From: Variovorax sp. PCZ-1 | Lineage (GTDB): Bacteria; Pseudomonadota; Gammaproteobacteria; Burkholderiales; Burkholderiaceae_C | DNA: 64,000 nt | Reading direction: 5' to 3' | NCBI RefSeq assembly: GCF_018413605.1 | Contig: NZ_JAHCDN010000001.1 | Coordinates: 310,001 to 374,000, forward strand | Shown: piece by piece, positions 1 to 64,000 of the stretch | Position numbering within the stretch: the first letter of the stretch is position 1 | Layout of the letters: every line of letters begins with the position of its first letter | Made by a program: the position numbers and the translations under genes | The notes under the pieces: model-generated | Told to the model about the DNA's origin: nothing | The model's database searches: none | Seen by the model: only the letters and a program-made list of their open reading frames with translations

Positions 1-2
1 CC

Positions 3-1337
3 ACTACCAAGGGCCTGGATTTGCTCTATTGGATTGATGATGAGGTGCCGCGCACTGTGCTGGGTGATTCGACTCGCTTGCGCCAAGTGTTTGTGAATTT
101 GATCAGCAATGCCGTGAAATTCACCCAGCATGGCGAAGTCGTTGTGACACTCACGCGTCGCATGGCTGAGAGTGGTGATCCACTGCTGCATGCCAGCGTC
201 CGTGACACGGGTATTGGCATTCCAGCAGAGCGGCTCAATCGCTTGTTTCAAGTATTCAGCCAGGTCGATGCATCGACCACGCGCAACTATGGAGGCACTG
301 GGCTAGGCTTGGCCATTTGCAAGCGCCTGATCAGCTTGATGGGTGGGCGTATTTGGGTGGAGTCTGAAGTAGGCATGGGCAGCAACTTTCAATTTGAAAT
401 TCCGCTGCACGCCGTGCAAACGGGCCCGATTGCTTGGAGCAGCGCAGGCGATCAAAAGCTTGCGGGTAAGCGCGTTTTGGTGGTGGACGATAACGCCACG
501 AACCGCCGTATCGTCGATTTACAAACCACGCGCTGGGGCATGCATCCCGTGAGTGTGGCAAGTGCAAGTTTGGCGCTGGAACTGCTCGCCGATGGTGAAT
601 ACTTTGATGTGGCACTGCTTGATGTACAGATGCCCGGCATGGACGGGTATGAATTGGCGCGGCAGATTAGGCTCAAACACCCTGCTACAGAGCTGCCTTT
701 GCTCTTGCTGACTTCGCAGGGTATGGATGGCGTGCGTAGCCGTGAGCTGGGTGTGGCACAAACGCTTTCCAAACCGATTAAATCGGCGCAGCTGATGGCC
801 GCGCTAGCGCGCGTGTTAGATCGCCCTTCATCATCGGGTAACCGTGTGACGCACAGCGGCGTGAGCGTACCCATCAGCATGCCCGCGCCACTGAGCGCGA
901 TAGCACCTGTGGCGATGCCAGCCAAAGCCAAGCTCTCAGACACCTATCCCTTGCGCATCTTGTTGGCAGAAGACAATTTGGTGAACCAGCGCGTGGCCAC
1001 CTTGATTTTGCAGGGCATGGGTTATCAAATCGCGGTAGCGTCGAATGGTGTCGTGGCTCTGCAAATGTTGAAGGATGCCTTAGCAACAGAGCCCTTTGAT
1101 CTTGTGCTCATGGATGTGCAAATGCCCGAGATGGATGGCTTAGAAGCTACGCGGCATATTCGTGCAGATATTGCTAAGAATCAACAGCCGCAAATTGTGG
1201 CGATGACAGCCAATGCCATGGAAGGCGATCGCGAAACTTGTATTGAGGCTGGCATGGATGATTATTTAAGCAAACCGATCAAGCCTGCGGCACTTTCGCA
1301 AGCGCTAGGAGAGGCGGCGAAGCGGCGTAAGTCGTGA
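3..1337 (+). CDS. Hybrid sensor histidine kinase/response regulator, C-terminal part
   Basis: This is the 3' part of a hybrid two-component kinase; the frame is open to the window edge, so the sensor, HAMP/PAS and most of the HisKA region lie outside. Visible in order are the HATPase domain (N box around NLISNAVKFT, G1 box DTGIGIP, F and G2 boxes ending GGTGLGLAICKRL), then two receiver domains. Receiver 1 starts at KRVLVVDDNATNRR and has its phospho-acceptor in LLDVQMPGMDG. Receiver 2 starts at LRILLAEDNLVNQR and has LMDVQMPEMDG and the KPIKP lysine. There is no Hpt domain, so the phosphate must pass to a separate Hpt protein. This layout is common in BarA-like kinases. The family call is firm; the signal sensed cannot be told from this fragment. 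Confidence 0.93.
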   Translation, partial: TTKGLDLLYWIDDEVPRTVLGDSTRLRQVFVNLISNAVKFTQHGEVVVTLTRRMAESGDPLLHASVRDTGIGIPAERLNRLFQVFSQVDASTTRNYGGTGLGLAICKRLISLMGGRIWVESEVGMGSNFQFEIPLHAVQTGPIAWSSAGDQKLAGKRVLVVDDNATNRRIVDLQTTRWGMHPVSVASASLALELLADGEYFDVALLDVQMPGMDGYELARQIRLKHPATELPLLLLTSQGMDGVRSRELGVAQTLSKPIKSAQLMAALARVLDRPSSSGNRVTHSGVSVPISMPAPLSAIAPVAMPAKAKLSDTYPLRILLAEDNLVNQRVATLILQGMGYQIAVASNGVVALQMLKDALATEPFDLVLMDVQMPEMDGLEATRHIRADIAKNQQPQIVAMTANAMEGDRETCIEAGMDDYLSKPIKPAALSQALGEAAKRRKS

Positions 1338-1351
1338 GCAGCATATCCAAG

Positions 1352-1376
1352 ATATGCTATTAAATCAATAGCATAT
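1352..1376. terminator. Perfect hairpin after the histidine kinase
   Basis: A 10-bp perfect stem (ATATGCTATT paired with AATAGCATAT) around a 5-base loop starts 14 bases after the kinase stop. There is no clear U-run on the plus strand, so it is either a weak terminator or an RNA 3' end stabiliser. The arm GCTATTAAATCAATAG matches one end of the dispersed repeat found elsewhere in the window, so it may be a remnant of that element. Confidence 0.4.
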
Positions 1377-1465
1377 TACGCTTGTTTTATCAAGGTGTGA
1401 GCAAGATATTGATGTGAATATCAGTATGTCCATCGCAGCAGCAAGGTGACTGTACTTTCGTCACA

Positions 1466-2056
1466 ATGCGTCGATATACTTATGTGATCAACACATTTCA
1501 GCATCTTTTCCCCCTGCCACTTGTGCCTTCCCTCCCGCCTACTTCAAAACCTGGTTGGTACCAGCGCTTTCGCCAATCTTTGCCCAAGCGTGAAGAACTG
1601 GCGCAGCAGCCTTGGCTTGCGCCGATTGCGGATCGCATCTTGGATCGCAAGCTGTGGACGGCGCAGCATGAGTCGGTAGCGCGCGGGGTGGCTATTGGCA
1701 TGTTTTGGGCCTTTGTCATTCCTTTTGCCCAAATTATTTTTGCAGCCGCCAATTGTGTGTGGTGGCGTGCGAATATTCCAGTGGCTGCTGCGATGACCTT
1801 CATCACCAACCCGTTTACGGTGGGTTTTTGGCTGTATTTGGCTTATCAAGTTGGTAGCTATTTCATTGATGCTCCCCCGCCTGCCAAGCTGTCGGACGGG
1901 GGCGGTTTGTTTCAATGGCTCTCTAGCATCGGCTGGCCTGCAGTGCTGGGCATGGGCATCTTTGCCGTAGGCGGAGCGATTGCCGGCTACTTGCTCGTGA
2001 AGCTGGGATGGCGTTTTAATGTGTGGCGTAAAAAACGCATCAGGCGCTTGCGCTGA
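1466..2056 (+). CDS. DUF2062 domain membrane protein
   Basis: A 196-residue protein of the DUF2062 family, inner-membrane proteins of unknown function common in proteobacteria. The conserved stretch is the ESVARGVAIGMFWAFVIP segment followed by FITNPFTVGFWLYLAYQVG. Three to four hydrophobic segments lie at about residues 70-95, 105-130 and 150-180, and the tail is very basic (WRKKRIRRLR). The N terminus (residues 1-30) is poorly conserved and no strong ribosome-binding site is visible, so a later start is possible. The 3' end overlaps the convergent LysR gene by 17 bases. No function is proposed. Confidence 0.8.
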   Translation: MRRYTYVINTFQHLFPLPLVPSLPPTSKPGWYQRFRQSLPKREELAQQPWLAPIADRILDRKLWTAQHESVARGVAIGMFWAFVIPFAQIIFAAANCVWWRANIPVAAAMTFITNPFTVGFWLYLAYQVGSYFIDAPPPAKLSDGGGLFQWLSSIGWPAVLGMGIFAVGGAIAGYLLVKLGWRFNVWRKKRIRRLR

Positions 2057-2972
2057 TCTGATCCCGCAGCCAATCTCTGAAGGTTATGAAAGCAGTTTCA
2101 CTTCGCATCAGCGGTGATTGCGATAGAAAATAGCCCCCCGGTGCTTGCCAAGCAGTGGGGGATAGGCGTGTGAGCTGGCGTGCAGCCACCAATGGCGCTG
2201 CCATGAAATCGGGTAACAAAGCGGCTCCCAAACCCGTTGCTGCTGCATTCATGGCCATGAACATCAAATCGTAGCGCGGACCACTGGCCACTTCTTGGTG
2301 TGGATCAGGCCATTGCAATTGCGTGGCGCGCGCTTGGCTCAGCCAGCCGTTCCAAGCCAAGGGCAGGGTGGTGTGTTGCAGCATAGATGCTGGCGGAATA
2401 TGGTTGCCGTACTGGCGTTTCCAGCTTGGGCTGGCATAAGCGTAGAGGACGAGAGGCATGACGAATTCAGATGCCATATCGCTACGTGCGGCCTTACGAT
2501 ATTCCACTGCAGCATCAATCTGCCGGTTGGAGAAATCTGCAGCGCCAATCTTGGTGAAGACATTCAAACTGATGTGTGAGTGCGCATGTGTGAAGCCACC
2601 CAAGCGGGGAATGAGCCAATGATTGCCCCATGAAGCGGGGATAGAGAGATTGAGTACGCCGCCCAAACCTTTGAGCGCCATCACATTCGAGGTGGCACGC
2701 TCCAGTAGCCTCAGGGCTGGCTCAATTTCTGACAAATAGGCTTGGCCAGATGGCGTGAGCTGTAATCCATCACGCCGGCGTGCGAGCAAGGCGCAGCCTA
2801 AACGTTGCTCAAGCGCAATCACTTGACGGCTCACGCCGCCCTGTGTGAGATGCATTTCTTGCCCGGCAAGCGTGAATGAGCCTAGGCGTGCGCTGGCTTC
2901 AAAGCATTGCAGGGCTTGTGTGGAGGGTATGCGATTCATGGATTGGCGTTCGGGTTTGCCCGCATTTTGCAT
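2040..2972 (-). CDS. LysR-type transcriptional regulator (GcvA-like)
   Basis: A LysR-family activator or repressor. The winged HTH occupies about residues 15-75 (TQALQCFEASARLGSFTLAG, then QGGVSRQVIALEQRLG), and the rest is the effector-binding fold with the HLTQGGVSRQ pattern typical of GcvA-like members. An internal ATG at 2939 (protein starting MNRIPSTQAL) fits the family better; the longer form adds 11 residues of doubtful value. It is divergent from the TctC gene at 3073, with about 100 bases between them. That is the usual arrangement for a regulator controlling a Bug-protein catabolic operon, so it probably controls the genes to 6.8 kb. The ligand is unknown. Confidence 0.88.
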   Translation of the reverse strand: MQNAGKPERQSMNRIPSTQALQCFEASARLGSFTLAGQEMHLTQGGVSRQVIALEQRLGCALLARRRDGLQLTPSGQAYLSEIEPALRLLERATSNVMALKGLGGVLNLSIPASWGNHWLIPRLGGFTHAHSHISLNVFTKIGAADFSNRQIDAAVEYRKAARSDMASEFVMPLVLYAYASPSWKRQYGNHIPPASMLQHTTLPLAWNGWLSQARATQLQWPDPHQEVASGPRYDLMFMAMNAAATGLGAALLPDFMAAPLVAARQLTRLSPTAWQAPGGYFLSQSPLMRSETAFITFRDWLRDQISASA

Positions 2973-3072
2973 GAGAAAAACTCATGAATCAATATCGAAC
3001 TATCTCTTGTCTGTGCAGTTCATGCAGCGGATCATTCGCCCATTCTTTGTTGCACATTGAAAGCGATTCATC

Positions 3073-4056
3073 ATGAAATCATCTTTACTTCATCGTCGCA
3101 GTTTGATCCAGGCTCTTTCCGTATGCGCAGCGGCGCTGCCTATGCTGGCTCGTGCTGCCTGGCCAGATAAACCGATCCGACTGGTTGTGCCTTCTGCTGC
3201 AGGAGGTGCGCCTGATTTGATCTGTCGAATCTTGGGTACTGAACTGGCCAAAACGCTGGGTATGGGGGTGATCATCGACAACAAGCCCGGCGCAGGCGGT
3301 GCAATTGGTATTCAAGAAGTCACACGTGCTGCGCCCGATGGCTACACCCTGGGTTATGCCAATGTAGGCACGCTGGCCATCAATCAATCGCTCTACAGCA
3401 AGCTGCCTTATGACGCAGACAAACAGCTTGCCTCGATCGCTTTGCTGGGCTATGTGCAAAACGCGCTGGTGGTGGGCAACAATGTTCCCGCAAAAACCGT
3501 GAAAGAGCTGATCGCGTTGGCCAAAAGTCGCCCTGGTAAGCTCACCATGGGTTCAGCAGGTAACGGTACGACGGGGCATTTAGGTGGCGAGCTGTTTAAG
3601 AACATGACCAACACCTTCATCACCCATGTGCCATATCGCGGCAGCCCGCAGGCGATTCAGGATTTGATCGGTGGGCAAGTGGATTTGATGTTTGACAACC
3701 TGAGCTCGATCTTGCCGCACATCAAGGCTGGCCGCGTGCGCGTGCTAGGCGTGTCAGGCGCGCGGCGCAGCCCAGCTTTGCCCGATGTGCCCACCATTGC
3801 CGAAGCGGGCGTGGCAGGTTACGAGACCACTGCTTGGGGCGGTATCGTTGCGCCAGCGGGTACGTCGCGCGAGATCATCGGTAAGCTCAATGCAGAGATC
3901 AACAAGGTCTTGGCACTTCCTGCCGTGGCAGAACGGTATAACCAGCTTGCTTTTGAAACCACGATTGCGCAGCCTGATCGCTTGTTTGAGCGTGCTCTGC
4001 GCGAGCGGCCACTTTGGGCGAAAGTGATCCAGCGTTCGGGTGCAAAGGTAGACTAA
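3073..4056 (+). CDS. TctC/Bug-family periplasmic solute-binding protein
   Basis: A 327-residue Bug-type binding protein of the tripartite tricarboxylate transporter family. A Tat/Sec-like signal (RRSLIQALSVCAAALPMLARA) is cleaved near residue 28, and the mature protein begins WPDKPIRLVVP. The family's PSAAGGAPD loop, the NKPGAGG motif and the HVPYRGSPQA segment are all present. No TctA/TctB membrane genes are nearby, which is normal for orphan Bug proteins in Burkholderiales; these often bind ligand for sensing or share a transporter. It is the first gene of a cluster with an N-acyl-D-amino-acid deacylase only 6 bases downstream, so an acylated amino acid is a reasonable but unproven ligand. 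Confidence 0.9.
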   Translation: MKSSLLHRRSLIQALSVCAAALPMLARAAWPDKPIRLVVPSAAGGAPDLICRILGTELAKTLGMGVIIDNKPGAGGAIGIQEVTRAAPDGYTLGYANVGTLAINQSLYSKLPYDADKQLASIALLGYVQNALVVGNNVPAKTVKELIALAKSRPGKLTMGSAGNGTTGHLGGELFKNMTNTFITHVPYRGSPQAIQDLIGGQVDLMFDNLSSILPHIKAGRVRVLGVSGARRSPALPDVPTIAEAGVAGYETTAWGGIVAPAGTSREIIGKLNAEINKVLALPAVAERYNQLAFETTIAQPDRLFERALRERPLWAKVIQRSGAKVD

Positions 4057-4062
4057 AGCCAC

Positions 4063-5520
4063 ATGCACGATTTACTCTTTCGCCATGCCCGCCTGATTGA
4101 CGGCACGGGCGCGGCATCCCGCACAGCAGATGTATGCGTTGATGGCGACGGCATTGCAGCGATTTATCCTACGGGGCAAGGCCGAGCCAAGGAAACCGTC
4201 GATTGCGATGGCATGGTGCTCGCGCCCGGCTTCATCGATGTACACACGCATGATGATGCACTGCTACTGCAATCCGTCAACCAAGGCAGCGCACACCCCA
4301 AGCTCTCGCAAGGCGTGACGACGGTGATCACAGGCAATTGCGGCGTGAGTCTTGCGCCGCTGCAAAGCCGAGATGTGCCCGCACCGCTGGATATTTTGGG
4401 CGCAGATGCATTTCGCTTTGCTTCGTTTTCAGATTATTTGGCCGAGCTACAAGCAGCACAACCAGCTTGCAATGCAGCAGCGCTGATAGGCCACACCACT
4501 TTGCGTGTGAAGCATGTTTCGGATACATCGCATGAGGCGACGCAGCAGCAGTGCGAAGCGATGGCACGCGATGTGCAGGCAGCGCTGGATGCGGGCGCGT
4601 TTGGCTTATCGACGGGTGTGTATTACCCGCCTGCACGTGCAGCCACCACGCAAGAGATGATTGCTGTGGCCAAGCCGCTGGGTGCAGTACAAGCACCCAT
4701 CACCATGCATTTGCGAGATGAGGCTGATGCCATAGACGATGCTTTGCGCGAAGCCTTTGCTGTGGGCAAGGCCGTAGGCTGCCCACTCGTACTTTCGCAT
4801 CACAAACTGATTGGCCGAGCGAACCATGGTCGCTCGGCGCAAACGCTGTCATTGGTTGAAGAAGCTGCCAAGCAGATGAGCGTGTGCATGGATTGCTACC
4901 CGTATGACGCATCGAGCACGATGCTGCTGCCTGAGCGTGTGGCCAGCTCGCGCGATGTGCGTATCACGTGGTCTCGTGCGCAGTCTCAAGTTGCAGGGCG
5001 TTCGCTGATGGAACTTGCGGCTGAGCGAGGCATGGCCCCCGTTGAATTGGCCAAAGAGCTGATGCCCGCCGGCGCGGTGTATTTTGCGATGGATGAGAGC
5101 GATGTGCGCCGCATTCTCGCGCATCCACTCACACTCGTGGGCTCGGATGGTCTCGCGCATGATGAGAGCCCGCATCCGCGTCTGTGGGGCAGCTTCCCGC
5201 GCGTGCTCGGGCGCTACAGCCGTGAGCAAAAGCTTTTCTCGCTAGAGACGGCGATTCATAAGATGACCGCGCTGAGTGCACGTCGCTTTGGCTTGGATCG
5301 AGTTGGAAAAAATGGCCAGCGCGCTCGCGGCCAGATCGCCCCTGGCATGGCGGCAGATATCGTGCTGTTCGACCCCTCAACAGTGAACGACCAAGCCACT
5401 TATGATGCTCCCACGACGCCCAGCATCGGTATCGAGCGTGTTTATGTCAATGGCCGCCTCGCTGCCTTGAATGGTCAAACCATGGATGGTCATGCTGGTC
5501 GTGTGTTGCACCGTGTGTAG
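4063..5520 (+). CDS. N-acyl-D-amino-acid deacylase (D-aminoacylase), amidohydrolase family
   Basis: A 485-residue zinc amidohydrolase predicted to remove the acyl group from N-acyl-D-amino acids. The metal-binding HTHDD motif is near residue 62. The NCGVSLAP segment is typical of D-aminoacylases, as is the C-terminal block GSDGLAHDESPHPRLWGSFP followed by SARRFGLDRVG. The protein ends in the ADIVLFDP beta-sandwich and VYVNGR tail of amidohydrolases. Length matches the family (480-500). Its position between a Bug protein and a D-amino acid aminotransferase supports uptake, deacylation and transamination of D-amino acid derivatives. A dihydroorotase-like or hydantoinase-like role is less likely, given the D-aminoacylase signature. 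Confidence 0.88.
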   Translation: MHDLLFRHARLIDGTGAASRTADVCVDGDGIAAIYPTGQGRAKETVDCDGMVLAPGFIDVHTHDDALLLQSVNQGSAHPKLSQGVTTVITGNCGVSLAPLQSRDVPAPLDILGADAFRFASFSDYLAELQAAQPACNAAALIGHTTLRVKHVSDTSHEATQQQCEAMARDVQAALDAGAFGLSTGVYYPPARAATTQEMIAVAKPLGAVQAPITMHLRDEADAIDDALREAFAVGKAVGCPLVLSHHKLIGRANHGRSAQTLSLVEEAAKQMSVCMDCYPYDASSTMLLPERVASSRDVRITWSRAQSQVAGRSLMELAAERGMAPVELAKELMPAGAVYFAMDESDVRRILAHPLTLVGSDGLAHDESPHPRLWGSFPRVLGRYSREQKLFSLETAIHKMTALSARRFGLDRVGKNGQRARGQIAPGMAADIVLFDPSTVNDQATYDAPTTPSIGIERVYVNGRLAALNGQTMDGHAGRVLHRV

Positions 5521-5558
5521 AGTAAGCAGAGGCGCAAAACTCATGATGTAATCACCGC

Positions 5559-6488
5559 ATGTTTGAGCATCTTCCTCCCTATCCTTGTTATCTAGGCCGT
5601 GGCACAAACGGCGAATTCACCACGATTGATCAGGCCAAGATCAGTGTGATGGACCGTGGGTTCATTTTCGGTGACGGTGTGTATGAAGTGTTTGTCGTTT
5701 ACGGGGGTCAACCGTTTCGTTTGCCGCACCACATGGCGCGGCTGGAGCGTTCGCTCAAGGAAATGCGTATCTCCAATCCGCATACGCGCGAGCAGTGGCA
5801 GGAACTCGTGGCGAAGTTAGTTGCTCCTGAATTGATAGCTGACTGCGCAGATTCTATGCCGGTAAATACCGATATTTCTTCAAAAAATGCGCTGATTTAC
5901 CTGCAAATCACGCGAGGCGTGGCCTTACGCGATCATGTGATGCCCAAAGACATTGAGCCCACGGTTTTCATGATGCGTAGCCCTTTGAATTTGCCGTCCC
6001 AGCAAGCGCGCGAACAAGGTGTGGCTTGTGTGAGCGCAGACGATTTCCGCTGGGAAAAGGCGCATATCAAATCCACGAGTTTGCTTGGCAGCGTTTTTGC
6101 GCGGCAGATCAGCTTTGATGTGGGCGCGACGGAGACGGTGATGTTTCGCCGAGGCTATTTGTCAGAGGCGGCATCAAGCAATGTGTGGGTCGTCAAGGAC
6201 GGCGCGCTGATGGGTGTGCCGAAAGACAATCTGGTGCTCGAGGGCATTCGCTTTGGTTTGATTGAAGAAATCTGCAAAGCGCAAGGTATTCCCTTTTCTC
6301 TGCGTCGCATCACGAGAGAGGAAGTATTTGCCGCTGATGAGCTGCTGCTCACTTCTGCGACCAAGGAAGTTTTGCCGATCACGCAGCTGGATGGCCAGCC
6401 TGTGGGGAATGGGGCTCACAAGGGCAAACCGGGCCCGGTGTATCAGCGCCTGTATGCTGGCTACCAAGATGCGAAAATAGCGGTGTGA
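5559..6488 (+). CDS. dat: D-amino acid aminotransferase (class IV, PLP), with repeat-derived insert
   Basis: A fold-type IV PLP transaminase of 309 residues, predicted to convert D-alanine/D-glutamate with 2-oxo acids. Family landmarks are DRGFIFGDGVYEV near residue 30, ITRGVALRDHVMP, the catalytic lysine in AHIKSTSLL, and the EAASSNVWVV cofactor loop. Between AKLVAP and ALIYLQITRG, where relatives have only a few residues, there is an extra stretch containing LIADCADSMP. It is encoded by a copy of the dispersed repeat (about 5831-5888) and preserves the frame. It lies in the N-terminal domain, away from the PLP lysine, so activity is plausible. Its stop codon overlaps the GTG start of the next gene. 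Confidence 0.9.
   Translation: MFEHLPPYPCYLGRGTNGEFTTIDQAKISVMDRGFIFGDGVYEVFVVYGGQPFRLPHHMARLERSLKEMRISNPHTREQWQELVAKLVAPELIADCADSMPVNTDISSKNALIYLQITRGVALRDHVMPKDIEPTVFMMRSPLNLPSQQAREQGVACVSADDFRWEKAHIKSTSLLGSVFARQISFDVGATETVMFRRGYLSEAASSNVWVVKDGALMGVPKDNLVLEGIRFGLIEEICKAQGIPFSLRRITREEVFAADELLLTSATKEVLPITQLDGQPVGNGAHKGKPGPVYQRLYAGYQDAKIAV
5831..5888 (-). repeat. Dispersed repeat, copy in D-amino acid aminotransferase
   Basis: A copy of the window-wide repeat. Read on the minus strand it follows the consensus core beginning GCCGGCATAGAATCTGCGC and ending near GTGCTAT. Here, on the plus strand, it shows TGATAGCTGACTGCGCAGA then TTCTATGCCGG. It lies entirely inside the coding frame and encodes the LIADCADSMP segment and residues after it. 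Confidence 0.8.
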
Positions 6489-6787
6489 ACACGCCCAAGC
6501 CCCCTTCGAATCCTGCGGATATTCCGCCAGAGCAATCCCTCATCAAATACCCCAGCCTCTTTCCGATCAAGGTGCTCGGGCCGAAAGTGGAGGGCTTTGA
6601 GGCGGCAATTGCGCATGTCGCCAGCCAATTTGATCCGACGTTTGATCCAGCCACGATTGCTAAGAAAGACAGCTCTGGCGGCAATTATCTTGGCCTCACG
6701 ATCACAATTACCGCAACCAGCCGCGAGCAACTCGATGAACTGTATCGCACGCTCTCCACGCACCCGATGGTCAAGTGGGTCATGTGA
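6485..6787 (+). CDS. ybeD: YbeD/DUF493 family protein
   Basis: A 100-residue DUF493 (YbeD) protein, a small ferredoxin-like ACT-resembling fold of unknown biochemical role. Recognised by the block IKYPSLFPIKVLGPKVEGFE and the C-terminal LYRTLSTHPMVKWVM, with the usual length. It starts at a GTG that overlaps the stop of the aminotransferase, so the two genes are translationally coupled. In many Burkholderiales the order continues with lipB and lipA, but here a convergent transporter follows instead. Confidence 0.87.
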   Translation: MNTPKPPSNPADIPPEQSLIKYPSLFPIKVLGPKVEGFEAAIAHVASQFDPTFDPATIAKKDSSGGNYLGLTITITATSREQLDELYRTLSTHPMVKWVM

Positions 6788-6796
6788 TCTTTGTGA

Positions 6797-7555
6797 TCAT
6801 TTGAAAAATCCATCCCACACCAGTTTGCAGCCAGTGAGAAACATGCCCAGATAAACCAGCCTGTAAAACAAGGTGGGTTGAATTTTTCTGGCGATTTTCA
6901 CGCCAATCCATACACCCAGCGGTGCAAATGGCATCAGCGCCAGTGATGTAGCGAAATTGCGCAGATCGAGCAAGCCCAGCCAGGCATAAGGGAGCCATTT
7001 GCTCAGATTGATGATGAAGAAAAAGTAGGCTGCTGTGGCGGTGAACACCACGGGCGAGAGGCGCTGCGCGATCATGTAGGCATTGAAGGGTGGGCCACCG
7101 GCATGCGCAACAAAGCTGGTGAAGCCTGAAATGCTGGTGAGAATCGCTCCCAACCAGCGTGGCGGTGGTGCGGCATCTTTGCTGGGTGGAAACAAGAGGC
7201 GCTGCGCAAGAAAAACCAGCGTGATCACGCCAACAATGCCCGCAACGAGTTGTGTCGAAATGAGCTTGAAGAGCAGGGTGCCAATCAAAGTGCCTACCAG
7301 ACCGCAGGGCAGCAAAAATTTCAGCAAACGCTTGTCAAAATCTTTGCGGTATGCGGCTATGCCCATCACATCCATCACCAAGAGCAAGGGCATCAATACG
7401 GCGGCCGCTTGCGGCACCGTGATCACCAGCGCCATCATCGGCACAGCCAAGGAGCCAAAGCCTGCGCCAAAGCCTGATTTAGAAATACCCAGCAAGAGCA
7501 CGGCGGGAATAGCCACGGCATAAAACCAAGGGTCGGTGATGATGGGGAAATTCAT
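6797..7555 (-). CDS. TSUP (TauE/SafE, DUF81) family membrane transporter
   Basis: A polytopic membrane protein of about 252 residues with roughly eight hydrophobic segments, belonging to the TSUP/TauE-SafE anion exporter family. The signature GISKSGFGAGFGSLAVPMM lies near the N terminus, and the second repeat carries GFTSFVAHAGGPPFNAYMI. I place the start at the ATG at 7555 (MNFPIITDP); a TTG 12 bases upstream is also open. Substrates in the family include sulfite, sulfoacetate and other organosulfur or carbon anions. Nothing nearby indicates which. It is convergent with the YbeD gene, ending 9 bases from it. Confidence 0.87.
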   Translation of the reverse strand: MNFPIITDPWFYAVAIPAVLLLGISKSGFGAGFGSLAVPMMALVITVPQAAAVLMPLLLVMDVMGIAAYRKDFDKRLLKFLLPCGLVGTLIGTLLFKLISTQLVAGIVGVITLVFLAQRLLFPPSKDAAPPPRWLGAILTSISGFTSFVAHAGGPPFNAYMIAQRLSPVVFTATAAYFFFIINLSKWLPYAWLGLLDLRNFATSLALMPFAPLGVWIGVKIARKIQPTLFYRLVYLGMFLTGCKLVWDGFFK

Positions 7556-7575
7556 GGGATGCGACAATTGTGCTT

Positions 7576-8010
7576 ATGTTTACGCCCAGCCAAGAAGATG
7601 TGCGCCGTTTTATCTGTACGGTGTATGCCAAGCATCAAAAAAATCTGCCCATGGAAGGCGTAGAAACGCTTGCCGCTTTGTGGATGGATGAGCACCCAGA
7701 ATACCACGCGGATTTTGCCGATGTGGATGCGGCGCTCTTAAAAATGTATGACGTGAATGACGCGAAGACGAATCCGTTTTTGCACTTGTCTATGCATTTG
7801 AGCATCAGCGAGCAAAGCAGTATTGATCAACCGCGCGGTATTCGCCAAGCGGTGGAGCTGCTCACAGCGCGGCGTGGTGATTTACACGAAGCGCATCATG
7901 AAGTGATGGAAGAGCTGGGCATCATGATTTGGGAAAGCCAGCGCGCAGGTCGCCCGCCGGATGGGCAGGCTTATATTGATCGTGTGCAGCGACGCGCGAC
8001 ACGTGATTGA
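7576..8010 (+). CDS. DUF1841 family protein
   Basis: A soluble 144-residue protein of the DUF1841 family, found mainly in beta- and gammaproteobacteria and of unknown function. The block PSQEDVRRFICTVYAKHQKN at the N terminus and LSMHLSISEQSSIDQPRGIR in the middle are typical, followed by HEVMEELGIMIWE. The ATG at 7576 fits the family start. It diverges from the TSUP gene across a very short gap of about 20 bases, so the two promoters must overlap each other's coding ends. Confidence 0.85.
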   Translation: MFTPSQEDVRRFICTVYAKHQKNLPMEGVETLAALWMDEHPEYHADFADVDAALLKMYDVNDAKTNPFLHLSMHLSISEQSSIDQPRGIRQAVELLTARRGDLHEAHHEVMEELGIMIWESQRAGRPPDGQAYIDRVQRRATRD

Positions 8011-8028
8011 ACCCCGAGGCAAAGGCTT

Positions 8029-9228
8029 GTGTCGCACCGTATCTTGATCACAGGCGCTGGTATCGGCGGATTAGCCGCAGCACTGGCGTGCGCGAGGCAC
8101 GGAATGCAGGTCACTGTGCTTGAAGCTGCAAAAGAGTTTGGCGAAGTTGGTGCAGGTATACAGCTCGGCCCCAATGCGATGAAAGTGCTTGCTGCATTGG
8201 GTTTGCTCAAAGATGTGTTGCAGCAGGCTTGTTTGCCGCAATCAATAGTGATGATCGATGCAGAAAGCGGCAAGCACATCAGCCGGATATTGCTTGGCGA
8301 TGCCGTGCGAGAAAAATACGGACAGGTGTATGCAAGTATGCATCGTGCGGATTTGCATGCCATCTTGTTATGCGCAGCGCGGGCAGCGGGCGTGCAATTG
8401 GAAACAGATACGGCACTATTAAAATATGAGCACTCTGCGCAGTCTGTATGCCGGCTAGATGCCGATTTGTCTTATAAAAGTGATGTATTGATTGGTGCGG
8501 ATGGTTTGTGGAGCAAGGTGCGCGAGCAGATGCTGGCAGATGGTGCGCCGCGAGCGACAGGGCATGCTGCTTTTCGCGCTCTGGTGCCCAAAGCGGCATT
8601 GCCCGAAGCGCTGCGCACACCGCATGTGCGTACTTGGTGGGCGCGAGATGTGCATGTGGTGAGCTATCCCATACGCCAGCAATCAGGCGATACCAGTCTG
8701 TGGAATTTGGTGGTACTTGCTGAAATGCCTTCGGCGAATGAAAGCGGTTGGGCTTTGAAGGCATCGCACAGTGACGTGATGCAATTGTTCAAGCGCACCG
8801 AGCCTGAGCTCCAAGCCTTGCTTGAAGCAGGGGGGGCGCAGCAGCAAGGCTGGAAGCGATGGAATTTGTTTGATCGGCAGCCTTTGGGCGCTTCCCAGAT
8901 GGTTGATCAGCGCTTTGGGCGTGTTGCCTTGCTAGGCGATGCTGCGCACCCCATGCTGCCTTATTTGGCGCAAGGCGCGGCCATGGCGCTCGAAGATGCC
9001 TGGGTGCTGGCAAAGTGTTTGTCGTCTCATGCGCAAGTACCGCTGGCGTTGCAAGCCTATGCGGCGCAACGCGCGAACCGCAATGCGCGCGTTGTGCAAA
9101 CCGCCAGACGCAATGGCCGAATCTTTCATCTCTCGGGAGCGATGGCCTTGGCGCGAAATACCGTGTTAGCTGTGCAAGGCACGTCTGTGCTGGGCATGCC
9201 TTGGTTGTACGGCTGTGATGTGACTTAA
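8029..9228 (+). CDS. FAD-dependent aromatic-ring monooxygenase (group A)
   Basis: A 399-residue class A flavoprotein monooxygenase resembling 3-hydroxybenzoate 6-hydroxylase and salicylate hydroxylase. It has the N-terminal dinucleotide motif GAGIGGLAAALA (residues 6-17), the DG motif VLIGADGLWSKVR, and the GD motif LLGDAAHPMLPYLAQGAAMA that closes the FAD site. It starts at GTG 8029, just after an AAAGG stretch. About residues 129-150 (LLKYEHSAQSVCR and on) come from a copy of the dispersed repeat in frame. No ring-cleavage dioxygenase or regulator is adjacent, so the substrate is open. The gene ends with a 4-base overlap with the convergent gene. Confidence 0.87.
   Translation: MSHRILITGAGIGGLAAALACARHGMQVTVLEAAKEFGEVGAGIQLGPNAMKVLAALGLLKDVLQQACLPQSIVMIDAESGKHISRILLGDAVREKYGQVYASMHRADLHAILLCAARAAGVQLETDTALLKYEHSAQSVCRLDADLSYKSDVLIGADGLWSKVREQMLADGAPRATGHAAFRALVPKAALPEALRTPHVRTWWARDVHVVSYPIRQQSGDTSLWNLVVLAEMPSANESGWALKASHSDVMQLFKRTEPELQALLEAGGAQQQGWKRWNLFDRQPLGASQMVDQRFGRVALLGDAAHPMLPYLAQGAAMALEDAWVLAKCLSSHAQVPLALQAYAAQRANRNARVVQTARRNGRIFHLSGAMALARNTVLAVQGTSVLGMPWLYGCDVT
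8414..8484 (-). repeat. Dispersed repeat, copy in FAD monooxygenase
   Basis: Plus-strand sequence reads CACTATTAAAATATGAGCAC then TCTGCGCAGTCTGTATGCCGG, a close match to the reverse of the window consensus. It is in frame and encodes LLKYEHSAQSVCR. That is the same reading frame used by the copies in folP and rlmE ([16 protein letters not shown]). Confidence 0.85.
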
Positions 9229-10361
9229 GTCTTTCGCATCAGCGCCATGGGCAGTGTTGGGCTGATCGCGCGCTGCATATCGGGCATGAAAGATTCAGCC
9301 TCTGTCATGGTGCTGTGTGAATCCAAACCTTTGCGCATTTTGCTCAGTTGCGCGAAAAGTCGCTCATACATAGGCTCAAGGTTGTGCGCATCAGGCGGTA
9401 TTTCGCTGGCCACCATGTCGAAGACCACAGAGATCTCACGCTTGGCAATTTTGAGGCGAACCCCCGGCGGATTTCCTAGTTTGTAGCGCACCAATTCTTG
9501 CGCGCGCGCCTCGGATGCTTCTGGCACGAGTACGGCGAATTCTGCTTGTCCCATGTGTGCTGCGAGGCCACCAGGCGGTAATGCCGCAGTGATGCCCTGC
9601 ACGGCTTGTGAGATCAAGCGCTCACTCGCAATGCGGCCGACCAGTTCATGGACATCATGCAAATCAGCGCCATTGAGCAAAACCATGGACAGCGGTTTCT
9701 TGCGAGCTCGGCATTGCGCGAGCAGCTCGTTGCCATAAGTAAAAAAGCCGGTCTCGTTGTAGAGTTTGGTTTTTAAATCGGTCATCGCTGCTTCTAGTTG
9801 CGCGTCTGTATTTCGCAGAGCACCACCAAAGGCATAGGCTATGCCAGCGATGGTCAAAATCGCCACCAATGCCGTGCTCATTTGCAGCCAAGGCACATGA
9901 GGCACTTGCCCTAGGCTGGCGATGATGAAAGCGCCAAGCGCTGATGCCACCACTATCGCAGACCAGCGCTCTCGCAGCATCAAGGCAGCGGCGCAAGAAA
10001 TCGCCGCTGGCCAAACAAGCATGGGCCCCAAGCTGCCGCCCGAGCTGGGCTCGGCCATCAGCACAGCAGCCATCAGCGATAGCAAGACGTAGCGAATCAC
10101 CACCTTGCCAGGACGGCGTGCAGGCCGTGCTCTTGCCCATGAAGCAATGCAAACGGCCACCAGCACACCTGCCCATGGCATGAGCTGCCCAGGTGACATC
10201 ACGATACCCACCCAAGCTGTGAATACGCCCAAGGCCCAGCCCAGCACGGGCTCGCGCGAGCGCAGGCGAAAAGAAACGCGATCTAGGATGGCAGATTCCT
10301 CAACCTGCTGCAATGATTCATGCGCACGTGTGCGACGATTCGATGTTTTCTTTTTTGTCAT
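9225..10361 (-). CDS. Membrane protein with degenerate GGDEF domain
   Basis: A 378-residue protein with about six transmembrane segments (roughly residues 40-195), then a GGDEF-like domain (about 205-330). The diguanylate cyclase framework is visible (LKTKLYNETGFFTYGNELL, then LSMVLLNGADLHDVHELVG), but the active-site loop reads MGQAEFAVL where an active enzyme has GG(D/E)EF. Synthesis of cyclic-di-GMP is therefore unlikely. It may be a regulatory or orphan sensor. The C-terminal 50 residues match nothing I know. It lies 91 bases downstream of the YkgJ gene on the same strand. Confidence 0.75.
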   Translation of the reverse strand: MTKKKTSNRRTRAHESLQQVEESAILDRVSFRLRSREPVLGWALGVFTAWVGIVMSPGQLMPWAGVLVAVCIASWARARPARRPGKVVIRYVLLSLMAAVLMAEPSSGGSLGPMLVWPAAISCAAALMLRERWSAIVVASALGAFIIASLGQVPHVPWLQMSTALVAILTIAGIAYAFGGALRNTDAQLEAAMTDLKTKLYNETGFFTYGNELLAQCRARKKPLSMVLLNGADLHDVHELVGRIASERLISQAVQGITAALPPGGLAAHMGQAEFAVLVPEASEARAQELVRYKLGNPPGVRLKIAKREISVVFDMVASEIPPDAHNLEPMYERLFAQLSKMRKGLDSHSTMTEAESFMPDMQRAISPTLPMALMRKT

Positions 10362-10452
10362 ATGCAGAGTCTAGCGTTCAGACGTGCTGCAATCATGTGG
10401 GCATTGCGATAATTGATGCAACTAGGCCACTGTAAATAACACAATAGTTTTA

Positions 10453-10773
10453 TCAAGCAGGCAGTGCAGCCAGCCCATGTCGCAACCGCGCTCGCTGGCA
10501 GGCATCTGAGCCCAGCTCCAATTCATGGCAAGGCGAAGGACGCCATTCATAAATTCCGCAACTTGCTTTCGTGCCAATCTGCCCAACAAGCGCTGCGCAG
10601 CGTGGCGGTGAATGGTCTGTACCGCGCATGCGGCAAGTGCTGCCTGTGATCTCTACACTCAAACCCTCTGGCACAGACCCACCATAGGATTCGGATTCTT
10701 GCGCACTGAAATCTACGCGGAAACTCGCGCAGCATGCGCCGCAACTCAAGCAAGGGTGGGCAGCTTCGCTCAC
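10453..10773 (-). CDS. YkgJ-family cysteine cluster protein
   Basis: A 106-residue protein of the YkgJ/FliB-like putative zinc- or iron-chelating family. The cysteine pattern is clear: CLSCGACCASFRVDF at the N terminus, then STCRMRG, RCAALVG, SCGIYEWRPSPCHEL and DACQRAR. It starts at GTG 10773, only 16 bases past the argF stop on the same strand, so it is probably cotranscribed with arginine genes, as in several Comamonadaceae. Its biochemical role is unknown. Confidence 0.85.
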   Translation of the reverse strand: MSEAAHPCLSCGACCASFRVDFSAQESESYGGSVPEGLSVEITGSTCRMRGTDHSPPRCAALVGQIGTKASCGIYEWRPSPCHELELGSDACQRARLRHGLAALPA

Positions 10774-10789
10774 GTGATGTTGGGCAGAG

Positions 10790-11722
10790 TTAAGCCACCT
10801 TGCCCAGCAGCAAATACTCCATCAACGCTTTCTGCACATGCATACGGTTCTCCGCTTCATCCCACACCACAGATTGCGGGCCATCAATCACTTCAGCGCT
10901 CACTTCTTCGCCGCGATGCGCAGGTAGGCAGTGCATGAAGAGGGCTTCTGGCTTGGCGGCTTTCATCAAGCGCGCGTCCACGCACCAGTTGGCAAATGCG
11001 GCTTTGCGCTTTTCATTCTCCGCTTCAAAGCCCATGCTCGTCCACACATCGGTGGTCACAAGGTCTGCGCCTTCGCAAGCTTTTTGCGGGTCGCTATAAA
11101 AAGCGTAGCACTCTGCGCTTGATTTGTGCCGGGTAATACCTAAATTCCCTAATAATTTAGGATCAATTTCATAGCCTGAAGGTGTGCTCACTTTCACTTT
11201 GAAGCCCAAGAGTGCAGCCGCCTGCAACCACGTATTGGCCATGTTGTTGCCATCGCCGACCCAGGCCACCGTCTTGCCTTTGATATCACCGCGATGCTCG
11301 ATGAAGGTAAAGATATCGGCCAGGATTTGGCAGGGATGGAATTCGTTGGTGAGGCCGTTGATCACGGGCACACGGCTGTTGGCGGCAAAGGCTTCTATTT
11401 TTGTTTGTTCAAAAGTGCGAATCATCACCAGATCAACCATGCGGCTGATCACTTTGGCAGAGTCTTCAATCGGCTCCGAGCGGCCGAGTTGGCTGCCTTC
11501 GGTTGTCAAATGCACAACGCTGCCGCCCAGTTGATACATGCCCGCCTCAAAGCTCACGCGCGTGCGCGTGGAAGCCTTCTCAAAAATCATCGCCAGCGTG
11601 CGGTCAGCCAGCGGATGGTATTTTTCATAGGCCTTGAACTTACGCTTGATCTCTGCAGCGCGAGCGAAGAGGTGCGCGTATTCGTCGGCAGCGAGATCGT
11701 TGAATTGGAGGTAATGTTTCAT
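10790..11722 (-). CDS. argF: Ornithine carbamoyltransferase
   Basis: ArgF makes citrulline from ornithine and carbamoyl phosphate. The carbamoyl-phosphate loop STRTR is near residue 48, HPCQ near 130, and the ornithine-binding HCLPAHRGEE near the C terminus. The start MKHYLQFNDL at 11722 fits the family; the frame is open further upstream only because of a repeat hairpin. The region around LGNLGITRHKSSAECYAFYS, just after the carbamoyl domain, is unlike relatives and is encoded by a divergent copy of the dispersed repeat (about 11092-11162). It follows argD on the same strand with 145 bases between them. Confidence 0.93.
   Translation of the reverse strand: MKHYLQFNDLAADEYAHLFARAAEIKRKFKAYEKYHPLADRTLAMIFEKASTRTRVSFEAGMYQLGGSVVHLTTEGSQLGRSEPIEDSAKVISRMVDLVMIRTFEQTKIEAFAANSRVPVINGLTNEFHPCQILADIFTFIEHRGDIKGKTVAWVGDGNNMANTWLQAAALLGFKVKVSTPSGYEIDPKLLGNLGITRHKSSAECYAFYSDPQKACEGADLVTTDVWTSMGFEAENEKRKAAFANWCVDARLMKAAKPEALFMHCLPAHRGEEVSAEVIDGPQSVVWDEAENRMHVQKALMEYLLLGKVA
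11092..11162 (-). repeat. Dispersed repeat, divergent copy in argF
   Basis: On the minus strand the sequence runs CCGGCACAAATC, then AAGCGCAGAGTGCTACG, closely matching the repeat core, and is in frame with argF. It encodes part of TRHKSSAECYAF. On this strand the element is in the forward orientation, so the peptide differs from that in copies read in reverse. Confidence 0.65.
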
Positions 11723-11752
11723 GATGGATGGCGTTTGACTGCTCTTGGAATG

Positions 11753-11847
11753 AGAACGCAAAAGATGCAAAAGTACGCAGAATTCGCAAAAGGAAAAACG
11801 AAGACTCTTCTGCGTCTTTTGCGTAATTTCTGCGAATTTTGCGTTCT
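11753..11847. repeat. CGCAAAAG-type large inverted repeat (copy 1)
   Basis: An imperfect inverted repeat with about 40-bp arms. The left arm starts AGAACGCAAAAGATGC and the right arm ends GAATTTTGCGTTCT. It is built of repeating CGCAAAAG-like units and lies between the argD stop and the argF start, so it could fold in the argDF transcript. Three more copies are at 31031, 35863 and 43637. Confidence 0.8.
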
Positions 11848-11867
11848 ATTCTTTGAGTATTGCTAAC

Positions 11868-13067
11868 TCAAGCTCCCTGCAATATATCCCGAATCAGTGG
11901 CACAAGAATCGAAACGATCTCATCCGCTTCAGCAGCAGTCAAAATCAAAGGTGGCACCATGCGGATCACTGTGTCTGCTGTGACGCTCAAGAGCAAGCCT
12001 TTCTCTGCACATTGATTCACCAAGGCACCGCAAGGCGTGCTGAGCTCCACGCCGATCATCAAGCCGCTGCCGCGAATTTCTTTCACGCCAGTCAAGCCAG
12101 CGAGCTCGCGCTTCAAAGCGTTTTGCAGATGCGCGCCCACTTTTGCTGCGTTGTCCAGCAAGCCATCTTCTTCCATGATGCGAATCGTCTCCACACCTGC
12201 GCGCATGGCCAGTGGATTGCCGCCAAAGGTCGTGCCGTGGTTGCCTGGCGAAAAAATATTCGCCGCCTTAGGGCCTGCCACCACTGCGCCAATTGGTACG
12301 CCTGAGCCCAAGCCCTTGGCCAGTGGCATCACATCCGGTTTGATGCCTGCCCACTGGTGGGCAAACCATTTGCCAGTGCGCCCCATGCCGCATTGCACCT
12401 CGTCAATCATCAGCAGCCAATCGCGCTGGTCACACAGCTCTCGTACTTGCTTCAGGTAATCCATGTGAAACGGATTCACGCCGCCTTCGCCCTGAATCGC
12501 TTCGAAGAACACGGCGCACACATTTTTATTGCCCTCCGTCGCTTTTTTGAGCGATTCAATATCGTTCACCGCCACGCGAATAAAGCCATCGAGCAAAGGG
12601 CCAAAGCCATCGCGCACTTTGGGGTTGCCAGTGGCCGACATGGTCGCAATGCTGCGACCATGAAAGGCCTTTTCGTACACCACGATCTCAGGCTTCTCGA
12701 TACCTTTGCTCACGCCAAATTTCCGTGCAAGTTTCAAAGCTGCCTCATTGGCTTCTAAGCCGGTAGAGCAGAAAAATACATTGCTAAGCCCACTGCGCTC
12801 CACCAACAATGCCGCCAGCTTTTCGGCGTTAGGGCAAAAATAATAGTTGCTCGAATGAATGATCTTGGTGAGCTGATCCTGCAAGGCCGGCACCAGCTTC
12901 GGGTGGTTATGCCCCAGGGTGTTTACCGCGATGCCGCCCAGCGCATCCAAATAGCTTTTGCCATTCACATCCCACACACGCGAGCCCTGCCCGTGCGATA
13001 GCTCAATCGGCACGCGACCATAGGTGTTCATGACATGTGGCTGAGAAGGCGCGGCGGTGGCAGTCAT
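11868..13067 (-). CDS. argD: Acetylornithine aminotransferase
   Basis: A class III PLP aminotransferase of 399 residues acting in arginine synthesis (and possibly on succinyl-diaminopimelate). It shows the cofactor stretch FFCSTGLEANEAALKLARK, EAIQGEGGVNPF, IDEVQCGMGRTGKWFA, and the PLP lysine in PLAKGLGSGVPIGA. The start at 13067 (MTATAAPSQP) has a GGAGA ribosome-binding site upstream. It is the first gene of an argD-argF-ykgJ run on the minus strand. Confidence 0.93.
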   Translation of the reverse strand: MTATAAPSQPHVMNTYGRVPIELSHGQGSRVWDVNGKSYLDALGGIAVNTLGHNHPKLVPALQDQLTKIIHSSNYYFCPNAEKLAALLVERSGLSNVFFCSTGLEANEAALKLARKFGVSKGIEKPEIVVYEKAFHGRSIATMSATGNPKVRDGFGPLLDGFIRVAVNDIESLKKATEGNKNVCAVFFEAIQGEGGVNPFHMDYLKQVRELCDQRDWLLMIDEVQCGMGRTGKWFAHQWAGIKPDVMPLAKGLGSGVPIGAVVAGPKAANIFSPGNHGTTFGGNPLAMRAGVETIRIMEEDGLLDNAAKVGAHLQNALKRELAGLTGVKEIRGSGLMIGVELSTPCGALVNQCAEKGLLLSVTADTVIRMVPPLILTAAEADEIVSILVPLIRDILQGA

Positions 13068-13288
13068 TGATGGATCTCCAAAAAAGCAAAATGGCTCTGA
13101 GTGAGCCCTTGAAGACGATTTTAGGGGCTTCGCATGACAGCGTTCTCGCTGTTTTTGCATTGCAGCAATGCGCTACACAATCCCCCTCATTCAGCCCGAA
13201 GTCTTATATAAGATAGAATTCTTGCTGCATCGCAGCATACGTCATTCTGGTGTGTTGAAATGCCCTAAAAAGGCGATAAACCCTTCAT

Positions 13289-13603
13289 ATGGCTCCACCC
13301 ACTTCCAAGCAATTTTTCATCCAAGGCATCACCAAGGATGGCAAACAGTTTCGTCCCAGCGACTGGGCGGAGCGCTTGGCGGGCGTGATGAGCCAGTTTC
13401 GCCCCGGCGGTGCAGTGCCCGGCTCGCATTTGAGCTATTCAGAATGGTGCTTACCCACGACGATGAAAACAGATCAGGGCGAAGTGAAATGCGTGGTGGT
13501 ACACACCGATCTGCGCGAGGACAACGTGATGGCTTGGGATTTCGTGATGAACTTTGCGAAAGACAATGATTTGCAAGTGGTGGAAGCTTGTTTGCTCATT
13601 TGA
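13289..13603 (+). CDS. DUF3579 family protein
   Basis: A 104-residue DUF3579 protein of unknown function, largely restricted to Burkholderiales. The family pattern ITKDGKQFRPSDWAERLAGV and the C-terminal FAKDNDLQVVEACLL are clear. It diverges from argD, its usual neighbour in this order. The 221-base gap between the two genes holds a short palindrome, TCTTATATAAGA, near 13200, that could be part of a promoter. Confidence 0.87.
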   Translation: MAPPTSKQFFIQGITKDGKQFRPSDWAERLAGVMSQFRPGGAVPGSHLSYSEWCLPTTMKTDQGEVKCVVVHTDLREDNVMAWDFVMNFAKDNDLQVVEACLLI

Positions 13604-13606
13604 ATC

Positions 13607-13680
13607 GCTATTAATTTAATAGCTGTTTGCGCAGATTCTATGCCGGCAATCGGCCTAAAACACTTCAAATTCCCATGAAA
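13607..13680 (-). repeat. Dispersed repeat, intergenic copy after DUF3579 gene
   Basis: Begins four bases after the DUF3579 stop. The plus strand reads GCTATTAATTTAATAGCTG, then TTTGCGCAGATTCTATGCC, and GGCAATCGGCCTAAAAC. This is an almost consensus copy in reverse orientation, directly abutting the rpsT terminator. Confidence 0.88.
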
Positions 13681-13700
13681 AAACCACCCGGAGGTGGTTC
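13678..13700 (-). terminator. Rho-independent terminator of rpsT
   Basis: The stem AACCACC/GGTGGTT with loop CGGA is followed, on the minus strand, by six T residues. It is placed about 90 bases after the rpsT stop. Confidence 0.85.
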
Positions 13701-13788
13701 ATTCATTTTCGCTGACAGCGCACCCGTTTCAAACGGCTTGCAAGCTTTGAATTTGTTGTTCAGGCTTGCAAGGGCTGTGAATTGATGA

Positions 13789-14088
13789 TTACTTGGCCAG
13801 AGCCAAAGCTTTGACGCGTGCAGCCAAGCGGCTCTTGTCGCGGGCGGCTTTGTTCTTGTGGAAGATGCCTTTGTCAGCCACGGTGTCGAGCACGGACTGA
13901 GCTTTAGCAAAAGCTTCTGCTGCTTTGGTCTTGTCGCCAGCAGCAGCGGCTTTTTCCACGTTCTTCACCGCGGTGCGGTATTTGGAGCGCAGGCTGGTGT
14001 TGGCGGCATTGATAACGAGATCTTGACGAACGCGCTTGCGGCCAGAGGCCAGGCGGGGGTTCTTTTTCTTGGGTTTGGCTGATGCCAT
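13789..14088 (-). CDS. rpsT: 30S ribosomal protein S20
   Basis: A basic 99-residue S20, which binds the 5' domain and helix 44 of 16S rRNA during small-subunit assembly. It is recognised by the N terminus [20 protein letters not shown], the helix [14 protein letters not shown] and the [20 protein letters not shown] segment. A strong AAGGA ribosome-binding site lies 7-8 bases before the ATG. It is monocistronic, with its own promoter and terminator. Confidence 0.97.
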
Positions 14089-14132
14089 GATGATTTCCTT
14101 GTGTCTGAGGATGAATGTCGGCGAAACCTAGC

Positions 14133-14161
14133 ATTATATACCGTACAACGCTCACTGAAAC
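14133..14161 (-). promoter_or_regulatory. Probable rpsT promoter
   Basis: On the minus strand a perfect TATAAT -10 box lies at 14138-14133, with a weak -35 (GTTTCA) 17 bases upstream. It sits 45 bases before the rpsT start. The -10 is convincing; the -35 is poor. Confidence 0.5.
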
Positions 14162-14215
14162 CTGTGTTCTTGTGAGCCGCCCTTCTTGCGGCAGAGCCAA
14201 ACACAGAGGGGGAGT

Positions 14216-14244
14216 TTGCAATATAAGTGCATCGCACTTATAAT
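14216..14244 (+). promoter_or_regulatory. Promoter and palindromic operator of the vapBC pair
   Basis: The -35 box TTGCAA (14216-14221) and the perfect -10 box TATAAT (14239-14244) are separated by exactly 17 bases. The spacer and -10 contain a perfect 9-bp palindrome, TATAAGTGC-ATC-GCACTTATA (14222-14242). A palindrome on the core promoter is how VapB/VapC complexes usually repress their own operon. The start of the antitoxin is about 38 bases downstream. Confidence 0.75.
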
Positions 14245-14281
14245 TATTGGCCTAATTGCATAGGCAAGCAAGGAGTTCATC

Positions 14282-14536
14282 ATGTCCCAAGTCACGATTT
14301 ATCTGGAAGAAGACACGCTAGCCGCTGCAAAGGCATCGGCGGCGCGAGCCAAGATGTCGCTCAGCAGCTGGATGGCCAAGCTCGTGAAAGAGCAGGCTCC
14401 TGCGCAAGATGCGAACGGTTATCCGCTGGGATTCTTCGAGCGTATCGAAGCCAATGCACATGCTTTCGAAGATTTTCCATCACTTGATGCGATTCGTGCG
14501 AAGGAAGTGCCCGATTTGCCGCGCGAAGTGATGTGA
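14282..14536 (+). CDS. vapB: VapB-like antitoxin (ribbon-helix-helix)
   Basis: An 84-residue antitoxin. The N-terminal MSQVTIYLEEDTLAAAKASA is the beta strand and first helix of a ribbon-helix-helix DNA-binding domain, and SLSSWMAKLVKEQ is the second helix. The acidic C-terminal part (from about residue 55) would wrap the toxin. A good AAGGAG ribosome-binding site precedes the ATG. It lies 9 bases upstream of the PIN-domain toxin gene and downstream of a self-repression palindrome. Confidence 0.87.
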   Translation: MSQVTIYLEEDTLAAAKASAARAKMSLSSWMAKLVKEQAPAQDANGYPLGFFERIEANAHAFEDFPSLDAIRAKEVPDLPREVM

Positions 14537-14545
14537 GCGAATACC

Positions 14546-14941
14546 ATGTATTTGCTCGATACCAATACGCTCATCTATTTTTTCACTCAGCGCGGGCAAG
14601 TCGCGCAACGCTTGCGCAGCACGCCGGCGCATTTGATCAAGCTGGCTGCACCCTCTTTGTTTGAGTTGGAATACGGCACAGCCAAATCAAGCCGCCCGGA
14701 TTTGCAGCGACAGCAAATCAATGATGTTGTGAAAGTGTATGAGACGCTGCCGCTCGATCACGCCGCTGCCAAAGCTGCTGGCTTGCTGCGGCATACGCTG
14801 GAATCCGTGGGCAAACCGATTGGTACGGTGTATCAATTGATAGCCGGTATCGCCTTGGCCAACAAGCTCACCGTGGTGACGCACAACACCAACGAATTCA
14901 GCCGCGTGCCGGGTTTGCAGGTGGAAGATTGGTATGCTTGA
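14546..14941 (+). CDS. vapC: VapC-family PIN-domain toxin with altered active site
   Basis: A 131-residue PIN-domain ribonuclease of the VapC type, of normal length. Two metal-binding acids are present: D5 in MYLLDTNTLIY and E40 in SLFELEYG. The third is not: enteric VapC has PIGPFDQMIAG, while here the sequence is PIGTVYQLIAG, with tyrosine 96 in place of the catalytic aspartate. The C-terminal THNTNEFSRVPGLQVEDW is otherwise normal. The toxin may therefore be inactive or weak, with the operon kept for its regulator or DNA-binding complex. The frame is otherwise intact. Confidence 0.87.
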   Translation: MYLLDTNTLIYFFTQRGQVAQRLRSTPAHLIKLAAPSLFELEYGTAKSSRPDLQRQQINDVVKVYETLPLDHAAAKAAGLLRHTLESVGKPIGTVYQLIAGIALANKLTVVTHNTNEFSRVPGLQVEDWYA

Positions 14942-14965
14942 TACTTGCCCTAAGTGCAGCGCGTC

Positions 14966-15043
14966 CTTTTTTCCTCAAAATTATTAGCCAAATCAGCTAC
15001 TCGCCGGCATAGAATATGCGCAGAGTGCTATCAAATTTATAGT
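14966..15043 (+). repeat. Dispersed repeat, copy directly upstream of the mod gene
   Basis: The core GCCGGCATAGAATATGCGC, then AGAGTGCTATCAAATTTATAG, ends two bases before the methyltransferase ATG, so the repeat supplies the entire translation initiation region. The T-rich left flank (CTTTTTTCCTC and on) is the extended part of the element. Confidence 0.9.
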
Positions 15044-15045
15044 TA

Positions 15046-17076
15046 ATGGCCTCCTCCGCCCAACTCCTCCAAAGCCTTGATGGCCTGAATGCACAGCAGC
15101 TCAAGCGTTTGTTGGTGGAGCAGCTCACGCGGCAAAAGCTGGGGCTGTATTGGGAGAGCAATGCGATTGAGCGCGATCAGGCGCTCAATGCGCAGGTGGT
15201 GTTGCCGCGCCTCGTGAGTGAATGGTCGCAGGGGCTGGAAGGCGAGGCTTTGGCGCAAGGCGCAGCCAATCTCATCATCGAGGGCGATAACTTTGACAGC
15301 CTGCGGCTTCTGAAGAGCACGCATGCCGGCAAAATCCGCGTGATCTACATTGATCCGCCTTACAACACCGGCAACAAAGATTGGGTCTATAACGACCATT
15401 ACGTGGGCGCGAATGACCGCTGGCGGCATAGCCAATGGCTTGAATTTCTCTATCGCCGCCTGCTGCTCGCCAAAGATTTGCTCACGCAAGACGGCGTGAT
15501 CATGGTCAGCATCAACGATGAAAACCGCTCGCGGCTAGAGCTGCTGATGGATGAGGTGTTTCCGGGGAAACGCTTGGGCACTATCACTTGGCGTACACGG
15601 CAGGGCTCTAATGCAGACCAGCAATGCTTTCTGTCTTTAGATCATGAGCATGTGCTGGTGTATGGCAATCCGGGCTTTAAATTCAATGGCTTTGAGAAAA
15701 GCTATGAGATGTATAGCAATCCAGACAACGATCCAAGAGGTGATTGGCGTACGAGTGATTTGACTTTGGGCTTTTCATTTAAAGATCGCCCTAATCTCTA
15801 CTATCCGCTCATTGATCAAAACACGGGGATCTACTATCCACCGAATCCTGAGCGCATCTGGGTATATGCCAGCGAGCAGCGCTTGAAAGCTGGGCAAACC
15901 TTGCAAGCCAAAAGCATGGATGAATTTATTCGCTTGGGCCAAATTCTTTTTCCCAAGGATCAGCGGGTTGAAACTTGGAATAGCTTGGATCAATTGCTTG
16001 AAGCAATTGATAAAGGCGATGTTCCAAAATCAGGGAAAGCGCCGATTCTTCGCAGAGATTTGCCAGATTTAGAGCAATGGGTCGGCAAGCCGATTGGCTT
16101 TGGCCGCCCACAATTCAAGCGCTATAAAGCTGATTTACGCAATGCCACGCAGCCGCTGAGCAGTTGGGTGATTCCTACTTTCGAAGATGGTGATTACGAA
16201 TCGGAAGGCAGCTTTGTCTCTGCAACGAATCAAGAAGGCGCGCGCGAACTTGCAGAAATTTTTGGAGACCGCGCTTTTAACTATGCCAAGCCGCGCAGCT
16301 TGATCCAAAACCTGATCTCGCAAGCCTCCCGACCCGGCGATATCGTGTTGGATTTCTTCGCGGGCAGTGGCACGACGGGGCATGCTGTGCTCAATTTGAA
16401 TGCGCTGGAAGCCGATAAATCGCCGCGCAGCTTTATTCTCTGCAGCAGCACGGAAGCCACAGCCAAAGAGCCGGAGAAGAATCTTTGCCGCGATGTCTGT
16501 GCAGAGCGGATTCGCCGCGTGATCGCATCAGACGCCAAGCTCTCGCACAATCGTTTTGCCTATTTGCAGCTCGACAAAATTGCGCCGGGAGATGCACCGT
16601 TTGAGAGCGATTGTGGGCATGCTTTTCAGTTGCTCACGATGCGGCTGGGCAAGGTGGCGCGGCCTGTGCCCAAGGCGGATCGTGGCGTGAAGATCATCAT
16701 TCAAAGCGCCGAGCAGGGCAGCATGACGGTGCTGGTGCATCGGCTCTCGACGGCGGCGCTAGAGGCGCTGGCGGCTTTGCCGCTATCCAACAATCCGCGC
16801 TTTGGGCATTTGCGCGTTTACTCCAGCCGCCCGGTGGCTGTGCGCGAGCATTTGGAGCGCGCTTGGGATGGCACGCGGCGCACGGTGGAGAGCTTGTCTC
16901 TTGCCAAAGCGCTCACGCAGGGGCAGATTGCACCACGGCGCAGAAGCAGCGCCGCACCAGGCGATACTATAAATTCAATAGCGCCTCGCGCAGATTCTAT
17001 GCCGGCGAGTGGCCTATTTAACTCTGAAAATGATGCAAAAACTCAGCCTGACAGTGCTGCGGGAGATGTAGCATGA
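15046..17076 (+). CDS. mod: Type III restriction-modification DNA methyltransferase (Mod)
   Basis: A 676-residue adenine-N6 DNA methyltransferase of the beta class, paired with a Res helicase-nuclease. The catalytic motif IV DPPYN is at residues 103-107 and the AdoMet motif FFAGSGTTGHAV at about 436-447. This order (catalytic motif first) defines the beta class. The target-recognition region lies between them (about 190-400). The C-terminal tail, about residues 639-667, is a dispersed-repeat insert (INSIAPRADSMPA and on) beyond the conserved domain. No ribosome-binding site is seen, since a repeat copy occupies the upstream region. Its stop overlaps the ATG of the Res gene (ATGA). Confidence 0.92.
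   Translation: MASSAQLLQSLDGLNAQQLKRLLVEQLTRQKLGLYWESNAIERDQALNAQVVLPRLVSEWSQGLEGEALAQGAANLIIEGDNFDSLRLLKSTHAGKIRVIYIDPPYNTGNKDWVYNDHYVGANDRWRHSQWLEFLYRRLLLAKDLLTQDGVIMVSINDENRSRLELLMDEVFPGKRLGTITWRTRQGSNADQQCFLSLDHEHVLVYGNPGFKFNGFEKSYEMYSNPDNDPRGDWRTSDLTLGFSFKDRPNLYYPLIDQNTGIYYPPNPERIWVYASEQRLKAGQTLQAKSMDEFIRLGQILFPKDQRVETWNSLDQLLEAIDKGDVPKSGKAPILRRDLPDLEQWVGKPIGFGRPQFKRYKADLRNATQPLSSWVIPTFEDGDYESEGSFVSATNQEGARELAEIFGDRAFNYAKPRSLIQNLISQASRPGDIVLDFFAGSGTTGHAVLNLNALEADKSPRSFILCSSTEATAKEPEKNLCRDVCAERIRRVIASDAKLSHNRFAYLQLDKIAPGDAPFESDCGHAFQLLTMRLGKVARPVPKADRGVKIIIQSAEQGSMTVLVHRLSTAALEALAALPLSNNPRFGHLRVYSSRPVAVREHLERAWDGTRRTVESLSLAKALTQGQIAPRRRSSAAPGDTINSIAPRADSMPASGLFNSENDAKTQPDSAAGDVA
16964..17044 (-). 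repeat. Dispersed repeat, copy in mod
   Basis: Plus strand CTATAAATTCAATAGCGCC, then TCGCGCAGATTCTATGCCGG, then GAGTGGCCTATTTAACTCTG. It is in frame, encodes INSIAPRADSMPA and GLFNSEND, and includes the long flank shared with the copy in the Ada-AlkA gene (GHFSSENG). Confidence 0.88.
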
Positions 17077-19787
17077 TCAACGCACCGCAGGGCGAGACGC
17101 GCATTGCCAAAGAATTTCAAAGCAAGATCATTGGCGGCTTGGTGGCCAAGCTGCAGTCTGCCGCCAAGCCGCCCTGCCTGCTGCGCAGCCCCACGGGCTC
17201 AGGCAAGACCTTTATGCTCACGCGTGCTTTGCAGCAGATCAGCAGCGCACGGCCTACGCTGTGGCTGTGGTTTGTGCCGTATGTAAATCTCGTGGCGCAA
17301 ACGGTGGATTCGATTGACAGCGAGGGGGCAGGTTTGATCGCCGTGCAGTTGACCAGCGCGTTGAACGAGCAGCCAGCGGCTTCTCTTGTGTTGATTTCTA
17401 CTGTGCAAGGTGTGGCGAGCGCCAAGGATCGCAAGGCAGGCTACACGAGCACGGAAGACGATGAGCGCCGCAGCTTGGCGAGCTACATAGGCCGGGCAAA
17501 AGCCCAAGGTCTGCAAATTGGCTGTGTGGTGGATGAGGCGCATATCGCGCTCAAATCCACCACCGAATTTGGCCAGTTTGTGCAATGGCTCTCGCCAGAT
17601 CATTTGCTGATGGCCACGGCTACGCCCAAGGACGACAAGCTCTCGCAATTCATCACGGCTTCGGGCTACAGCCATTACGAAACTTTTAGCGTGAGCCGCG
17701 CCGATGTGGTGCGCGAGCGGCTGAACAAAGCGTGGATCGAGACGGTGGTGTATGACCTGCGCGATTCGATGCAAAGCGTCACGGATTTGAAGCTCACGGT
17801 GCTGCGGCGGGCTTGGCGGCGCAATCAGCGCATTGCGCAAGAGCTGCAAGCGCGGGGTTTGGCCACTGTGCCTTTGCTGCTCGTGCAAGTGGGCAATGGC
17901 GATGAAGCGATTGGCGAGGCGCAAGATTTCCTCATGCGCGAGCTGGGTGTGCCCGCGCATGCGATCGGCATGCACAGCGCGGATGAGCCAGATCCGGTGA
18001 TGATGGCGGCGATTGCGAATGATTCGAGCAAGCAAGCTCTGATTTTTAAGCAATCGGCTGGCACGGGCTTTGATGCGCCGCGCGCTTTTGTGTTAGCTTC
18101 TACCAAGCCGGTGAATGATCCGGATTTTGCGGCGCAGTTTATTGGCCGCGTGATGCGCGTGGCGCCTGAGTTGCAGCGGGTGTTTCCAGATGCGGCGGCT
18201 GTGCCTGCTGAGTTGGATACGGCTTATGTGTTTCTGGCCAATGCAGAGGCGCAGGCTGGCTTTGCTGAGGCGGCTAATGCGATCAAAGCTGTGAAAAGCG
18301 AGCTCGAAGGCCAAACCGAGGCCTTGCATCTGCGGCGCACGGCTTATGGCGGCGTGGCGCTGACCAATCGCGTGACAGACCAGACGCCTTTGACCTATGA
18401 CCTGAGCTTGCTGCCGATGATGGCGGCGAATGGCGCAGTGCTGCAACCTGAGGCGGCGCAGGCCAAGCCTTCAGGTGAATTGAACGCATTGCCATTGGGT
18501 ACAACGGGCGGTTTGTTTGATGATGCGCTGGGCGAGCAAGAAGCGGCTGATGAGCTGATGGACATAGCGGACATTGCGGTAGCTGTGCGCAAACCTATCG
18601 CGCCCAAGCAGCTTAAAGCGCCGAGTAACGCACAAGAGTTGATGGAAGCGTTTGAAGAGGCGGGTATTCGCACGATCAAGCGCAATGCCGCTTTGAATAT
18701 TCCTGCGCGCTTTATCACCGAGGTCAAGCCGGTGTTTGAGGCGATGGCGCTGGATGTGCAGGCGGCTGTGCAGCTTCTGCCGCTTGAGCCATCCTTGCAA
18801 TCCAATGCGATTAAAGCTGCGCTTAACCGCATGACTGAGCGGGAGATTTACACCGAGCTGTTTACCGGAGAGCAGCATGAGGAAGATGTGCAGGTGATGA
18901 CGGATGCGGATTCGCTGCTGGATATCACCTTGGACAAGCTGCAAGGCATTGGCCTAGAAGAGCAAGGCGCGCAAGACACGATTGCGGCGATGGCGCAGCG
19001 GCTTCATGGCGCTGTGGAGCAGGCTTGGATGATGCAAGAAGATGCCGCACGGCCAGCGCCGGGCTGGCTTCGCAGCAAAGCGCGACAGGCGGCCTGCTGG
19101 GTGATTCACAAGCGGTTTCGTGAATTTGAAGAGCTTCTTCATGCGCAATGGGCAACAAAAGCACGAGAAGAAGAGGCGCAAGCTTTGCCCGATGCGCTCT
19201 TGCTGCCGGCAAGCGTGCAGCTGATACCCGCGAAGAAAAACAGCTACGGCATCATGTTTCCATTCAAGGGGCATGTGACAGCCGCACGCGAGGCGCTGCA
19301 AGCTGCTGCGCGCGCTCGCTATGAAAGTGGCGTGTTTATCCTGGCGCCCGATGTTTTCAGCGTGGCGGCGATGGATGCGACTTATGAGCTGAATGACGGA
19401 GAAACCAAGTTTGCCAAAGCATTGGAACGCGCGCCCTTCGTGCATTGGTGGCATCGCAATCCGGATGGAAAACCTTTCAGTGTGGGTTTGATACGAGCCG
19501 ACAGCGAAAAAATGTTTTATCCCGATTTCGTGGTCTGCATGGAGCACGTGATGGGCGAGCCGCCAATGATGCGTTTGGTCGATCCCAAGCATGACACCAA
19601 AGACGCCAGTAGAAAATCCAAACATGTCTCTCGCTTTTACGGGAAGGTATTGTTTTTGACGAAAGACAATGATCAATTCAAAATCGTCAATGACGATGGC
19701 AGCGTAGGCGCAGTGGTGGACTATGACGATCTTGGCGCGCTCAAAGATTGGATGCGCGCCTCGCCGCCTTTGGGGCAAGGTATTTAA
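17073..19787 (+). CDS. res: Type III restriction enzyme helicase-nuclease subunit (Res)
   Basis: A 904-residue superfamily 2 helicase fused to a nuclease, the partner of Mod. Walker A SPTGSGKT is at residues 39-46, the DEAH box (VVDEAHIAL) at about 152-158, and motif III (MATATP) near 180. Helicase domain 2 (IFKQSAGTGFDAPRA, then QFIGRVMRVAP) follows. A C-terminal PD-(D/E)xK nuclease is suggested by YPDFVVCMEH and RLVDPKHD at about 815-842. Together with Mod this is a complete two-gene type III system that cuts unmethylated inversely oriented sites. It starts inside the mod stop codon and is therefore coupled. Confidence 0.9.
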   Translation: MINAPQGETRIAKEFQSKIIGGLVAKLQSAAKPPCLLRSPTGSGKTFMLTRALQQISSARPTLWLWFVPYVNLVAQTVDSIDSEGAGLIAVQLTSALNEQPAASLVLISTVQGVASAKDRKAGYTSTEDDERRSLASYIGRAKAQGLQIGCVVDEAHIALKSTTEFGQFVQWLSPDHLLMATATPKDDKLSQFITASGYSHYETFSVSRADVVRERLNKAWIETVVYDLRDSMQSVTDLKLTVLRRAWRRNQRIAQELQARGLATVPLLLVQVGNGDEAIGEAQDFLMRELGVPAHAIGMHSADEPDPVMMAAIANDSSKQALIFKQSAGTGFDAPRAFVLASTKPVNDPDFAAQFIGRVMRVAPELQRVFPDAAAVPAELDTAYVFLANAEAQAGFAEAANAIKAVKSELEGQTEALHLRRTAYGGVALTNRVTDQTPLTYDLSLLPMMAANGAVLQPEAAQAKPSGELNALPLGTTGGLFDDALGEQEAADELMDIADIAVAVRKPIAPKQLKAPSNAQELMEAFEEAGIRTIKRNAALNIPARFITEVKPVFEAMALDVQAAVQLLPLEPSLQSNAIKAALNRMTEREIYTELFTGEQHEEDVQVMTDADSLLDITLDKLQGIGLEEQGAQDTIAAMAQRLHGAVEQAWMMQEDAARPAPGWLRSKARQAACWVIHKRFREFEELLHAQWATKAREEEAQALPDALLLPASVQLIPAKKNSYGIMFPFKGHVTAAREALQAAARARYESGVFILAPDVFSVAAMDATYELNDGETKFAKALERAPFVHWWHRNPDGKPFSVGLIRADSEKMFYPDFVVCMEHVMGEPPMMRLVDPKHDTKDASRKSKHVSRFYGKVLFLTKDNDQFKIVNDDGSVGAVVDYDDLGALKDWMRASPPLGQGI

Positions 19788-19846
19788 GGAAAAATGGGCT
19801 GTTCCCGGCATGGAATATGCGCAAGATGCTACTAAATTTATAGTGA
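19788..19846 (+). repeat. Dispersed repeat, copy between res and serB
   Basis: The core CCCGGCATGGAATATGCGC, then AAGATGCTACTAAATTTATAG, ends 7-8 bases before the serB ATG. As at the mod gene, the AT-rich end of the element is what faces the start codon. Confidence 0.87.
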
Positions 19847-19853
19847 TTGATTC

Positions 19854-20576
19854 ATGACTTCTACAGAATTCTCTCCCGGCTTGGTGATCCAAGGCTTTGT
19901 ACCGCCTTTGAAGCTCTCCGATTTCAAGCTCGCTGCGTTTGATATGGATTCCACCCTGATCAACATCGAATGTGTGGATGAAATTGCCGATGCAGCAGGC
20001 CGCAAAGAAGAGGTGGCGGCGATCACAGAAGCTGCGATGCGCGGCGAGATCACGGATTACAAAGATTCGTTGCGCCGCCGCGTAGCGCTGCTCGCGGGTG
20101 TGCCTGTGAGTGCGATGGAAGAGGTGTTTACGAATCGTTTGCAACTCAATCCGGGGACAACTGAGCTGACGGCGGCTTTGAAGGCGGCAGGCTGCAAGTT
20201 ATTGCTCGTCTCAGGCGGGTTCACGTTTTTCACGGATCGGATTCGGGACAAACTAAACATGGATTTCGCGCGCTCGAATGTTTTGGAAGTGCAAGGCGGC
20301 AAGCTCACCGGACGCATGGTCGATCAGGCTTGGGGTGATATTTGCGATGGCGCAGAAAAGCGCAAGATGCTGCTTTCGACTTGCGCTGATTTAGGCATCA
20401 CACCGAAGCAGGCTATGGCCGTGGGTGATGGCGCGAATGATTTGCCGATGATGCATGCTTGCTCTGAGGCCGGTGGCCTGTCTGTGGCCTTTCATGCGAA
20501 GCCGAAAGTACGTGAGCAAGCCATGGTGGCGATCAACTCGGGCGGGCTGGATCGGGTGCTCGCGCTGTTGGCTTGA
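19854..20576 (+). CDS. serB: Phosphoserine phosphatase
   Basis: A HAD-family phosphatase of 240 residues performing the last step of serine synthesis. The nucleophile motif FDMDSTLINIECVDEIA begins near residue 29, LVSGGFTFFTDRI is motif II, and GDGANDLPMMHACS carries the magnesium-binding acids. The N-terminal ACT extension of longer SerB proteins is absent, leaving only about 25 residues before the catalytic core. It is flanked on both sides by copies of the dispersed repeat. Confidence 0.94.
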   Translation: MTSTEFSPGLVIQGFVPPLKLSDFKLAAFDMDSTLINIECVDEIADAAGRKEEVAAITEAAMRGEITDYKDSLRRRVALLAGVPVSAMEEVFTNRLQLNPGTTELTAALKAAGCKLLLVSGGFTFFTDRIRDKLNMDFARSNVLEVQGGKLTGRMVDQAWGDICDGAEKRKMLLSTCADLGITPKQAMAVGDGANDLPMMHACSEAGGLSVAFHAKPKVREQAMVAINSGGLDRVLALLA

Positions 20577-20645
20577 TGCTATCAATTCATGAGCACCCCG
20601 CGCAGGTTCGTAGCCGGCGATATGCTCAAAAAGCATAAAAATCAC
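20577..20645 (-). repeat. Dispersed repeat, copy directly after serB
   Basis: Starts at the base after the serB stop. TGCTATCAATTCATGAGCAC, then CCCGCGCAGGTTCGTAGCC, then GGCGATATGCTC matches the reverse consensus. Its far end reaches the stop of the convergent nudB. Confidence 0.85.
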
Positions 20646-21103
20646 GGTGCCTGCAGAGCAACACGGCGTATCGCAAGCTCATTCGATGCGGAGCTCACTC
20701 GCAATGCCGCTTCCTGCCATGGCAGCCAGATTTGACGCACGTGCTCTTGCGGCGCAAGCTTCACGATGACGGGCTTGGGGATGCGCAAACCAAACACACG
20801 CTCTGTATTTCGTGTGATGCCAGGCTCGTAGCGGTGCAGATAGTGTGGCCAGATGTCGTAGGTGTTTTCTAAATGCCAGTCCGTGAGTAGATGATCTGGC
20901 GCGTGAGTATCCAAGCCAGTCTCTTCCATCACTTCGCGCACGGCGCATGCTGTGAATGACTCGTTGTTATGATCCAAGCTGCCGGTGACGGATTGCCAAA
21001 CACCGGAGCCCAGGCCATGCTCGTTGGCGCGCTCAATCAGCAGCACTTCGCCCGGCGGTGTGTAGATCACGACGAGCACTGAGCGGGGGATTTTGTAGAC
21101 CAT
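20642..21103 (-). CDS. nudB: Dihydroneopterin triphosphate diphosphatase (Nudix)
   Basis: A 153-residue Nudix hydrolase resembling NudB, which removes pyrophosphate from dihydroneopterin triphosphate in folate synthesis. The Nudix box is complete: GSLDHNNE, then REVMEETGLD. The NudB-typical N terminus IPRSVLVVIYTPPGEVLLIER and the WQSVTGSL strand support the assignment. It is not in an operon with other folate genes; folK and folP lie elsewhere in the window. It is convergent with serB. Confidence 0.87.
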   Translation of the reverse strand: MVYKIPRSVLVVIYTPPGEVLLIERANEHGLGSGVWQSVTGSLDHNNESFTACAVREVMEETGLDTHAPDHLLTDWHLENTYDIWPHYLHRYEPGITRNTERVFGLRIPKPVIVKLAPQEHVRQIWLPWQEAALRVSSASNELAIRRVALQAP

Positions 21104-21121
21104 GCGGTAGAGTATCGCAAT

Positions 21122-22009
21122 ATGCTGCAGACCGATATCTTCACTTCAGAACATCCAAGCACTTCGCCTCTTTTGCAGCCGCTTCCTGAGCGGGAGAAAG
21201 AATACTCGCCAAGCTCGGCGATTGGCGGAAATTACCAACCATTTATTCAAGCCTACATCGATCAAAGCAAGCAGGCTCACAACCAAATCAAATGCATCAA
21301 AGATTTGCGATATGGTGCAGCTGAACGCGCTTTGATCGATTACTTTCCATCGCCTAAAAATACAAACGGCGAAGCACCGGGACTGTTGGTGTTTATTCAC
21401 GGCGGCTACTGGCAGGAGTTGTCTAAAAACGAATCGGCTTTTCTCGCACCTGCTTGGCATGCCGCCGGGTTTGCACATGCTGTGGTGGGCTACACACTTG
21501 CGCCACAGGCGCGGGTGGGGGAGATCATGGTGCAGTGCTGCGCCGCCTTGGCTTATCTGCGGGATGAAGCTGCCCAGCTTGGGCATGATCCCAATCGCAT
21601 CGTGGTAGCAGGCAGCTCGGCAGGTGGCTATTTGACGGCAGCTTGCGCTGCTGATGCGTCATTGAATTTGTTGGGAATGGTGCCTATTTCAGGCATCTTT
21701 GATTTGCGGCCTCTGGTGGGCACATCGATCAACGATGCTCTAGGCATGAGCATGAAAGAAGCTGCCGAGTTATCAGCGCTTACCAAGAGTGCATCGCTTG
21801 TGCCCGGCGTGATTGCATGGGGGCAGATCGAGACGGCGGCATTCAAGCAGCAAAGCAAGGCGCTTGCTTCGCATCTGCGCGCGAATGGGCAAGCATGCGA
21901 GACGCTGGAGATCGCAGGGCGCAATCATTTTGATGTCGTGCATGAGTTGGGTGATCCTCAGTCCGCCTTGTTTGTTGCAACGCGCAAGCTCTTCGATCGC
22001 CAAGGTTAA
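21122..22009 (+). CDS. Alpha/beta hydrolase, arylformamidase-like
   Basis: A 295-residue alpha/beta hydrolase with the oxyanion HGGYW motif (about residue 93) and the nucleophile elbow GSSAGGY, resembling kynurenine formamidase-like and carboxylesterase (hormone-sensitive lipase-like) enzymes. The likely catalytic histidine is in GRNHFDVVHE near the end. Residues 1-60 are variable. No tryptophan-catabolic genes are adjacent, so kynurenine formamidase activity is only one option among small esterases and amidases. It starts 18 bases from the divergent nudB start. Confidence 0.78.
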   Translation: MLQTDIFTSEHPSTSPLLQPLPEREKEYSPSSAIGGNYQPFIQAYIDQSKQAHNQIKCIKDLRYGAAERALIDYFPSPKNTNGEAPGLLVFIHGGYWQELSKNESAFLAPAWHAAGFAHAVVGYTLAPQARVGEIMVQCCAALAYLRDEAAQLGHDPNRIVVAGSSAGGYLTAACAADASLNLLGMVPISGIFDLRPLVGTSINDALGMSMKEAAELSALTKSASLVPGVIAWGQIETAAFKQQSKALASHLRANGQACETLEIAGRNHFDVVHELGDPQSALFVATRKLFDRQG

Positions 22010-22021
22010 ACTCCTTCGCTC

Positions 22022-22804
22022 ATGCCTTCACCACAAGAAATTTACTGGCTTCTGTTCGGCGCATCCGCCGGTTTGCTGATTTACCTCTCAGGCGTAGGCG
22101 CGGGTGTGATCGTCGTGCCGGTCATGGTCACTGTGTTTGGCACGCCAGTAGCCACAGCGGTCGGCACAGCAAGTTTGTTTTCTGTGGCTTGCAAAATTGC
22201 AGCGGGGCTATCGCATATTCAGCAGCGCAATGTCTCGCGGCGTTTGCTGAAAGCTTTTTTACCAGCCAGTGTGGTGGCCTGCCTGTGGCTTGCGGCCCTG
22301 ATCAGCCTCGCGTTGCCCAATGTGTGGCCTCAGGGCAAGCCGCAGGTGGAGTTGTTTTTGAAGCTGCTGGTGCTGGCTGTGGGCAGTCTGGCTGTGGCCT
22401 CAATTTACACGCCGCAAGTCAAGCAAGCGCTGATGCGTTTGCGGATCCGCACCACAGCTCTGGTCACAGGCGCGCTCGTGGGCGCAACAGGAACAGGCGG
22501 CGGTGTGCTCGTTGTACCAGCGCTCATGGCTGAAGGTAGCGAAAGCACGCAGCGCATCATCGGCACGTCGCTCATTATTGGGCTGATTTTGTCGTCTGTC
22601 ACGGCGCTGTTTTACGGCGCTGCTGGCAGCTTGAATTTGGCGATGGCACTGTGGATGACAGGAGGCTCGCTGCTGGCCATGCCTCTGGGGCGTTTGATTT
22701 TTAAACGCGTCTCTTCCCAAGCGCTCACGCATTTGGTCGCTGTGTTGGCCATGCTGGCTTTGTGTGTGCTGGCATTTGGTTTGCTCACCTCTGCTGCTTC
22801 CTAA
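22022..22804 (+). CDS. TSUP (TauE/SafE) family membrane transporter
   Basis: A 260-residue, roughly eight-span membrane protein, the second TSUP member in the window. Two repeats are visible: GVGAGVIVVPVMVTVFGTP near residue 27 and GATGTGGGVLVVPALM near 160. It begins 12 bases after the hydrolase, suggesting cotranscription, and its last four bases overlap the convergent LysR gene. The anion carried is unknown. It shares only family features with the copy at 6.8 kb, so the two are not recent duplicates. Confidence 0.87.
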   Translation: MPSPQEIYWLLFGASAGLLIYLSGVGAGVIVVPVMVTVFGTPVATAVGTASLFSVACKIAAGLSHIQQRNVSRRLLKAFLPASVVACLWLAALISLALPNVWPQGKPQVELFLKLLVLAVGSLAVASIYTPQVKQALMRLRIRTTALVTGALVGATGTGGGVLVVPALMAEGSESTQRIIGTSLIIGLILSSVTALFYGAAGSLNLAMALWMTGGSLLAMPLGRLIFKRVSSQALTHLVAVLAMLALCVLAFGLLTSAAS

Positions 22805-23751
22805 GCCGCTAGGATGGCCTCGCGTAGCGCCATAAATTGTGGCAAGGCAAGCTGCGAGGGGCGATAGAACAAGCCCAGTTGCATCGGCTCACCCAGCGCA
22901 AGTGGCAAGGCCTTCAGGCCCCAATCTGAAGCAAAGCGCTTGATCAGGGAGAGTGGCCCAGCCGCCGCCAAACCCATTCGCGAGGCACACCACAATGCTT
23001 GTACGGTCGTGCCGGCTTGCAAAGCCATATGCGGTGTGCCCAGCCTGTGAAATTGGAAATGCTGCTCGAGCAGATTGCGGATGTAGGAGCCAGGCTCTGG
23101 CAACACCCACGACAGCTGGGCAAGCTCTTGAGCCGTGATGCGTCGCTTGCGTGCCAGTGCGTGCGAAGTCGGCACGGCCATGGCGGCTTGCTCTGTGCCG
23201 AGCAAGTCAATATGCAGACCATCCCATTGATTGCGAGCGTCAGGCACTTGCCCCATGCGTGTGATGGCAGCGGTCAGCGTGCCTGACTTCACAGCTTCCA
23301 CCAAGGCTTGCGATGTGCCTTCACTCACATGCAAGCTTCCCGGATACTGTCGCGCCAAGCGTGAAGCGATGGCAGGGACGCGCTCGATCATGGCTTGTGG
23401 AATGACGCCAAGCTTCATGGTCAAGGGCTCGGTGCTCAGTGTATGCACGCTCATTTCAAACTGTTCAAACTCTCGCAGTACGACGGCGCTGCGTTGCGCC
23501 AACTTCAAGCCAGCCTCGGTCGGCTGAGCGCCACGCCTGTCGCGCGTGAACAAGACCGCGCCAACACTCGACTCGAGTTCTTGCAGCATCAGGGAAGCTG
23601 CCGCTGCCGTGATATGAAGTTGCGCAGCTGCAGCGCTGAGCGTCAATCCATCACTCAGCCACACCAGTAGCCGCAGCTGGCGAATACGCAGTTGGCTCAA
23701 ACGATGGGTATTGGCTTTGAAAAGTATGTCGGGAGTGATATTAGCGGGCAT
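22801..23751 (-). CDS. LysR-type transcriptional regulator
   Basis: A 316-residue LysR regulator. The HTH region is SQLRIRQLRLLVWLSDGLTL, then AAAQLHITAAAASLMLQELE (about residues 18-62), followed by the effector-binding domain (about 105-310). It is divergent from the CoA-transferase gene at 23832, and the 80-base gap contains a perfect 9-bp inverted repeat of LysR-box type. It probably controls the CaiB-TctC pair. Confidence 0.9.
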   Translation of the reverse strand: MPANITPDILFKANTHRLSQLRIRQLRLLVWLSDGLTLSAAAAQLHITAAAASLMLQELESSVGAVLFTRDRRGAQPTEAGLKLAQRSAVVLREFEQFEMSVHTLSTEPLTMKLGVIPQAMIERVPAIASRLARQYPGSLHVSEGTSQALVEAVKSGTLTAAITRMGQVPDARNQWDGLHIDLLGTEQAAMAVPTSHALARKRRITAQELAQLSWVLPEPGSYIRNLLEQHFQFHRLGTPHMALQAGTTVQALWCASRMGLAAAGPLSLIKRFASDWGLKALPLALGEPMQLGLFYRPSQLALPQFMALREAILAA

Positions 23752-23755
23752 ACCT

Positions 23756-23780
23756 TATCTTCAAGTAAAAATTGAAGATA
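23756..23780. promoter_or_regulatory. Probable LysR operator
   Basis: A perfect 9-bp inverted repeat, TATCTTCAA-GTAAAAA-TTGAAGATA, immediately upstream of the LysR gene and 52 bases before the divergent CoA-transferase. Its size and interrupted dyad fit a LysR binding site. The surrounding 75 bases are strongly AT-rich, as expected for a shared promoter region. Confidence 0.7.
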
Positions 23781-23831
23781 TGCAATAAAAATCAAATTTA
23801 CTTGTATTTAAATAAGCTCTAAAGTTAATTC

Positions 23832-24920
23832 ATGAATCCCCTTTGCCTACAAGATCTGCGCGTGGTTGATCTCACGCAAGTGATCGCTGGCCCTTATTGC
23901 GCCATGCAATTGGCGCAATTGGGCGCGCATGTCACCAAGGTGGAAGCACCCAGCGGCGATCCGATGCGCTGGCGTGGCGGCAGCGATACGCGGGCAGCAT
24001 CTGTGGGTTGCTCTACCCATTACGCAGCGCATGCGCGTGGGCGCTCGGTGGTGAATCTGGATTGGAATACCGAAAGCGGCCAGCAAGAGCTGATTGCGCT
24101 ACTTGCTCAAGCCGATGTGTTTGTATGCAATCTGCGCGCGCATGTGTTGCCGCGCATGGGCTTGGCTGTGGAGACTTTGCGTGATCTGTTTCCTCAGCTG
24201 GTCGTCTGCACCTTGTCAGGCTATGCCGCAGAAAGCGATAGCTGCGCCGATTGGCCAGCTTATGACAACACCATTCAAGCAGCCAGTGGCTTGATGCCAC
24301 TGAATGGTCAAGGCGAGGTTGGCGCGCGAGTCGGTGCGCCGATCATTGATTACGCATGCGGCATGGCAGCACTCTCAGCCATACTTGCTGCTTTGTTTGA
24401 GCGCACCAAGAGCGGCCAAGGACAACATGTGCATATCAGCATGCTCAGTGTGGCGCATCAGTTGATGACGGCGCAGCGGTTTGATCTTGCTGCCACCGGC
24501 AAGGAGCCACATTACAAAGGGAATGCGGCCAACAGTGGCGAGCCCCTCTCTCGGGTGTTTGAAACGGGTCAAGGCTCTCTAGCTTTGGCCGTGAATGAGC
24601 CGCATCAATTTGCAAAACTATGCTTGGTGCTCGGGCAAACCCAATGGTTGAGTGATGAGCGCTTTGCCACAAGCAAAATGCGCCGCCAGCACGCAAACGA
24701 GTTGCAAGCTTTGGTCGAGCAGTGTCTGCTGGCCGATGCTGCGCTGGCTTGGGAGGCCAAGCTTTGCGAGGCGGGTGTGGCTGCCGCTGCAGTTCGCACG
24801 CTCGCGCAATCCATTGAGCACCTGGGCGCGCAGCATGATCCCGATTTATTTGGCATGGAGCGCGGGCGTGTATCGCCAAAAGCTCTAAAGGCTGCAGTTC
24901 CCTATAAGACAGCTGTTTAA
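23832..24920 (+). CDS. CaiB/BaiF family III CoA-transferase
   Basis: A 362-residue class III CoA-transferase. The N-terminal LRVVDLTQVIAGPYCAMQLAQ and VTKVEAPSGDPMR are diagnostic, and the catalytic aspartate is in GAPIIDYACGM. It is slightly shorter than the usual 390-410 residues, missing a segment in the C-terminal half. Its neighbours, a divergent LysR and a following Bug binding protein, form a typical Burkholderiales module for an imported organic acid that is activated by CoA transfer. The acid is not identifiable. Confidence 0.88.
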   Translation: MNPLCLQDLRVVDLTQVIAGPYCAMQLAQLGAHVTKVEAPSGDPMRWRGGSDTRAASVGCSTHYAAHARGRSVVNLDWNTESGQQELIALLAQADVFVCNLRAHVLPRMGLAVETLRDLFPQLVVCTLSGYAAESDSCADWPAYDNTIQAASGLMPLNGQGEVGARVGAPIIDYACGMAALSAILAALFERTKSGQGQHVHISMLSVAHQLMTAQRFDLAATGKEPHYKGNAANSGEPLSRVFETGQGSLALAVNEPHQFAKLCLVLGQTQWLSDERFATSKMRRQHANELQALVEQCLLADAALAWEAKLCEAGVAAAAVRTLAQSIEHLGAQHDPDLFGMERGRVSPKALKAAVPYKTAV

Positions 24921-24939
24921 TTTTTTTCAGGAGACTCGA

Positions 24940-25917
24940 ATGATCATCATCACCCGCCGCACTGCTTTGCAAGCCAGCGCAGCTTGGAGCGCCAGCCTAG
25001 CTTTGCCCGCGATGGCGCAAAGCTCGGTATGGCCGAAAGAAAACGTCAAGCTCATCGTACCCTTTGCCGCTGGCGGCGGCACGGATCGCTTGGCGCGCCT
25101 GATGGGGCAGCGTTTGTCTGAGAAAACGGGAAAATCCTTTGTGGTGGAAAACCGCCCAGGCGCAGGCGGCAATATTGGTGCAGCGCAAGTGGCCAAAGCC
25201 AACGATCCGCACCAATTGCTTTTCACCACAGCCTCGATCGTCGTGAGCCCTTTCCTGTTCAGCAAACCCGGCTATAACCTAACCAAAGACCTGACACCCG
25301 TGATTCAGGTGTCTTCTTCGCCGCTGGTGCTGGTGGTCCGGGCCAACTCGCCGATCAAGGCGATTGAAGATTTACCGAAAGCTGCTGCCGCCAAATCTGG
25401 TGGTCTCAATTACGCCTCGCCTGGTGTAGGCACCACCAGCCACCTAGGCGGCTTTTTGATGAGCAAACAACTCAAAATGCCCGCCAGCCATGTGGCCTAC
25501 CGCGGTGCTGGCCCAGCGGTCAATGCACTGATTGCTGGCGAGATTGATTTTGCGCTGATGGCCGCGGTAGCCGTGTTGCCATTTATCAAGAATCAGCAGC
25601 TTCGCGCGGTGGCGGTTGCTGGTAAGCGCCCGCTACCAGATTTAGCCACTACACCTTTGATGGGGGGTGCGCCATACAACTTGGATTTGGACAATTGGCA
25701 AGGCGTGTTCATCGCATCGAACTTGGCAAAGACGCATGCTGAAGTGATCAACCAGGCGTTTAACGAAGTCCTGAAATTACAAGACGTACGCACCACAGTC
25801 TATGCGGATGGTGCAACACCCGTTGGCGGCGCATCTGCCGCATTGAAAACACTGATGTCTACTGATGGTGGCAAATACGGCGGTATCGTGATTGCCGCGG
25901 GCATCAAACCAGAGTGA
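24940..25917 (+). CDS. TctC/Bug-family periplasmic solute-binding protein
   Basis: A 325-residue Bug protein with a signal peptide (TRRTALQASAAWSASLALPAMA) and mature start near SSVWPKENVKLIVPF. The family motifs FAAGGGTDRLARLM, ENRPGAGGNIG and HVAYRGAGPAVNAL are present. A CAGGAGA ribosome-binding site sits 8 bases before the ATG. It lies 19 bases after the CoA-transferase and is surely cotranscribed. A shared role in uptake or sensing of the acid used by that enzyme is inferred. Confidence 0.9.
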   Translation: MIIITRRTALQASAAWSASLALPAMAQSSVWPKENVKLIVPFAAGGGTDRLARLMGQRLSEKTGKSFVVENRPGAGGNIGAAQVAKANDPHQLLFTTASIVVSPFLFSKPGYNLTKDLTPVIQVSSSPLVLVVRANSPIKAIEDLPKAAAAKSGGLNYASPGVGTTSHLGGFLMSKQLKMPASHVAYRGAGPAVNALIAGEIDFALMAAVAVLPFIKNQQLRAVAVAGKRPLPDLATTPLMGGAPYNLDLDNWQGVFIASNLAKTHAEVINQAFNEVLKLQDVRTTVYADGATPVGGASAALKTLMSTDGGKYGGIVIAAGIKPE

Positions 25918-26385
25918 TCACCATTTGATGCCAAGCTTGAGGAATAGCTTGGAGAGCACAAATATCGGGCCAACCCACAGGTATTGGATGTCTTCAAAGA
26001 AGCTGGGCTTCTTGCCTTCGATCTTGTGGCCTATGAATTGAAGCACCCAAGAGCCGATAAAGATTGCTAATGAGGCAATCAACACATGTGAACCCATGGC
26101 TTGTACGAGTGCAACGATGACCAAAGACCAAATCACCATGCTGATAAAGAAGACGGCAGACAATCGAGCGTAATAAACCATACTTGCTGCGACGAAGATA
26201 TAGGCCACCCAAGGGTGTAACGCAAACATGAGGCCATAGAGGCTCAGCATAATGAGTGGAATCGCTAGGAAATGGATGACCTCATTCGTAGGGTGCGTGT
26301 GACTGCTGCCGTAATGCGCAAGCAACTGATCAACTTTGCGTTGCGGCAGGCCATCTTCCTGGAGCGGTGTTGTGGTGTTGTTCAT
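25918..26385 (-). CDS. Mpo1-like (DUF962/YGL010w-type) membrane protein
   Basis: A 155-residue protein with about four membrane spans, homologous to yeast Mpo1, an iron-dependent dioxygenase acting on 2-hydroxy fatty acids. The conserved histidines appear in LLAHYGSSHTHPTNEVIHFL and IGHKIEGKKPSFFED. Bacterial members are not characterised in detail, so a lipid-oxidising role is by family only. It is convergent with the Bug gene, its stop directly abutting. Confidence 0.83.
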   Translation of the reverse strand: MNNTTTPLQEDGLPQRKVDQLLAHYGSSHTHPTNEVIHFLAIPLIMLSLYGLMFALHPWVAYIFVAASMVYYARLSAVFFISMVIWSLVIVALVQAMGSHVLIASLAIFIGSWVLQFIGHKIEGKKPSFFEDIQYLWVGPIFVLSKLFLKLGIKW

Positions 26386-26483
26386 GGCTGTTTCTCAAAA
26401 ACAACCAATATTCTAAATGCTAAGAGAAATTGAGAAAATCAGCTTATTTTTCGTCTCTAAGCAGGCAAGACGATTTCACAAAT

Positions 26484-27644
26484 TCATAACAAGCCACGCC
26501 TTGCCAAATCACGCATCAGTGCGCGTGAGCCATAAGTCCAGGGGGTGATTTGATCGCAAGTGTTCACCCAATTGGTCAATTCACCTAGGCGTGGGCTACT
26601 CACGGTGACGCAATCTCCCACTGCATGCGTGAAGCCTTGTCCTTTGGCGAAGCGATCTTGTGTGGGTGCAAACATCGTACCGCAAAACAGCATGAAGCCA
26701 TCAGGGTATTGGTGATTGGCATTCAGAGTCTGCGCCACCAGATTCAAAGGATCACGGCTGATTTGTTGCATGGAGCTTGATCCCTCCATCATGAAGCCTT
26801 TGTCATCAGTCACCACCAGCCGAACCTCAGCTTGACGCGCATCGTCAATCGTGAAATTCGCATCAAACAAGCGAATGAAAGGTCCAATCGCGCAAGATGC
26901 GTTGTTGTCTTTGGCCTTGCCCAATAGCAAAGCGCTACGACCTTCCACATCGCGCAGATTCACATCATTGCCCAACGCCACGCCTTGCACGATGCCTTGC
27001 GGCGAGACAGCAAGCACCACCTCTGGCTCAGGATTGTTCCAATGGCTCTCAGGATGAATGCCAATCTGAGCGCCATAGCCCACCGCGCTCATGGCTTGTG
27101 ATTTGGTGAACACCTCTGCATCTTTGCCAATGCCGACTTCGAGGTACTGGCTCCACAAGCCCATCTCCATCAGCAGCGCTTTGACCTGCATGGCTTTGTC
27201 TGAGCCGGGAACGATGGCTCGAAGGTTATCGCCAATCACCTTGGATATTTTCTCACGCACGGCCAGAGCCTTGGAAGCATCGCCTCGCGCCTGCTCTTCA
27301 ATCACACGCTCCAGCATGCTCGCAACAAAAGTTACGCCAGCTGCTTTGATGGGCTGCAAATCGCAAGGGGCGAGCAAGTGCGCAATGGAATGATCTGGCT
27401 CTGCGAGTTGAGAGTTGCCTAGCACGGCTTGCATATCAGCTAGCTTGGGCAATTGCGAACGCTTTGCCGCGATCTGGGCTGCTGGATCATTCATTGCCAG
27501 TAAATCAGCACTTGTGGGCGCGATACTGCTCAGATCGTACAAAGCCTCTGGTGTTGCTAGCGCGAGTACTGCGCCTAAGCTGGGCGTATGAACGCGAGCG
27601 ATCAACACTGCACGGTCTGCGTCTTGCGGGAAAGGGGAGGTCAT
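26484..27644 (-). CDS. Fumarylacetoacetate hydrolase-family protein (2-keto-3-deoxy sugar acid type)
   Basis: A 386-residue FAH-family enzyme. The metal-binding catalytic region includes SHWNNPEPEVVLAVSP and VALGNDVNLRDVEGRSAL, with KAKDNNASCAIGPF following. The long N-terminal domain and the VTFVASMLERVIEEQARGD stretch resemble 2-keto-3-deoxy-D-arabinonate dehydratase-like members rather than true fumarylacetoacetase. It lies 15 bases after an enolase-superfamily sugar-acid dehydratase gene on the same strand. Two successive dehydrations of a sugar acid are therefore a good working idea. Confidence 0.82.
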   Translation of the reverse strand: MTSPFPQDADRAVLIARVHTPSLGAVLALATPEALYDLSSIAPTSADLLAMNDPAAQIAAKRSQLPKLADMQAVLGNSQLAEPDHSIAHLLAPCDLQPIKAAGVTFVASMLERVIEEQARGDASKALAVREKISKVIGDNLRAIVPGSDKAMQVKALLMEMGLWSQYLEVGIGKDAEVFTKSQAMSAVGYGAQIGIHPESHWNNPEPEVVLAVSPQGIVQGVALGNDVNLRDVEGRSALLLGKAKDNNASCAIGPFIRLFDANFTIDDARQAEVRLVVTDDKGFMMEGSSSMQQISRDPLNLVAQTLNANHQYPDGFMLFCGTMFAPTQDRFAKGQGFTHAVGDCVTVSSPRLGELTNWVNTCDQITPWTYGSRALMRDLARRGLL

Positions 27645-27659
27645 GAAATGCTTGTCTCG

Positions 27660-28856
27660 TTAAAGTTTAGCAACGCGCACAGTCGCATCCTTGCGCAGAT
27701 GCAAATCGGGCAGCAGCTCTAGCCCAAGGCCAGGCTTGTTGTTGAGCGAAATCATGCCTTTGTTGACCATGGGCAATTCTGTGACCAGTTCTTTGTACCA
27801 ACCGCTGTAAAACGCGCGAACGCTTTCTTGAATCAGTGCATTGGGTGCGTGCAAAGAAAGCTGAGTAGAAGCTGCCCACACCACGGGGCCAGTGCAATCA
27901 TGCGGCGCTACGGGCAATTGCCAAGCATCGGCCATTGCGGCGATTTTGCGCGCTTCGCTCAATCCACCACACCAGCTCAAATCCAGCATCACGATACCTG
28001 CCACGCCAGTTTGCAAATAATCTTTGAAGCCGAATTTATAGGCCAGCGTTTCGCTGGCGCAGATGAGTGCATCGGTGTGGGGCGCGTATTGCTTCAGAAG
28101 ATCGAGTGAATCCATGCGAATCGCATCTTCATGCCAGAAGGTGTTGAACTCTTTCAAAGCGCGTGCAATCTTTTGCGCCATCGGCAGCCGCCAGAGGCTA
28201 TGAAACTCCACCATGATGTCCATGCAGTTGCCCACGGCTGAGCGAATTTTGCGGAAAGGCTCAAGCGCTTTGTCCAGATCACGATCACTGATGTATTGGC
28301 CATCGCTGGCTTCTGCGGCCGGATCAAACGGCCAAATCTTCATAGCGGTGATGCCTTCTGATTGCAGGCTTAAGGCCAGCTCATCGGCATGATGCAGAAA
28401 GCCATTCAAATCTTCATAAGGCCCCGCTTTGTTGCCCAAGCCCCAGTTCGATGTGCTCTGGTTCGTCGTGCTGCGCACGTATTGATAGCCCGCGCAGGTG
28501 TTGTAAATGCGAATGGCTTGGCGAGATTCACCGCCCAGCGCCACGCGCACGGGCATATTCGCCGCTTTGCCAAAAATATCCCAGAGCGCAATATCAATCG
28601 CGCTGTTGCCACGTGTCTCCACACCGGAGCCTCGCCAGCCGAGATAGCCAGTGATGTCATTGTTTCTTGCTTCGATTTGCAGCGGGTCTTTGCCCAGCAG
28701 TTTGGCTGCCGCCCATTCGTGCAGATAAGCCTCCACAGCCGCCGCGCCCATAAATGTTTCGCCGAGGCCCGTGATGCCTTCATCAGTGTGCAGCCGCACC
28801 CAGATGATGTTGGGGAATTCCGCGAGGCGGATGGTTTCTAGTTGGGTGATCTTCAT
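27660..28856 (-). CDS. Enolase-superfamily (mandelate racemase/muconate lactonizing) sugar-acid dehydratase
   Basis: About 398 residues with the capping domain first (TDEGITGLGETFMGAAAVEAY), then the barrel. The catalytic lysine strand reads AMKIWPFD, metal ligands occur in VEFHSLW, HEDAIR and CASETLAYK, and the general base histidine is in VAPHDCTGP. This set marks an MR-subgroup acid-sugar dehydratase. The exact sugar is not readable. I start at ATG 28856 (MKITQLETIR); the frame upstream is open only through a hairpin element. It pairs with the FAH-family gene downstream. Confidence 0.87.
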   Translation of the reverse strand: MKITQLETIRLAEFPNIIWVRLHTDEGITGLGETFMGAAAVEAYLHEWAAAKLLGKDPLQIEARNNDITGYLGWRGSGVETRGNSAIDIALWDIFGKAANMPVRVALGGESRQAIRIYNTCAGYQYVRSTTNQSTSNWGLGNKAGPYEDLNGFLHHADELALSLQSEGITAMKIWPFDPAAEASDGQYISDRDLDKALEPFRKIRSAVGNCMDIMVEFHSLWRLPMAQKIARALKEFNTFWHEDAIRMDSLDLLKQYAPHTDALICASETLAYKFGFKDYLQTGVAGIVMLDLSWCGGLSEARKIAAMADAWQLPVAPHDCTGPVVWAASTQLSLHAPNALIQESVRAFYSGWYKELVTELPMVNKGMISLNNKPGLGLELLPDLHLRKDATVRVAKL

Positions 28857-28890
28857 GCTTTGCATTGTGGCAAAGATTTGGTGATCTGTG

Positions 28891-29016
28891 GCCTTCGATG
28901 TACGCCTGCGCTTGGGGTATCCCCCTCCGCGAATGTCCTCCGGCTGGCGCTGCGCGCGTGCCTCCCCCTTTATTTCGCTGCGGTCGATACCCCAATCACA
29001 GTCGTACATCGAAGGC
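28891..29016 (-). repeat. Hairpin element A (first of pair 1)
   Basis: Perfect 14-bp outer arms (GCCTTCGATGTACG at 28891-28904, its complement at 29003-29016) and nested perfect 10-bp inner arms (TTGGGGTATC at 28912-28921, its complement at 28986-28995). The conserved core GCAGCGAAATAAAGGGGGAG reads on the minus strand. It is placed 35 bases upstream of the dehydratase start, so it may overlap that gene's promoter or leader. Confidence 0.85.
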
Positions 29017-29105
29017 AAAGGGTTAGCGTGTTGAGTTCCAATCTCGCTGCGCCAAAATTGCTGGGAATAGTTATCGTGGGCGAGCGAAGATTCTCACATT
29101 AGCCA

Positions 29106-29217
29106 ACAGGCCTCGGTTGTGATTGGGTTGTTTCTCGCAGCGAAATAAAGGGGGAGACGGCGCAGTCGGCGGAGCACATTCGCGCAGGGGAACAGCACAA
29201 TTACAACCGAGGCCTGT
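29106..29217 (+). repeat. Hairpin element B (second of pair 1)
   Basis: Perfect 15-bp arms (ACAGGCCTCGGTTGT at 29106-29120, its complement at 29203-29217), unrelated in sequence to those of element A. The core GCAGCGAAATAAAGGGGGAG, identical to A over 20 bases, reads on the plus strand, and CACATTCGCGCAGGGG parallels the GACATTCGCGGAGGGG of A. It lies 89 bases from A in the opposite orientation. Confidence 0.85.
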
Positions 29218-29250
29218 CTTAATCATCAGAAATCTTCCGCACACCTTTAC

Positions 29251-29312
29251 TGCAAAATCAATAGCACTCCGCGCAGAAAATACGCCGGCAAACTGCTCAA
29301 AAGGCTTCGAAA
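29251..29312 (-). repeat. Dispersed repeat, intergenic copy downstream of gltA
   Basis: AAATCAATAGCACTCC, then GCGCAGAAAATACGCCGGC, then AAACTGCTCAAAAGGC: a close reverse-orientation copy, abutting the gltA terminator. Confidence 0.87.
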
Positions 29313-29315
29313 AAC

Positions 29316-29339
29316 AAAAAACCCGCTCAAGGCGGGTTT
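29316..29339 (-). terminator. Rho-independent terminator of gltA
   Basis: The 8-bp stem AAACCCGC/GCGGGTTT with loop TCAAG is followed on the minus strand by a T-rich tract. It ends 20 bases after the gltA stop. Confidence 0.85.
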
Positions 29340-29359
29340 CTTATGAAGCAGAGCAAAGA

Positions 29360-30666
<1,307 letters not shown>

Positions 30667-30670
<4 letters not shown>

Positions 30671-31008
30671 TGTTTTTCCTTCAAGAGTTCTAAAACGGCG
30701 CGTATATCAGGTGTATCCAGCTCAGGGCGCACTTCGTGCAAAGGCTTGCGGCCAAGATGCAAATCCAAGAGCTGATTGTCAGAGAGATCCATTAGAGCAT
30801 TCAACCCATTCGCCTGCCTGACGGTGAGTAATTCTGCGTATTTGTTGAAAAAGCGCTCGATGAAGAGATCGTTTTCAAGCATGCCCCGACGGCTGCGCCA
30901 GCGGAGTTTGGAGAGAGCACCAGAGGAGAGAGGGGCATCCAAATCAGCGCTCGAATCGAGGCCGTAGACGGCTTCGATGTTTTGAGCGGTGTTGGCGGCA
31001 AATTGCAT
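30667..31008 (-). CDS. sdhE: FAD assembly factor SdhE
   Basis: About 113 residues. SdhE flavinates the SdhA subunit. The signature [20 protein letters not shown] is intact, with a C-terminal helical bundle ([17 protein letters not shown]). I prefer ATG 31008 ([10 protein letters not shown]); the open frame extends further only into a CGCAAAAG hairpin. The N-terminal extension of about 40 residues before the signature is longer than in Escherichia coli. It overlaps gltA by four bases. Confidence 0.92.
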
Positions 31009-31030
31009 GATGGTGTGGAGAGTTTCTTTT

Positions 31031-31132
31031 GAACGCAGAAGACGCAAAAGTTACGCAAAAGGCGCAGAAGTAAAACCAAACTTTGGCTGTTCTTTTTGTG
31101 TCTTCTGCGTGATTTCTGCGTCTTTTGCGTTC
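31031..31132. repeat. CGCAAAAG-type large inverted repeat (copy 2)
   Basis: Left arm GAACGCAGAAGACGCAAAAG, then TTACGCAAAAGGCGCAGAAG; right arm TCTTCTGCGTGATTTCTGCG, then TCTTTTGCGTTC. The loop is about 20 bases. It lies between sdhB and sdhE within the operon, where it could act as an RNA-stability or attenuation hairpin. Confidence 0.8.
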
Positions 31133-31145
31133 AACTGCATAGTCA

Positions 31146-31850
31146 TCAAACAGCGCGTCTAACCATGAGTTCTTTGATCTTGCCGATGGCCTTAGTGGGG
31201 TTCAAACCCTTGGGGCAGACATCGACGCAGTTCATGATGGTGTGGCAGCGGAACAAGCGATATGGGTCTTCGAGGTTATCTAGACGCTCATTCGTGGCTT
31301 GATCGCGGCTATCGGCGATGAAGCGGTAGGCTTGCAAGAGGCCGGCGGGGCCGACGAATTTGTCGGGGTTCCACCAGAAGCTGGGGCAGCTTGTGGAGCA
31401 GCTCGCACACAAGATGCACTCATACAAGCCGTTCAACTCTTCACGCTCTTCAGGCGATTGCAGGCGCTCTTTCTCAGGCGGAATCGTGTCGTTGATCAAG
31501 TAGGGCTTGATCGAGTTGTACTGCTTGAAGAACTGCGTCATGTCCACAATGATGTCGCGGATCACGGGCAGGCCGGGCAGGGGCTTCAGGACGATATCGC
31601 CTTTGAGCGTGCGCATATTGGTCAAGCAAGCCAAGCCGTTTTTGCCATTGATGTTCATCGCATCCGAACCGCACACGCCTTCGCGGCAAGAGCGGCGGAA
31701 GGAGATGCTGGGGTCTTGCTCTTTGAGCTTCATCAAGGCATCGAGCAACATGCGCTCAGAGCCATCGAGTTCTACCTGAATGGTCTGCATGTATGGCTTG
31801 GCATCCTTTTCAGGATCGTAGCGGTAGATTTTGAAGGTGCGCTTTTCCAT
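31146..31850 (-). CDS. sdhB: Succinate dehydrogenase iron-sulfur subunit
   Basis: A 234-residue SdhB carrying electrons from FAD to quinone. Its [2Fe-2S] cysteines are in RRSCREGVCGSDAMNINGK and GLACLTN; the [4Fe-4S] and [3Fe-4S] ligands are in CILCASCSTSCPSFWW and CHTIMNCVDVCPKGLNP. The ATG at 31850 has a GGAGAA ribosome-binding site. It follows sdhA by 24 bases. Confidence 0.96.
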   Translation of the reverse strand: MEKRTFKIYRYDPEKDAKPYMQTIQVELDGSERMLLDALMKLKEQDPSISFRRSCREGVCGSDAMNINGKNGLACLTNMRTLKGDIVLKPLPGLPVIRDIIVDMTQFFKQYNSIKPYLINDTIPPEKERLQSPEEREELNGLYECILCASCSTSCPSFWWNPDKFVGPAGLLQAYRFIADSRDQATNERLDNLEDPYRLFRCHTIMNCVDVCPKGLNPTKAIGKIKELMVRRAV

Positions 31851-31874
31851 GTGTTTCTCCAATACTGCTTCGAT

Positions 31875-33686
31875 TTAGAAAGTACGAACTTTTGGTGGCA
31901 CAGACTCTGCTGTGAGGGGCTTGAGCTTGACGGCTTTGTAATCCAAGCGGCCACCTTTTTGATGGTCTTCGGAATACCACAGCGTGTGCTTCATCCAGTT
32001 GGCATCGTCGCGACCCATCGGAGTTTTTGGATCGTCCACCGGTTTCTCGTAATCGCTAACGGTGTGGGCGCCACGGCACTCTTTGCGTGCTGCTGCTGAG
32101 ACGATCGTGGCCTGAGCGGCTTCGATCAGGTTTTCCACTTCCAGTGCTTCGATACGGGCGGTGTTGAAGGTTTGTGATTTGTCTTTGAGGGTGATGTTCT
32201 TCACGCGCTCGCGCAGCTCAGCAATCTTCTTCACGCCTTCGTCCATGCTCGCTTGCGTGCGGAACACGCCGGCGTGTTGCTGCATGGCGGAGCGGATGTC
32301 GTTGGCCACGGTTTGTGCGTATTCGCCGGTGGTGGAGTCGTTGAGGCGTGCGATGCGAGCCAGCGTTTTGTCGGCGGCATCCGCTGGCAATTTCTTGTGC
32401 TCTTTAGGCGCATTCTTGAGAGATTCCACGATGTGATTGCCTGCTGCGCGGCCAAACACCAGCAGATCGAGCAGAGAGTTCGTGCCCAAGCGGTTCGCGC
32501 CATGCACGCTCACGCAAGAGCATTCGCCCACAGCGTAGAGGCCATTGAGCACATCGTTGTCGTTGCCATTACGTTGAATCACGACTTGGCCGTTGATGTT
32601 GGTGGGGATGCCGCCCATTTGGTAATGGATGGTGGGCACAACGGGGATCGGCTCTTTGGTGATATCGACGTTGGCGAAGTTCACGCCGATTTCGTACACC
32701 GAGGGCAGGCGCTTGTGGATCGTGTCTGCGCCGAGGTGATCGAGCTTGAGCATCACGTAATCTTTGTTCGGGCCGCAGCCACGGCCTTCTTTGATTTCTT
32801 GATCCATGCAGCGCGAGACGAAATCGCGGGGAGCCAAATCTTTCAATGTCGGCGCATAGCGCTCCATGAAGCGCTCGCCATTGCTGTTGAGCAAAATCGC
32901 GCCTTCGCCACGGCAGCCTTCGGTGAGCAACACGCCCGCGCCAGCCACGCCGGTGGGGTGGAATTGCCAGAATTCCATGTCTTCCAGCGGGATGCCTGCG
33001 CGTGCGGCCATGCCCAAGCCGTCGCCGGTGTTGATGAAGGCGTTGGTGGAGGCTGCATAAATACGGCCTGCGCCGCCAGTGGCCATCAAAGTGGTCTTGG
33101 CTTCGAGGATGTGAACGTCGCCCGTCTCCATCTCAATCGCCGTCACGCCCACGCAATCGCCATCGGCATCCAAGATCAAATCTTGCGCCATCCACTCCAC
33201 GAAGAAGCTGGTGCGCGCTGCCACGTTTTGTTGATAGAGCGTGTGCAGCATGGCGTGGCCGGTGCGGTCTGCAGCAGCGCAAGCGCGTTGCACGGGCTTT
33301 TCGCCGTAATTCGCGGTGTGGCCGCCGAAGGGGCGCTGGTAGATCGTGCCATCTGGGTTGCGGTCAAAAGGCATGCCCATGTGCTCGAGGTCATAAACCA
33401 CTTTTGGCGCTTCGCGGCACATGAATTCAATCGCGTCTTGGTCGCCGAGCCAATCGGAGCCCTTCACGGTATCGTAGAAGTGATAGTGCCAATTGTCTTC
33501 GCTCATATTGCCTAGCGATGCGCCGATGCCGCCTTGGGCAGCCACGGTGTGCGAACGTGTGGGGAAGACTTTGGTGAGCACGGCCACATTCAGGCCGGCG
33601 CGGGAGAGCTGGAGCGATGCGCGCATGCCAGAGCCACCTGCTCCAACGATCACCACATCAAATTTTCTTTTCGTCACATTGGCCAT
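31875..33686 (-). CDS. sdhA: Succinate dehydrogenase flavoprotein subunit
   Basis: A 603-residue catalytic subunit oxidising succinate to fumarate. Visible are the FAD-binding GAGGSGMRASLQLSRAG, the covalent FAD histidine in TRSHTVAAQGGIGASLGN, the substrate-site arginine region RGEGAILLNSNGERFMERY, and HGANRLGTNSLLDLLVFGR. The C terminus is the usual DDANWMKHTLW block. It is preceded by a 99-base gap containing a dispersed-repeat copy. Confidence 0.97.
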   Translation of the reverse strand: MANVTKRKFDVVIVGAGGSGMRASLQLSRAGLNVAVLTKVFPTRSHTVAAQGGIGASLGNMSEDNWHYHFYDTVKGSDWLGDQDAIEFMCREAPKVVYDLEHMGMPFDRNPDGTIYQRPFGGHTANYGEKPVQRACAAADRTGHAMLHTLYQQNVAARTSFFVEWMAQDLILDADGDCVGVTAIEMETGDVHILEAKTTLMATGGAGRIYAASTNAFINTGDGLGMAARAGIPLEDMEFWQFHPTGVAGAGVLLTEGCRGEGAILLNSNGERFMERYAPTLKDLAPRDFVSRCMDQEIKEGRGCGPNKDYVMLKLDHLGADTIHKRLPSVYEIGVNFANVDITKEPIPVVPTIHYQMGGIPTNINGQVVIQRNGNDNDVLNGLYAVGECSCVSVHGANRLGTNSLLDLLVFGRAAGNHIVESLKNAPKEHKKLPADAADKTLARIARLNDSTTGEYAQTVANDIRSAMQQHAGVFRTQASMDEGVKKIAELRERVKNITLKDKSQTFNTARIEALEVENLIEAAQATIVSAAARKECRGAHTVSDYEKPVDDPKTPMGRDDANWMKHTLWYSEDHQKGGRLDYKAVKLKPLTAESVPPKVRTF

Positions 33687-33706
33687 GTTTAAATGTCCTT
33701 CTTTAC

Positions 33707-33779
33707 TGCTTTTTTAAGCATCATTTGGCAAGATAGCCGACATAAATACTGCGCGGAGTGCTATTAAAATAATAGTATC
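33707..33779 (+). repeat. Dispersed repeat, copy between sdhD and sdhA
   Basis: GCCGACATAAATACTGCGC, then GGAGTGCTATTAAAATAATAG, with the T-rich flank CTTTTTTAAGCATC to the left. It interrupts an operon whose genes elsewhere are tightly packed, yet leaves every frame intact. Confidence 0.83.
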
Positions 33780-33785
33780 CGTAGA

Positions 33786-34151
33786 TCAAATGCGCCACAA
33801 CACCTGGATCGCCCAGCCCGCGCAGCCTACCAAATACACGATGGTGGCGACTTGCAAAATCAGGCGAATGCTCACAGGCTTGATGTAATCCATGTAAATG
33901 TCACGTACGCCGACCCAGACGTGCCAGCACAAGGCGATGATCACAGAGAAGGTGATCACTTTCATCCACTGCGGTGCGAAGATGCCCGCCCAGCTTTCAT
34001 ACGATAGTCCGCCCTTGATCATCAAAAAGCGGATCAACACGAGAACTGTAAAGAGCGCCATCAGCACAGCGGTTGCGCGCTGGGAGAGCCAATCTTTGAA
34101 ACCATAAGATGCACCGACGACGGTGCGCTTGGAGCCGTAATTCACTGCCAT
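33786..34151 (-). CDS. sdhD: Succinate dehydrogenase membrane anchor subunit
   Basis: A 121-residue anchor with three hydrophobic spans. The heme-binding histidine is likely the one in ALCWHVWVGVRDIYMDYIKP, a conserved SdhD block. N-terminal VNYGSKRTVVGASYGFKDWL is typical of betaproteobacteria. It sits 17 bases after sdhC. Confidence 0.93.
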   Translation of the reverse strand: MAVNYGSKRTVVGASYGFKDWLSQRATAVLMALFTVLVLIRFLMIKGGLSYESWAGIFAPQWMKVITFSVIIALCWHVWVGVRDIYMDYIKPVSIRLILQVATIVYLVGCAGWAIQVLWRI

Positions 34152-34168
34152 TTTTATTGTTCCTGAAA

Positions 34169-34609
34169 TTAATACACGCCAAACAGCTTGAGACCCACGG
34201 CGATGGTGAGCAAAGTGCCGCCAATCAAGGTCACCAGAGCAGAAGACTTGCCAAACTCTTTATCGACCTTGTGCCAACCGTCCATGATCAGGTGGCGCAC
34301 ACCAGCAATGAAGTGGTGAAAGTAAGCCCAAATCAAAGCCAGAGCCACGAGCTTCCACATCCAGCCGGGCAGCCCAAGCATGCCGCTTTTGAAAGCAGCG
34401 GTGAACTTGGCATAAGAGAATTCTGATGAGAGGGATGTGTCAAACATCCAAATGATGAAAGGCAAAAGCACAAACATCAAAGCGCCGCTGACGCGATGCA
34501 GGATGGAAACCCAGCCAGCGGGCGGAAGGCGATAGGTCGTTAAATCGGTGAAGGCGTTGATGTTGCGGAACTCGGGCCGCTGCTTCTTTGTGGACACTGC
34601 GTCGGACAT
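34169..34609 (-). CDS. sdhC: Succinate dehydrogenase cytochrome b556 subunit
   Basis: A 146-residue membrane subunit. RPEFRNINAFTDLTTYRLPP, then SILHRVSGALMF marks the SdhC quinone site, and WAYFHHFIAGVRHLIMD carries the heme ligand. The start is the ATG at 34609 (MSDAVSTKKQ). It is the first gene of the operon; its promoter should lie within the 185-base gap it shares with the divergent protease gene. Confidence 0.94.
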   Translation of the reverse strand: MSDAVSTKKQRPEFRNINAFTDLTTYRLPPAGWVSILHRVSGALMFVLLPFIIWMFDTSLSSEFSYAKFTAAFKSGMLGLPGWMWKLVALALIWAYFHHFIAGVRHLIMDGWHKVDKEFGKSSALVTLIGGTLLTIAVGLKLFGVY

Positions 34610-34794
34610 GCTCGTCTTTCTGTGGTTATCTTCTGGCTTGGTAACTCGGTGGTAACTCAAGCCGGCATTGGGTAGATCGACCCATTGCACAACCCAAAAT
34701 TATATTGCTATGCAGCATTGATTTGGATTCGGGGGCTTATTGGGTGCAAATTTTTCCTAGCTGTGCTAACGTACAACTGATCTGAGGTTCTGAC

Positions 34795-35835
34795 ATGCCC
34801 CGTCGCTCCATCTACAGCTCCAAGCCCGCTGAACCGTCTCAGCCGGTGAGCGCCGCTCGGGCGGAACCACAATCTTCCAAGCCATCACGCCTGCAAAAAA
34901 CCCGAGTTTGGCTTACGGCGCACAGCTTGTGGATGGCGGTTTTGCTGCTTTCTTTGGTTTGCGCAGCCCTGGTCTGGCAAATCACCCAGCGCAGTCCACG
35001 GGTATTGACGCAAAAAGACATTGATGCTGCCGTCTTACAAACCTTGCAGAAAAACGTCCTGCCCTCCAAAGCTGCTGAGGCTTATGAAAACGTTCGTCCC
35101 TCCATCGTTCGAGTGGTGAGTTTTGTGAAGAAAAGTCGTTTGGAAGACATGAAGGCCAGTAAGCAAGCCAAAAATGCAGCAAAACCATCGCTCAAGGACA
35201 AAACAGCCAAAAAACCGGGGATGAATGACGACAAAACAGCCAAAGACGAGCCCAAAGACCGATTGGCCCCCGATTTGAAGGCCGAAGACGACGAAGTGGA
35301 ATTCGGCGTAGGCACAGGCGTCGTGATCGTGGACAAAGGCATCATCCTCACCAATTGGCATGTTGTGCAGGGCGCAGACCGCATCAAAATCACCTTCATG
35401 GATGGTTTGGAAGCCGAAGCCGACATCAAAGGCGTTCAAGCTGAAGATGATTTGGCTGTGTTGCAAGCCCGCAAGATCCCAGATGATCTGATCGCTGCGA
35501 CCATGCGCTCCACAGCTGATTTGCGCGAGGGTGATGAAGTGATCGCTGTGGGCTTCCCTTTCGGGATTGGGCCCTCTACATCGGCTGGCATCGTCTCAGG
35601 GCTCAAACGCAGCTTCCGCTCACCTGAAGGCGGTCAGACGATGAAAAACTTGATCCAGTTTGATGCAGCCGCCAACCCCGGCAATTCCGGTGGCCCTTTG
35701 GTCACGATGGATGGCGAAGTAGTCGGCATCGTCACAGCCATCATGAACCCAACACCTGCGCGAACGTTTATTGGCATAGGCTTTGCTGTGCCGATAGAAA
35801 ACGCGGCGAGTGCGGCGGGTATGCCGCCTTTTTAA
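34795..35835 (+). CDS. Membrane-anchored trypsin-like (S1C/HtrA-type) serine protease without PDZ domain
   Basis: A 346-residue protease with one transmembrane anchor (about residues 43-64), a lysine- and acid-rich linker (about 110-162) and a DegP-like protease domain. The triad is H in ILTNWHVVQG, D in AEDDLAVLQ and S in NPGNSGGPLVT. After the protease fold the protein ends at about 20 residues (AVPIENAASAAGMPPF), with no PDZ domain. Substrate delivery must differ from DegP/DegS. It is divergent from sdhC. Confidence 0.87.
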   Translation: MPRRSIYSSKPAEPSQPVSAARAEPQSSKPSRLQKTRVWLTAHSLWMAVLLLSLVCAALVWQITQRSPRVLTQKDIDAAVLQTLQKNVLPSKAAEAYENVRPSIVRVVSFVKKSRLEDMKASKQAKNAAKPSLKDKTAKKPGMNDDKTAKDEPKDRLAPDLKAEDDEVEFGVGTGVVIVDKGIILTNWHVVQGADRIKITFMDGLEAEADIKGVQAEDDLAVLQARKIPDDLIAATMRSTADLREGDEVIAVGFPFGIGPSTSAGIVSGLKRSFRSPEGGQTMKNLIQFDAAANPGNSGGPLVTMDGEVVGIVTAIMNPTPARTFIGIGFAVPIENAASAAGMPPF

Positions 35836-35862
35836 TTGAGGTTTTGTGCAAGTGAAAGAATT

Positions 35863-35955
35863 GAACGCAGAAGACGCAAAAGTTTCGCAAAAGACGCAAA
35901 AAAGTCTTTTGGATTCTTCCGCGAATTTTGCGTAGTTTTTGCGTCTTTTGCGTTC
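35863..35955. repeat. CGCAAAAG-type large inverted repeat (copy 3)
   Basis: Left arm GAACGCAGAAGACGCAAAAG, then TTTCGCAAAAGACGC; right arm GCGTAGTTTTTGCGTCTTTT, then GCGTTC. The loop is small. It lies between the protease stop and the MoxR start, and could serve as terminator or processing hairpin for the protease mRNA. Confidence 0.8.
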
Positions 35956-36001
35956 TATTTTTAAGATCGCTCAAGCATTCGACTACAGAAAGAATCCGGA
36001 T

Positions 36002-37018
36002 ATGAGTGATGCATCCAAACTAGACCAACAAACCGCCGAGCTGATGGAGCAGATTCTTTATGAGGTCAAGCGCGTTGTAGTTGGCCAAGATCGCCTGCTC
36101 GAGCGCATGATGGTCGCGTTACTCGCGCAAGGGCATTTACTCGTGGAAGGCGTGCCGGGGCTGGCGAAGACACTCACGGTGAAAACACTTGCAGAAACCA
36201 TTGGCGGCAAGTTCAAGCGCATTCAATTCACACCTGATCTCGTGCCGTCAGACCTCGTAGGCACGCGGGTGTACAACCAAGCCAGTGGTCAGTTCTCCAC
36301 ATCGCTCGGCCCAGTGTTTGCCAACCTGCTGCTCGCTGACGAGATCAACCGCGCTCCCGCCAAAGTGCAAAGCGCTTTACTGGAAGTGATGCAAGAGCGG
36401 CAAGTGACGATTGCGGGCGAGACGCACAAAGTACCCAGCCCCTTCCTCGTGATGGCCACGCAAAACCCGATTGAGACGGAAGGCACCTATCCATTGCCCG
36501 AGGCGCAAGTCGATCGTTTCATGATGAAAGTGATGGTCGATTACCCGAGCGATGAAGAAGAGCGCGTGATTGTGGATCGCGTGACTGGCCCTGCGGTCAA
36601 AGTGCGCGAAGTAGCGACGCTGGAGCAACTGGCTGCGCTGCAAAAGCAATGCCGTGAGGTGTATGTCGATCCTTCTCTTGTTGAATACGCCGTGAAGATC
36701 GTCACCTGCACACGTACCCCAGAAAAGCATGGCTTGAAAGACATGCGCGCGCAAATCACCTATGGCGCAAGCCCACGCGCCACCATTGGCCTCACAGAAG
36801 GCGCAAGAGCGCTCGCGCTCATGCGTGGCCGCCGTTACGCGCTGCCAGAAGACATGACCGATCTCGTGCCCGAAGTGCTTCGCCATCGCGTGGTGCTCTC
36901 CTATGACGCGCTCTCTGCCGGCCTTACACCCGATGCCCTGATTGCACAAATCATGCAAGCGATTCCTGCGCCCCCCAAGCCGCTGAAGCACATCGACGAT
37001 GAAAAACTGGCTGCGTAA
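36002..37018 (+). CDS. MoxR-family AAA+ ATPase
   Basis: A 338-residue MoxR ATPase, a chaperone-like remodeller that works with VWA partners. Walker A EGVPGLAKT, Walker B LLADEINRAP, sensor 1 MATQNPIE and the C-terminal lid (ASPRATIGL) are present. The ATG at 36002 (MSDASKLDQQ) fits the family. It begins a three-gene operon; its end overlaps the DUF58 gene by 20 bases. Confidence 0.93.
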   Translation: MSDASKLDQQTAELMEQILYEVKRVVVGQDRLLERMMVALLAQGHLLVEGVPGLAKTLTVKTLAETIGGKFKRIQFTPDLVPSDLVGTRVYNQASGQFSTSLGPVFANLLLADEINRAPAKVQSALLEVMQERQVTIAGETHKVPSPFLVMATQNPIETEGTYPLPEAQVDRFMMKVMVDYPSDEEERVIVDRVTGPAVKVREVATLEQLAALQKQCREVYVDPSLVEYAVKIVTCTRTPEKHGLKDMRAQITYGASPRATIGLTEGARALALMRGRRYALPEDMTDLVPEVLRHRVVLSYDALSAGLTPDALIAQIMQAIPAPPKPLKHIDDEKLAA

Positions 37019-38000
37019 GACCTTCTCTTTGACTCCTCTAGCGGTTGTTGAAGAACCGTTGGCTGAACCTGCCTTGAAGGGCGGCGCAGAGGCTTTGCTC
37101 AAGCGTTTAGAGTGGACAACGATTCGCCGCTTAGACGGCGTGCTGCAAGGCGATTACAAAACTCTCTTTCGCGGTGCAGGTCTAGATTTCGCTGATCTGC
37201 GCGAATACCAAGCGCACGACGATGTACGCCACATCGATTGGAATGTCACTGCCCGCACCAACACACCACATGTGCGCGTCTTTACCGAAGACCGCGAGAT
37301 GGCCGCATGGTTTGTCATGGACTTGAGCGCTTCTGTAGATTTTGGCTCGGGGGCAAGGCGCAAGAGAGATGTGTGCAATGAGCTAGCTGTTTCTCTCGCT
37401 CGTGTACTCACAGGTCATGGCAATCGCGTTGGCGCATTGCTCTATGGTGGTGGAGACAGCACTGGGGTGAGCAAAATGCTACCCACCGGCTCAGGTCGCA
37501 GGCATGTGTTACATCTGGCGCATGAGCTGCTCGCGCATCGCGCGAAGATCGGCAGCCAAGAAACCCAGCTCACCCATCTGCTCGATGCTGCTGCACATGT
37601 GATCAAACGGCGCAGCACCGTCTTCGTCATCTCCGATTTTTTCAGCGCACCAGGCTGGGACAAGCCTTTGCAGCAACTCGCTCGCCGCCATGACGTGGTG
37701 GCCGTGCGCCTCACTGATCCGCTCGAATTGCAATTGCCTGATATGGGCATGATCACTCTGCGTGATGCCGAAACGGGCGAGACGCAATTGATTGATTGCA
37801 ACCCCAAATTCCGCCGTCGCTTTGCTGAAATTTCCGCTGAGAAAGAAACGCAGTTGCGTGAAGGTCTAGCTCTTGCAGGTGTCGACACGCTGGAAATTTC
37901 CACGGAAAACGATCTTGCGGATGCCATCATTCGCTTCTGCGCACTGCGTCGTAGAAAAAGCCGTCGCTTTGCCGCACCCTCATCTCAAAAGGTAGCCTGA
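36999..38000 (+). CDS. DUF58 domain protein
   Basis: A 333-residue DUF58 protein, the usual partner of MoxR ATPases. The hallmark FRGAGLDFADLREYQAHDDVR, then HIDWNVTARTNTPHVRVFTEDRE is intact, followed by the VWA-like fold with FVMDLSASVDFG. No transmembrane segment is seen. It begins within the 3' end of moxR and stops 2 bases before the VWA gene, so all three are coupled. Confidence 0.92.
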   Translation: MKNWLRKTFSLTPLAVVEEPLAEPALKGGAEALLKRLEWTTIRRLDGVLQGDYKTLFRGAGLDFADLREYQAHDDVRHIDWNVTARTNTPHVRVFTEDREMAAWFVMDLSASVDFGSGARRKRDVCNELAVSLARVLTGHGNRVGALLYGGGDSTGVSKMLPTGSGRRHVLHLAHELLAHRAKIGSQETQLTHLLDAAAHVIKRRSTVFVISDFFSAPGWDKPLQQLARRHDVVAVRLTDPLELQLPDMGMITLRDAETGETQLIDCNPKFRRRFAEISAEKETQLREGLALAGVDTLEISTENDLADAIIRFCALRRRKSRRFAAPSSQKVA

Positions 38001-38002
38001 AA

Positions 38003-39067
38003 ATGAACATCCCAGGCGTGAATTTCCTCTGGCCAGAATTTCTCTGGTTGCTTTTGCTGCTGCCCGTGCTTGTGCTCTGGTACATGTGGCTCTTGAAGCG
38101 TCGCAAAAAAATGGCCGCGAGCTTTTCCTCGCTCTCCATCATCAAGCAAGCTGCGGCTGGCCAAGCCTCTTGGCGCAGGCATGTACCACCCGCGCTTTTT
38201 CTGCTGGCACTCGGTGCGATGTTGATTGCCGCATCTCGCCCCATGGCCGTGATCACCTTGCCATCCAATCAAAAGACCATCATCTTGGCGTTGGATGTGA
38301 GCGGCAGCATGCGTGCCACCGATATTCAGCCCACGCGCTTTATTGCGATGCAGGCCGCTGCGAAGAAGTTTTTGGAAACGCTGCCACGTGAAGTGAAAGT
38401 CGGCATCGTGGCCTTCGCAGGCGCAGCCCAAGTGGCGCAGTACCCCACGCTCAACCGCGAAGATTTAGTACAAGCCATTGATCGCTTCCAAATGCAACGT
38501 GGCACCGCCACGGGCAATGCCATCGTGATTTCTCTAGCTACCATTTTTCCGGATGCGGGCATTGAGCTCGCGCAAATGGGCACAGCGGGTATGGGTGGTA
38601 ATCGACCCATGGGGCGCTCGTTGAATGAGCCCCCAAAGGAAAAGAAAGAGCATGTGCCCGTGCCTCCCGGCTCCTATAACTCCGCAGCCGTGATCATGCT
38701 CACCGATGGTCAGCGCACCACGGGTGTTGATCCGATGGAAGCTTCCAAAATGGCCGCTGATCGCGGCGTACGTGTCTATACCGTTGGTGTAGGCACAGTG
38801 GATGGCGAGACGATTGGCTTCGAGGGCTGGAGCATGCGTGTGCGCTTGGACGAAGAGACTTTGAAAGCAGTGGCCAGCCGCACAGCCGCTGATTATTTCT
38901 ACGCAGGCAGTGCGACGGATTTGACCAAGGTGTACGAAAAGCTGTCTTCCCGAATTTCTACCGAGAAGAAGGAGACGGAGATTTCTGGTCTCTTGGCTTT
39001 GCTTGCGGCGATGTTGACGGTGATCTCGGCATCACTTTCTGTGCTTTGGTTTAATCGGGTGATGTGA
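38003..39067 (+). CDS. VWA-domain membrane protein (BatA-like)
   Basis: A 354-residue protein with two N-terminal membrane spans (FLWPEFLWLLLLLPVLVLWY, and about residues 57-75), a periplasmic von Willebrand A domain with MIDAS residues in ALDVSGSMRATD and MLTDGQRTTG, and a C-terminal span. It resembles BatA of aerotolerance-type operons. The BatB, TPR and DUF4381 genes of larger clusters are missing. The target of this minimal MoxR-DUF58-VWA set is unknown. Confidence 0.9.
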   Translation: MNIPGVNFLWPEFLWLLLLLPVLVLWYMWLLKRRKKMAASFSSLSIIKQAAAGQASWRRHVPPALFLLALGAMLIAASRPMAVITLPSNQKTIILALDVSGSMRATDIQPTRFIAMQAAAKKFLETLPREVKVGIVAFAGAAQVAQYPTLNREDLVQAIDRFQMQRGTATGNAIVISLATIFPDAGIELAQMGTAGMGGNRPMGRSLNEPPKEKKEHVPVPPGSYNSAAVIMLTDGQRTTGVDPMEASKMAADRGVRVYTVGVGTVDGETIGFEGWSMRVRLDEETLKAVASRTAADYFYAGSATDLTKVYEKLSSRISTEKKETEISGLLALLAAMLTVISASLSVLWFNRVM

Positions 39068-39107
39068 CGGTTGCTGCGGCCTGTGCTGCTGTGCCCGCCA
39101 CCGCCAC

Positions 39108-39211
39108 AGCGCATGCACCTCCGAACGCGCCCCCAGCGGCGATGAGTATGGTTTACCTCCAGCAAATTGGTATCTCCGCCTCCTCCTTTACCTCACTGCG
39201 GTACATGCGCT
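39108..39211 (-). repeat. Hairpin element C (first of pair 2)
   Basis: Twelve-base arms, AGCGCATGCACC (39108-39119) and GGTACATGCGCT (39200-39211), pair at 11 of 12 positions, with a G-T at the other. On the minus strand the core reads CCGCAGTGAGGTAAAGGAGG then AGGCGGAGATACC, clearly related to elements A, B and D. It starts 40 bases after the VWA gene stop. Confidence 0.78.
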
Positions 39212-39303
39212 ATGTCGATGGCTGCGAATGAAAGCAGCTATTTTTTTAAGCGCTGTGGCGCAAATGAAATGGCTTTTTCAATGAGAGCCGATTCGCTCGC
39301 AAG

Positions 39304-39422
39304 ATCGTGCTGCCTGTGCGTTTTGCGGAGGTAAAGGAGGAGGCGGCGAAACCTACCTGCCGAAGAAAAATATGACTAAACGCCGCCGGGGGACACGTAG
39401 CAAAACGCACAGGCAGCGCGAT
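39304..39422 (+). repeat. Hairpin element D (second of pair 2)
   Basis: The arms at 39304-39326 and 39400-39422 pair at 22 of 23 positions; the left arm contains GCTGCCTGTGCGTTTTGC. Inside is a nested 7-bp stem GGCGGCG/CGCCGCC and the core GGAGGTAAAGGAGGAGGCGG shared with C. It is oriented opposite to C across a 92-base spacer, repeating the layout of pair 1. Confidence 0.85.
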
Positions 39423-39456
39423 TCACCCTAACAAGCGTGATCAACGAATCTTGAAA

Positions 39457-41094
39457 TTACAAACCATCCAAGTCAGACAACATCTCCTTAGCACGAGCCC
39501 TGAGAGCCTTACGTTCATCATCCGTCATCCGCTGCAAATTCTTAACCATCAATGCCGTTCGCGGATTACCAGCAAACTCTTTCTCATGCACATCCAAGAA
39601 ATTCCAATACAGCACCGTCATTGGGCAAGCGTCTTGGCCAGTGCGCACCTCGGGTGAATACGCGCAGCCTTGGCAATAGTTACTCATGCGCTTCACATAC
39701 GCACCGCTGGCTACATACGGCTTGCTCGTGAAGCGTCCGCCGTTGGCAAAGAGCGCCATGCCTGCGGTATTCGGCAGCTCCACCCATTCCACGGCATCGA
39801 CATAGACTGCCAAATACCAATCACACAAAGCTTGCGGCTTGATTTGCGCCGTGACGCCAAACATACCGGTGATCATCAAGCGCTGGATGTGATGTGAGTA
39901 GCCGTTTTGTAGCGTCTGCTCAATACTGTTTTTCATACAGTTCATCTGGGTGTTGCCAGTCCAATACCATTTGGGCAGCGCATTTTGATGATCGTAAAAG
40001 TTGTCTTTGGCAAGCTGGGGCATGTCCAGAAAATACACCCCTCGCATGAACTCGCGCCAGCCGAGGATTTGACGAATGAAGCCTTCTGCACTCGGGAGAT
40101 CCACCTTGCCAGATCGGTAGCATTTCTCAGCAGCTTGAATGACTTCGAGCGGATGGAGCAGCTTGAGATTCAGTGATGAAGAGAGCAAAGAATGCCAGCC
40201 AAAATCCAGATGTGTCCACATCGCGTCTTGATGCGGGCCAAAGAAGGGCAGGCGCAGCTTGATGAAATCATCGAGGGCTTGGAGGGCTTGTTCGCGTGTG
40301 ACGGGCCAGTTGAATGTGTCTAAATTGCCAGGATGATCTGCAAACTGCTTGTTCACCAGCTTGATCACATCTTGGGTGATGGCATCATGTTTGTATTCGC
40401 GTACTGCAGGCACACCTTGTGGCCCACTTTTGCCGAAACTCTTGCGATTGTCTGCATCAAAATTCCATTGCCCACCCTCTGGCTCGGCGCTGCCCTTTTT
40501 GCCTGCCATCAAGATGTGATGCTTCTTGCGCATCACTCGGTAGAAAAATTCCATGCGCAGCGTCGTGCTCTTACCTGCCCATTGGCGAAATTCGGAGAGA
40601 TCGCAGAGGAAGTGTGTATCTGGCAGCCATTGCATGGATTTTTTTAAGCGATTTATGCTGTTTGCCGGCACAGAATCTGCGCGAAATGCTATTAAATGCA
40701 TAGTATCGTCAAGTTGCTGTCTGACCCGCCAATCCCCAGGTTCTACAGCAATCACAGCTTGTGGTGAGTACGTTTTGATCACAGCCTGCAGTCCGTCAGC
40801 GAGACTGACATCCGCTTCTTTATCCAGTTGCCGATAAATCACTGGCCAGCCTCGGTCTTCCAAGTCTTTCGCAAAATGGCGCATCGCAGAGAGAAAGAGC
40901 GCTGTGCGAATCTTGTGGCTCCATACATGGGTCGATTCTTCTCGCGCTTCAATCATGAGCACTGCATCTTGCTTGGGATCAAAATCTACAAAAGCAGAAG
41001 ATTCGCGATCGAGTTGATCGCCCAGAATCAAGACGAGATGGCGAACTGTTTTTGGAATTTTCATGTCGGGATTGTGCGCATCATGCAAAGCCAT
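39457..41094 (-). CDS. FeS-containing photolyase-related protein (PhrB/CryPro type), with repeat insert
   Basis: A 545-residue member of the FeS bacterial cryptochrome/photolyase group, which repairs UV (6-4) photoproducts or senses light using FAD and a [4Fe-4S] cluster. The N-terminal RHLVLILGDQLDRESSAF is the antenna domain start. The FAD region includes FIRQILGWREFMRGVY. Cluster cysteines are in TQMNCMKN and NYCQGCAYSPE through DACPMTV. The segment TMHLIAFRADSVPA (about residues 130-143) is a dispersed-repeat insert between antenna and FAD domains. The start is uncertain: ATG 41064 (MKIPKTVRHL) is also good. Confidence 0.87.
   Translation of the reverse strand: MALHDAHNPDMKIPKTVRHLVLILGDQLDRESSAFVDFDPKQDAVLMIEAREESTHVWSHKIRTALFLSAMRHFAKDLEDRGWPVIYRQLDKEADVSLADGLQAVIKTYSPQAVIAVEPGDWRVRQQLDDTMHLIAFRADSVPANSINRLKKSMQWLPDTHFLCDLSEFRQWAGKSTTLRMEFFYRVMRKKHHILMAGKKGSAEPEGGQWNFDADNRKSFGKSGPQGVPAVREYKHDAITQDVIKLVNKQFADHPGNLDTFNWPVTREQALQALDDFIKLRLPFFGPHQDAMWTHLDFGWHSLLSSSLNLKLLHPLEVIQAAEKCYRSGKVDLPSAEGFIRQILGWREFMRGVYFLDMPQLAKDNFYDHQNALPKWYWTGNTQMNCMKNSIEQTLQNGYSHHIQRLMITGMFGVTAQIKPQALCDWYLAVYVDAVEWVELPNTAGMALFANGGRFTSKPYVASGAYVKRMSNYCQGCAYSPEVRTGQDACPMTVLYWNFLDVHEKEFAGNPRTALMVKNLQRMTDDERKALRARAKEMLSDLDGL
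40636..40706 (+). repeat. Dispersed repeat, copy in photolyase gene
   Basis: TTGCCGGCACAGAATCTGCG, then CGAAATGCTATTAAATGCAT, then AGTA, with the TTTTTTTAAGCG flank. Read on the coding (minus) strand it is in frame and encodes TMHLIAFRADSVPANS. Confidence 0.88.
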
Positions 41095-41117
41095 TGCAGC
41101 ATGCTAGGATTTGATCC

Positions 41118-41597
41118 ATGACCAGCGCTGCAAACCGAGACCCTGTGAATGCCTACATCGCTCTGGGCGCAAATTTAGGCGATGCGCAGCGAAGTGTGCA
41201 AGATGCGATGCAACAGATCGCGCAGTTACCCCAAACGCAATTGCTCTCCTGCTCATCGCTGTATCGCACCGCACCGATTGAAAGCAGTGGGGGTGACTAC
41301 ATCAATGCAGTTGTGAAGGTTTTATGCAATTTGCCGGCATATTCATTGCTCACCATGCTACAAAAAATAGAGCATGAGGCTGGACGTGAAAGACCGTATC
41401 GCAATGCTCCGCGCAGCTTGGATTTGGATCTTCTGCTGTATGGCAGTGCTCGCATCGACAGCGAAAAACTGAGCGTGCCGCATCCACGAATGCGAGACAG
41501 AGCCTTTGTATTGCTGCCTTTGCAAGAGATCGCGCCAGAATTGGTCTCACGCGCTGATCTGCTGCGTGTGGCCGATCAGCGCATCACGCGATTGTGA
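41118..41597 (+). CDS. folK: 2-amino-4-hydroxy-6-hydroxymethyldihydropteridine diphosphokinase
   Basis: A 159-residue HPPK adding pyrophosphate to the pterin in folate synthesis. The family motifs AYIALGANLGDAQRSVQDA, RTAPIES, the ATP/Mg block RNAPRSLDLDLLLYG and PHPRMRDRAFVLLPL are all present. The segment LPAYSLLTMLQKIEH overlaps a decayed match to the dispersed repeat (41332-41376), though it also fits the normal HPPK helix at this place. It is divergent from the photolyase gene and has no fol neighbour. Confidence 0.94.
   Translation: MTSAANRDPVNAYIALGANLGDAQRSVQDAMQQIAQLPQTQLLSCSSLYRTAPIESSGGDYINAVVKVLCNLPAYSLLTMLQKIEHEAGRERPYRNAPRSLDLDLLLYGSARIDSEKLSVPHPRMRDRAFVLLPLQEIAPELVSRADLLRVADQRITRL
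41332..41376 (+). repeat. Possible decayed dispersed repeat in folK
   Basis: GCCGGCATATTCATTGCTC, then ACCATGCTACAAAAAATAG resembles the consensus at both ends but differs in the middle. It could be an old copy or chance, because ordinary HPPK proteins have a helix of similar composition here. Confidence 0.4.
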
Positions 41598-41598
41598 T

Positions 41599-42729
41599 TT
41601 ACCAGCCGTAAAACCGCGGCCAAGTGGCAAGCACTTGATCGCCTTGCACAGCTTGATATTCGGGGAATTGTGCGGCAGTGGCGCAGGCATGGTTAGGCAT
41701 GATGCGAAGCAGGGTGCCAACGGGTAGTGTTTGGGTCATGTTGTGATCCATCTCGCCCATGCGCGCGATGATGCCGTGTTCTTGGTTGGCGCTGTCCATC
41801 ACATAGCCTGGCAAGGGTGTGCAATTCACATCGCAGACTTGGCCGTAGCCAAAATCATGCGATTGCTTTTGCGTGCCGCGATCTCGGCTCATGGCCATCC
41901 AGCCCGCATCCACAATCGCCCAGCCCTTCTCAGCTTGGTGGCCGATCACTGTGGTGAGCACGGAAAGAGCGATATCGTCCTCATGGCATACCCCCACATT
42001 GCGCATCACCAAATCAAAGAACACATAAACACCAGCGCGCACTTCCGTGACGCCATCCAGTTGCAGGGCGTTCAGAGCAGTCGGCGTGGAGCCCACGCTG
42101 ACCACGGGGCAAATGAAACCAGCTTCGCGCAGGCGCTGGGCTGCGCGCACACAGCGTGAGCGCTCTTGCTCGGCCATGGCTTGCAGCGCAGCAGGCGTAG
42201 AAAGCGCATAGCTTGCTCCAGCATGTGTCATCACACCTTGGAGGGCGCCAGCTTGAGCCAGGATGCGGCCAATGCTGATCAAGTCTTCGCTTTCTGGTTG
42301 CACCCCGGAGCGATGGCCGTCGGTATCGATCTCGATCAGCACTTCAAAGGCCACATCATTTTGCGATGCGTAATCAGCAATGGCTGATGCAGCTTCTGCA
42401 CTGTCAGCGATGATTTTGAGAGCGCATCCTTTCTGAATCAGCGCAGCTGCTTGACGAAGCTTAGGAGCGGCCATGCCTACAGCATAGAGAATGTCTGTGA
42501 TACCGGCGGCAAAAAATTGCTCGGCTTCTTTGAGCGTTGATACCGTGATGCCGCGTGCACCCGCTTCGATCTGCGCCTTGGCAATGGGCAAGCATTTGGT
42601 CGTCTTCACATGCGGGCGGAAGGCTACTTTCAAATCGTTCATGCGCGTTTGCATGAGCGCAATATTGCGCTGCATGCGGGCGGTGTCCACCAGGGCGGCG
42701 GGGGTGTTGAGTTCGGTCAGCTGTGTCAT
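41599..42729 (-). CDS. D-threonine aldolase/D-serine dehydratase-like PLP enzyme
   Basis: A 376-residue fold-type III PLP enzyme of the DSD1/D-threonine aldolase family. The cofactor lysine is in RPHVKTTKC (about residue 42), and the C-terminal metal site is PNHACATAA. Substrates in the family are D-threonine, D-serine and beta-hydroxy-D-amino acids. With the D-amino acid genes at 4-6.5 kb it points to use of D-amino acids, though the two loci are far apart. It overlaps the DMT transporter by four bases, so the pair may import or export its substrate. Confidence 0.87.
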   Translation of the reverse strand: MTQLTELNTPAALVDTARMQRNIALMQTRMNDLKVAFRPHVKTTKCLPIAKAQIEAGARGITVSTLKEAEQFFAAGITDILYAVGMAAPKLRQAAALIQKGCALKIIADSAEAASAIADYASQNDVAFEVLIEIDTDGHRSGVQPESEDLISIGRILAQAGALQGVMTHAGASYALSTPAALQAMAEQERSRCVRAAQRLREAGFICPVVSVGSTPTALNALQLDGVTEVRAGVYVFFDLVMRNVGVCHEDDIALSVLTTVIGHQAEKGWAIVDAGWMAMSRDRGTQKQSHDFGYGQVCDVNCTPLPGYVMDSANQEHGIIARMGEMDHNMTQTLPVGTLLRIMPNHACATAAQFPEYQAVQGDQVLATWPRFYGW

Positions 42730-43610
42730 GGCGCGGTCTTGGATGAACCAAATTTAAGCACACCCGTGGAAAGTGCTGTACCCAAAATAATGATCGCACC
42801 GCAGATCACCATGGTGAGCGTGATTTTTTCGCTGAGCAGAATCGCACCATAGGCGACGCCGAAAACCGGAATCAAGAACGTGACGGCGACTGCGCGCGCG
42901 GGGCCGGCGCGTTCGATGATGCGGAAATACATGATGTAAGCCACAGCAGTGCAGAAAAATGCGAGCATCACAATCGCTCCCCAAGCTTGCAAGCCAGGCG
43001 CTTGCGTAGGCATCGACATCATGCCTGGCACGGCGAGCAACAGGGCTGCGCCGATCTGGCTGCCGGTGGCGCTGGCCAATGGCGGCACGCCGGTGAGGTA
43101 TTTCTTGGTGTAGCTGGCTGCAATGCCATAGCAAAGCGTGGCGAGTAAACAAGCGAGCACAGCCATGCCGGGCGAGGCTGCACCGGCTTTGAAGGTGGCC
43201 TTATCCCAGGAGAGTGCGGCGACGCCAGCAAAGCCAATCACCAAGCCCAGAATCCGTGAGCTGGCAGGTCGGTCTTTCAACCACAACCAAGCCACGAGTG
43301 CACCCCAGAGCGGAACGGTGGCGTTGAGGATGGACGACAAGCCAGTGCTGATATGAAGCACGGCAAATGAGAACAAGGCGAATGGGATGCCGCTGTTGAG
43401 CATGCCAACGAAAAGAATCGGGCGGTAGTTTTTCTTCAATGCATCAAATTGACCGCGCCATGCCAGCAACGGCAGTAAAAAGACGGAGGCGAGCAAAACC
43501 CGCAGGAAGGCGGTGAGGAAGGGGCCAAAGTCTGATGCGCCCAGCTTCATCAGCAGGAAAGATGCGCCCCAGATGGCGGCGAGTAGGATGAATTCGATAG
43601 CGATGGGCAT
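42726..43610 (-). CDS. DMT-superfamily (EamA) transporter
   Basis: A 294-residue protein with ten predicted transmembrane helices in two EamA repeats (about 5-135 and 150-285). IWGASFLLMKLGAS at the N terminus and LSSILNATVPLWGALVAWLWL are typical. Members export amino acids and other metabolites. It is transcribed first, with the D-threonine-aldolase-like gene downstream and overlapping. Confidence 0.88.
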   Translation of the reverse strand: MPIAIEFILLAAIWGASFLLMKLGASDFGPFLTAFLRVLLASVFLLPLLAWRGQFDALKKNYRPILFVGMLNSGIPFALFSFAVLHISTGLSSILNATVPLWGALVAWLWLKDRPASSRILGLVIGFAGVAALSWDKATFKAGAASPGMAVLACLLATLCYGIAASYTKKYLTGVPPLASATGSQIGAALLLAVPGMMSMPTQAPGLQAWGAIVMLAFFCTAVAYIMYFRIIERAGPARAVAVTFLIPVFGVAYGAILLSEKITLTMVICGAIIILGTALSTGVLKFGSSKTAP

Positions 43611-43636
43611 GGTTTATGTTTGTCAAAGGAGAAATT

Positions 43637-43844
43637 AAATACCGGACGCAAAGGGCGCAAAAGTTGCGCAAAAGACGCAAAAAAGACAACAATAAATGTG
43701 AAGGGGAATTTAAAGAATGCCTTGCTTTGAAATTATCAGCACACATTGCTGTTTGAATGATGATACTTCCGAAGCTATTGATGCAATGGATGGATATTTT
43801 TTGCGTCTTTTGCGCAACTTTTGCGCCCTTTGCGTCCGGTATTT
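43637..43844. repeat. Perfect 48-bp inverted repeat element (CGCAAAAG copy 4) with 112-bp interior
   Basis: The arms 43637-43684 and 43797-43844 are perfect complements over 48 bases, beginning AAATACCGGACGCAAAGG on the left and ending CCCTTTGCGTCCGGTATTT on the right. They are made of the same CGCAAAAG-type units as the three other copies, but enclose 112 bases of unique, AT-richer sequence instead of a short loop. It lies between the DMT transporter start and the ogt stop. Perfect arms suggest recent formation or strong selection. Confidence 0.9.
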
Positions 43845-43851
43845 GTACTAG
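43717..43851 (+). CDS. Small open frame inside the 48-bp inverted repeat element
   Basis: A 44-codon frame (MPCFEIISTHCCLNDD, then TSEAIDAMDGYF) that begins in the unique interior and ends in the right arm, which encodes LRLLRNFCALCVRYLY. A possible AAGGGG ribosome-binding site lies 9-10 bases upstream. I do not recognise it. It may be no more than a chance frame in the element, and expression is unproven. Confidence 0.25.
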   Translation: MPCFEIISTHCCLNDDTSEAIDAMDGYFLRLLRNFCALCVRYLY

Positions 43852-43857
43852 AGATCT

Positions 43858-44382
43858 TCAAATCAATACTCCCTCTAGCCTAAGCAATTCAATCTTCTTC
43901 TCCAGACCACCCGCATACCCCGTGAGTGAGCCATCTTTGCCAAGCACACGGTGGCAGGGCACGAGGATACCAATCGGATTGCGGCCAACTGCTGCACCTA
44001 CTGCGCGCACAGCGGCGGGTTTGTTGATTTGCTCGGCGATTGCGCCGTAGCTTGTGGAGCCGCCCATGGGAATACGCAGCAGAGCTTGCCACACGCTTTG
44101 TTGAAATTCAGTGCCTTGGTTCAGATCGAGTGGCAGCGCTTTGCCAAAACTGAAATCTTCGGCAGTCATCTCGCCTGCGAAGTAAGGATTGAGCTGCGTC
44201 ATCGCCGCGTGCATATAGCGATGCTCGCCGCGCTGGAAGCGCTGCGCATCATTGAAATCTGGCAGATGCCTTTGCTCACCAAACCAGAGCCCACTCAAGC
44301 CTTGATCAGAAGCGGAGAGCCAAAGCGGGCCTAGGGGTGATGCAAAGCTGTGAAGAAGATGAGGGGTGTGCTGAGGTGTCAT
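43858..44382 (-). CDS. ogt: Methylated-DNA--protein-cysteine methyltransferase
   Basis: A 174-residue suicide repair protein that removes O6-methyl groups from guanine. The active-site GILVPCHRVLGKDGSLTGYAGG is complete, and the DNA-binding helix is in QQSVWQALLRIPMGGSTSYGAIA. It lies just downstream of the Ada-AlkA fusion gene on the same strand with a dispersed repeat between them, forming an alkylation-repair pair. Confidence 0.94.
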   Translation of the reverse strand: MTPQHTPHLLHSFASPLGPLWLSASDQGLSGLWFGEQRHLPDFNDAQRFQRGEHRYMHAAMTQLNPYFAGEMTAEDFSFGKALPLDLNQGTEFQQSVWQALLRIPMGGSTSYGAIAEQINKPAAVRAVGAAVGRNPIGILVPCHRVLGKDGSLTGYAGGLEKKIELLRLEGVLI

Positions 44383-44450
44383 TTTTAAAGCCTTTTCAGT
44401 AGATTGCCGGCGTATTCACTGCGCAAAGTGCTATCGAAATAATAGTGTTG
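44383..44450 (+). repeat. Dispersed repeat, copy between ogt and ada-alkA
   Basis: TTGCCGGCGTATTCACTGCG, then CAAAGTGCTATCGAAATAATAG, with the flank TTTTTAAAGCCTTTTCAG. It fills the whole 71-base gap between the stop of the fusion gene and the ogt start. Confidence 0.87.
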
Positions 44451-44453
44451 GTT

Positions 44454-46007
44454 TTAACGATGCAAACCTGCCCAAACGCGGAAAACGGCATAGCTGCGCC
44501 ACGGCCGCCATGCTTGTGAGGCCACCTCGGCAAGCTTGGCACGTTTACCTGGGCTCTGCTCATCTCGCAAACCGAGTGCATTGTGCAGGGCAATATCGCC
44601 AGCGGGAAAGGCATCGGGCCAGCGCAGTGCGCGCATAGCGATGTAATTCGCTGTCCATTCGCCGATACCAGGCAGCTCTGTGAGTTGCTCGATCACCTTG
44701 AGCGGCTGAGGGGGTGAATTCAGATTCAACTCACCGCTGGCCACGGCGCGCGAGACAGCGATCAAAGCCGCCTGACGTTGCTTGACGATGCCCAAAGCGC
44801 CCAAACTCTCCGGCGAAGCTTGCGCGAGAGTTTGCGGTTTGGGAAAGCAGCGCGAGATCTGCGGCCAGGGTGTTTGAATCTCCTCGCCAAAAGTTTGCAA
44901 CACGCGTTGCGTGAAGGTGCGCCCAGCGGCCACGGTGACTTGCTGGCCGAGAATCGCACGCACAGCGATTTCAAAACCCTCCAAGCTGCCGGGCACGCGC
45001 ATACCAACACCTGCTTTGAAACTTGAATCCAATGCGGTATCAATCGCTGCAGGATCAGCATCCAAATCAAATGCGGCGCGCAGCCGCTTCGTGATCAGTG
45101 GCAAAGCTGGTGCGAAGGCTTCGCTCATGCGCACGCGCAACTGATTTTTTTCTAGATCGGGTGTGGCCTCTAGCCAACCAGAGAGCCATTGACCTTGGTG
45201 TTCAATACCTAGGCTGCGAATGAGGCTTTTTAAGCCATTTTCAGATGAAAAATGGCCTTTCGCCTGCATAGAACCTGCGCGAGGTGCTATGAATTCCATA
45301 GTATTGAGTTGTCGCTCCTGCCAGAAGGCGAGCAAAGCTTGCGCGTCATACGGTGGGCGGAATCCGAGCTGAATCTGAATGCTGCCATGCTCTTGCTGTA
45401 ATGGGGTACTCGTCTCAGCACCTTGCTTGCGCAATCTCGTCGGTGGCATACCGTAATGCTCTGAGAAAGCGGCATTGAAACGCCGCAGGCTGCCAAAGCC
45501 GCTGGAGAGCGCCACATCGGTGATGGGCAACTTCGTATCAGAGAGCAAAGCTTTTGCGGAAAGCAAGCGCCGCGTTTGCAAATACTGTAGCGGGCTCACG
45601 CCCAGATGCGCCTCCACAATGCGTCGCAAATGCCGCTCACTCACGCCCACTTGGCTTGCGATCTGAGCAATAGAGCTGTCATCGCCCGCCAGTGCAGCGT
45701 CGCCCAGTAATTTCACCGCCTGAGAAGCCAACATTTTGGAAGCATCCAGAGTTGACCATACCGGCTCATTGGACAGCGGCGCCAACTCAGGCCGGCAACG
45801 CAAACAAGGCCGAAACCCCGCGCTCTCAGCCTGCGCCGCATGCACATAAAACCGGCAATTTTCCCGTTTCGGCGCTTTCACACGGCACACTGGCCGGCAG
45901 TAAATCCCCGTCGAAGTCACCGCAGTAAAAAACTGCCCATCAAAGCGCGCATCGCGGCTCTTGAGGGCGAGGTAGCAAGCGTCGGAATCAATGGGTTGGG
46001 AGAGCAT
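44454..46007 (-). CDS. alkA: Ada-type regulator fused to AlkA DNA-3-methyladenine glycosylase, with repeat insert
   Basis: A fusion of about 517 residues. The N-terminal Ada zinc domain senses methylphosphotriesters (DARFDGQFFTAVTSTGIYCR, then RPCLRCRPE). An AraC-type HTH follows (QIASQVGVSERHLRRIVEAH). Next are the AlkA N-terminal domain and an HhH-GPD glycosylase with ELPGIGEWTANYIAMRAL and the catalytic aspartate in FPAGDIALHNAL. TMEFIAPRAGSMQA followed by GHFSSENG (roughly residues 235-262) is a dispersed-repeat insert within the AlkA N-terminal domain. The start at ATG 46007 (MLSQPIDSDA) is preferred over an upstream TTG. Confidence 0.9.
   Translation of the reverse strand: MLSQPIDSDACYLALKSRDARFDGQFFTAVTSTGIYCRPVCRVKAPKRENCRFYVHAAQAESAGFRPCLRCRPELAPLSNEPVWSTLDASKMLASQAVKLLGDAALAGDDSSIAQIASQVGVSERHLRRIVEAHLGVSPLQYLQTRRLLSAKALLSDTKLPITDVALSSGFGSLRRFNAAFSEHYGMPPTRLRKQGAETSTPLQQEHGSIQIQLGFRPPYDAQALLAFWQERQLNTMEFIAPRAGSMQAKGHFSSENGLKSLIRSLGIEHQGQWLSGWLEATPDLEKNQLRVRMSEAFAPALPLITKRLRAAFDLDADPAAIDTALDSSFKAGVGMRVPGSLEGFEIAVRAILGQQVTVAAGRTFTQRVLQTFGEEIQTPWPQISRCFPKPQTLAQASPESLGALGIVKQRQAALIAVSRAVASGELNLNSPPQPLKVIEQLTELPGIGEWTANYIAMRALRWPDAFPAGDIALHNALGLRDEQSPGKRAKLAEVASQAWRPWRSYAVFRVWAGLHR
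45228..45307 (+). repeat. Dispersed repeat, copy in ada-alkA
   Basis: CGCCTGCATAGAACCTGCGC, then GAGGTGCTATGAATTCCATAG, with the flank TTTTTAAGCCATTTTCAG, then ATGAAAAATGGCC. The flank itself forms a stem (GCCATTTT/AAAATGGC). In frame on the minus strand, it encodes TMEFIAPRAGSMQA. Confidence 0.88.
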
Positions 46008-46074
46008 TCCCAGATGATACGCCGTACGCTGCAAGTAATTCGCCGTTTTCGGACATGTGAAACAGCCATAAAAA

Positions 46075-46102
46075 AACCCTGCCAGATATCTCTGGCAGGG
46101 TT
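46075..46102 (-). terminator. Rho-independent terminator of the large lipoprotein gene
   Basis: The perfect 12-bp stem AACCCTGCCAGA/TCTGGCAGGGTT with loop TATC is followed on the minus strand by seven T residues. It is 45 bases past the lipoprotein stop. Confidence 0.92.
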
Positions 46103-46146
46103 GTGAGGATGAGCTGAATTTGGAAATTTAGCTTAAGTTCTATAAC

Positions 46147-49146
46147 TCAAGGCGCTGGGCAAGGACCAGCCGTGCAGGTTGACGCGTTAGCAATGTCAAA
46201 GCTGGGGTTACCCGACAGGATCTTGAAGATCGCGTTCGTTGCTTCACGGTTCAGACGTTGAGAATACGTCTTGTTGTTCAAAACATCTTCGTTGCCAAAG
46301 TACACTGAGCCGTTGTGTTCGATCAAGAGCGTACGACCGTTGCGTTGTGCATCTATGCCAGCCGGAGTGGCTGCAAAGCGAAGTACGTTCTTGCCGCCTT
46401 CAGAGGTCACGCTCCAAGTGCTGTCGAGTACCGCCACACAGCCTGTGGTAAAGAACGTACTGCTGCTTTGATCGCACATGAACCAACGCATACCATTGCC
46501 GGTGGTGTCAAAGGCGACGCGCAGACGTTTCTGACCTGTCGTGCCAGCTGCCGGCGTAGCATAGCTTTGATAGGTGTAAATGCCCAACGTGGTACCACCC
46601 GTCGCTGTGCCACTGTTGTAGTTGCCAGAGTAGGATGCACGCATGGCTGCTAGGTTGGCAAAACTGACTGTGCCATTGAGCACCTGGCTGGCTGTGAACA
46701 ACTGTGGCGATGAGCTGATCGTTTGACCGACTTGGAATCGCAACCTAGAACCGGCAGGGAAGACGGCTGCGTTGTAGGCGACGTCGATTGGATCGACGCT
46801 GTTGGCGGGAACGTTCGGGCCGTAGTTGCTGTAATCACGGCCAAAGTCAAAGCTGCCATACAAACGCATATCAGCAATCGTGGTGGAGATGCTCTTGCCT
46901 GTCAGATCCACATCAAGCGACGTGGCTGAGTCCGTGGAATAGTTGCAGAAGCTGCCGCCACGTGGGTTAAGCGTGAAGAGGCTGATACCGATACCATTGC
47001 TTGGGCATTGGTTGTCCACGCCATCTGAGGTTTTCCATACGCCACCGATGAGGTACATCGTGTTGCGTGCGAAGGGCTGCGGCACACCATCCACAGAATT
47101 GAAGCGAACTTCGGTAGATGTGCCGCCCGTTTGCGATGAATTGACTTGGGAGTTGAAGGCACGCAGACTGAAGGTGTCTGATCCGCTGGCGTTTGTTCCG
47201 TAGCGCATATCGCGCAACCATGAACCGAACTCTGAAGCGACCGGGGCGACGGGATCGGTGTGCGATGTCACGCCTGCGAACTGAGCACGCATCGCATTCC
47301 ATGCGGTCACGTTCATGCGCACGGAGGTGTCTGTGGACAAAATGTCTTTGAAGCCATAGAACACAGCGCCACCACGCTCAACGTACAAGCGGTTGCTCTT
47401 ACGTAGCGCGAGCAATTCAGACGGTAGTGAAGCGAACTTGAGAACGCGGGCGTCACCTAAAGCTTCAATGGTGTAGGTGGTATCCATCAAGAATGAGCTA
47501 CCCACGCTGCAATTGGTGTTGATGTTGGGCGTAGCGTTGCGGCGGCATTGCCAAATGCGGGCGTTGCCGGTAGTAGGCGTCAACGCTTGGTACATCACAC
47601 GGTAGTTTTTGACGGCTTGCATGCCTGCCACCTGATATGAACCATCGGGGAACTGGCCTATGCCGTCCGTGTTACCACCGTTCGGTGTGCCGCTGTTGAA
47701 ATTGCCGGGGTAGTACTGAATCATTTCGTCAAGGTTTGCTGCAAACGGCCATTTCTCAAAAGCAGTCGCAGTCGTATTTTTGTTCACGCGAACCTTGCTA
47801 GCCAAATCCTGTCCAATTGGTGTGGACAAGCGGGTGACGACTTGATAGCGCAGTTGTGATCCAGCTGGGAATACGGCATTTTGGTCTGCTACCAAGCTGG
47901 GTGCGCCAGCCCAAGTGCTGTAGCCATCTAAGCCAGAGGCGCGCACGCGCGAGATGACAGCAGTGATGGATTGACCTGAAATATCTTCCGTTGATCGGCG
48001 GCTTGAATCACGGTAGGTGCTGCAATAGCTGGATTCGCCTGGAGCAGTCGCTGTTGCATCCTTGTACACGAGTGCTTCAAAACCATCGGATGGGCAGGCA
48101 TACCAGCTGCTCGTAGCTTCGTTGTAGTAACTCTGGTTACGAACATAAGGGAAGGCTGTGGAGTTAACGCGCACATCGTTGGCGCGTTTGAAGCCATCAG
48201 GTCGTGCCACATCATCGCCCGTGAAGACGCGGTAGTTCCAATTTGTGGGGCTGGTGTAGCGGAAATCGCGCAGTGTGACGAAGGGCGTTGGCGTGGTGAC
48301 GGTATTGGTGTCTGTCGTAGCTGCAACAATTGTGCTGGCAATCTGCGCTTGTGTTGCAACAGTAGCAGAAGTGATGCCTTGGCTTGCAGCCAAGTTAGCT
48401 GCTGTGATGGTGGAGCTGCCAGTTGAACTTGCCACCGAGTTAGCTAATGCGCTGAGGTTGTTGACCACAACGACTGAGAGCAAGGCTTGCGTTTGTGCCT
48501 CGGGCACATTAGCCGTGGCGGCTGTAGCGCCTACTTCTTGCTTGAGTGCGGTGATGATCTGAGCAATCGTGCCAGCGCGAGCGGCATCAGAGTTGGTCGC
48601 ACGTAGCGCTACGAAGTTGTCTAATGGCGAGATCGTCATCCCCAATTGCTGCTTGACCAGTTCAATGGCTGCGGCTGGATCGGTCGTGCCAGAAGCTTGC
48701 ATCACTTCTTGCACGATGGTTGTGATGGGGCTGACGAACAAAGACGCGCCAGTGTCTGTATTGGCGGGTGCCTTGAGCGTATAAGCCACACTGACTGGGC
48801 CGGTGTCGGCATCAATCGCACCGACTGGCACGATGGCTATGACAGCGTGTTTACCTGCTTCTGAGGCTGGAACTGACAGGGAGTAAGCGCCATTTGCACC
48901 CGTATCGGCTGAAACAGGCTCACCGGTGTCGCAACGGCCGTTATCGTTTAAGTCGTAGCACACACGCGCACCTTGGATCAGGCCATCGGCAACAACGCCA
49001 GACAAACTCACGGGTGCAGCGCTGACAGGCGGTGTCGTTCCTCCGCCGCCGCCACCACCACCTCCGCAAGCTGATAGCACCAATGCCCCAGACAGAGCGG
49101 CTGCTATCGATAGCAGTGCTGTCTGGTGTGGGATCTGTATCTTCAT
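46147..49146 (-). CDS. Large surface lipoprotein with duplicated domain, function unknown
   Basis: A 999-residue lipoprotein. The signal peptide (about residues 1-26) ends in the lipobox LSAC, followed by nine glycines; glycine at +2 suggests the outer membrane. A carboxypeptidase-regulatory-like module with a calcium-type loop (DLNDNGRCDTGEP) follows at about 50-95. A helical alanine-rich region runs to about 290. Then come two related domains of about 300 residues (beginning RDFRYTSPTNWNYRVF and RDMRYGTNASGSDTFS), each with paired cysteines and shared turns such as AVFPAGSQLRYQV/AVFPAGSRLRFQV. AGGAG precedes the start at 49146. I do not recognise the duplicated domain. Confidence 0.8.
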   Translation of the reverse strand: MKIQIPHQTALLSIAAALSGALVLSACGGGGGGGGGTTPPVSAAPVSLSGVVADGLIQGARVCYDLNDNGRCDTGEPVSADTGANGAYSLSVPASEAGKHAVIAIVPVGAIDADTGPVSVAYTLKAPANTDTGASLFVSPITTIVQEVMQASGTTDPAAAIELVKQQLGMTISPLDNFVALRATNSDAARAGTIAQIITALKQEVGATAATANVPEAQTQALLSVVVVNNLSALANSVASSTGSSTITAANLAASQGITSATVATQAQIASTIVAATTDTNTVTTPTPFVTLRDFRYTSPTNWNYRVFTGDDVARPDGFKRANDVRVNSTAFPYVRNQSYYNEATSSWYACPSDGFEALVYKDATATAPGESSYCSTYRDSSRRSTEDISGQSITAVISRVRASGLDGYSTWAGAPSLVADQNAVFPAGSQLRYQVVTRLSTPIGQDLASKVRVNKNTTATAFEKWPFAANLDEMIQYYPGNFNSGTPNGGNTDGIGQFPDGSYQVAGMQAVKNYRVMYQALTPTTGNARIWQCRRNATPNINTNCSVGSSFLMDTTYTIEALGDARVLKFASLPSELLALRKSNRLYVERGGAVFYGFKDILSTDTSVRMNVTAWNAMRAQFAGVTSHTDPVAPVASEFGSWLRDMRYGTNASGSDTFSLRAFNSQVNSSQTGGTSTEVRFNSVDGVPQPFARNTMYLIGGVWKTSDGVDNQCPSNGIGISLFTLNPRGGSFCNYSTDSATSLDVDLTGKSISTTIADMRLYGSFDFGRDYSNYGPNVPANSVDPIDVAYNAAVFPAGSRLRFQVGQTISSSPQLFTASQVLNGTVSFANLAAMRASYSGNYNSGTATGGTTLGIYTYQSYATPAAGTTGQKRLRVAFDTTGNGMRWFMCDQSSSTFFTTGCVAVLDSTWSVTSEGGKNVLRFAATPAGIDAQRNGRTLLIEHNGSVYFGNEDVLNNKTYSQRLNREATNAIFKILSGNPSFDIANASTCTAGPCPAP

Positions 49147-49328
49147 GATGACTCCTAGGTTGAACATGAACAGGAAAAGGCAAAATAAATAGGCTGAAAG
49201 TTGTCAGTATTTATTTCTGACACGCGTTTTTACATTTCGTAAACTGAGCTGTCATCACCAGAACAGATGAGGGACAACAAAAATCATCAGTTTTGATGAG
49301 AGGGTTTTTTCGGGTTTACCATTGCCTT

Positions 49329-50015
49329 ATGTCCAGCATTTCCACTTCTCAGCGCCACTTCGACTGCATCACCTTCGACTGGGATGGCACGCTCTTTGAC
49401 TCCACGGCCATCATCACGCGCTGCATCCAGGGCGCAGTTGCTGAGGTGGGCGGCACGGTACCTTCCGATAAAGAAGCTTCCTATGTGATTGGCCTCGGGC
49501 TGATGCAGGCGCTAGCGCATGCTGCGCCTGATGTGCCGAAAGAGAAGTATCCAGCGCTGGGCGAGGCTTACAAGCGGCAATGGGCGCTGCATGTGGATGA
49601 CATCAGCTTTTTCCCCGGTACGATGCCGATGCTGCGCGACTTGCAAGCGCGAGGAAAAAAGCTCGCCGTGGCGACGGGCAAATCTCGCCGCGGGCTCGAT
49701 GAGGTGTTGCAGCGAGAGCTCGATGGCATCAAGCTCTCGCATTTATTTGACGCGACGCGTACGGCAGATCAAACGGCAGGTAAACCGGATCCCCTGATGT
49801 TGAACGAGCTCATGCAAGAATTGGATGTGAAACCAGAGCGCATGCTGATGATTGGCGACACCACGCACGACTTGCTGCTTGCGCGCAATGCGGGCGTAGC
49901 GAGTGTGGGCGTGAGCTTTGGCGCGCATGCGCATGCAGACTTTGCGCAGTATGAGCCATTGTTTGTGGCTCACAGCATGAAAGAACTTCACGTTTGGTTA
50001 TTGGAGAATGCTTGA
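49329..50015 (+). CDS. HAD-family hydrolase (phosphoglycolate phosphatase-like)
   Basis: A haloacid dehalogenase-type phosphatase of about 228 residues. The nucleophile motif is FDWDGTLFDSTAII, motif II is VATGKSRRGLDEVL, and the acid pair is in MIGDTTHDLLLARNAG. The tryptophan in FDWDGT is characteristic of the Burkholderiales proteins found beside Rieske and SppA genes. The start at 49329 (MSSISTSQRH) is preferred over an upstream frame extension. The Rieske ATG follows its stop directly. Confidence 0.88.
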   Translation: MSSISTSQRHFDCITFDWDGTLFDSTAIITRCIQGAVAEVGGTVPSDKEASYVIGLGLMQALAHAAPDVPKEKYPALGEAYKRQWALHVDDISFFPGTMPMLRDLQARGKKLAVATGKSRRGLDEVLQRELDGIKLSHLFDATRTADQTAGKPDPLMLNELMQELDVKPERMLMIGDTTHDLLLARNAGVASVGVSFGAHAHADFAQYEPLFVAHSMKELHVWLLENA

Positions 50016-50384
50016 ATGAGCGATGCGGTGATCCCCCTGTGCAATAGCGCTGATCTGCAAAACGGTGGCAAGGCTGTGCCTTTTGATGTGAATTTCGCGG
50101 GGCAGACATGCACAGCTTTCGCCATTCGCTACCAAGGCGCCGTGCATGCTTATCTGAACCGTTGCACCCATGTGGCGATGGAGCTTGATTGGCAGCCGGG
50201 GCAGTTTTTTGATGACACGGGGCAATGGCTGCTCTGCTCCACGCATGGTGCGGCATACAAGCCAGATACGGGCGAATGCGGCGGCGGGCCCTGCCGAGGT
50301 GGTTTGGTGAAAATCTCACTCCTTGAATCTGACGGTGTGGTGCATTGGCAGACGGCTTACAACTTGAAGCCTCTGGATTTCTAA
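50016..50384 (+). CDS. Rieske [2Fe-2S] protein
   Basis: A 122-residue soluble Rieske ferredoxin-like protein. The cluster ligands are in NRCTHVAMEL and LLCSTHGAAY. There is no signal or membrane anchor, so it is a cytoplasmic electron carrier or assembly subunit. A TTGGAGAA ribosome-binding site lies within the end of the HAD gene. The physiological partner is unknown. Confidence 0.9.
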   Translation: MSDAVIPLCNSADLQNGGKAVPFDVNFAGQTCTAFAIRYQGAVHAYLNRCTHVAMELDWQPGQFFDDTGQWLLCSTHGAAYKPDTGECGGGPCRGGLVKISLLESDGVVHWQTAYNLKPLDF

Positions 50385-50417
50385 CTATTTGCCCTCAATT
50401 ACGGGGACAATCAGATC

Positions 50418-51503
50418 ATGAACGACACACCCTCTCCGCAAGACAAATCAGCTGCGCCATCCGATATGGATGCTGCGCTTTACGAATCCCTGAAAAAACA
50501 TCAGCAAAATACGGATACCGCCGGCGTAGAATCTGCGCAAAGTGCTATCAAAAAAGGAGCGATGGACTCACTCGGCTGGGAGCGTGCCACGCTCGAAAAA
50601 CTTGCCTTCGCCGCCCTCAACGAGCAAAAAGCAGCGCGCCGCTGGAAAACTTTTGTGCGCCTAGCATGGCTCGCATTCTTCATCGTACTTTTTTGGTTCA
50701 TGTTCAGCGGCTCGCGTAGCGGCACCAGCAGCGCTGATGTGGGCTCGGCGCATACGGCCGTGATTGAGATTCGCGGCGAGATCATGTCGGGCAGCGATGC
50801 AAGTGCAGAGTTTGTGGTGGCCGCCTTGAAGAGTGCGTTTGAGGACAGCACCGCGCAAGGCATCGTGTTACTGATCAATTCACCCGGTGGTAGCCCCGTG
50901 CAAGCAGGCATGATCAATGATGAAATTCGCCGCTTGAAAGCGATCCATAAAAAGCCGGTGTATGCGGTGGTGGAAGAGACTTGCGCCAGTGCCGCCTACT
51001 ACATTGCTGTGGCTGCTGATGCGATCTATGTGGATAAAGCGAGCATCGTTGGCTCGATAGGTGTGCTGATGGACAGCTTCGGTTTCACTGGTCTGATGGA
51101 GAAGCTGGGTGTAGAGCGCCGTTTGATGACGGCGGGTGAAAATAAAGGCTTCCTCGATCCTTTCAGTCCGCAAACTGAGCCACAAAAGCAGCATGCACAA
51201 GCCATGCTCAATCAAATTCACAAGCAGTTCATTGATACGGTGAAAGAAGGTCGCGGTAAAAAACTCAAAGAAACACCAGACATGTTCAGCGGCCTTTTTT
51301 GGAGCGGCCAACAAGCCATCGAGATGGGCTTGGCTGATAGCTTGGGAACGCTGGATTCGGTGGCGCGCGATGTGATCAAGGCGGAAGAGCTGGTCGATTA
51401 CACCAAGCGAGACAACGTGGCTGAGCGCTTGGCAAAGCGCTTTGGTGCGGCAGTGGGCGAAGGCGCTTTCAAAGCGGCGCGCGCGTTACCCCAGCTTCGT
51501 TGA
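50418..51503 (+). CDS. Signal peptide peptidase SppA-type protease, with repeat insert
   Basis: A 361-residue S49 protease with a single membrane span at about residues 78-98 (WLAFFIVLFWFMFSGS) and a periplasmic catalytic domain: VLLINSPGGSPVQAGM, then the nucleophile in ASAAYYIAVAAD, then the lysine in IVGSIGVLMDSFGF. The cytoplasmic N-terminal tail contains TAGVESAQSAIKKG (about residues 35-48) from a forward copy of the dispersed repeat. It is the third gene of the HAD-Rieske-SppA run. Confidence 0.92.
   Translation: MNDTPSPQDKSAAPSDMDAALYESLKKHQQNTDTAGVESAQSAIKKGAMDSLGWERATLEKLAFAALNEQKAARRWKTFVRLAWLAFFIVLFWFMFSGSRSGTSSADVGSAHTAVIEIRGEIMSGSDASAEFVVAALKSAFEDSTAQGIVLLINSPGGSPVQAGMINDEIRRLKAIHKKPVYAVVEETCASAAYYIAVAADAIYVDKASIVGSIGVLMDSFGFTGLMEKLGVERRLMTAGENKGFLDPFSPQTEPQKQHAQAMLNQIHKQFIDTVKEGRGKKLKETPDMFSGLFWSGQQAIEMGLADSLGTLDSVARDVIKAEELVDYTKRDNVAERLAKRFGAAVGEGAFKAARALPQLR
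50492..50558 (+). repeat. Dispersed repeat, copy in sppA
   Basis: CGCCGGCGTAGAATCTGCGC, then AAAGTGCTATCAAAAAAGG. Here the gene reads the element in its forward orientation, giving AGVESAQSAIK. It extends the unstructured N-terminal tail before the membrane span. Confidence 0.85.
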
Positions 51504-51533
51504 CAACAGCTTCTATTGCTGATTCCATTCGCC

Positions 51534-51576
51534 CTGAGCTTGTCGAAGGGTGTTTTTGAGGCTTCGACAAGCTCAG
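51534..51576. repeat. CTGAGCTTGTCGAAG hairpin
   Basis: A perfect 15-bp stem, CTGAGCTTGTCGAAG (51534-51548) and its complement (51562-51576), with a 13-base T-rich loop, located between two convergent genes. Stems of this sequence occur in many bacterial genomes as repeated intergenic palindromes. Here it probably acts as a two-way terminator. Confidence 0.8.
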
Positions 51577-51614
51577 CCCGAACGGGATTGAAGCAAAACG
51601 AATAGTAAGAAGGC

Positions 51615-52169
51615 TTAACCCGCCATCAGCTTATGCACCAGATCTGCCGTGGTGTGAGATTTGTATTTGCGCATCAGACGAGCGCGGTAGATTTCTACGG
51701 TGCGGTGGCTGATCTTCAAGTTTTTCCCGGTTTGCTTGGCGGTGAGGCCTTCCAGTAAATAAGCGGCTACCTCTCGCTCGCGTGGCGTGAGCTCGGCTTT
51801 CACGGGGCGCATGGCGGATAAATCTTCAAAGCTCCAGATGCCAGATTCGTGCGGCTTTTTCGTGTTGAGCGCGCGGCCTGTGACGTGACACCAAAACAGC
51901 TCGCCGTTCATGCGCTTCATCAAGCGATCATCGGCATAGCGGCCTTTTTTGCCATCTTGTCCGATCAGAGGTGCGATGCGCTCGCCGGTGCGCTCGTATT
52001 CCTGCATGCTCGGGTAAAGCACAGCGAAGCTCTGGCCAATCAGCACATCGCGGCTTGTGCCAAACATTTCGCACAAGGCTTGATTGCAATCCACCATCAC
52101 GCGCTCGCGCGAGAGCGCCAAGCCAATCGGCGCGAGATCGAATGCTGTTTGATAGTCGATGACCGACAT
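51615..52169 (-). CDS. PAS-domain LuxR-type transcriptional regulator
   Basis: A 184-residue regulator: a PAS domain (about residues 5-115, with [21 protein letters not shown] and [11 protein letters not shown]), then a LuxR HTH ([20 protein letters not shown], then [18 protein letters not shown]). There is no receiver domain. It is divergent from the CoA-transferase pair, with about 100 bases between them, and so is the likely regulator of those genes. Confidence 0.9.
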
Positions 52170-52274
52170 ATTCTTGTCTCCTACCGCTCTCGAGAAATAC
52201 CTTACGAAACACTACGTATCATTTTACGTAGTATCGTAGCGCATTCAGAGTATCCATATTCAGGAGACAAACCC

Positions 52275-52982
52275 GTGAACAAAATTTATCCAAGCGCAGC
52301 AGCGGCCTTAGATGGCGTGGTGCGCGATGGCCAGCTCATCGCCGTCGGCGGCTTCGGCCTCTGCGGCATTCCCGAAGCCCTGATCGACGCGCTGCGTGAC
52401 AGCGGCATGAAAAATCTCACCGCGATTTCCAACAACGCGGGCGTCGATGATTTCGGCCTCGGCAAACTCTTGCAAACCCGCCAGATCACCAAAATGATCT
52501 CGTCCTACGTGGGCGAAAACAAAGAATTCGAGCGCCAATACCTCGCAGGCGAGCTGGCGCTGGAATTCACGCCGCAAGGCACGCTGGCCGAGAAGCTGCG
52601 CGCAGGCGGCGCTGGCATTCCCGCTTTCTTCACCAAGACTGGCGTGGGCACGCTCGTGGCCGAAGGCAAAGAGCTGCGCGAGTTTGATGGCGAGACCTAT
52701 GTGATGGAGCGTGCGCTGCTGCCCGATGTGGCTTTGGTGAAAGCGGATGTGGCCGATAAGAGCGGCAATCTGCGCTTCAATCTCACAGCGCGCAACTTCA
52801 ATCCCGCTGCTGCCATGGCTGGTAAGGTCTGTATCGTTGAGGTAGAAAAAATCGTCGAAACCGGCCAACTCGCGCCAGACGATATTCACTTGCCCGGCAT
52901 TTACGTGCATCGCATCGTGCTCAATGCATCGCCAGAAAAGCGCATTGAAAAGCGCACCATCACCGAGACAAAAGGAGTTTGA
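52275..52982 (+). CDS. 3-oxoacid CoA-transferase subunit A
   Basis: A 235-residue alpha subunit of a class I CoA-transferase (succinyl-CoA:3-ketoacid or 3-oxoadipate type). The pattern [18 protein letters not shown] is the CoA-binding loop, followed by [14 protein letters not shown] and [19 protein letters not shown]. It starts at GTG 52275, with CAGGAGA eight bases upstream. It is coupled to subunit B two bases later. Confidence 0.92.
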
Positions 52983-52984
52983 TC

Positions 52985-53623
52985 ATGCCTTGGACACAAG
53001 ACCAAATGGCTGCCCGCGCAGCTCGCGAACTCGAAGACGGTTTCTACGTCAACCTCGGCATCGGCATCCCCACCCTGGTGGCCAACCATGTGCCCTACGA
53101 CAAAGAAGTGTGGCTGCAATCTGAGAACGGCATGCTCGGCATCGGCCCGTTTCCCACAGAAGATGAAGTCGATCCCGACCTCATCAACGCCGGCAAACAA
53201 ACCGTCACCACCATCAAAGGCTCCAGCATCTTCGGCAGCCACGAGAGCTTCGCCATGATTCGCGGCGGTAAGATCAATCTCTCCATCCTCGGTGCGATGC
53301 AGGTGAGCGAAAAAGGCGATCTCGCCAACTGGATGATCCCCGGCAAAATGGTCAAAGGCATGGGCGGCGCCATGGATCTGGTCGCAGGCGTGAAGCGCGT
53401 CATCGTGCTGATGGAGCATGTCGCCAAAAAGAAAGACGGCACAGAAGACATGAAAATCTTGCCCTCCTGCACACTCCCGCTCACAGGCGTAGGCGTGGTC
53501 GATCGCATCATCACCGATTTGGGTGTGTTTGATGTCGTGCCCGAAGGCTTGAAGATTGTGGAGCTGGCAGATGGCGTGACGAAAGAGTTTGTGCAGAGTA
53601 AGACGGGTGTTAGCTTACATTGA
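52985..53623 (+). CDS. 3-oxoacid CoA-transferase subunit B
   Basis: A 212-residue beta subunit with the catalytic glutamate in [33 protein letters not shown] and [19 protein letters not shown] are typical. The ATG at 52985 has an AAAGGAG ribosome-binding site 7 bases upstream. Whether it acts on acetoacetate or 3-oxoadipate cannot be decided from the sequence. No pca or thiolase genes lie in the window. Confidence 0.92.
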
Positions 53624-53652
53624 CTGAATAGATTCACTTTGAGGTACTTTAC

Positions 53653-53889
53653 ATGGCTAAAGTTAGCTTGCATCCGCAGCACATGTACTGTCGAGAACTC
53701 AAGTATGAGGACGACATAGGCAGTTTTTCAATGACGGTTGAAGACACTCCCTCGGGCGACGAACTGCTTGTTTGGGCACTCAATATCCCTGGAGACGAAG
53801 AGCGACGCAATCATGTGATCCAAGAATTGCGAGCTAGCCTACCTAAAATTACGCGGCATCGGATGGTGCTTATTGATGGAGCGAGCTGA
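53653..53889 (+). CDS. Small hypothetical protein
   Basis: A 78-residue soluble protein, rich in charged residues (MAKVSLHPQHMYCRELKYED at the start, then a helix NHVIQELRASLPKI). I do not recognise it. A GAGG lies 10 bases before the ATG. It follows the CoA-transferase operon by 29 bases and is convergent with glmM. Composition is slightly more AT-rich than the neighbours, which may mean a recent acquisition. Confidence 0.5.
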   Translation: MAKVSLHPQHMYCRELKYEDDIGSFSMTVEDTPSGDELLVWALNIPGDEERRNHVIQELRASLPKITRHRMVLIDGAS

Positions 53890-53937
53890 CTCCAAACCTG
53901 ATCAAGGATAGGTTGACCAGAGCATTCCTATGAATGC

Positions 53938-55272
53938 TTAACTTGCGCTGATCACATCCACTAAGCGTTGTGCGCAGCTTTTGGCGATAGTCGCATCCTG
54001 CGCCTCCACCATCACACGTACGACAGGCTCGGTGCCACTGGCTCGGATGAGGACGCGGCCTGTGTTGCCTAGTTGCTTCTCGATCTCGGCTTGCGTGGGC
54101 GCTAACTTGGGATTGGCTTTCCAATCTTGACCGGGCTTGAGGCGCACGTTGATGAGCTCTTGGGGGAAGAGTTTGACATCGCCTAGGAGATCAGCCAGCG
54201 ATTTGCCGCTGCGTTGCACGGCTTGCAGGACTTGCAGGGCGGAGATGATGCCGTCGCCTGTGGTGTGTTTGTCGAGCGCGAGCAAATGGCCTGAGCCTTC
54301 GCCGCCCAAGAGCCAGCCGTGTTTTTCGAGCTCTTCTAAAACGTATCTGTCGCCTACTTTTGCGCGAACGAATTGCACGCCTTTGGCTTTCAAAGCGACT
54401 TCAACGGCCATATTGGTCATCAGTGTGCCCACTGCTCCAGGAACAGCTTCACCGCGCTGCAAGCGCTCGTTGACCATGAGATAGAGGACTTCATCGCCAT
54501 TGAACAAGCGGCCATCAGCGGAGACGATTTGCAAGCGATCTGCATCGCCATCGAGGGCGATGCCGTAGTGCGCGTGATTGGCTTTGACGGCGCGGATCAG
54601 GGCTTCGGGATGCGTTGCACCCACGCCGTCGTTGATGTTGATGCCATCGGGTGCGCAGCCAATAGCGATGACTTCTGCGCCCAGCTCGTGGAAGACTTTG
54701 GGGGCGATTTGGTAGGCTGCGCCGTGTGCGGCGTCCACCACGATTTTTAGGCCTTTGAGGGTGAGGTCGTTCGCAAACGTGCTCTTGGCGAATTCGATGT
54801 AGCGGCCGGCGGCATCGTCCAAGCGGCGGGATTTACCTAAAGCTGCACTGCTTTCCCAAACTGGAGCTTCTTGCAAGGCGGCTTCGACAGCCAGCTCCCA
54901 AGTGTCTGGTAGCTTGGTGCCTTGCGCGCTGAAGAATTTGATACCGTTATCAGGGTAGGCGTTGTGGCTGGCGGAGATGACGACGCCCAGACTGGCTCTT
55001 AAAGCGCGCGTCAAATAGGCCACGCCAGGCGTGGGCAAAGGGCCGAGCAGCACGACATCTACACCAGCAGAATTGAAGCCCGATTCCAGCGCCGATTCGA
55101 GCATGTAGCCGGAGATGCGGGTGTCTTTGCCGATGAGCACGGTCGGACGGGATTCCGTTTTTCGCAGCACTTGACCGACAGCATGACCGAGGCGCAGCAT
55201 GAAATCAGGCGTGATGGGGGCTTGGCCGACTGTGCCGCGAATACCGTCTGTGCCGAAGTATTGTCTGCTCAT
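53938..55272 (-). CDS. glmM: Phosphoglucosamine mutase
   Basis: A 444-residue phosphohexomutase making glucosamine-1-phosphate for cell-wall synthesis. The active serine is in [17 protein letters not shown], metal ligands in [12 protein letters not shown], the sugar-binding loop in [12 protein letters not shown], and the phosphate-binding [15 protein letters not shown] is near the C terminus. It is last in the rlmE-ftsH-folP-glmM cluster, separated from folP by a repeat copy. Confidence 0.95.
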
Positions 55273-55306
55273 GATGCGATGCTTATAAAGCTGTTTTATG
55301 TATTAA

Positions 55307-55374
55307 TTTTAAGGCAAAAGTGGCATTTCGCCGGCTACGCACCTGCGCGAGATGCTATGAAATCAATAGTATGA
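55307..55374 (+). repeat. Dispersed repeat, copy between glmM and folP
   Basis: TCGCCGGCTACGCACCTGCG, then CGAGATGCTATGAAATCAATAG, occupying nearly all of the 108-base gap between the folP stop and the glmM start. Confidence 0.85.
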
Positions 55375-55380
55375 ATGATC

Positions 55381-56259
55381 TCAAAAAGCATCCTGCTTGC
55401 AAGTGGCTTGCCACACTGCAAGTGCTTGCGCCGTCTCTCGCACATCATGCACGCGCAGTACGCTCGCGCCGCGCTCGAGCGCAAGCAGCGCAGCGGCCAC
55501 GCTGGGAATCACACGATCCTTCGCATCTTGCAGACCCGTGACTGCACCGAGTGATGATTTGCGAGACCAGCCGGCGAGTAGTGGGAAGCCGAGTTCGAGC
55601 AATTCGCGTTGTCTTGCCAGCAGCGAAAAATTCTGGGCCACAGTTTTTCCGAAACCAATACCGGGATCAATCAGTAAGCGGGTTTTAAGATCAAAACTGG
55701 CCTTTTCCCCATATGGAATCTGCGCGAGATGCTCATAAAAAGATAGCAAATCGTTCCTCACTCGCGCTACCACATCTTCGCTCTCTGGTAGCGGATCCAG
55801 TTGCATGGTTTGCGGATCGCGGTGCATGTGCATCATGACGAGGCCACAGCGGCCATGATCCATCACCACTTGCGCTGCCTTCACGCCTGCATCCGCGCGG
55901 CGAAAGCCCCAAATGTCGTTGATGATGTCTGCGCCTTCATCCAGCGCGGCTTGCATGACTTGCGGCTTGTAGGTGTCCACACTGATCGGCACGCCGAGTT
56001 TCAATGCTTCTTTTAAAACTGGTATCAAACGAGCGAGCTCATCTTCTAGTGACACAGGCGGCGCGCCGGGGCGGGAGGATTCAGCGCCGAGATCAAGAAT
56101 ATCCGCGCCATCTTTGATCAGTTGCTCTACATGCTTGAGTGCGCTAAAGGTCGAATCAAACTGTCCACCGTCCGAGAATGAATCCGGTGTGAGATTCACA
56201 ATGCCCATCAATTTGGGCTGCGTGAGATCAATTTTGAAGCGTGTGGTCTGCCAAATCAT
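55381..56259 (-). CDS. folP: Dihydropteroate synthase, with repeat insert
   Basis: About 292 residues, longer than the usual 270-280. DHPS joins the pterin pyrophosphate to p-aminobenzoate. Motifs are GIVNLTPDSFSDGG, DLGAESSRPGAPPVS, IDPGIGFGKT and LAGWSRKSSLG. Between ARVRNDL and DLKTRLLIDPG lies LSFYEHLAQIPYGEKA, encoded by a dispersed-repeat copy, in a surface loop before the IDPGIGFGKT strand. The start at ATG 56259 (MIWQTTRFKI) is preferred. Confidence 0.93.
   Translation of the reverse strand: MIWQTTRFKIDLTQPKLMGIVNLTPDSFSDGGQFDSTFSALKHVEQLIKDGADILDLGAESSRPGAPPVSLEDELARLIPVLKEALKLGVPISVDTYKPQVMQAALDEGADIINDIWGFRRADAGVKAAQVVMDHGRCGLVMMHMHRDPQTMQLDPLPESEDVVARVRNDLLSFYEHLAQIPYGEKASFDLKTRLLIDPGIGFGKTVAQNFSLLARQRELLELGFPLLAGWSRKSSLGAVTGLQDAKDRVIPSVAAALLALERGASVLRVHDVRETAQALAVWQATCKQDAF
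55682..55750 (+). repeat. Dispersed repeat, copy in folP
   Basis: CCCATATGGAATCTGCGCGA, then GATGCTCATAAAAAGATAGC, preceded by AAAACTGGCCTTTT. In frame on the minus strand it gives YEHLAQIPYGEKASF. The GCCGGC end is eroded to CCATAT. Confidence 0.78.
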
Positions 56260-56293
56260 CTTTGCATTGTGCCGAAAATTGCTGCGCAAAAAA

Positions 56294-56314
56294 AACGGGG
56301 CATGAAGCCCCGTT
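56294..56314 (-). terminator. Rho-independent terminator of ftsH
   Basis: The stem AACGGGGC/GCCCCGTT with loop ATGAA is followed on the minus strand by eight T residues, about 25 bases past the ftsH stop. It separates ftsH from folP; readthrough or a folP promoter downstream is needed. Confidence 0.88.
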
Positions 56315-56338
56315 CGTTTTCGTATGACAACTGCAAGC

Positions 56339-58264
56339 TTAAGCAGCAGTCGGCGCAGGCTGAGTCGCCACCGGCGCATTGCCCGAGCCGCCATCACCAC
56401 CACCTTGCGATGGATTGCGGGGCACCCAGTCTTTGGGTGCTGTGGGCGCTTTGCCAGCCATGATGTCATCGAGCTGGCTCATATCGATGGTTTCCCATTC
56501 GAGCAAGGCTTTGGCCATGGCGTGCATTTTGTCGCTATGCTCTTCGATGAGCTTGCGAGCCAAGCTGTATTGCGTGTCGATGATTTTGCGCACTTCGCCA
56601 TCCACCTTTTGCATGGTGACTTCGCTCATGTTCGTCGTTTTCGTCACGCTGCGGCCAAGGAACACTTCGCCCTCGTTTTCCGCATAGACCATCGGGCCGA
56701 GGGCTTCGGTCATGCCGTAGCGGGTGACCATATCGCGAGCAATCGAGGTGGCGCGCTCAAAGTCATTCGAAGCGCCAGTGGTCATTTGGTTCATGAACAC
56801 TTCTTCTGCGATGCGGCCGCCAAAGAGCATGGCGATTTGATTCAGCATGAATTCTTTGTCGTAGCTGTAGCGGTCTTTCTCGGGCAGGCTCATCGTCACG
56901 CCGAGGGCACGGCCACGCGGGATGATGGTGACTTTATGCACCGGATCGCATTTGGGCAGCAAGCGGCCAATGAGCGCATGGCCGGCTTCGTGATACGCCG
57001 TGTTGCGGCGCTCTTCCTCGGGCATGATCATGCTCTTGCGCTCGGGGCCCATGAGGATTTTGTCTTTGGCTTTTTCAAAGTCCGTCATCTCCACCACACG
57101 GGCATTGCGGCGCGCAGCCATGAGAGCGGCTTCATTGCAGAGGTTGGCCAAATCAGCGCCACTCATACCGGGCGTGCCGCGAGCGATCACGCTGGCGTTC
57201 ACATCTTGACCCATGGGGATCTTGCGCATGTGCACATTGAGAATCTGCTCACGGCCACGAATATCGGGCAAGGTCACATAGACCTGACGGTCAAAACGGC
57301 CCGGGCGCAGCAAGGCGGCATCCAAAATGTCTGGCCGGTTCGTTGCAGCCACCACGATCACGCCAAGATTGGTTTCAAAGCCATCCATCTCCACGAGCAT
57401 TTGGTTCAGCGTCTGCTCGCGTTCGTCGTTACCACCGCCGAGGCCTGCGCCACGCTGGCGGCCTACCGCGTCAATCTCGTCGATGAAGATGATGCAAGGT
57501 GCATTCTTCTTCGCGTTTTCAAACATATCACGCACACGCGATGCGCCCACGCCGACGAACATTTCAACGAAGTCTGAGCCGGAGATGGAGAAGAAAGGTA
57601 CTTTCGCCTCGCCAGCGATCGATTTTGCCAGCAGTGTCTTACCAGTGCCGGGAGGGCCAACGAGCAAGAGGCCGCGCGGAATGCGCCCGCCGAGTTTCTG
57701 GAATTTGGAAGGGTCTTTGAGGAAGTCAACAACCTCTTTCACTTCTTCCTTCGCCTCATCACAGCCTGCTACATCAGCAAACGTGACAGTGTTGTTGTTC
57801 TCATCGAGCATGCGCGCTTTGGATTTGCCAAAGCTGAACGCGCCGCCTTTGCCGCCGCCTTGCATCTGGCGCATGAAATAGATCCACACGCCGATGAAGA
57901 GCAGCATCGGTGCCCAGTTGATCAAGATGGAAAGCAGGAAAGAGCCTTCTTCTGGCTGTGCAGCGTTGAATTCCACGCCATTCTTTACAAGGTCGTTCAC
58001 CAACTGGTAATCACCGGGGTCAACCAGCGAATAGCGTGCGCCATCTTTCGGGATCACATTGATGACCGAAGGCTTGCCGGGGCTGCGCTGAATCTCGACC
58101 TTTTTGATCTTGCCGCGCTGCACGTCATCGATGAACTGCGAATACAGCACCTGCTGGCCGGGCGGGCTCACGCGGTTTTCAAACTGCTTGAAAACTGTGA
58201 ACAAAATCAGCGCGATAACGAGCCAGACCGCGACTTTAGAAAACCATTGGTTGTTGTTGTTCAA
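56339..58264 (-). CDS. ftsH: ATP-dependent zinc metalloprotease FtsH
   Basis: A 641-residue membrane AAA+ protease. Two transmembrane segments (about 7-25 and 100-120) flank the periplasmic domain. The AAA domain has Walker [13 protein letters not shown] and [13 protein letters not shown], and the zinc site is [11 protein letters not shown]. The best start is TTG 58264 ([15 protein letters not shown]): the family begins there, and a TGGAG ribosome-binding site sits seven bases before it. The C-terminal tail is glycine- and alanine-rich. It follows rlmE by about 170 bases. Confidence 0.94.
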
Positions 58265-58434
58265 GAGAACACTCCATGCGAAAAGCCATCTTTCCGCTTC
58301 ATTGATCAAAGATAAGCTTCATTTTAGGCTTTTCAAGCACTGCCCCTTCGCCAAGCGCCTATATCACCTTAGGGATTTCGTGCTTTATGTGGCAGTTTTG
58401 AAGCTGTTGTCGGTAGAGAGGGCTTGGGCTGGCT

Positions 58435-59199
58435 TTAGTTCGCCGCGTCGTCTGGTGATTTCAACGAAGCGGGTTTGAGCCCCATGCCCACCAAAAACGT
58501 CTCCGCCGACTTATCCCGGCTCGCTTTCGGCTTGATCGGCTTGACGACTTTGAATGTCTTTTTAAACAGTTCTACGAGCTGACTGTAGCCGCTGCCGTGG
58601 AAGAGCTTCACCACCAAAGCGCCCTCTGGTTTCAAAGTGAGCTGGGCGAAATTCACCGCCAGCTCGACCAATTCGGCTACGCGCGCAGAGTCAGATGAGG
58701 CCACGCCAGAGAGATTGGGCGCCATATCGCTGATTACAGTGTCTACAACGCGGATATCGCGGGTTTTTGAAGCATTTTCGGCATTTTCCCGGCTAGGAAT
58801 CTGCGCAGAGTGCTCTACTTTTGATAGTAATTGCTCCAGCACTTCATCGGTTGTGAAATCCCCTTGGATGAACTGCACACCCTCAATCGGCTCCATTGGC
58901 AAGATATCCAAAGCAATGATCACGCCATTCAATTCGCCCACGGCAGCACCGCCGCCCGTACCCGTCACCGTGTCTTTCGGTGCCATCTTGCGCCGCGCAT
59001 ACTGGCTCCAAGCGCCCGGTGTGGAGCCCAAATCCACGATCACTTGGCCGGGCTTCAAAAGCTTGAGCGTTTCGTCAATTTCCTTGAGCTTGTATGCCGC
59101 GCGCGCGCGGTAGCCATCCTTTTGCGCCATCTTGACGTAAGGATCGTTCATATGGTCGTTCAACCACGCTTTATTGACTTTTTTAGATCTGATTTTCAT
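58435..59199 (-). CDS. rlmE: 23S rRNA 2'-O-ribose U2552 methyltransferase, with repeat insert
   Basis: An RrmJ/FtsJ-type methyltransferase of 254 residues, longer than the usual 205-220. The AdoMet site is [16 protein letters not shown]; the catalytic K-D-K-E set falls in [22 protein letters not shown] and ETFLVG. The extra length comes from [14 protein letters not shown], then [12 protein letters not shown], between the beta strand with [13 protein letters not shown] and [12 protein letters not shown]. It is a dispersed-repeat insert just before a catalytic strand. It is divergent from the YhbY gene. Confidence 0.93.
58765..58836 (+). repeat. Dispersed repeat, copy in rlmE
   Basis: CCGGCTAGGAATCTGCGCAG, then AGTGCTCTACTTTTGATAG, with the flank TTTTTGAAGCATTTTCGG. 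In frame on the minus strand it gives [16 protein letters not shown]. Confidence 0.87.
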
Positions 59200-59267
59200 G
59201 AGGGGAATGCGTTGCGCAGGGGATAATTGTCCCACGAGAGGCCACTTTGCCTCAGAATCAGCCCATC

Positions 59268-59744
59268 ATGTCCAAAATAGAACTCACCATCCAAGAGCGA
59301 AAAGCGCACCGCGCCGACGCACATCACCTCGACCCCGTCGTCATCATCGGCAACGATGGGCTCACCCCCGGCGTGCAAAAAGAAATTGACTTAGCGCTTA
59401 ACTCGCATGGCTTGATCAAAGTACGCGTCACAGGCGACGACCGTACCGCACGCGAAGCGCTTTACATTAAGCTCTGCGATGACCTCTCCTGCGCCCCCAT
59501 CCAGCACATCGGCAAACTCCTCGTGCTCTGGCGTCCGATCCCAGAGAAAGAACGCAAATACGGCGAAGACGATGGCCGCAAAGCTGGGCCAAAGGAAGTC
59601 AAATTCGCCAAAACCAGCCGTTCCACGGGTCGTCGCGAAGTTAAGACGTTGCGCGTCTTAGGCAATGAGCGCGTCACGCGCGGCGGTACGGTCAAGCGCG
59701 CGAAGCCGAAGATGAAATCTGTGAAGAAGATGGGGCGAGATTGA
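59268..59744 (+). CDS. yhbY: YhbY/CRS1-type RNA-binding protein
   Basis: About 158 residues. The first 95 form the CRM/YhbY domain (IELTIQERKAHRADAHHLDP, then VVIIGNDGLTPGVQKEIDLA) that binds pre-50S ribosomal particles. The remaining 60 residues are a very basic tail (VTRGGTVKRAKPKMKSVKKM) seen in Burkholderiales. It is divergent from rlmE, the conserved arrangement for these two ribosome-assembly genes. The ATG at 59268 (MSKIELTIQE) is chosen. Confidence 0.92.
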   Translation: MSKIELTIQERKAHRADAHHLDPVVIIGNDGLTPGVQKEIDLALNSHGLIKVRVTGDDRTAREALYIKLCDDLSCAPIQHIGKLLVLWRPIPEKERKYGEDDGRKAGPKEVKFAKTSRSTGRREVKTLRVLGNERVTRGGTVKRAKPKMKSVKKMGRD

Positions 59745-59787
59745 GTTCGTTTTCGTTTAATCGATGCTCTTTTCAGTTTTTTGAATC

Positions 59788-60039
59788 ATGACCAATTGGT
59801 ACAGATTCTGTGTTCTCGTCCTGATTTCGCCAGGGATCTTGTATGGACTTTACGGTTTGTTCAGATTAGTTGGTCTATGCGAAGGTAATCCCTATGTAGA
59901 CGGTCAATGCGCCTTATTTGGTTTTGCATTTCCCTGGGGATTTCTCATCTCGATTCCTAGTTCAATCATTTTGGTGATCCTAGGATGGTTGTATAAATGG
60001 GTAAATACAATTTATGCAAAAAATGCAGAGTCTGAGTAA
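59788..60039 (+). CDS. Small membrane protein, unknown
   Basis: An 83-residue protein with two hydrophobic segments (about 5-28 and 45-70) separated by a loop with two cysteines (VGLCEGNPYVDGQCALFG). I do not recognise it. It is lower in G+C than yhbY upstream and lies next to a toxin-antitoxin pair, so it may be recently acquired. Confidence 0.5.
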   Translation: MTNWYRFCVLVLISPGILYGLYGLFRLVGLCEGNPYVDGQCALFGFAFPWGFLISIPSSIILVILGWLYKWVNTIYAKNAESE

Positions 60040-60089
60040 TTTGAGCGACTGTCAACTGGCTCCTTACGCACACCGCACAATGGTGTTTA

Positions 60090-60407
60090 TCAATACACCG
60101 CATCATGATCGCCCACGTTGATCGGAATGATGGTTTTTCCTTCGATCAACAATTCTAGGGTGATTCGATAGGACAGGTTGATCGATACCGAATGCAAGCC
60201 AAGCAAATGTCCTTTGAGTGGATGTAGGCGTAGCGATGGATGAAACGGGTTGATCTCTAAGAACATCAGCGTTTTCAGATAAGCAGAGCCCAAGTCAGGA
60301 TGCTTTTTGAGAAAACGCTTGGCACGCTTTTTATAGTCTTCCGTAAAGTGGATTTGGTAAGCCGTTAGTGTCTGAGCGGCGGCGCGAGTCTCACTGCCTT
60401 TTTTCAT
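60090..60407 (-). CDS. RelE/ParE-family toxin
   Basis: A 105-residue RelE/ParE-fold toxin. IHFTEDYKKRAKRFLKKHPD is the N-terminal helical hairpin. HPLKGHLLGLHSVSINLSYR is the central strand region with basic residues of an mRNA interferase, and it ends in VGDHDAVY as in RelE/StbE-type proteins. It overlaps the antitoxin gene by 17 bases, antitoxin first, as usual. Confidence 0.83.
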   Translation of the reverse strand: MKKGSETRAAAQTLTAYQIHFTEDYKKRAKRFLKKHPDLGSAYLKTLMFLEINPFHPSLRLHPLKGHLLGLHSVSINLSYRITLELLIEGKTIIPINVGDHDAVY

Positions 60408-60666
60408 TGGTCAACTCAGCTTGGATTTCGTCAAAATGTTCTTGAGCAGTTTGAACGCGATAGCGGCCAGCGGCGATATCTGCGCGTGATTGTGCGAGTG
60501 CCGCATCCAGCTCACATTCACGCAAAAAGTGATATTGTTCCATGTCCATCACCACGAAGCGCCCTTTGCCGCGCACTGAAATCACGGCCTCGGATTGCCC
60601 TGCTAAGCCAGCTTCAATAGCGGCAATACCTTTGGTTTTGAGATCATTGGCAGCAATGGTCAGCAT
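60391..60666 (-). CDS. Phd/YefM-type antitoxin
   Basis: A 91-residue antitoxin with a Phd/YefM fold (IAANDLKTKGIAAIEAGLAG, then AVISVRGKGRFVVMDMEQYH) and a C-terminal toxin-binding helix (TAQEHFDEIQAELTNEKRQ). It forms the first gene of a type II module with the RelE-like toxin. A near-consensus promoter lies just upstream. Confidence 0.83.
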   Translation of the reverse strand: MLTIAANDLKTKGIAAIEAGLAGQSEAVISVRGKGRFVVMDMEQYHFLRECELDAALAQSRADIAAGRYRVQTAQEHFDEIQAELTNEKRQ

Positions 60667-60703
60667 AATAAATAGGCCTTTAAAGAGTGCGATTCAACGT
60701 GTG

Positions 60704-60732
60704 ATTATAAGTGCGAATAAAATCAAACACAA
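60704..60732 (-). promoter_or_regulatory. Probable promoter of the Phd/RelE module
   Basis: On the minus strand TTGTGT (60732-60727), a 17-base spacer and a perfect TATAAT (60709-60704) are found about 40 bases before the antitoxin start. The -10 is followed by an AT-rich leader. No clear palindrome is visible here, unlike the vapBC promoter. Confidence 0.55.
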
Positions 60733-60792
60733 CGAACGCAAACTTCACCTACTCGTTGTTGAACTCCACGAGTCAAGCATCATCTACCAAAC

Positions 60793-62832
60793 ATGACAAC
60801 CAATCCTCTCTTAGATTTCTCTGATCTCCCTCAATTTGCTGCGATCCAGCCTAGCCATGTAGCCGAGGCGGTGGATACGTTAATCGCACAAGCGAAAACT
60901 GCGCTGGATACAGTAACGAAAGCTGATTTCCCGGCTGATTGGAAAAAGCTCTCTAGCACACTGGATGTGCAAACTGAGAAGCTTTCCCGCGCTTGGGGCG
61001 CTGTAGGGCATTTGAATGCGGTGGCGGATACGCCTGAACTGCGGGCGGCTTATAACGAGAAGCTAGCAGCGGTGAGTGAGTTTTACACGGCGCTGGGCTC
61101 GGATGAGCGGTTGTTTGCGAAATACAAGGCGATTGATTCAGCGGCGCTCAATGCAGAGCAGAAGAAAGCGCATAGCAATGCGCTGCGCAGCTTCAAGCTG
61201 GGCGGTGCAGAATTGCAAGGCGCGGCCAAGGAGCGGTTTGCGGCGATTCAAACGCGGCTCTCGGAGCTCTCGCAAAAGTTCAGCGAGAACACGCTGGATT
61301 CCACCGAGGCCTTTGCTTACTTTGCTGCCGAGGAAGAACTCGATGGTTTGCCAGATGACGTGAAATCGACCGCGAAGCAACTGGCTGAGAAAGATGGTAA
61401 AGGTGGCTACAAGCTCACGTTGAAGATGCCTTGCTATTTGCCAGTGATGCAGTATGCCAAGAGCAGTGCCTTGCGTGAGAAGCTTTACATGGCACACAAC
61501 ACGCGAGCGAGTGAGCTGTTTGAAGGCGGCAAGTTTGATAACACGCCGATCATGCGCGAGATTTTGGCGCTGCGGCAGGAAGAATCCAAGCTGCTCGGCT
61601 ATACAAATTTTGCGCAAGTCTCTCTCGTGCCGAAGATGGCGAATTCTCCTGAGGAAGTGGTGAGTTTCTTACGCGATCTGGGCAAGCGTGCTAAGCCGTT
61701 TGCGCAAAAAGATGTGCAGGAGATGCGCGAGTTTGCGGCGAAAGAATTGGGGCTCAGCGATCCTCAAGCTTGGGATTGGCCTTTCATTGGCGAGAAGCTC
61801 AAAGAGGCGAAATACTCTTTCAGCGAGCAAGAAGTGAAGCAGTATTTCACTGCGCCCAAGGTGCTGGCCGGGCTGTTTAACATCATTCAAACACTGTTTG
61901 AAGTGGATATCCAGCGCGATCAAGCGCCGGTGTGGAATCCGAAGGTGGAGTTCTACGCTTTGATGCGTGGTGGTCAGAAGATTGCTCAGTTCTACCTCGA
62001 TACACCCGCGCGAGACGGCAAACGCGGCGGTGCATGGATGAATGATGTGCATTCGCGCTGGCTGCGCCCTGATACGAATCAATTGCAAATCCCCGTCGCG
62101 CATTTGATCTGCAATTTCGCCGATGGCGTGGACGGCAAGCCCGCCTTGCTCACGCATGACGATGTGATCACGCTCTTCCACGAGTTCGGCCATGGCCTGC
62201 ATCACATGCTCACGCAGGTGAGTGAGCGCGATGTGAGCGGCATCAGCGGCGTGGAGTGGGATGCGGTGGAGCTGCCCAGCCAATTCATGGAGAATTTTTG
62301 CTGGGAATGGGATGTCTTGAAGCACATGACGGCGCATGTGGATACCGGCGCACCGCTGCCGCGTGAGCTGTTTGACAAAATGCTCGCTGCCAAGAATTTC
62401 CAAAGCGGTTTGCAAACGATTCGCCAGATTGAATTTGCCCTGTTTGACATGCTGATGCACATGGAGCCAGACAGCACGAAGGCTGAGCCCTTAGAAATCT
62501 CCCGTGCAGTGCACAAAGAAGTCGGCGTGTTACCGCGCCCCGCTCAGGTGCGCACGCCCAACAGCTTCGGCCATGTGTTCTCCGGCGGCTACGCAGCGGG
62601 TTACTACAGTTACAAGTGGGCAGAATTGCTCTCTGCAGACGCGTATGCTGCGTTTGAAGAAGCGGCAACGCAGAGCGGCCAAGCGGCTGCAGCCCAGATC
62701 GAGGTGGGGCGCAAATACCGCAAAGAAGTGCTGGAAGTCGGTGGCAGCCGGTCAGCCGCCGAGAGCTTTGCCGCGTTCAGAGGCAGAGCCCCGCAGCTGG
62801 ATGCCCTGTTGCGCCACAGCGGCATGGCCTGA
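60793..62832 (+). CDS. prlC: Oligopeptidase A (M3 zinc metallopeptidase)
   Basis: A 679-residue M3 peptidase that degrades short peptides, including cleaved signal peptides. The zinc motif HEFGHGLHHML is followed by the second ligand region SGVEWDAVELPSQFMENFCW. The C-terminal YYSYKWAELLSADAYAAFEE is typical of PrlC. Full length, no repeat insert. It diverges from the antitoxin gene across 126 bases. Confidence 0.95.
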   Translation: MTTNPLLDFSDLPQFAAIQPSHVAEAVDTLIAQAKTALDTVTKADFPADWKKLSSTLDVQTEKLSRAWGAVGHLNAVADTPELRAAYNEKLAAVSEFYTALGSDERLFAKYKAIDSAALNAEQKKAHSNALRSFKLGGAELQGAAKERFAAIQTRLSELSQKFSENTLDSTEAFAYFAAEEELDGLPDDVKSTAKQLAEKDGKGGYKLTLKMPCYLPVMQYAKSSALREKLYMAHNTRASELFEGGKFDNTPIMREILALRQEESKLLGYTNFAQVSLVPKMANSPEEVVSFLRDLGKRAKPFAQKDVQEMREFAAKELGLSDPQAWDWPFIGEKLKEAKYSFSEQEVKQYFTAPKVLAGLFNIIQTLFEVDIQRDQAPVWNPKVEFYALMRGGQKIAQFYLDTPARDGKRGGAWMNDVHSRWLRPDTNQLQIPVAHLICNFADGVDGKPALLTHDDVITLFHEFGHGLHHMLTQVSERDVSGISGVEWDAVELPSQFMENFCWEWDVLKHMTAHVDTGAPLPRELFDKMLAAKNFQSGLQTIRQIEFALFDMLMHMEPDSTKAEPLEISRAVHKEVGVLPRPAQVRTPNSFGHVFSGGYAAGYYSYKWAELLSADAYAAFEEAATQSGQAAAAQIEVGRKYRKEVLEVGGSRSAAESFAAFRGRAPQLDALLRHSGMA

Positions 62833-62871
62833 TACCATTGAACACTACTTTGTCACGATATTGAGGTAACT

Positions 62872-63498
62872 ATGAAAAAGATAGCATTCTGCGCAGTATT
62901 CTTGCCGGCGATTGCCCTGTTTTCTTCTCAAATCTCTGCTCAGCAGTTGTACCGCATCGTTGGGCCCGATGGTCGCGTGACGTTTTCTGATCAACCTCCC
63001 CCACCGTCAGCCAACGCGAAAGTCACCACAGGGCGCGGCGGTTCGTTCAGCGATAGCGCAGGCGGAGCTGCCTTGCCTTTTGAGTTACGCAGTGTGGTGC
63101 AGCGTTTTCCTGTAACGCTGTATACCGGCAAAGACTGTAATCCTTGTGATGCTGGCCGCAATATGCTGCGTAATCGTGGCATTCCCTTCACCGAGCGCAC
63201 GGTAGAGAGCAATGACGACTTCGAGGCGCTCAAGCGTTTGTCGGGCGCATCCAGTTTGCCCTTGGCGACCGTGGGCAGCCAGCAGATGAAAGGCTTTTCG
63301 GATGCGGAGTGGACGCAGTTCCTCGATGCCGCAGGCTATCCCAAGACGTCCCAATTGCCCACGGGCTACCGCAACCCAGCGCCAAGCCCCATGGTGGCTC
63401 GTGTTGCACCTGCGCCCGCCGCCGCAGCTGCGCCTGCACCTGCCCCAACGCCTGCAGCCGCACCAGCGCCCAGCAACCCAGCAGGCATCAGGTTCTGA
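62872..63498 (+). CDS. Periplasmic DUF4124-glutaredoxin protein
   Basis: A 208-residue exported protein. A signal peptide (residues 1-23, cleaved after SQISA) is followed by a DUF4124 segment (QLYRIVGPDGRVTFSDQPPP) and a glutaredoxin-like domain (VTLYTGKDCNPCDAGRNML) with a CNPC active site. It ends in an alanine-proline-rich tail (about 175-208). Such proteins are common in Burkholderiales; a periplasmic redox role is likely but unproven. The DNA for the signal peptide matches the dispersed repeat at about 23 of 30 positions. Confidence 0.85.
   Translation: MKKIAFCAVFLPAIALFSSQISAQQLYRIVGPDGRVTFSDQPPPPSANAKVTTGRGGSFSDSAGGAALPFELRSVVQRFPVTLYTGKDCNPCDAGRNMLRNRGIPFTERTVESNDDFEALKRLSGASSLPLATVGSQQMKGFSDAEWTQFLDAAGYPKTSQLPTGYRNPAPSPMVARVAPAPAAAAAPAPAPTPAAAPAPSNPAGIRF
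62881..62932 (-). repeat. Possible dispersed repeat forming a signal peptide
   Basis: GATAGCATTCTGCGCAGTAT, then TCTTGCCGGCGATTGCCCTG, agrees with the reverse consensus AATAGCACTCTGCGCAGATT, then CTATGCCGGC at 23 of 30 positions. It is read in a third frame, giving KIAFCAVFLPAIALF, the hydrophobic core of the signal peptide. Confidence 0.5.
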
Positions 63499-63556
63499 TA
63501 AAAATTGGGCGAAAAATAGAGATGGCCGGCGCAGAATCTGCGCAGGCCGCTATTTA
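63499..63556 (+). repeat. Dispersed repeat, copy after the glutaredoxin-domain gene
   Basis: TGGCCGGCGCAGAATCTGCG, then CAGGCCGCTATTTATTCGG, filling the gap between this gene and the convergent scpA. Confidence 0.83.
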
Positions 63557-63568
63557 TTCGGGAGCAAA

Positions 63569-64000
63569 TTAGCTGGCGGGTGTGTAGGCCAAGCGCACGT
63601 AAATTGGTGCATAAGCTTCGGCCTGCGTGATCTCAATCAGCGTTTCTTTGCCCAATTCCAGCAGAGCAATGAATGTGACGACGAGCACCTGGGTGCCTTG
63701 GCTCGGATCAAACAGCTCTTCAAACTCCACAAATTTACGCCCCTGCAAACGCTTCAAAACGATACTCATGTGCTCGCGCACAGAAAGCTCTTCGCGGGTG
63801 ATTTTGTGATGCTGAATCAGCTTGGCGCGCTTCAAAATATCTCGCCAAGCTTCTTGTAAATCCACCACTTGCACATCGGGGAAGCGCGGCACCAAGCTTT
63901 GCTCAATATAAACCTGGGCGCGCAAATAATCGCGGCCAAAGGTGGGCAGGCTGTCTATTCTTGCCGCAGCCAGCTTCATGCGCTCGTATTCGAGCAGGCG
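63569..64000 (-). CDS. scpA: Segregation and condensation protein A, C-terminal part
   Basis: The 3' part of scpA; the frame runs through the window edge (RLLEYERMKLAAARID), so the gene is incomplete here only because of the window. ScpA is the kleisin that bridges SMC heads. FVEFEELFDPSQGTQVLVVT, then FIALLELGKETLIEITQAEA is the winged-helix C-terminal domain that binds the SMC head, ending in YAPIYVRLAYTPAS. Convergent with the glutaredoxin-domain gene. Confidence 0.9.
   Translation of the reverse strand, partial: RLLEYERMKLAAARIDSLPTFGRDYLRAQVYIEQSLVPRFPDVQVVDLQEAWRDILKRAKLIQHHKITREELSVREHMSIVLKRLQGRKFVEFEELFDPSQGTQVLVVTFIALLELGKETLIEITQAEAYAPIYVRLAYTPAS

Follow-up and report, generated by a model that had tools for sequence, protein, structure and literature searches.

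A widespread family of paired, inverted hairpins, probably mobile, REP-like and kept folded on one strand

Two pairs of divergently oriented palindromes lie about 10 kb apart in the 64,000-nucleotide stretch of Variovorax sp. PCZ-1 (the window). This raises the question of whether such pairs are chance neighbors or copies of one composite element and, if the latter, what moves it and what keeps its fold. We find that pair 2 is a single instance of a dispersed composite of two hairpins, the first on the minus and the second on the plus strand, which probably belongs to a widespread, mobile, REP-like family of paired hairpins kept folded on one strand.

The composite unit and its copies

Each element consists of an outer stem of 20–40 bp, a short purine-rich internal region (the hub) and an inner stem-loop, and the two sites in the window are built as follows:

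39097–39222, minus strand: left hairpin of pair 2 (element C), with B/L-type arms GCCATCGACATAGCGCATGTACC
39180–39189, minus strand: 5′ side of the element C hub, AAAGGAGGAG
39223–39303, unstranded: spacer of pair 2, 81 bp
39304–39422, plus strand: right hairpin of pair 2 (element D), with A/R-type arms
39304–39326 and 39400–39422, plus strand: arms of element D, pairing at 22 of 23 positions
39333–39342, plus strand: 5′ side of the element D hub, AAAGGAGGAG
39342–39387, plus strand: inner stem-loop of element D, GGCGGCG / CGCCGCC with a 32-nt loop
39388–39395, plus strand: 3′ side of the element D hub, GGGGGACA
28891–29016, minus strand: left hairpin of pair 1, with D-type arms and a short inner hairpin with a GCA triloop
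28934–28971, minus strand: strict core of the pair 1 left hairpin
29017–29105, unstranded: spacer of pair 1, 89 bp
29106–29217, plus strand: right hairpin of pair 1, core at 29147–29178

The initial annotation had read the minus-then-plus order correctly for both pairs, as well as the arm pairing of element D. Element C, described there as 104 bp long with arms pairing at 11 of 12 positions, is really 126 bp long with outer arms of about 23 nt, and its 3′ hub has decayed to GGGGGCGC. The spacers had been put at 89 and 92 bp, of which the first stands and the second is corrected to 81 bp; the beginning of this pair 2 spacer is similar to the spacers of other A/B pairs. Folded as DNA, the AAAGG strand of element D reaches −35 kcal/mol (z −7.0, equalled by 0 of 200 shuffles), while the opposite strand folds nearly equally (−32 kcal/mol, z −6.4). 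For element C, the AAAGG strand has a z of −2.7 (2 of 200 shuffles as good) and the opposite strand barely folds (z −0.9, 41 of 200). The window also holds two inverted repeats of the GAACGCAGAAGACGCAAAAG type, 4.8 kb apart (31029–31134 and 35856–35962; first arms 93% alike over 41 nt), and another short dispersed repeat (AATAGCACTCCGCGCAGA...GCCGGC) at 29260–29314, 33724–33779, 40639–40707 and 41320–41376, with similar stretches in loci L002, L003 and L018.

A 431-bp pair 2 query against the source genome (G000; 3.54 Mb in 24 contigs) returned 27 BLAST matches including the query itself; two of the 26 others are element C against element D within the query, and the best other copy has an E-value of 1.6e-44. 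The strict hub pattern AAAGGRGGAGN{20,50}GGRGGACA occurs 22 times in this genome, 62 times in genome G001 and five times in G002, and its reversed control never. Given the matches within its own genome and the 22 strict hubs against none reversed, the pairs are not due to chance, and the genome-wide search for single element and composite uncovers a dispersed family larger than had been reported. Twenty sites were found in the source genome, on a list built around pattern places that sites with both members decayed would escape: 15 are pairs, all minus–plus, and five are singles. Outside the genus, 221 elements fall in 146 loci, and 63 of the 66 neighbors closer than 400 bp are likewise minus–plus (some loci overlap), 43 of the 63 with 108–125 bp between cores. 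With 15 of 20 sites paired and 63 of 66 neighbors in one orientation at near-fixed spacing, the composite suspected from the two window pairs does recur, and its copies are neither mostly solitary nor freely spaced. Individual hairpins measure 110–130 nt and the composite about 270–330 bp; across 51 distinct units from outside the genus, the medians are 272 bp for the whole unit and 45 bp for its spacer.

By a rough ORF caller, 12 pairs lie between convergent genes, 14 between tandem and four between divergent ones, two lie inside predicted ORFs, and seven contexts are unresolved. Single elements in tandem contexts are sense in 18 cases and antisense in 10, with no clear bias, and their orientation relative to GC skew is 32 to 28, again without bias. 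Two units with mirrored arms occur within one 8-kb locus of Luteimonas terricola (L211), and in locus L164 (1766–1845) an extra tandem copy of arm sequence follows the right arm.

The arms fall into families, namely the A/R type (GATCG...), the B/L type (GCCA...), the C1 and C2 types (GCCCG...) and the D type with TGTGATTGGG, which are alike within and unlike between families. An earlier remark that all arms differ is thus right within pairs 1 and 2, while genome-wide the arms recur. Nearly every hairpin is self-complementary, the exceptions being A arms split by another insert. Many A/B copies are common to two species, and C-type pairs number at least 10 in G001 and one in G000. The inner hairpin is swapped independently of the arms, as seen at four B-type sites common to these two genomes, where the arms match and the inner hairpins differ. 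These sites, and a second hairpin element observed at the same point inside an A-type arm at three G000 sites, are:

L008/L034, L007/L116, L005/L125 and L010/L124 (G000/G001): B-type sites with differing inner hairpins
L007 1598–1770, L009 1594–1760 and L010 1594–1765 (G000), also L116 and L124 (G001): second hairpin element, about 165 bp

Locus L118 of G001 is the uninterrupted counterpart of L009 of G000.

Covariation in the hub and strand-specific conservation of the fold

The fixed part of each hairpin is its purine hub, TAAAGGRGGAG / CGGRGGACA. The outer arms and inner stems around it vary between copies yet stay complementary; in 80 different cores of 38 nt, all from other genera, 665 of 720 inner-stem cells are canonical against 500 (sd 7) after shuffling. 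The R positions of the hub (6/33) covary: among 335 distinct hubs we counted A-G 233 times, G-A 80, A-A 12, G-G 3 and other combinations 7 times, although the search would have admitted A-A and G-G, and here, as in the counts for inner stems, for the R:Y pair, for positions 5/34 and for arm mismatches, the copies share ancestry and are not independent. Just outside the hub, an R:Y pair is A:T in 187 cases, G:C in 68 and other in 6 (n = 261). When the hub is relaxed (277 elements), mutual information peaks at positions 6/33 and 5/34, the latter being G-G in 266, A-T in 9 and other in 2. Since 6/33 and 5/34 share one register, one GGRGG stretch probably lies opposite the other, forming a helix with many purine-purine pairs. 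A G-quadruplex in the hub was also considered; the A-T replacement at 5/34 favors the paired helix.

Mismatches in the arms are strongly asymmetric when read on the AAAGG strand: across 356 elements (n = 1484), G.T accounts for 697, A.C for 111, G.A for 468 and others for 208. The left and right hairpins of a pair have their AAAGG strands on opposite DNA strands, and the excess of G.T over A.C holds on both sides, with 84 to 14 in left and 96 to 15 in right hairpins. Thirteen hairpins common to G000 and G001, or to G065 and G181, allow comparison at fixed sites. Single changes there comprise 29 between Watson–Crick and G.T, one between Watson–Crick and A.C, nine between Watson–Crick and another mismatch and two between mismatches, and the same 13 hairpins show 16 double changes from one Watson–Crick pair to another. 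An earlier permissive count (53 single and 11 double changes breaking pairs; 35 kept and 20 compensatory) was unfavorable because the pairing ran into flanks and included L009/L118, where an insert interrupts the arm; the stricter count left out this locus pair and 23 pairs that did not keep register in both genomes. From the G.T excess on both sides and the changes at fixed sites, therefore, folding of the AAAGG strand is maintained in place, which for the left and right hairpins means opposite DNA strands. If mutation were biased from C to T on the AAAGG strand only, this could raise the G.T excess without selection; alone, it would not yield the double changes. One site, between the end of an aldehyde-dehydrogenase-like gene and an hpaD-like gene (both named by sequence reading), carries a unit in G000 and also in two genomes from a different genus. 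With their folding retained, the hairpins probably do something as single strands.

Range and turnover of the unit

The pattern occurs in 71 of 299 genomes and 44 of 141 genera in a sample of the larger family, with no reversed match; 51 of the 71 have two or more matches and 20 a single one. In a sample of the order, 14 of 399 genomes carry it, among them the source genome, a member of the family and a match that is probably due to chance. The control gave five genomes with one reversed match each, so a lone match in this sample may be fortuitous; the pattern also reaches two further families of the order. With a tighter pattern at class level, one further genome with seven matches appears among 183, with G000 and one family member excluded. 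Among the matches listed are Rubrivivax, Hydrogenophaga, Rhodoferax, Methylibium, Variovorax, Aquabacterium, Sulfurisoma and other genera, as well as Luteimonas, Pseudoxanthomonas and Lysobacter from a scan of named genomes that is no census of organisms. The range is patchy even nearby: in 21 family genomes of other genera from the nearest-relatives sample, the pair 2 BLAST query finds nothing and the pattern occurs in three (G007, G011 and G022). We observed the hub pattern on two IMG/VR viral contigs (L189 and L190), and a search of phage records with one unit gave no match. The literature searched holds no paper that appears to describe the family, which is weak evidence of novelty as most subscription journals lie outside that search. 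The paired palindromes, with copies between the genes of many bacterial genera, form a large and apparently undescribed family.

Whole units are present or absent at otherwise comparable sites. A 317-bp stretch of V. paradoxus ISL-79 corresponds to 13 bp in two replicons labelled V. paradoxus, and at this one clean empty site, with flanks 84–88% identical, no target duplication is visible. Cupriavidus and Caballeronia records spanning the ISL-79 region have similar shortfalls (alignments not inspected), which suggests that the ISL-79 site is an insertion. Of the 62 pattern places in G001, 12 were queried against the source genome: seven are collinear, all seven without the unit there, and the remaining five are split or unmatched. 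The empty sites in relatives that the initial annotation had proposed to seek thus exist, and at most sites we infer insertion rather than loss. Genome G481 has five whole units, spacers included, each in its own flanking sequence; three lie less than 6 kb from one another. The units appear to disperse, and some also appear old in place; movement is not frequent everywhere, because A/B copies span two species and one site two genera.

The 14 largest clusters of neighboring ORFs in loci L189–L310 contain no recognizable transposase- or nuclease-like gene; these are single-linkage clusters, several of them artifacts of antisense ORFs in GC-rich DNA, and one (seven loci) looks enoyl-CoA hydratase-like. 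No cargo-bearing unit was found among the loci examined. A 2.5-kb minus–plus pair in Rubrivivax gelatinosus (L303), taken up as a candidate cargo transposon, proved to be two left-type copies.

Candidate mechanisms and meaning

The likeness to REPINs raised at the outset holds for the architecture. As in REPINs and REP-BIMEs, inverted pairs of strand-specific imperfect hairpins, non-coding and mostly intergenic, are dispersed over the genome; the source genome has one Y1_Tnp (RAYT-type) gene, and at least one is present in 55 of the 80 element-bearing genomes (all 71 family positives and nine order positives). In Rubrivivax (L275), a single element and the only RAYT-like ORF of loci L189–L310 are about 0.1 kb apart. 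Membership does not follow, however: RAYT genes are widespread in the family in any case (31 of 40 relatives), and the other 25 of the 80 genomes carry no Y1_Tnp and the units persist in them, with 23 strict copies in G292, 25 in G481 and 15 in G121, so that RAYT is rejected as a required mobilizer. The RAYT of the source genome is flanked by its own short palindrome TTAATTGGGGTCAGAACCCAATTAATT (L028, about 1080–1150 and 1880–1915), and its 3.3-kb locus is without any element. Tags at 107 hairpin starts amount to two GTAG and one CGTC, against about 3.8 of each expected by chance. According to PMC3733652, REPs are 20–40 bp long, whereas the present hairpins, at 110–130 nt (element C 126 bp, element D 119 bp), are three to four times that size and add a purine hub, variable but covarying arms and folding kept at fixed sites. 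RAYTs, as described in PMC8266576, bind the folded single-stranded REP and not its complement, relying on mismatches or loops. We consider it quite improbable that these are true REPINs, that is, unusually large REPs mobilized by the resident Y1 transposase. A similar TTAATTGGGGTCAGAACCCAATTAATT copy adjoins a hairpin element in L067 (about 1415).

We give somewhat less credence still to the idea that these are degenerating MITEs of a DDE insertion sequence, their hairpins being no more than terminal inverted repeats. The Variovorax insertion of approximately 0.3 kb, which has outer inverted arms, and the outer inverted flanks of C-type copies in G001 would fit such elements, but compensatory change over species distance and retention of one site over genus distance are unexpected of dead copies. 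The strand asymmetry also speaks against them, as may the lack of a visible target duplication at the one empty site with its 84–88% identical flanks. Ordinary bidirectional terminators would likewise be mostly intergenic hairpins, often between convergent genes; yet a conserved hub, inverted pairing and near-fixed spacing are foreign to terminators, whole units recur, and by eye no T-run follows the hairpin of element D, the one inspected, making this reading barely credible.

A stronger contender, although in our judgment an unlikely one, is a pair of structured RNAs, in which the hairpins act in transcripts and the inverted arrangement serves genes on both sides, for example through 3′-UTR protection, processing, protein binding or self-cleavage. 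Strand-specific G.T tolerance with compensatory change is equally expected of RNA, a conserved internal loop flanked by variable stems is typical of RNA motifs, and pairs lie in convergent or tandem contexts more often than in divergent ones. On the other side stand the absence of clear sense bias among singles in tandem contexts and an Rfam scan of 11 loci with nine matches up to an E-value of 5, none at gathering score. The loops also speak for DNA: among 232 distinct inner loops, taken from cores no longer than 50 nt, 155 are triloops, 113 of them C(GNA)G, GNRA makes up 10 of 44 tetraloops and UUCG is absent from all 232. C(GNA)G forms an exceptionally stable DNA mini-hairpin, and its dominance favors single-stranded DNA over RNA, if not decisively. 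For the STAXI motif, likewise a repeated structured motif for which single-stranded DNA was considered, UUCG tetraloops were taken as an argument for RNA by Weinberg et al. 2010 (PMC2864571); because the same reasoning applies to our UUCG-free loops, these point to DNA. With DNA parameters the 292-nt Variovorax unit folds into a four-arm cloverleaf on both strands, while with RNA parameters its two hubs pair together and leave no separate hairpins. In 51 units the closing complementarity is only weakly above that of mispaired flanks (19.0 versus 16.6), so we assert a closing outer stem for this Variovorax copy alone and suggest one for the C-type copies of G001. Taken together, we lean toward the hairpins acting as single-stranded DNA, with rather more than even confidence.

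As an explanation of the whole, we narrowly favor a dispersed, non-autonomous, REP-like mobile unit that works through a single-stranded DNA fold. Against this weigh the missing mobilizing enzyme and cargo-bearing copy in the loci examined, and the nearly equal folding of element D on its opposite strand. Such a unit of about 270–330 bp would comprise two hairpins in inverted orientation. In each, the outer and inner stems vary, the purine hub is conserved, and the inner stem mostly ends in a C(GNA)G triloop; in the one apparently recent copy, from Variovorax, an outer stem would close the unit into a four-arm cloverleaf. When the locus becomes single-stranded during replication or repair, the AAAGG strand of each hairpin would fold, and the folded hub may be bound by a candidate single-strand-acting protein, which would move the unit in trans, or confer an advantage through which folding is preserved at fixed sites, or both; the inverted pairing would make the unit independent of orientation. 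Integron attC sites and IS200/IS605 ends also fold on one strand, with stems of partly free sequence and extrahelical or mismatched bases as the signal. The present family shares the one-strand fold and partly free stems and differs in that its conserved part is internal, not terminal; no association with an integrase or TnpA was seen, the systematic search having covered Y1_Tnp. More tentatively, and somewhat short of an even chance, the family may be a new class of mobile single-stranded DNA structure: a cloverleaf unit, served by a putative RAYT-independent protein acting on single-stranded DNA, spread between beta- and gammaproteobacteria and held in its fold by selection in place. Its signal, as part of the same tentative reading, would be the purine-purine hub helix, GGRGG facing GGRGG, with covarying R-R and G-G replaced by A-T.

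When compensatory changes preserve a fold, they are usually taken as proof of RNA. Here they are seen on opposite strands in two neighboring hairpins of a dispersed unit, with loops typical of DNA. Whether DNA or RNA, more than 70 sampled genomes carry an unexplained structured family that is directly testable. If single-stranded DNA is confirmed, the family would be a clear natural case of selection on folded chromosomal DNA beyond integrons and IS200/IS605; it would also suggest that environmental bacteria have an undiscovered protein acting on single-stranded DNA.
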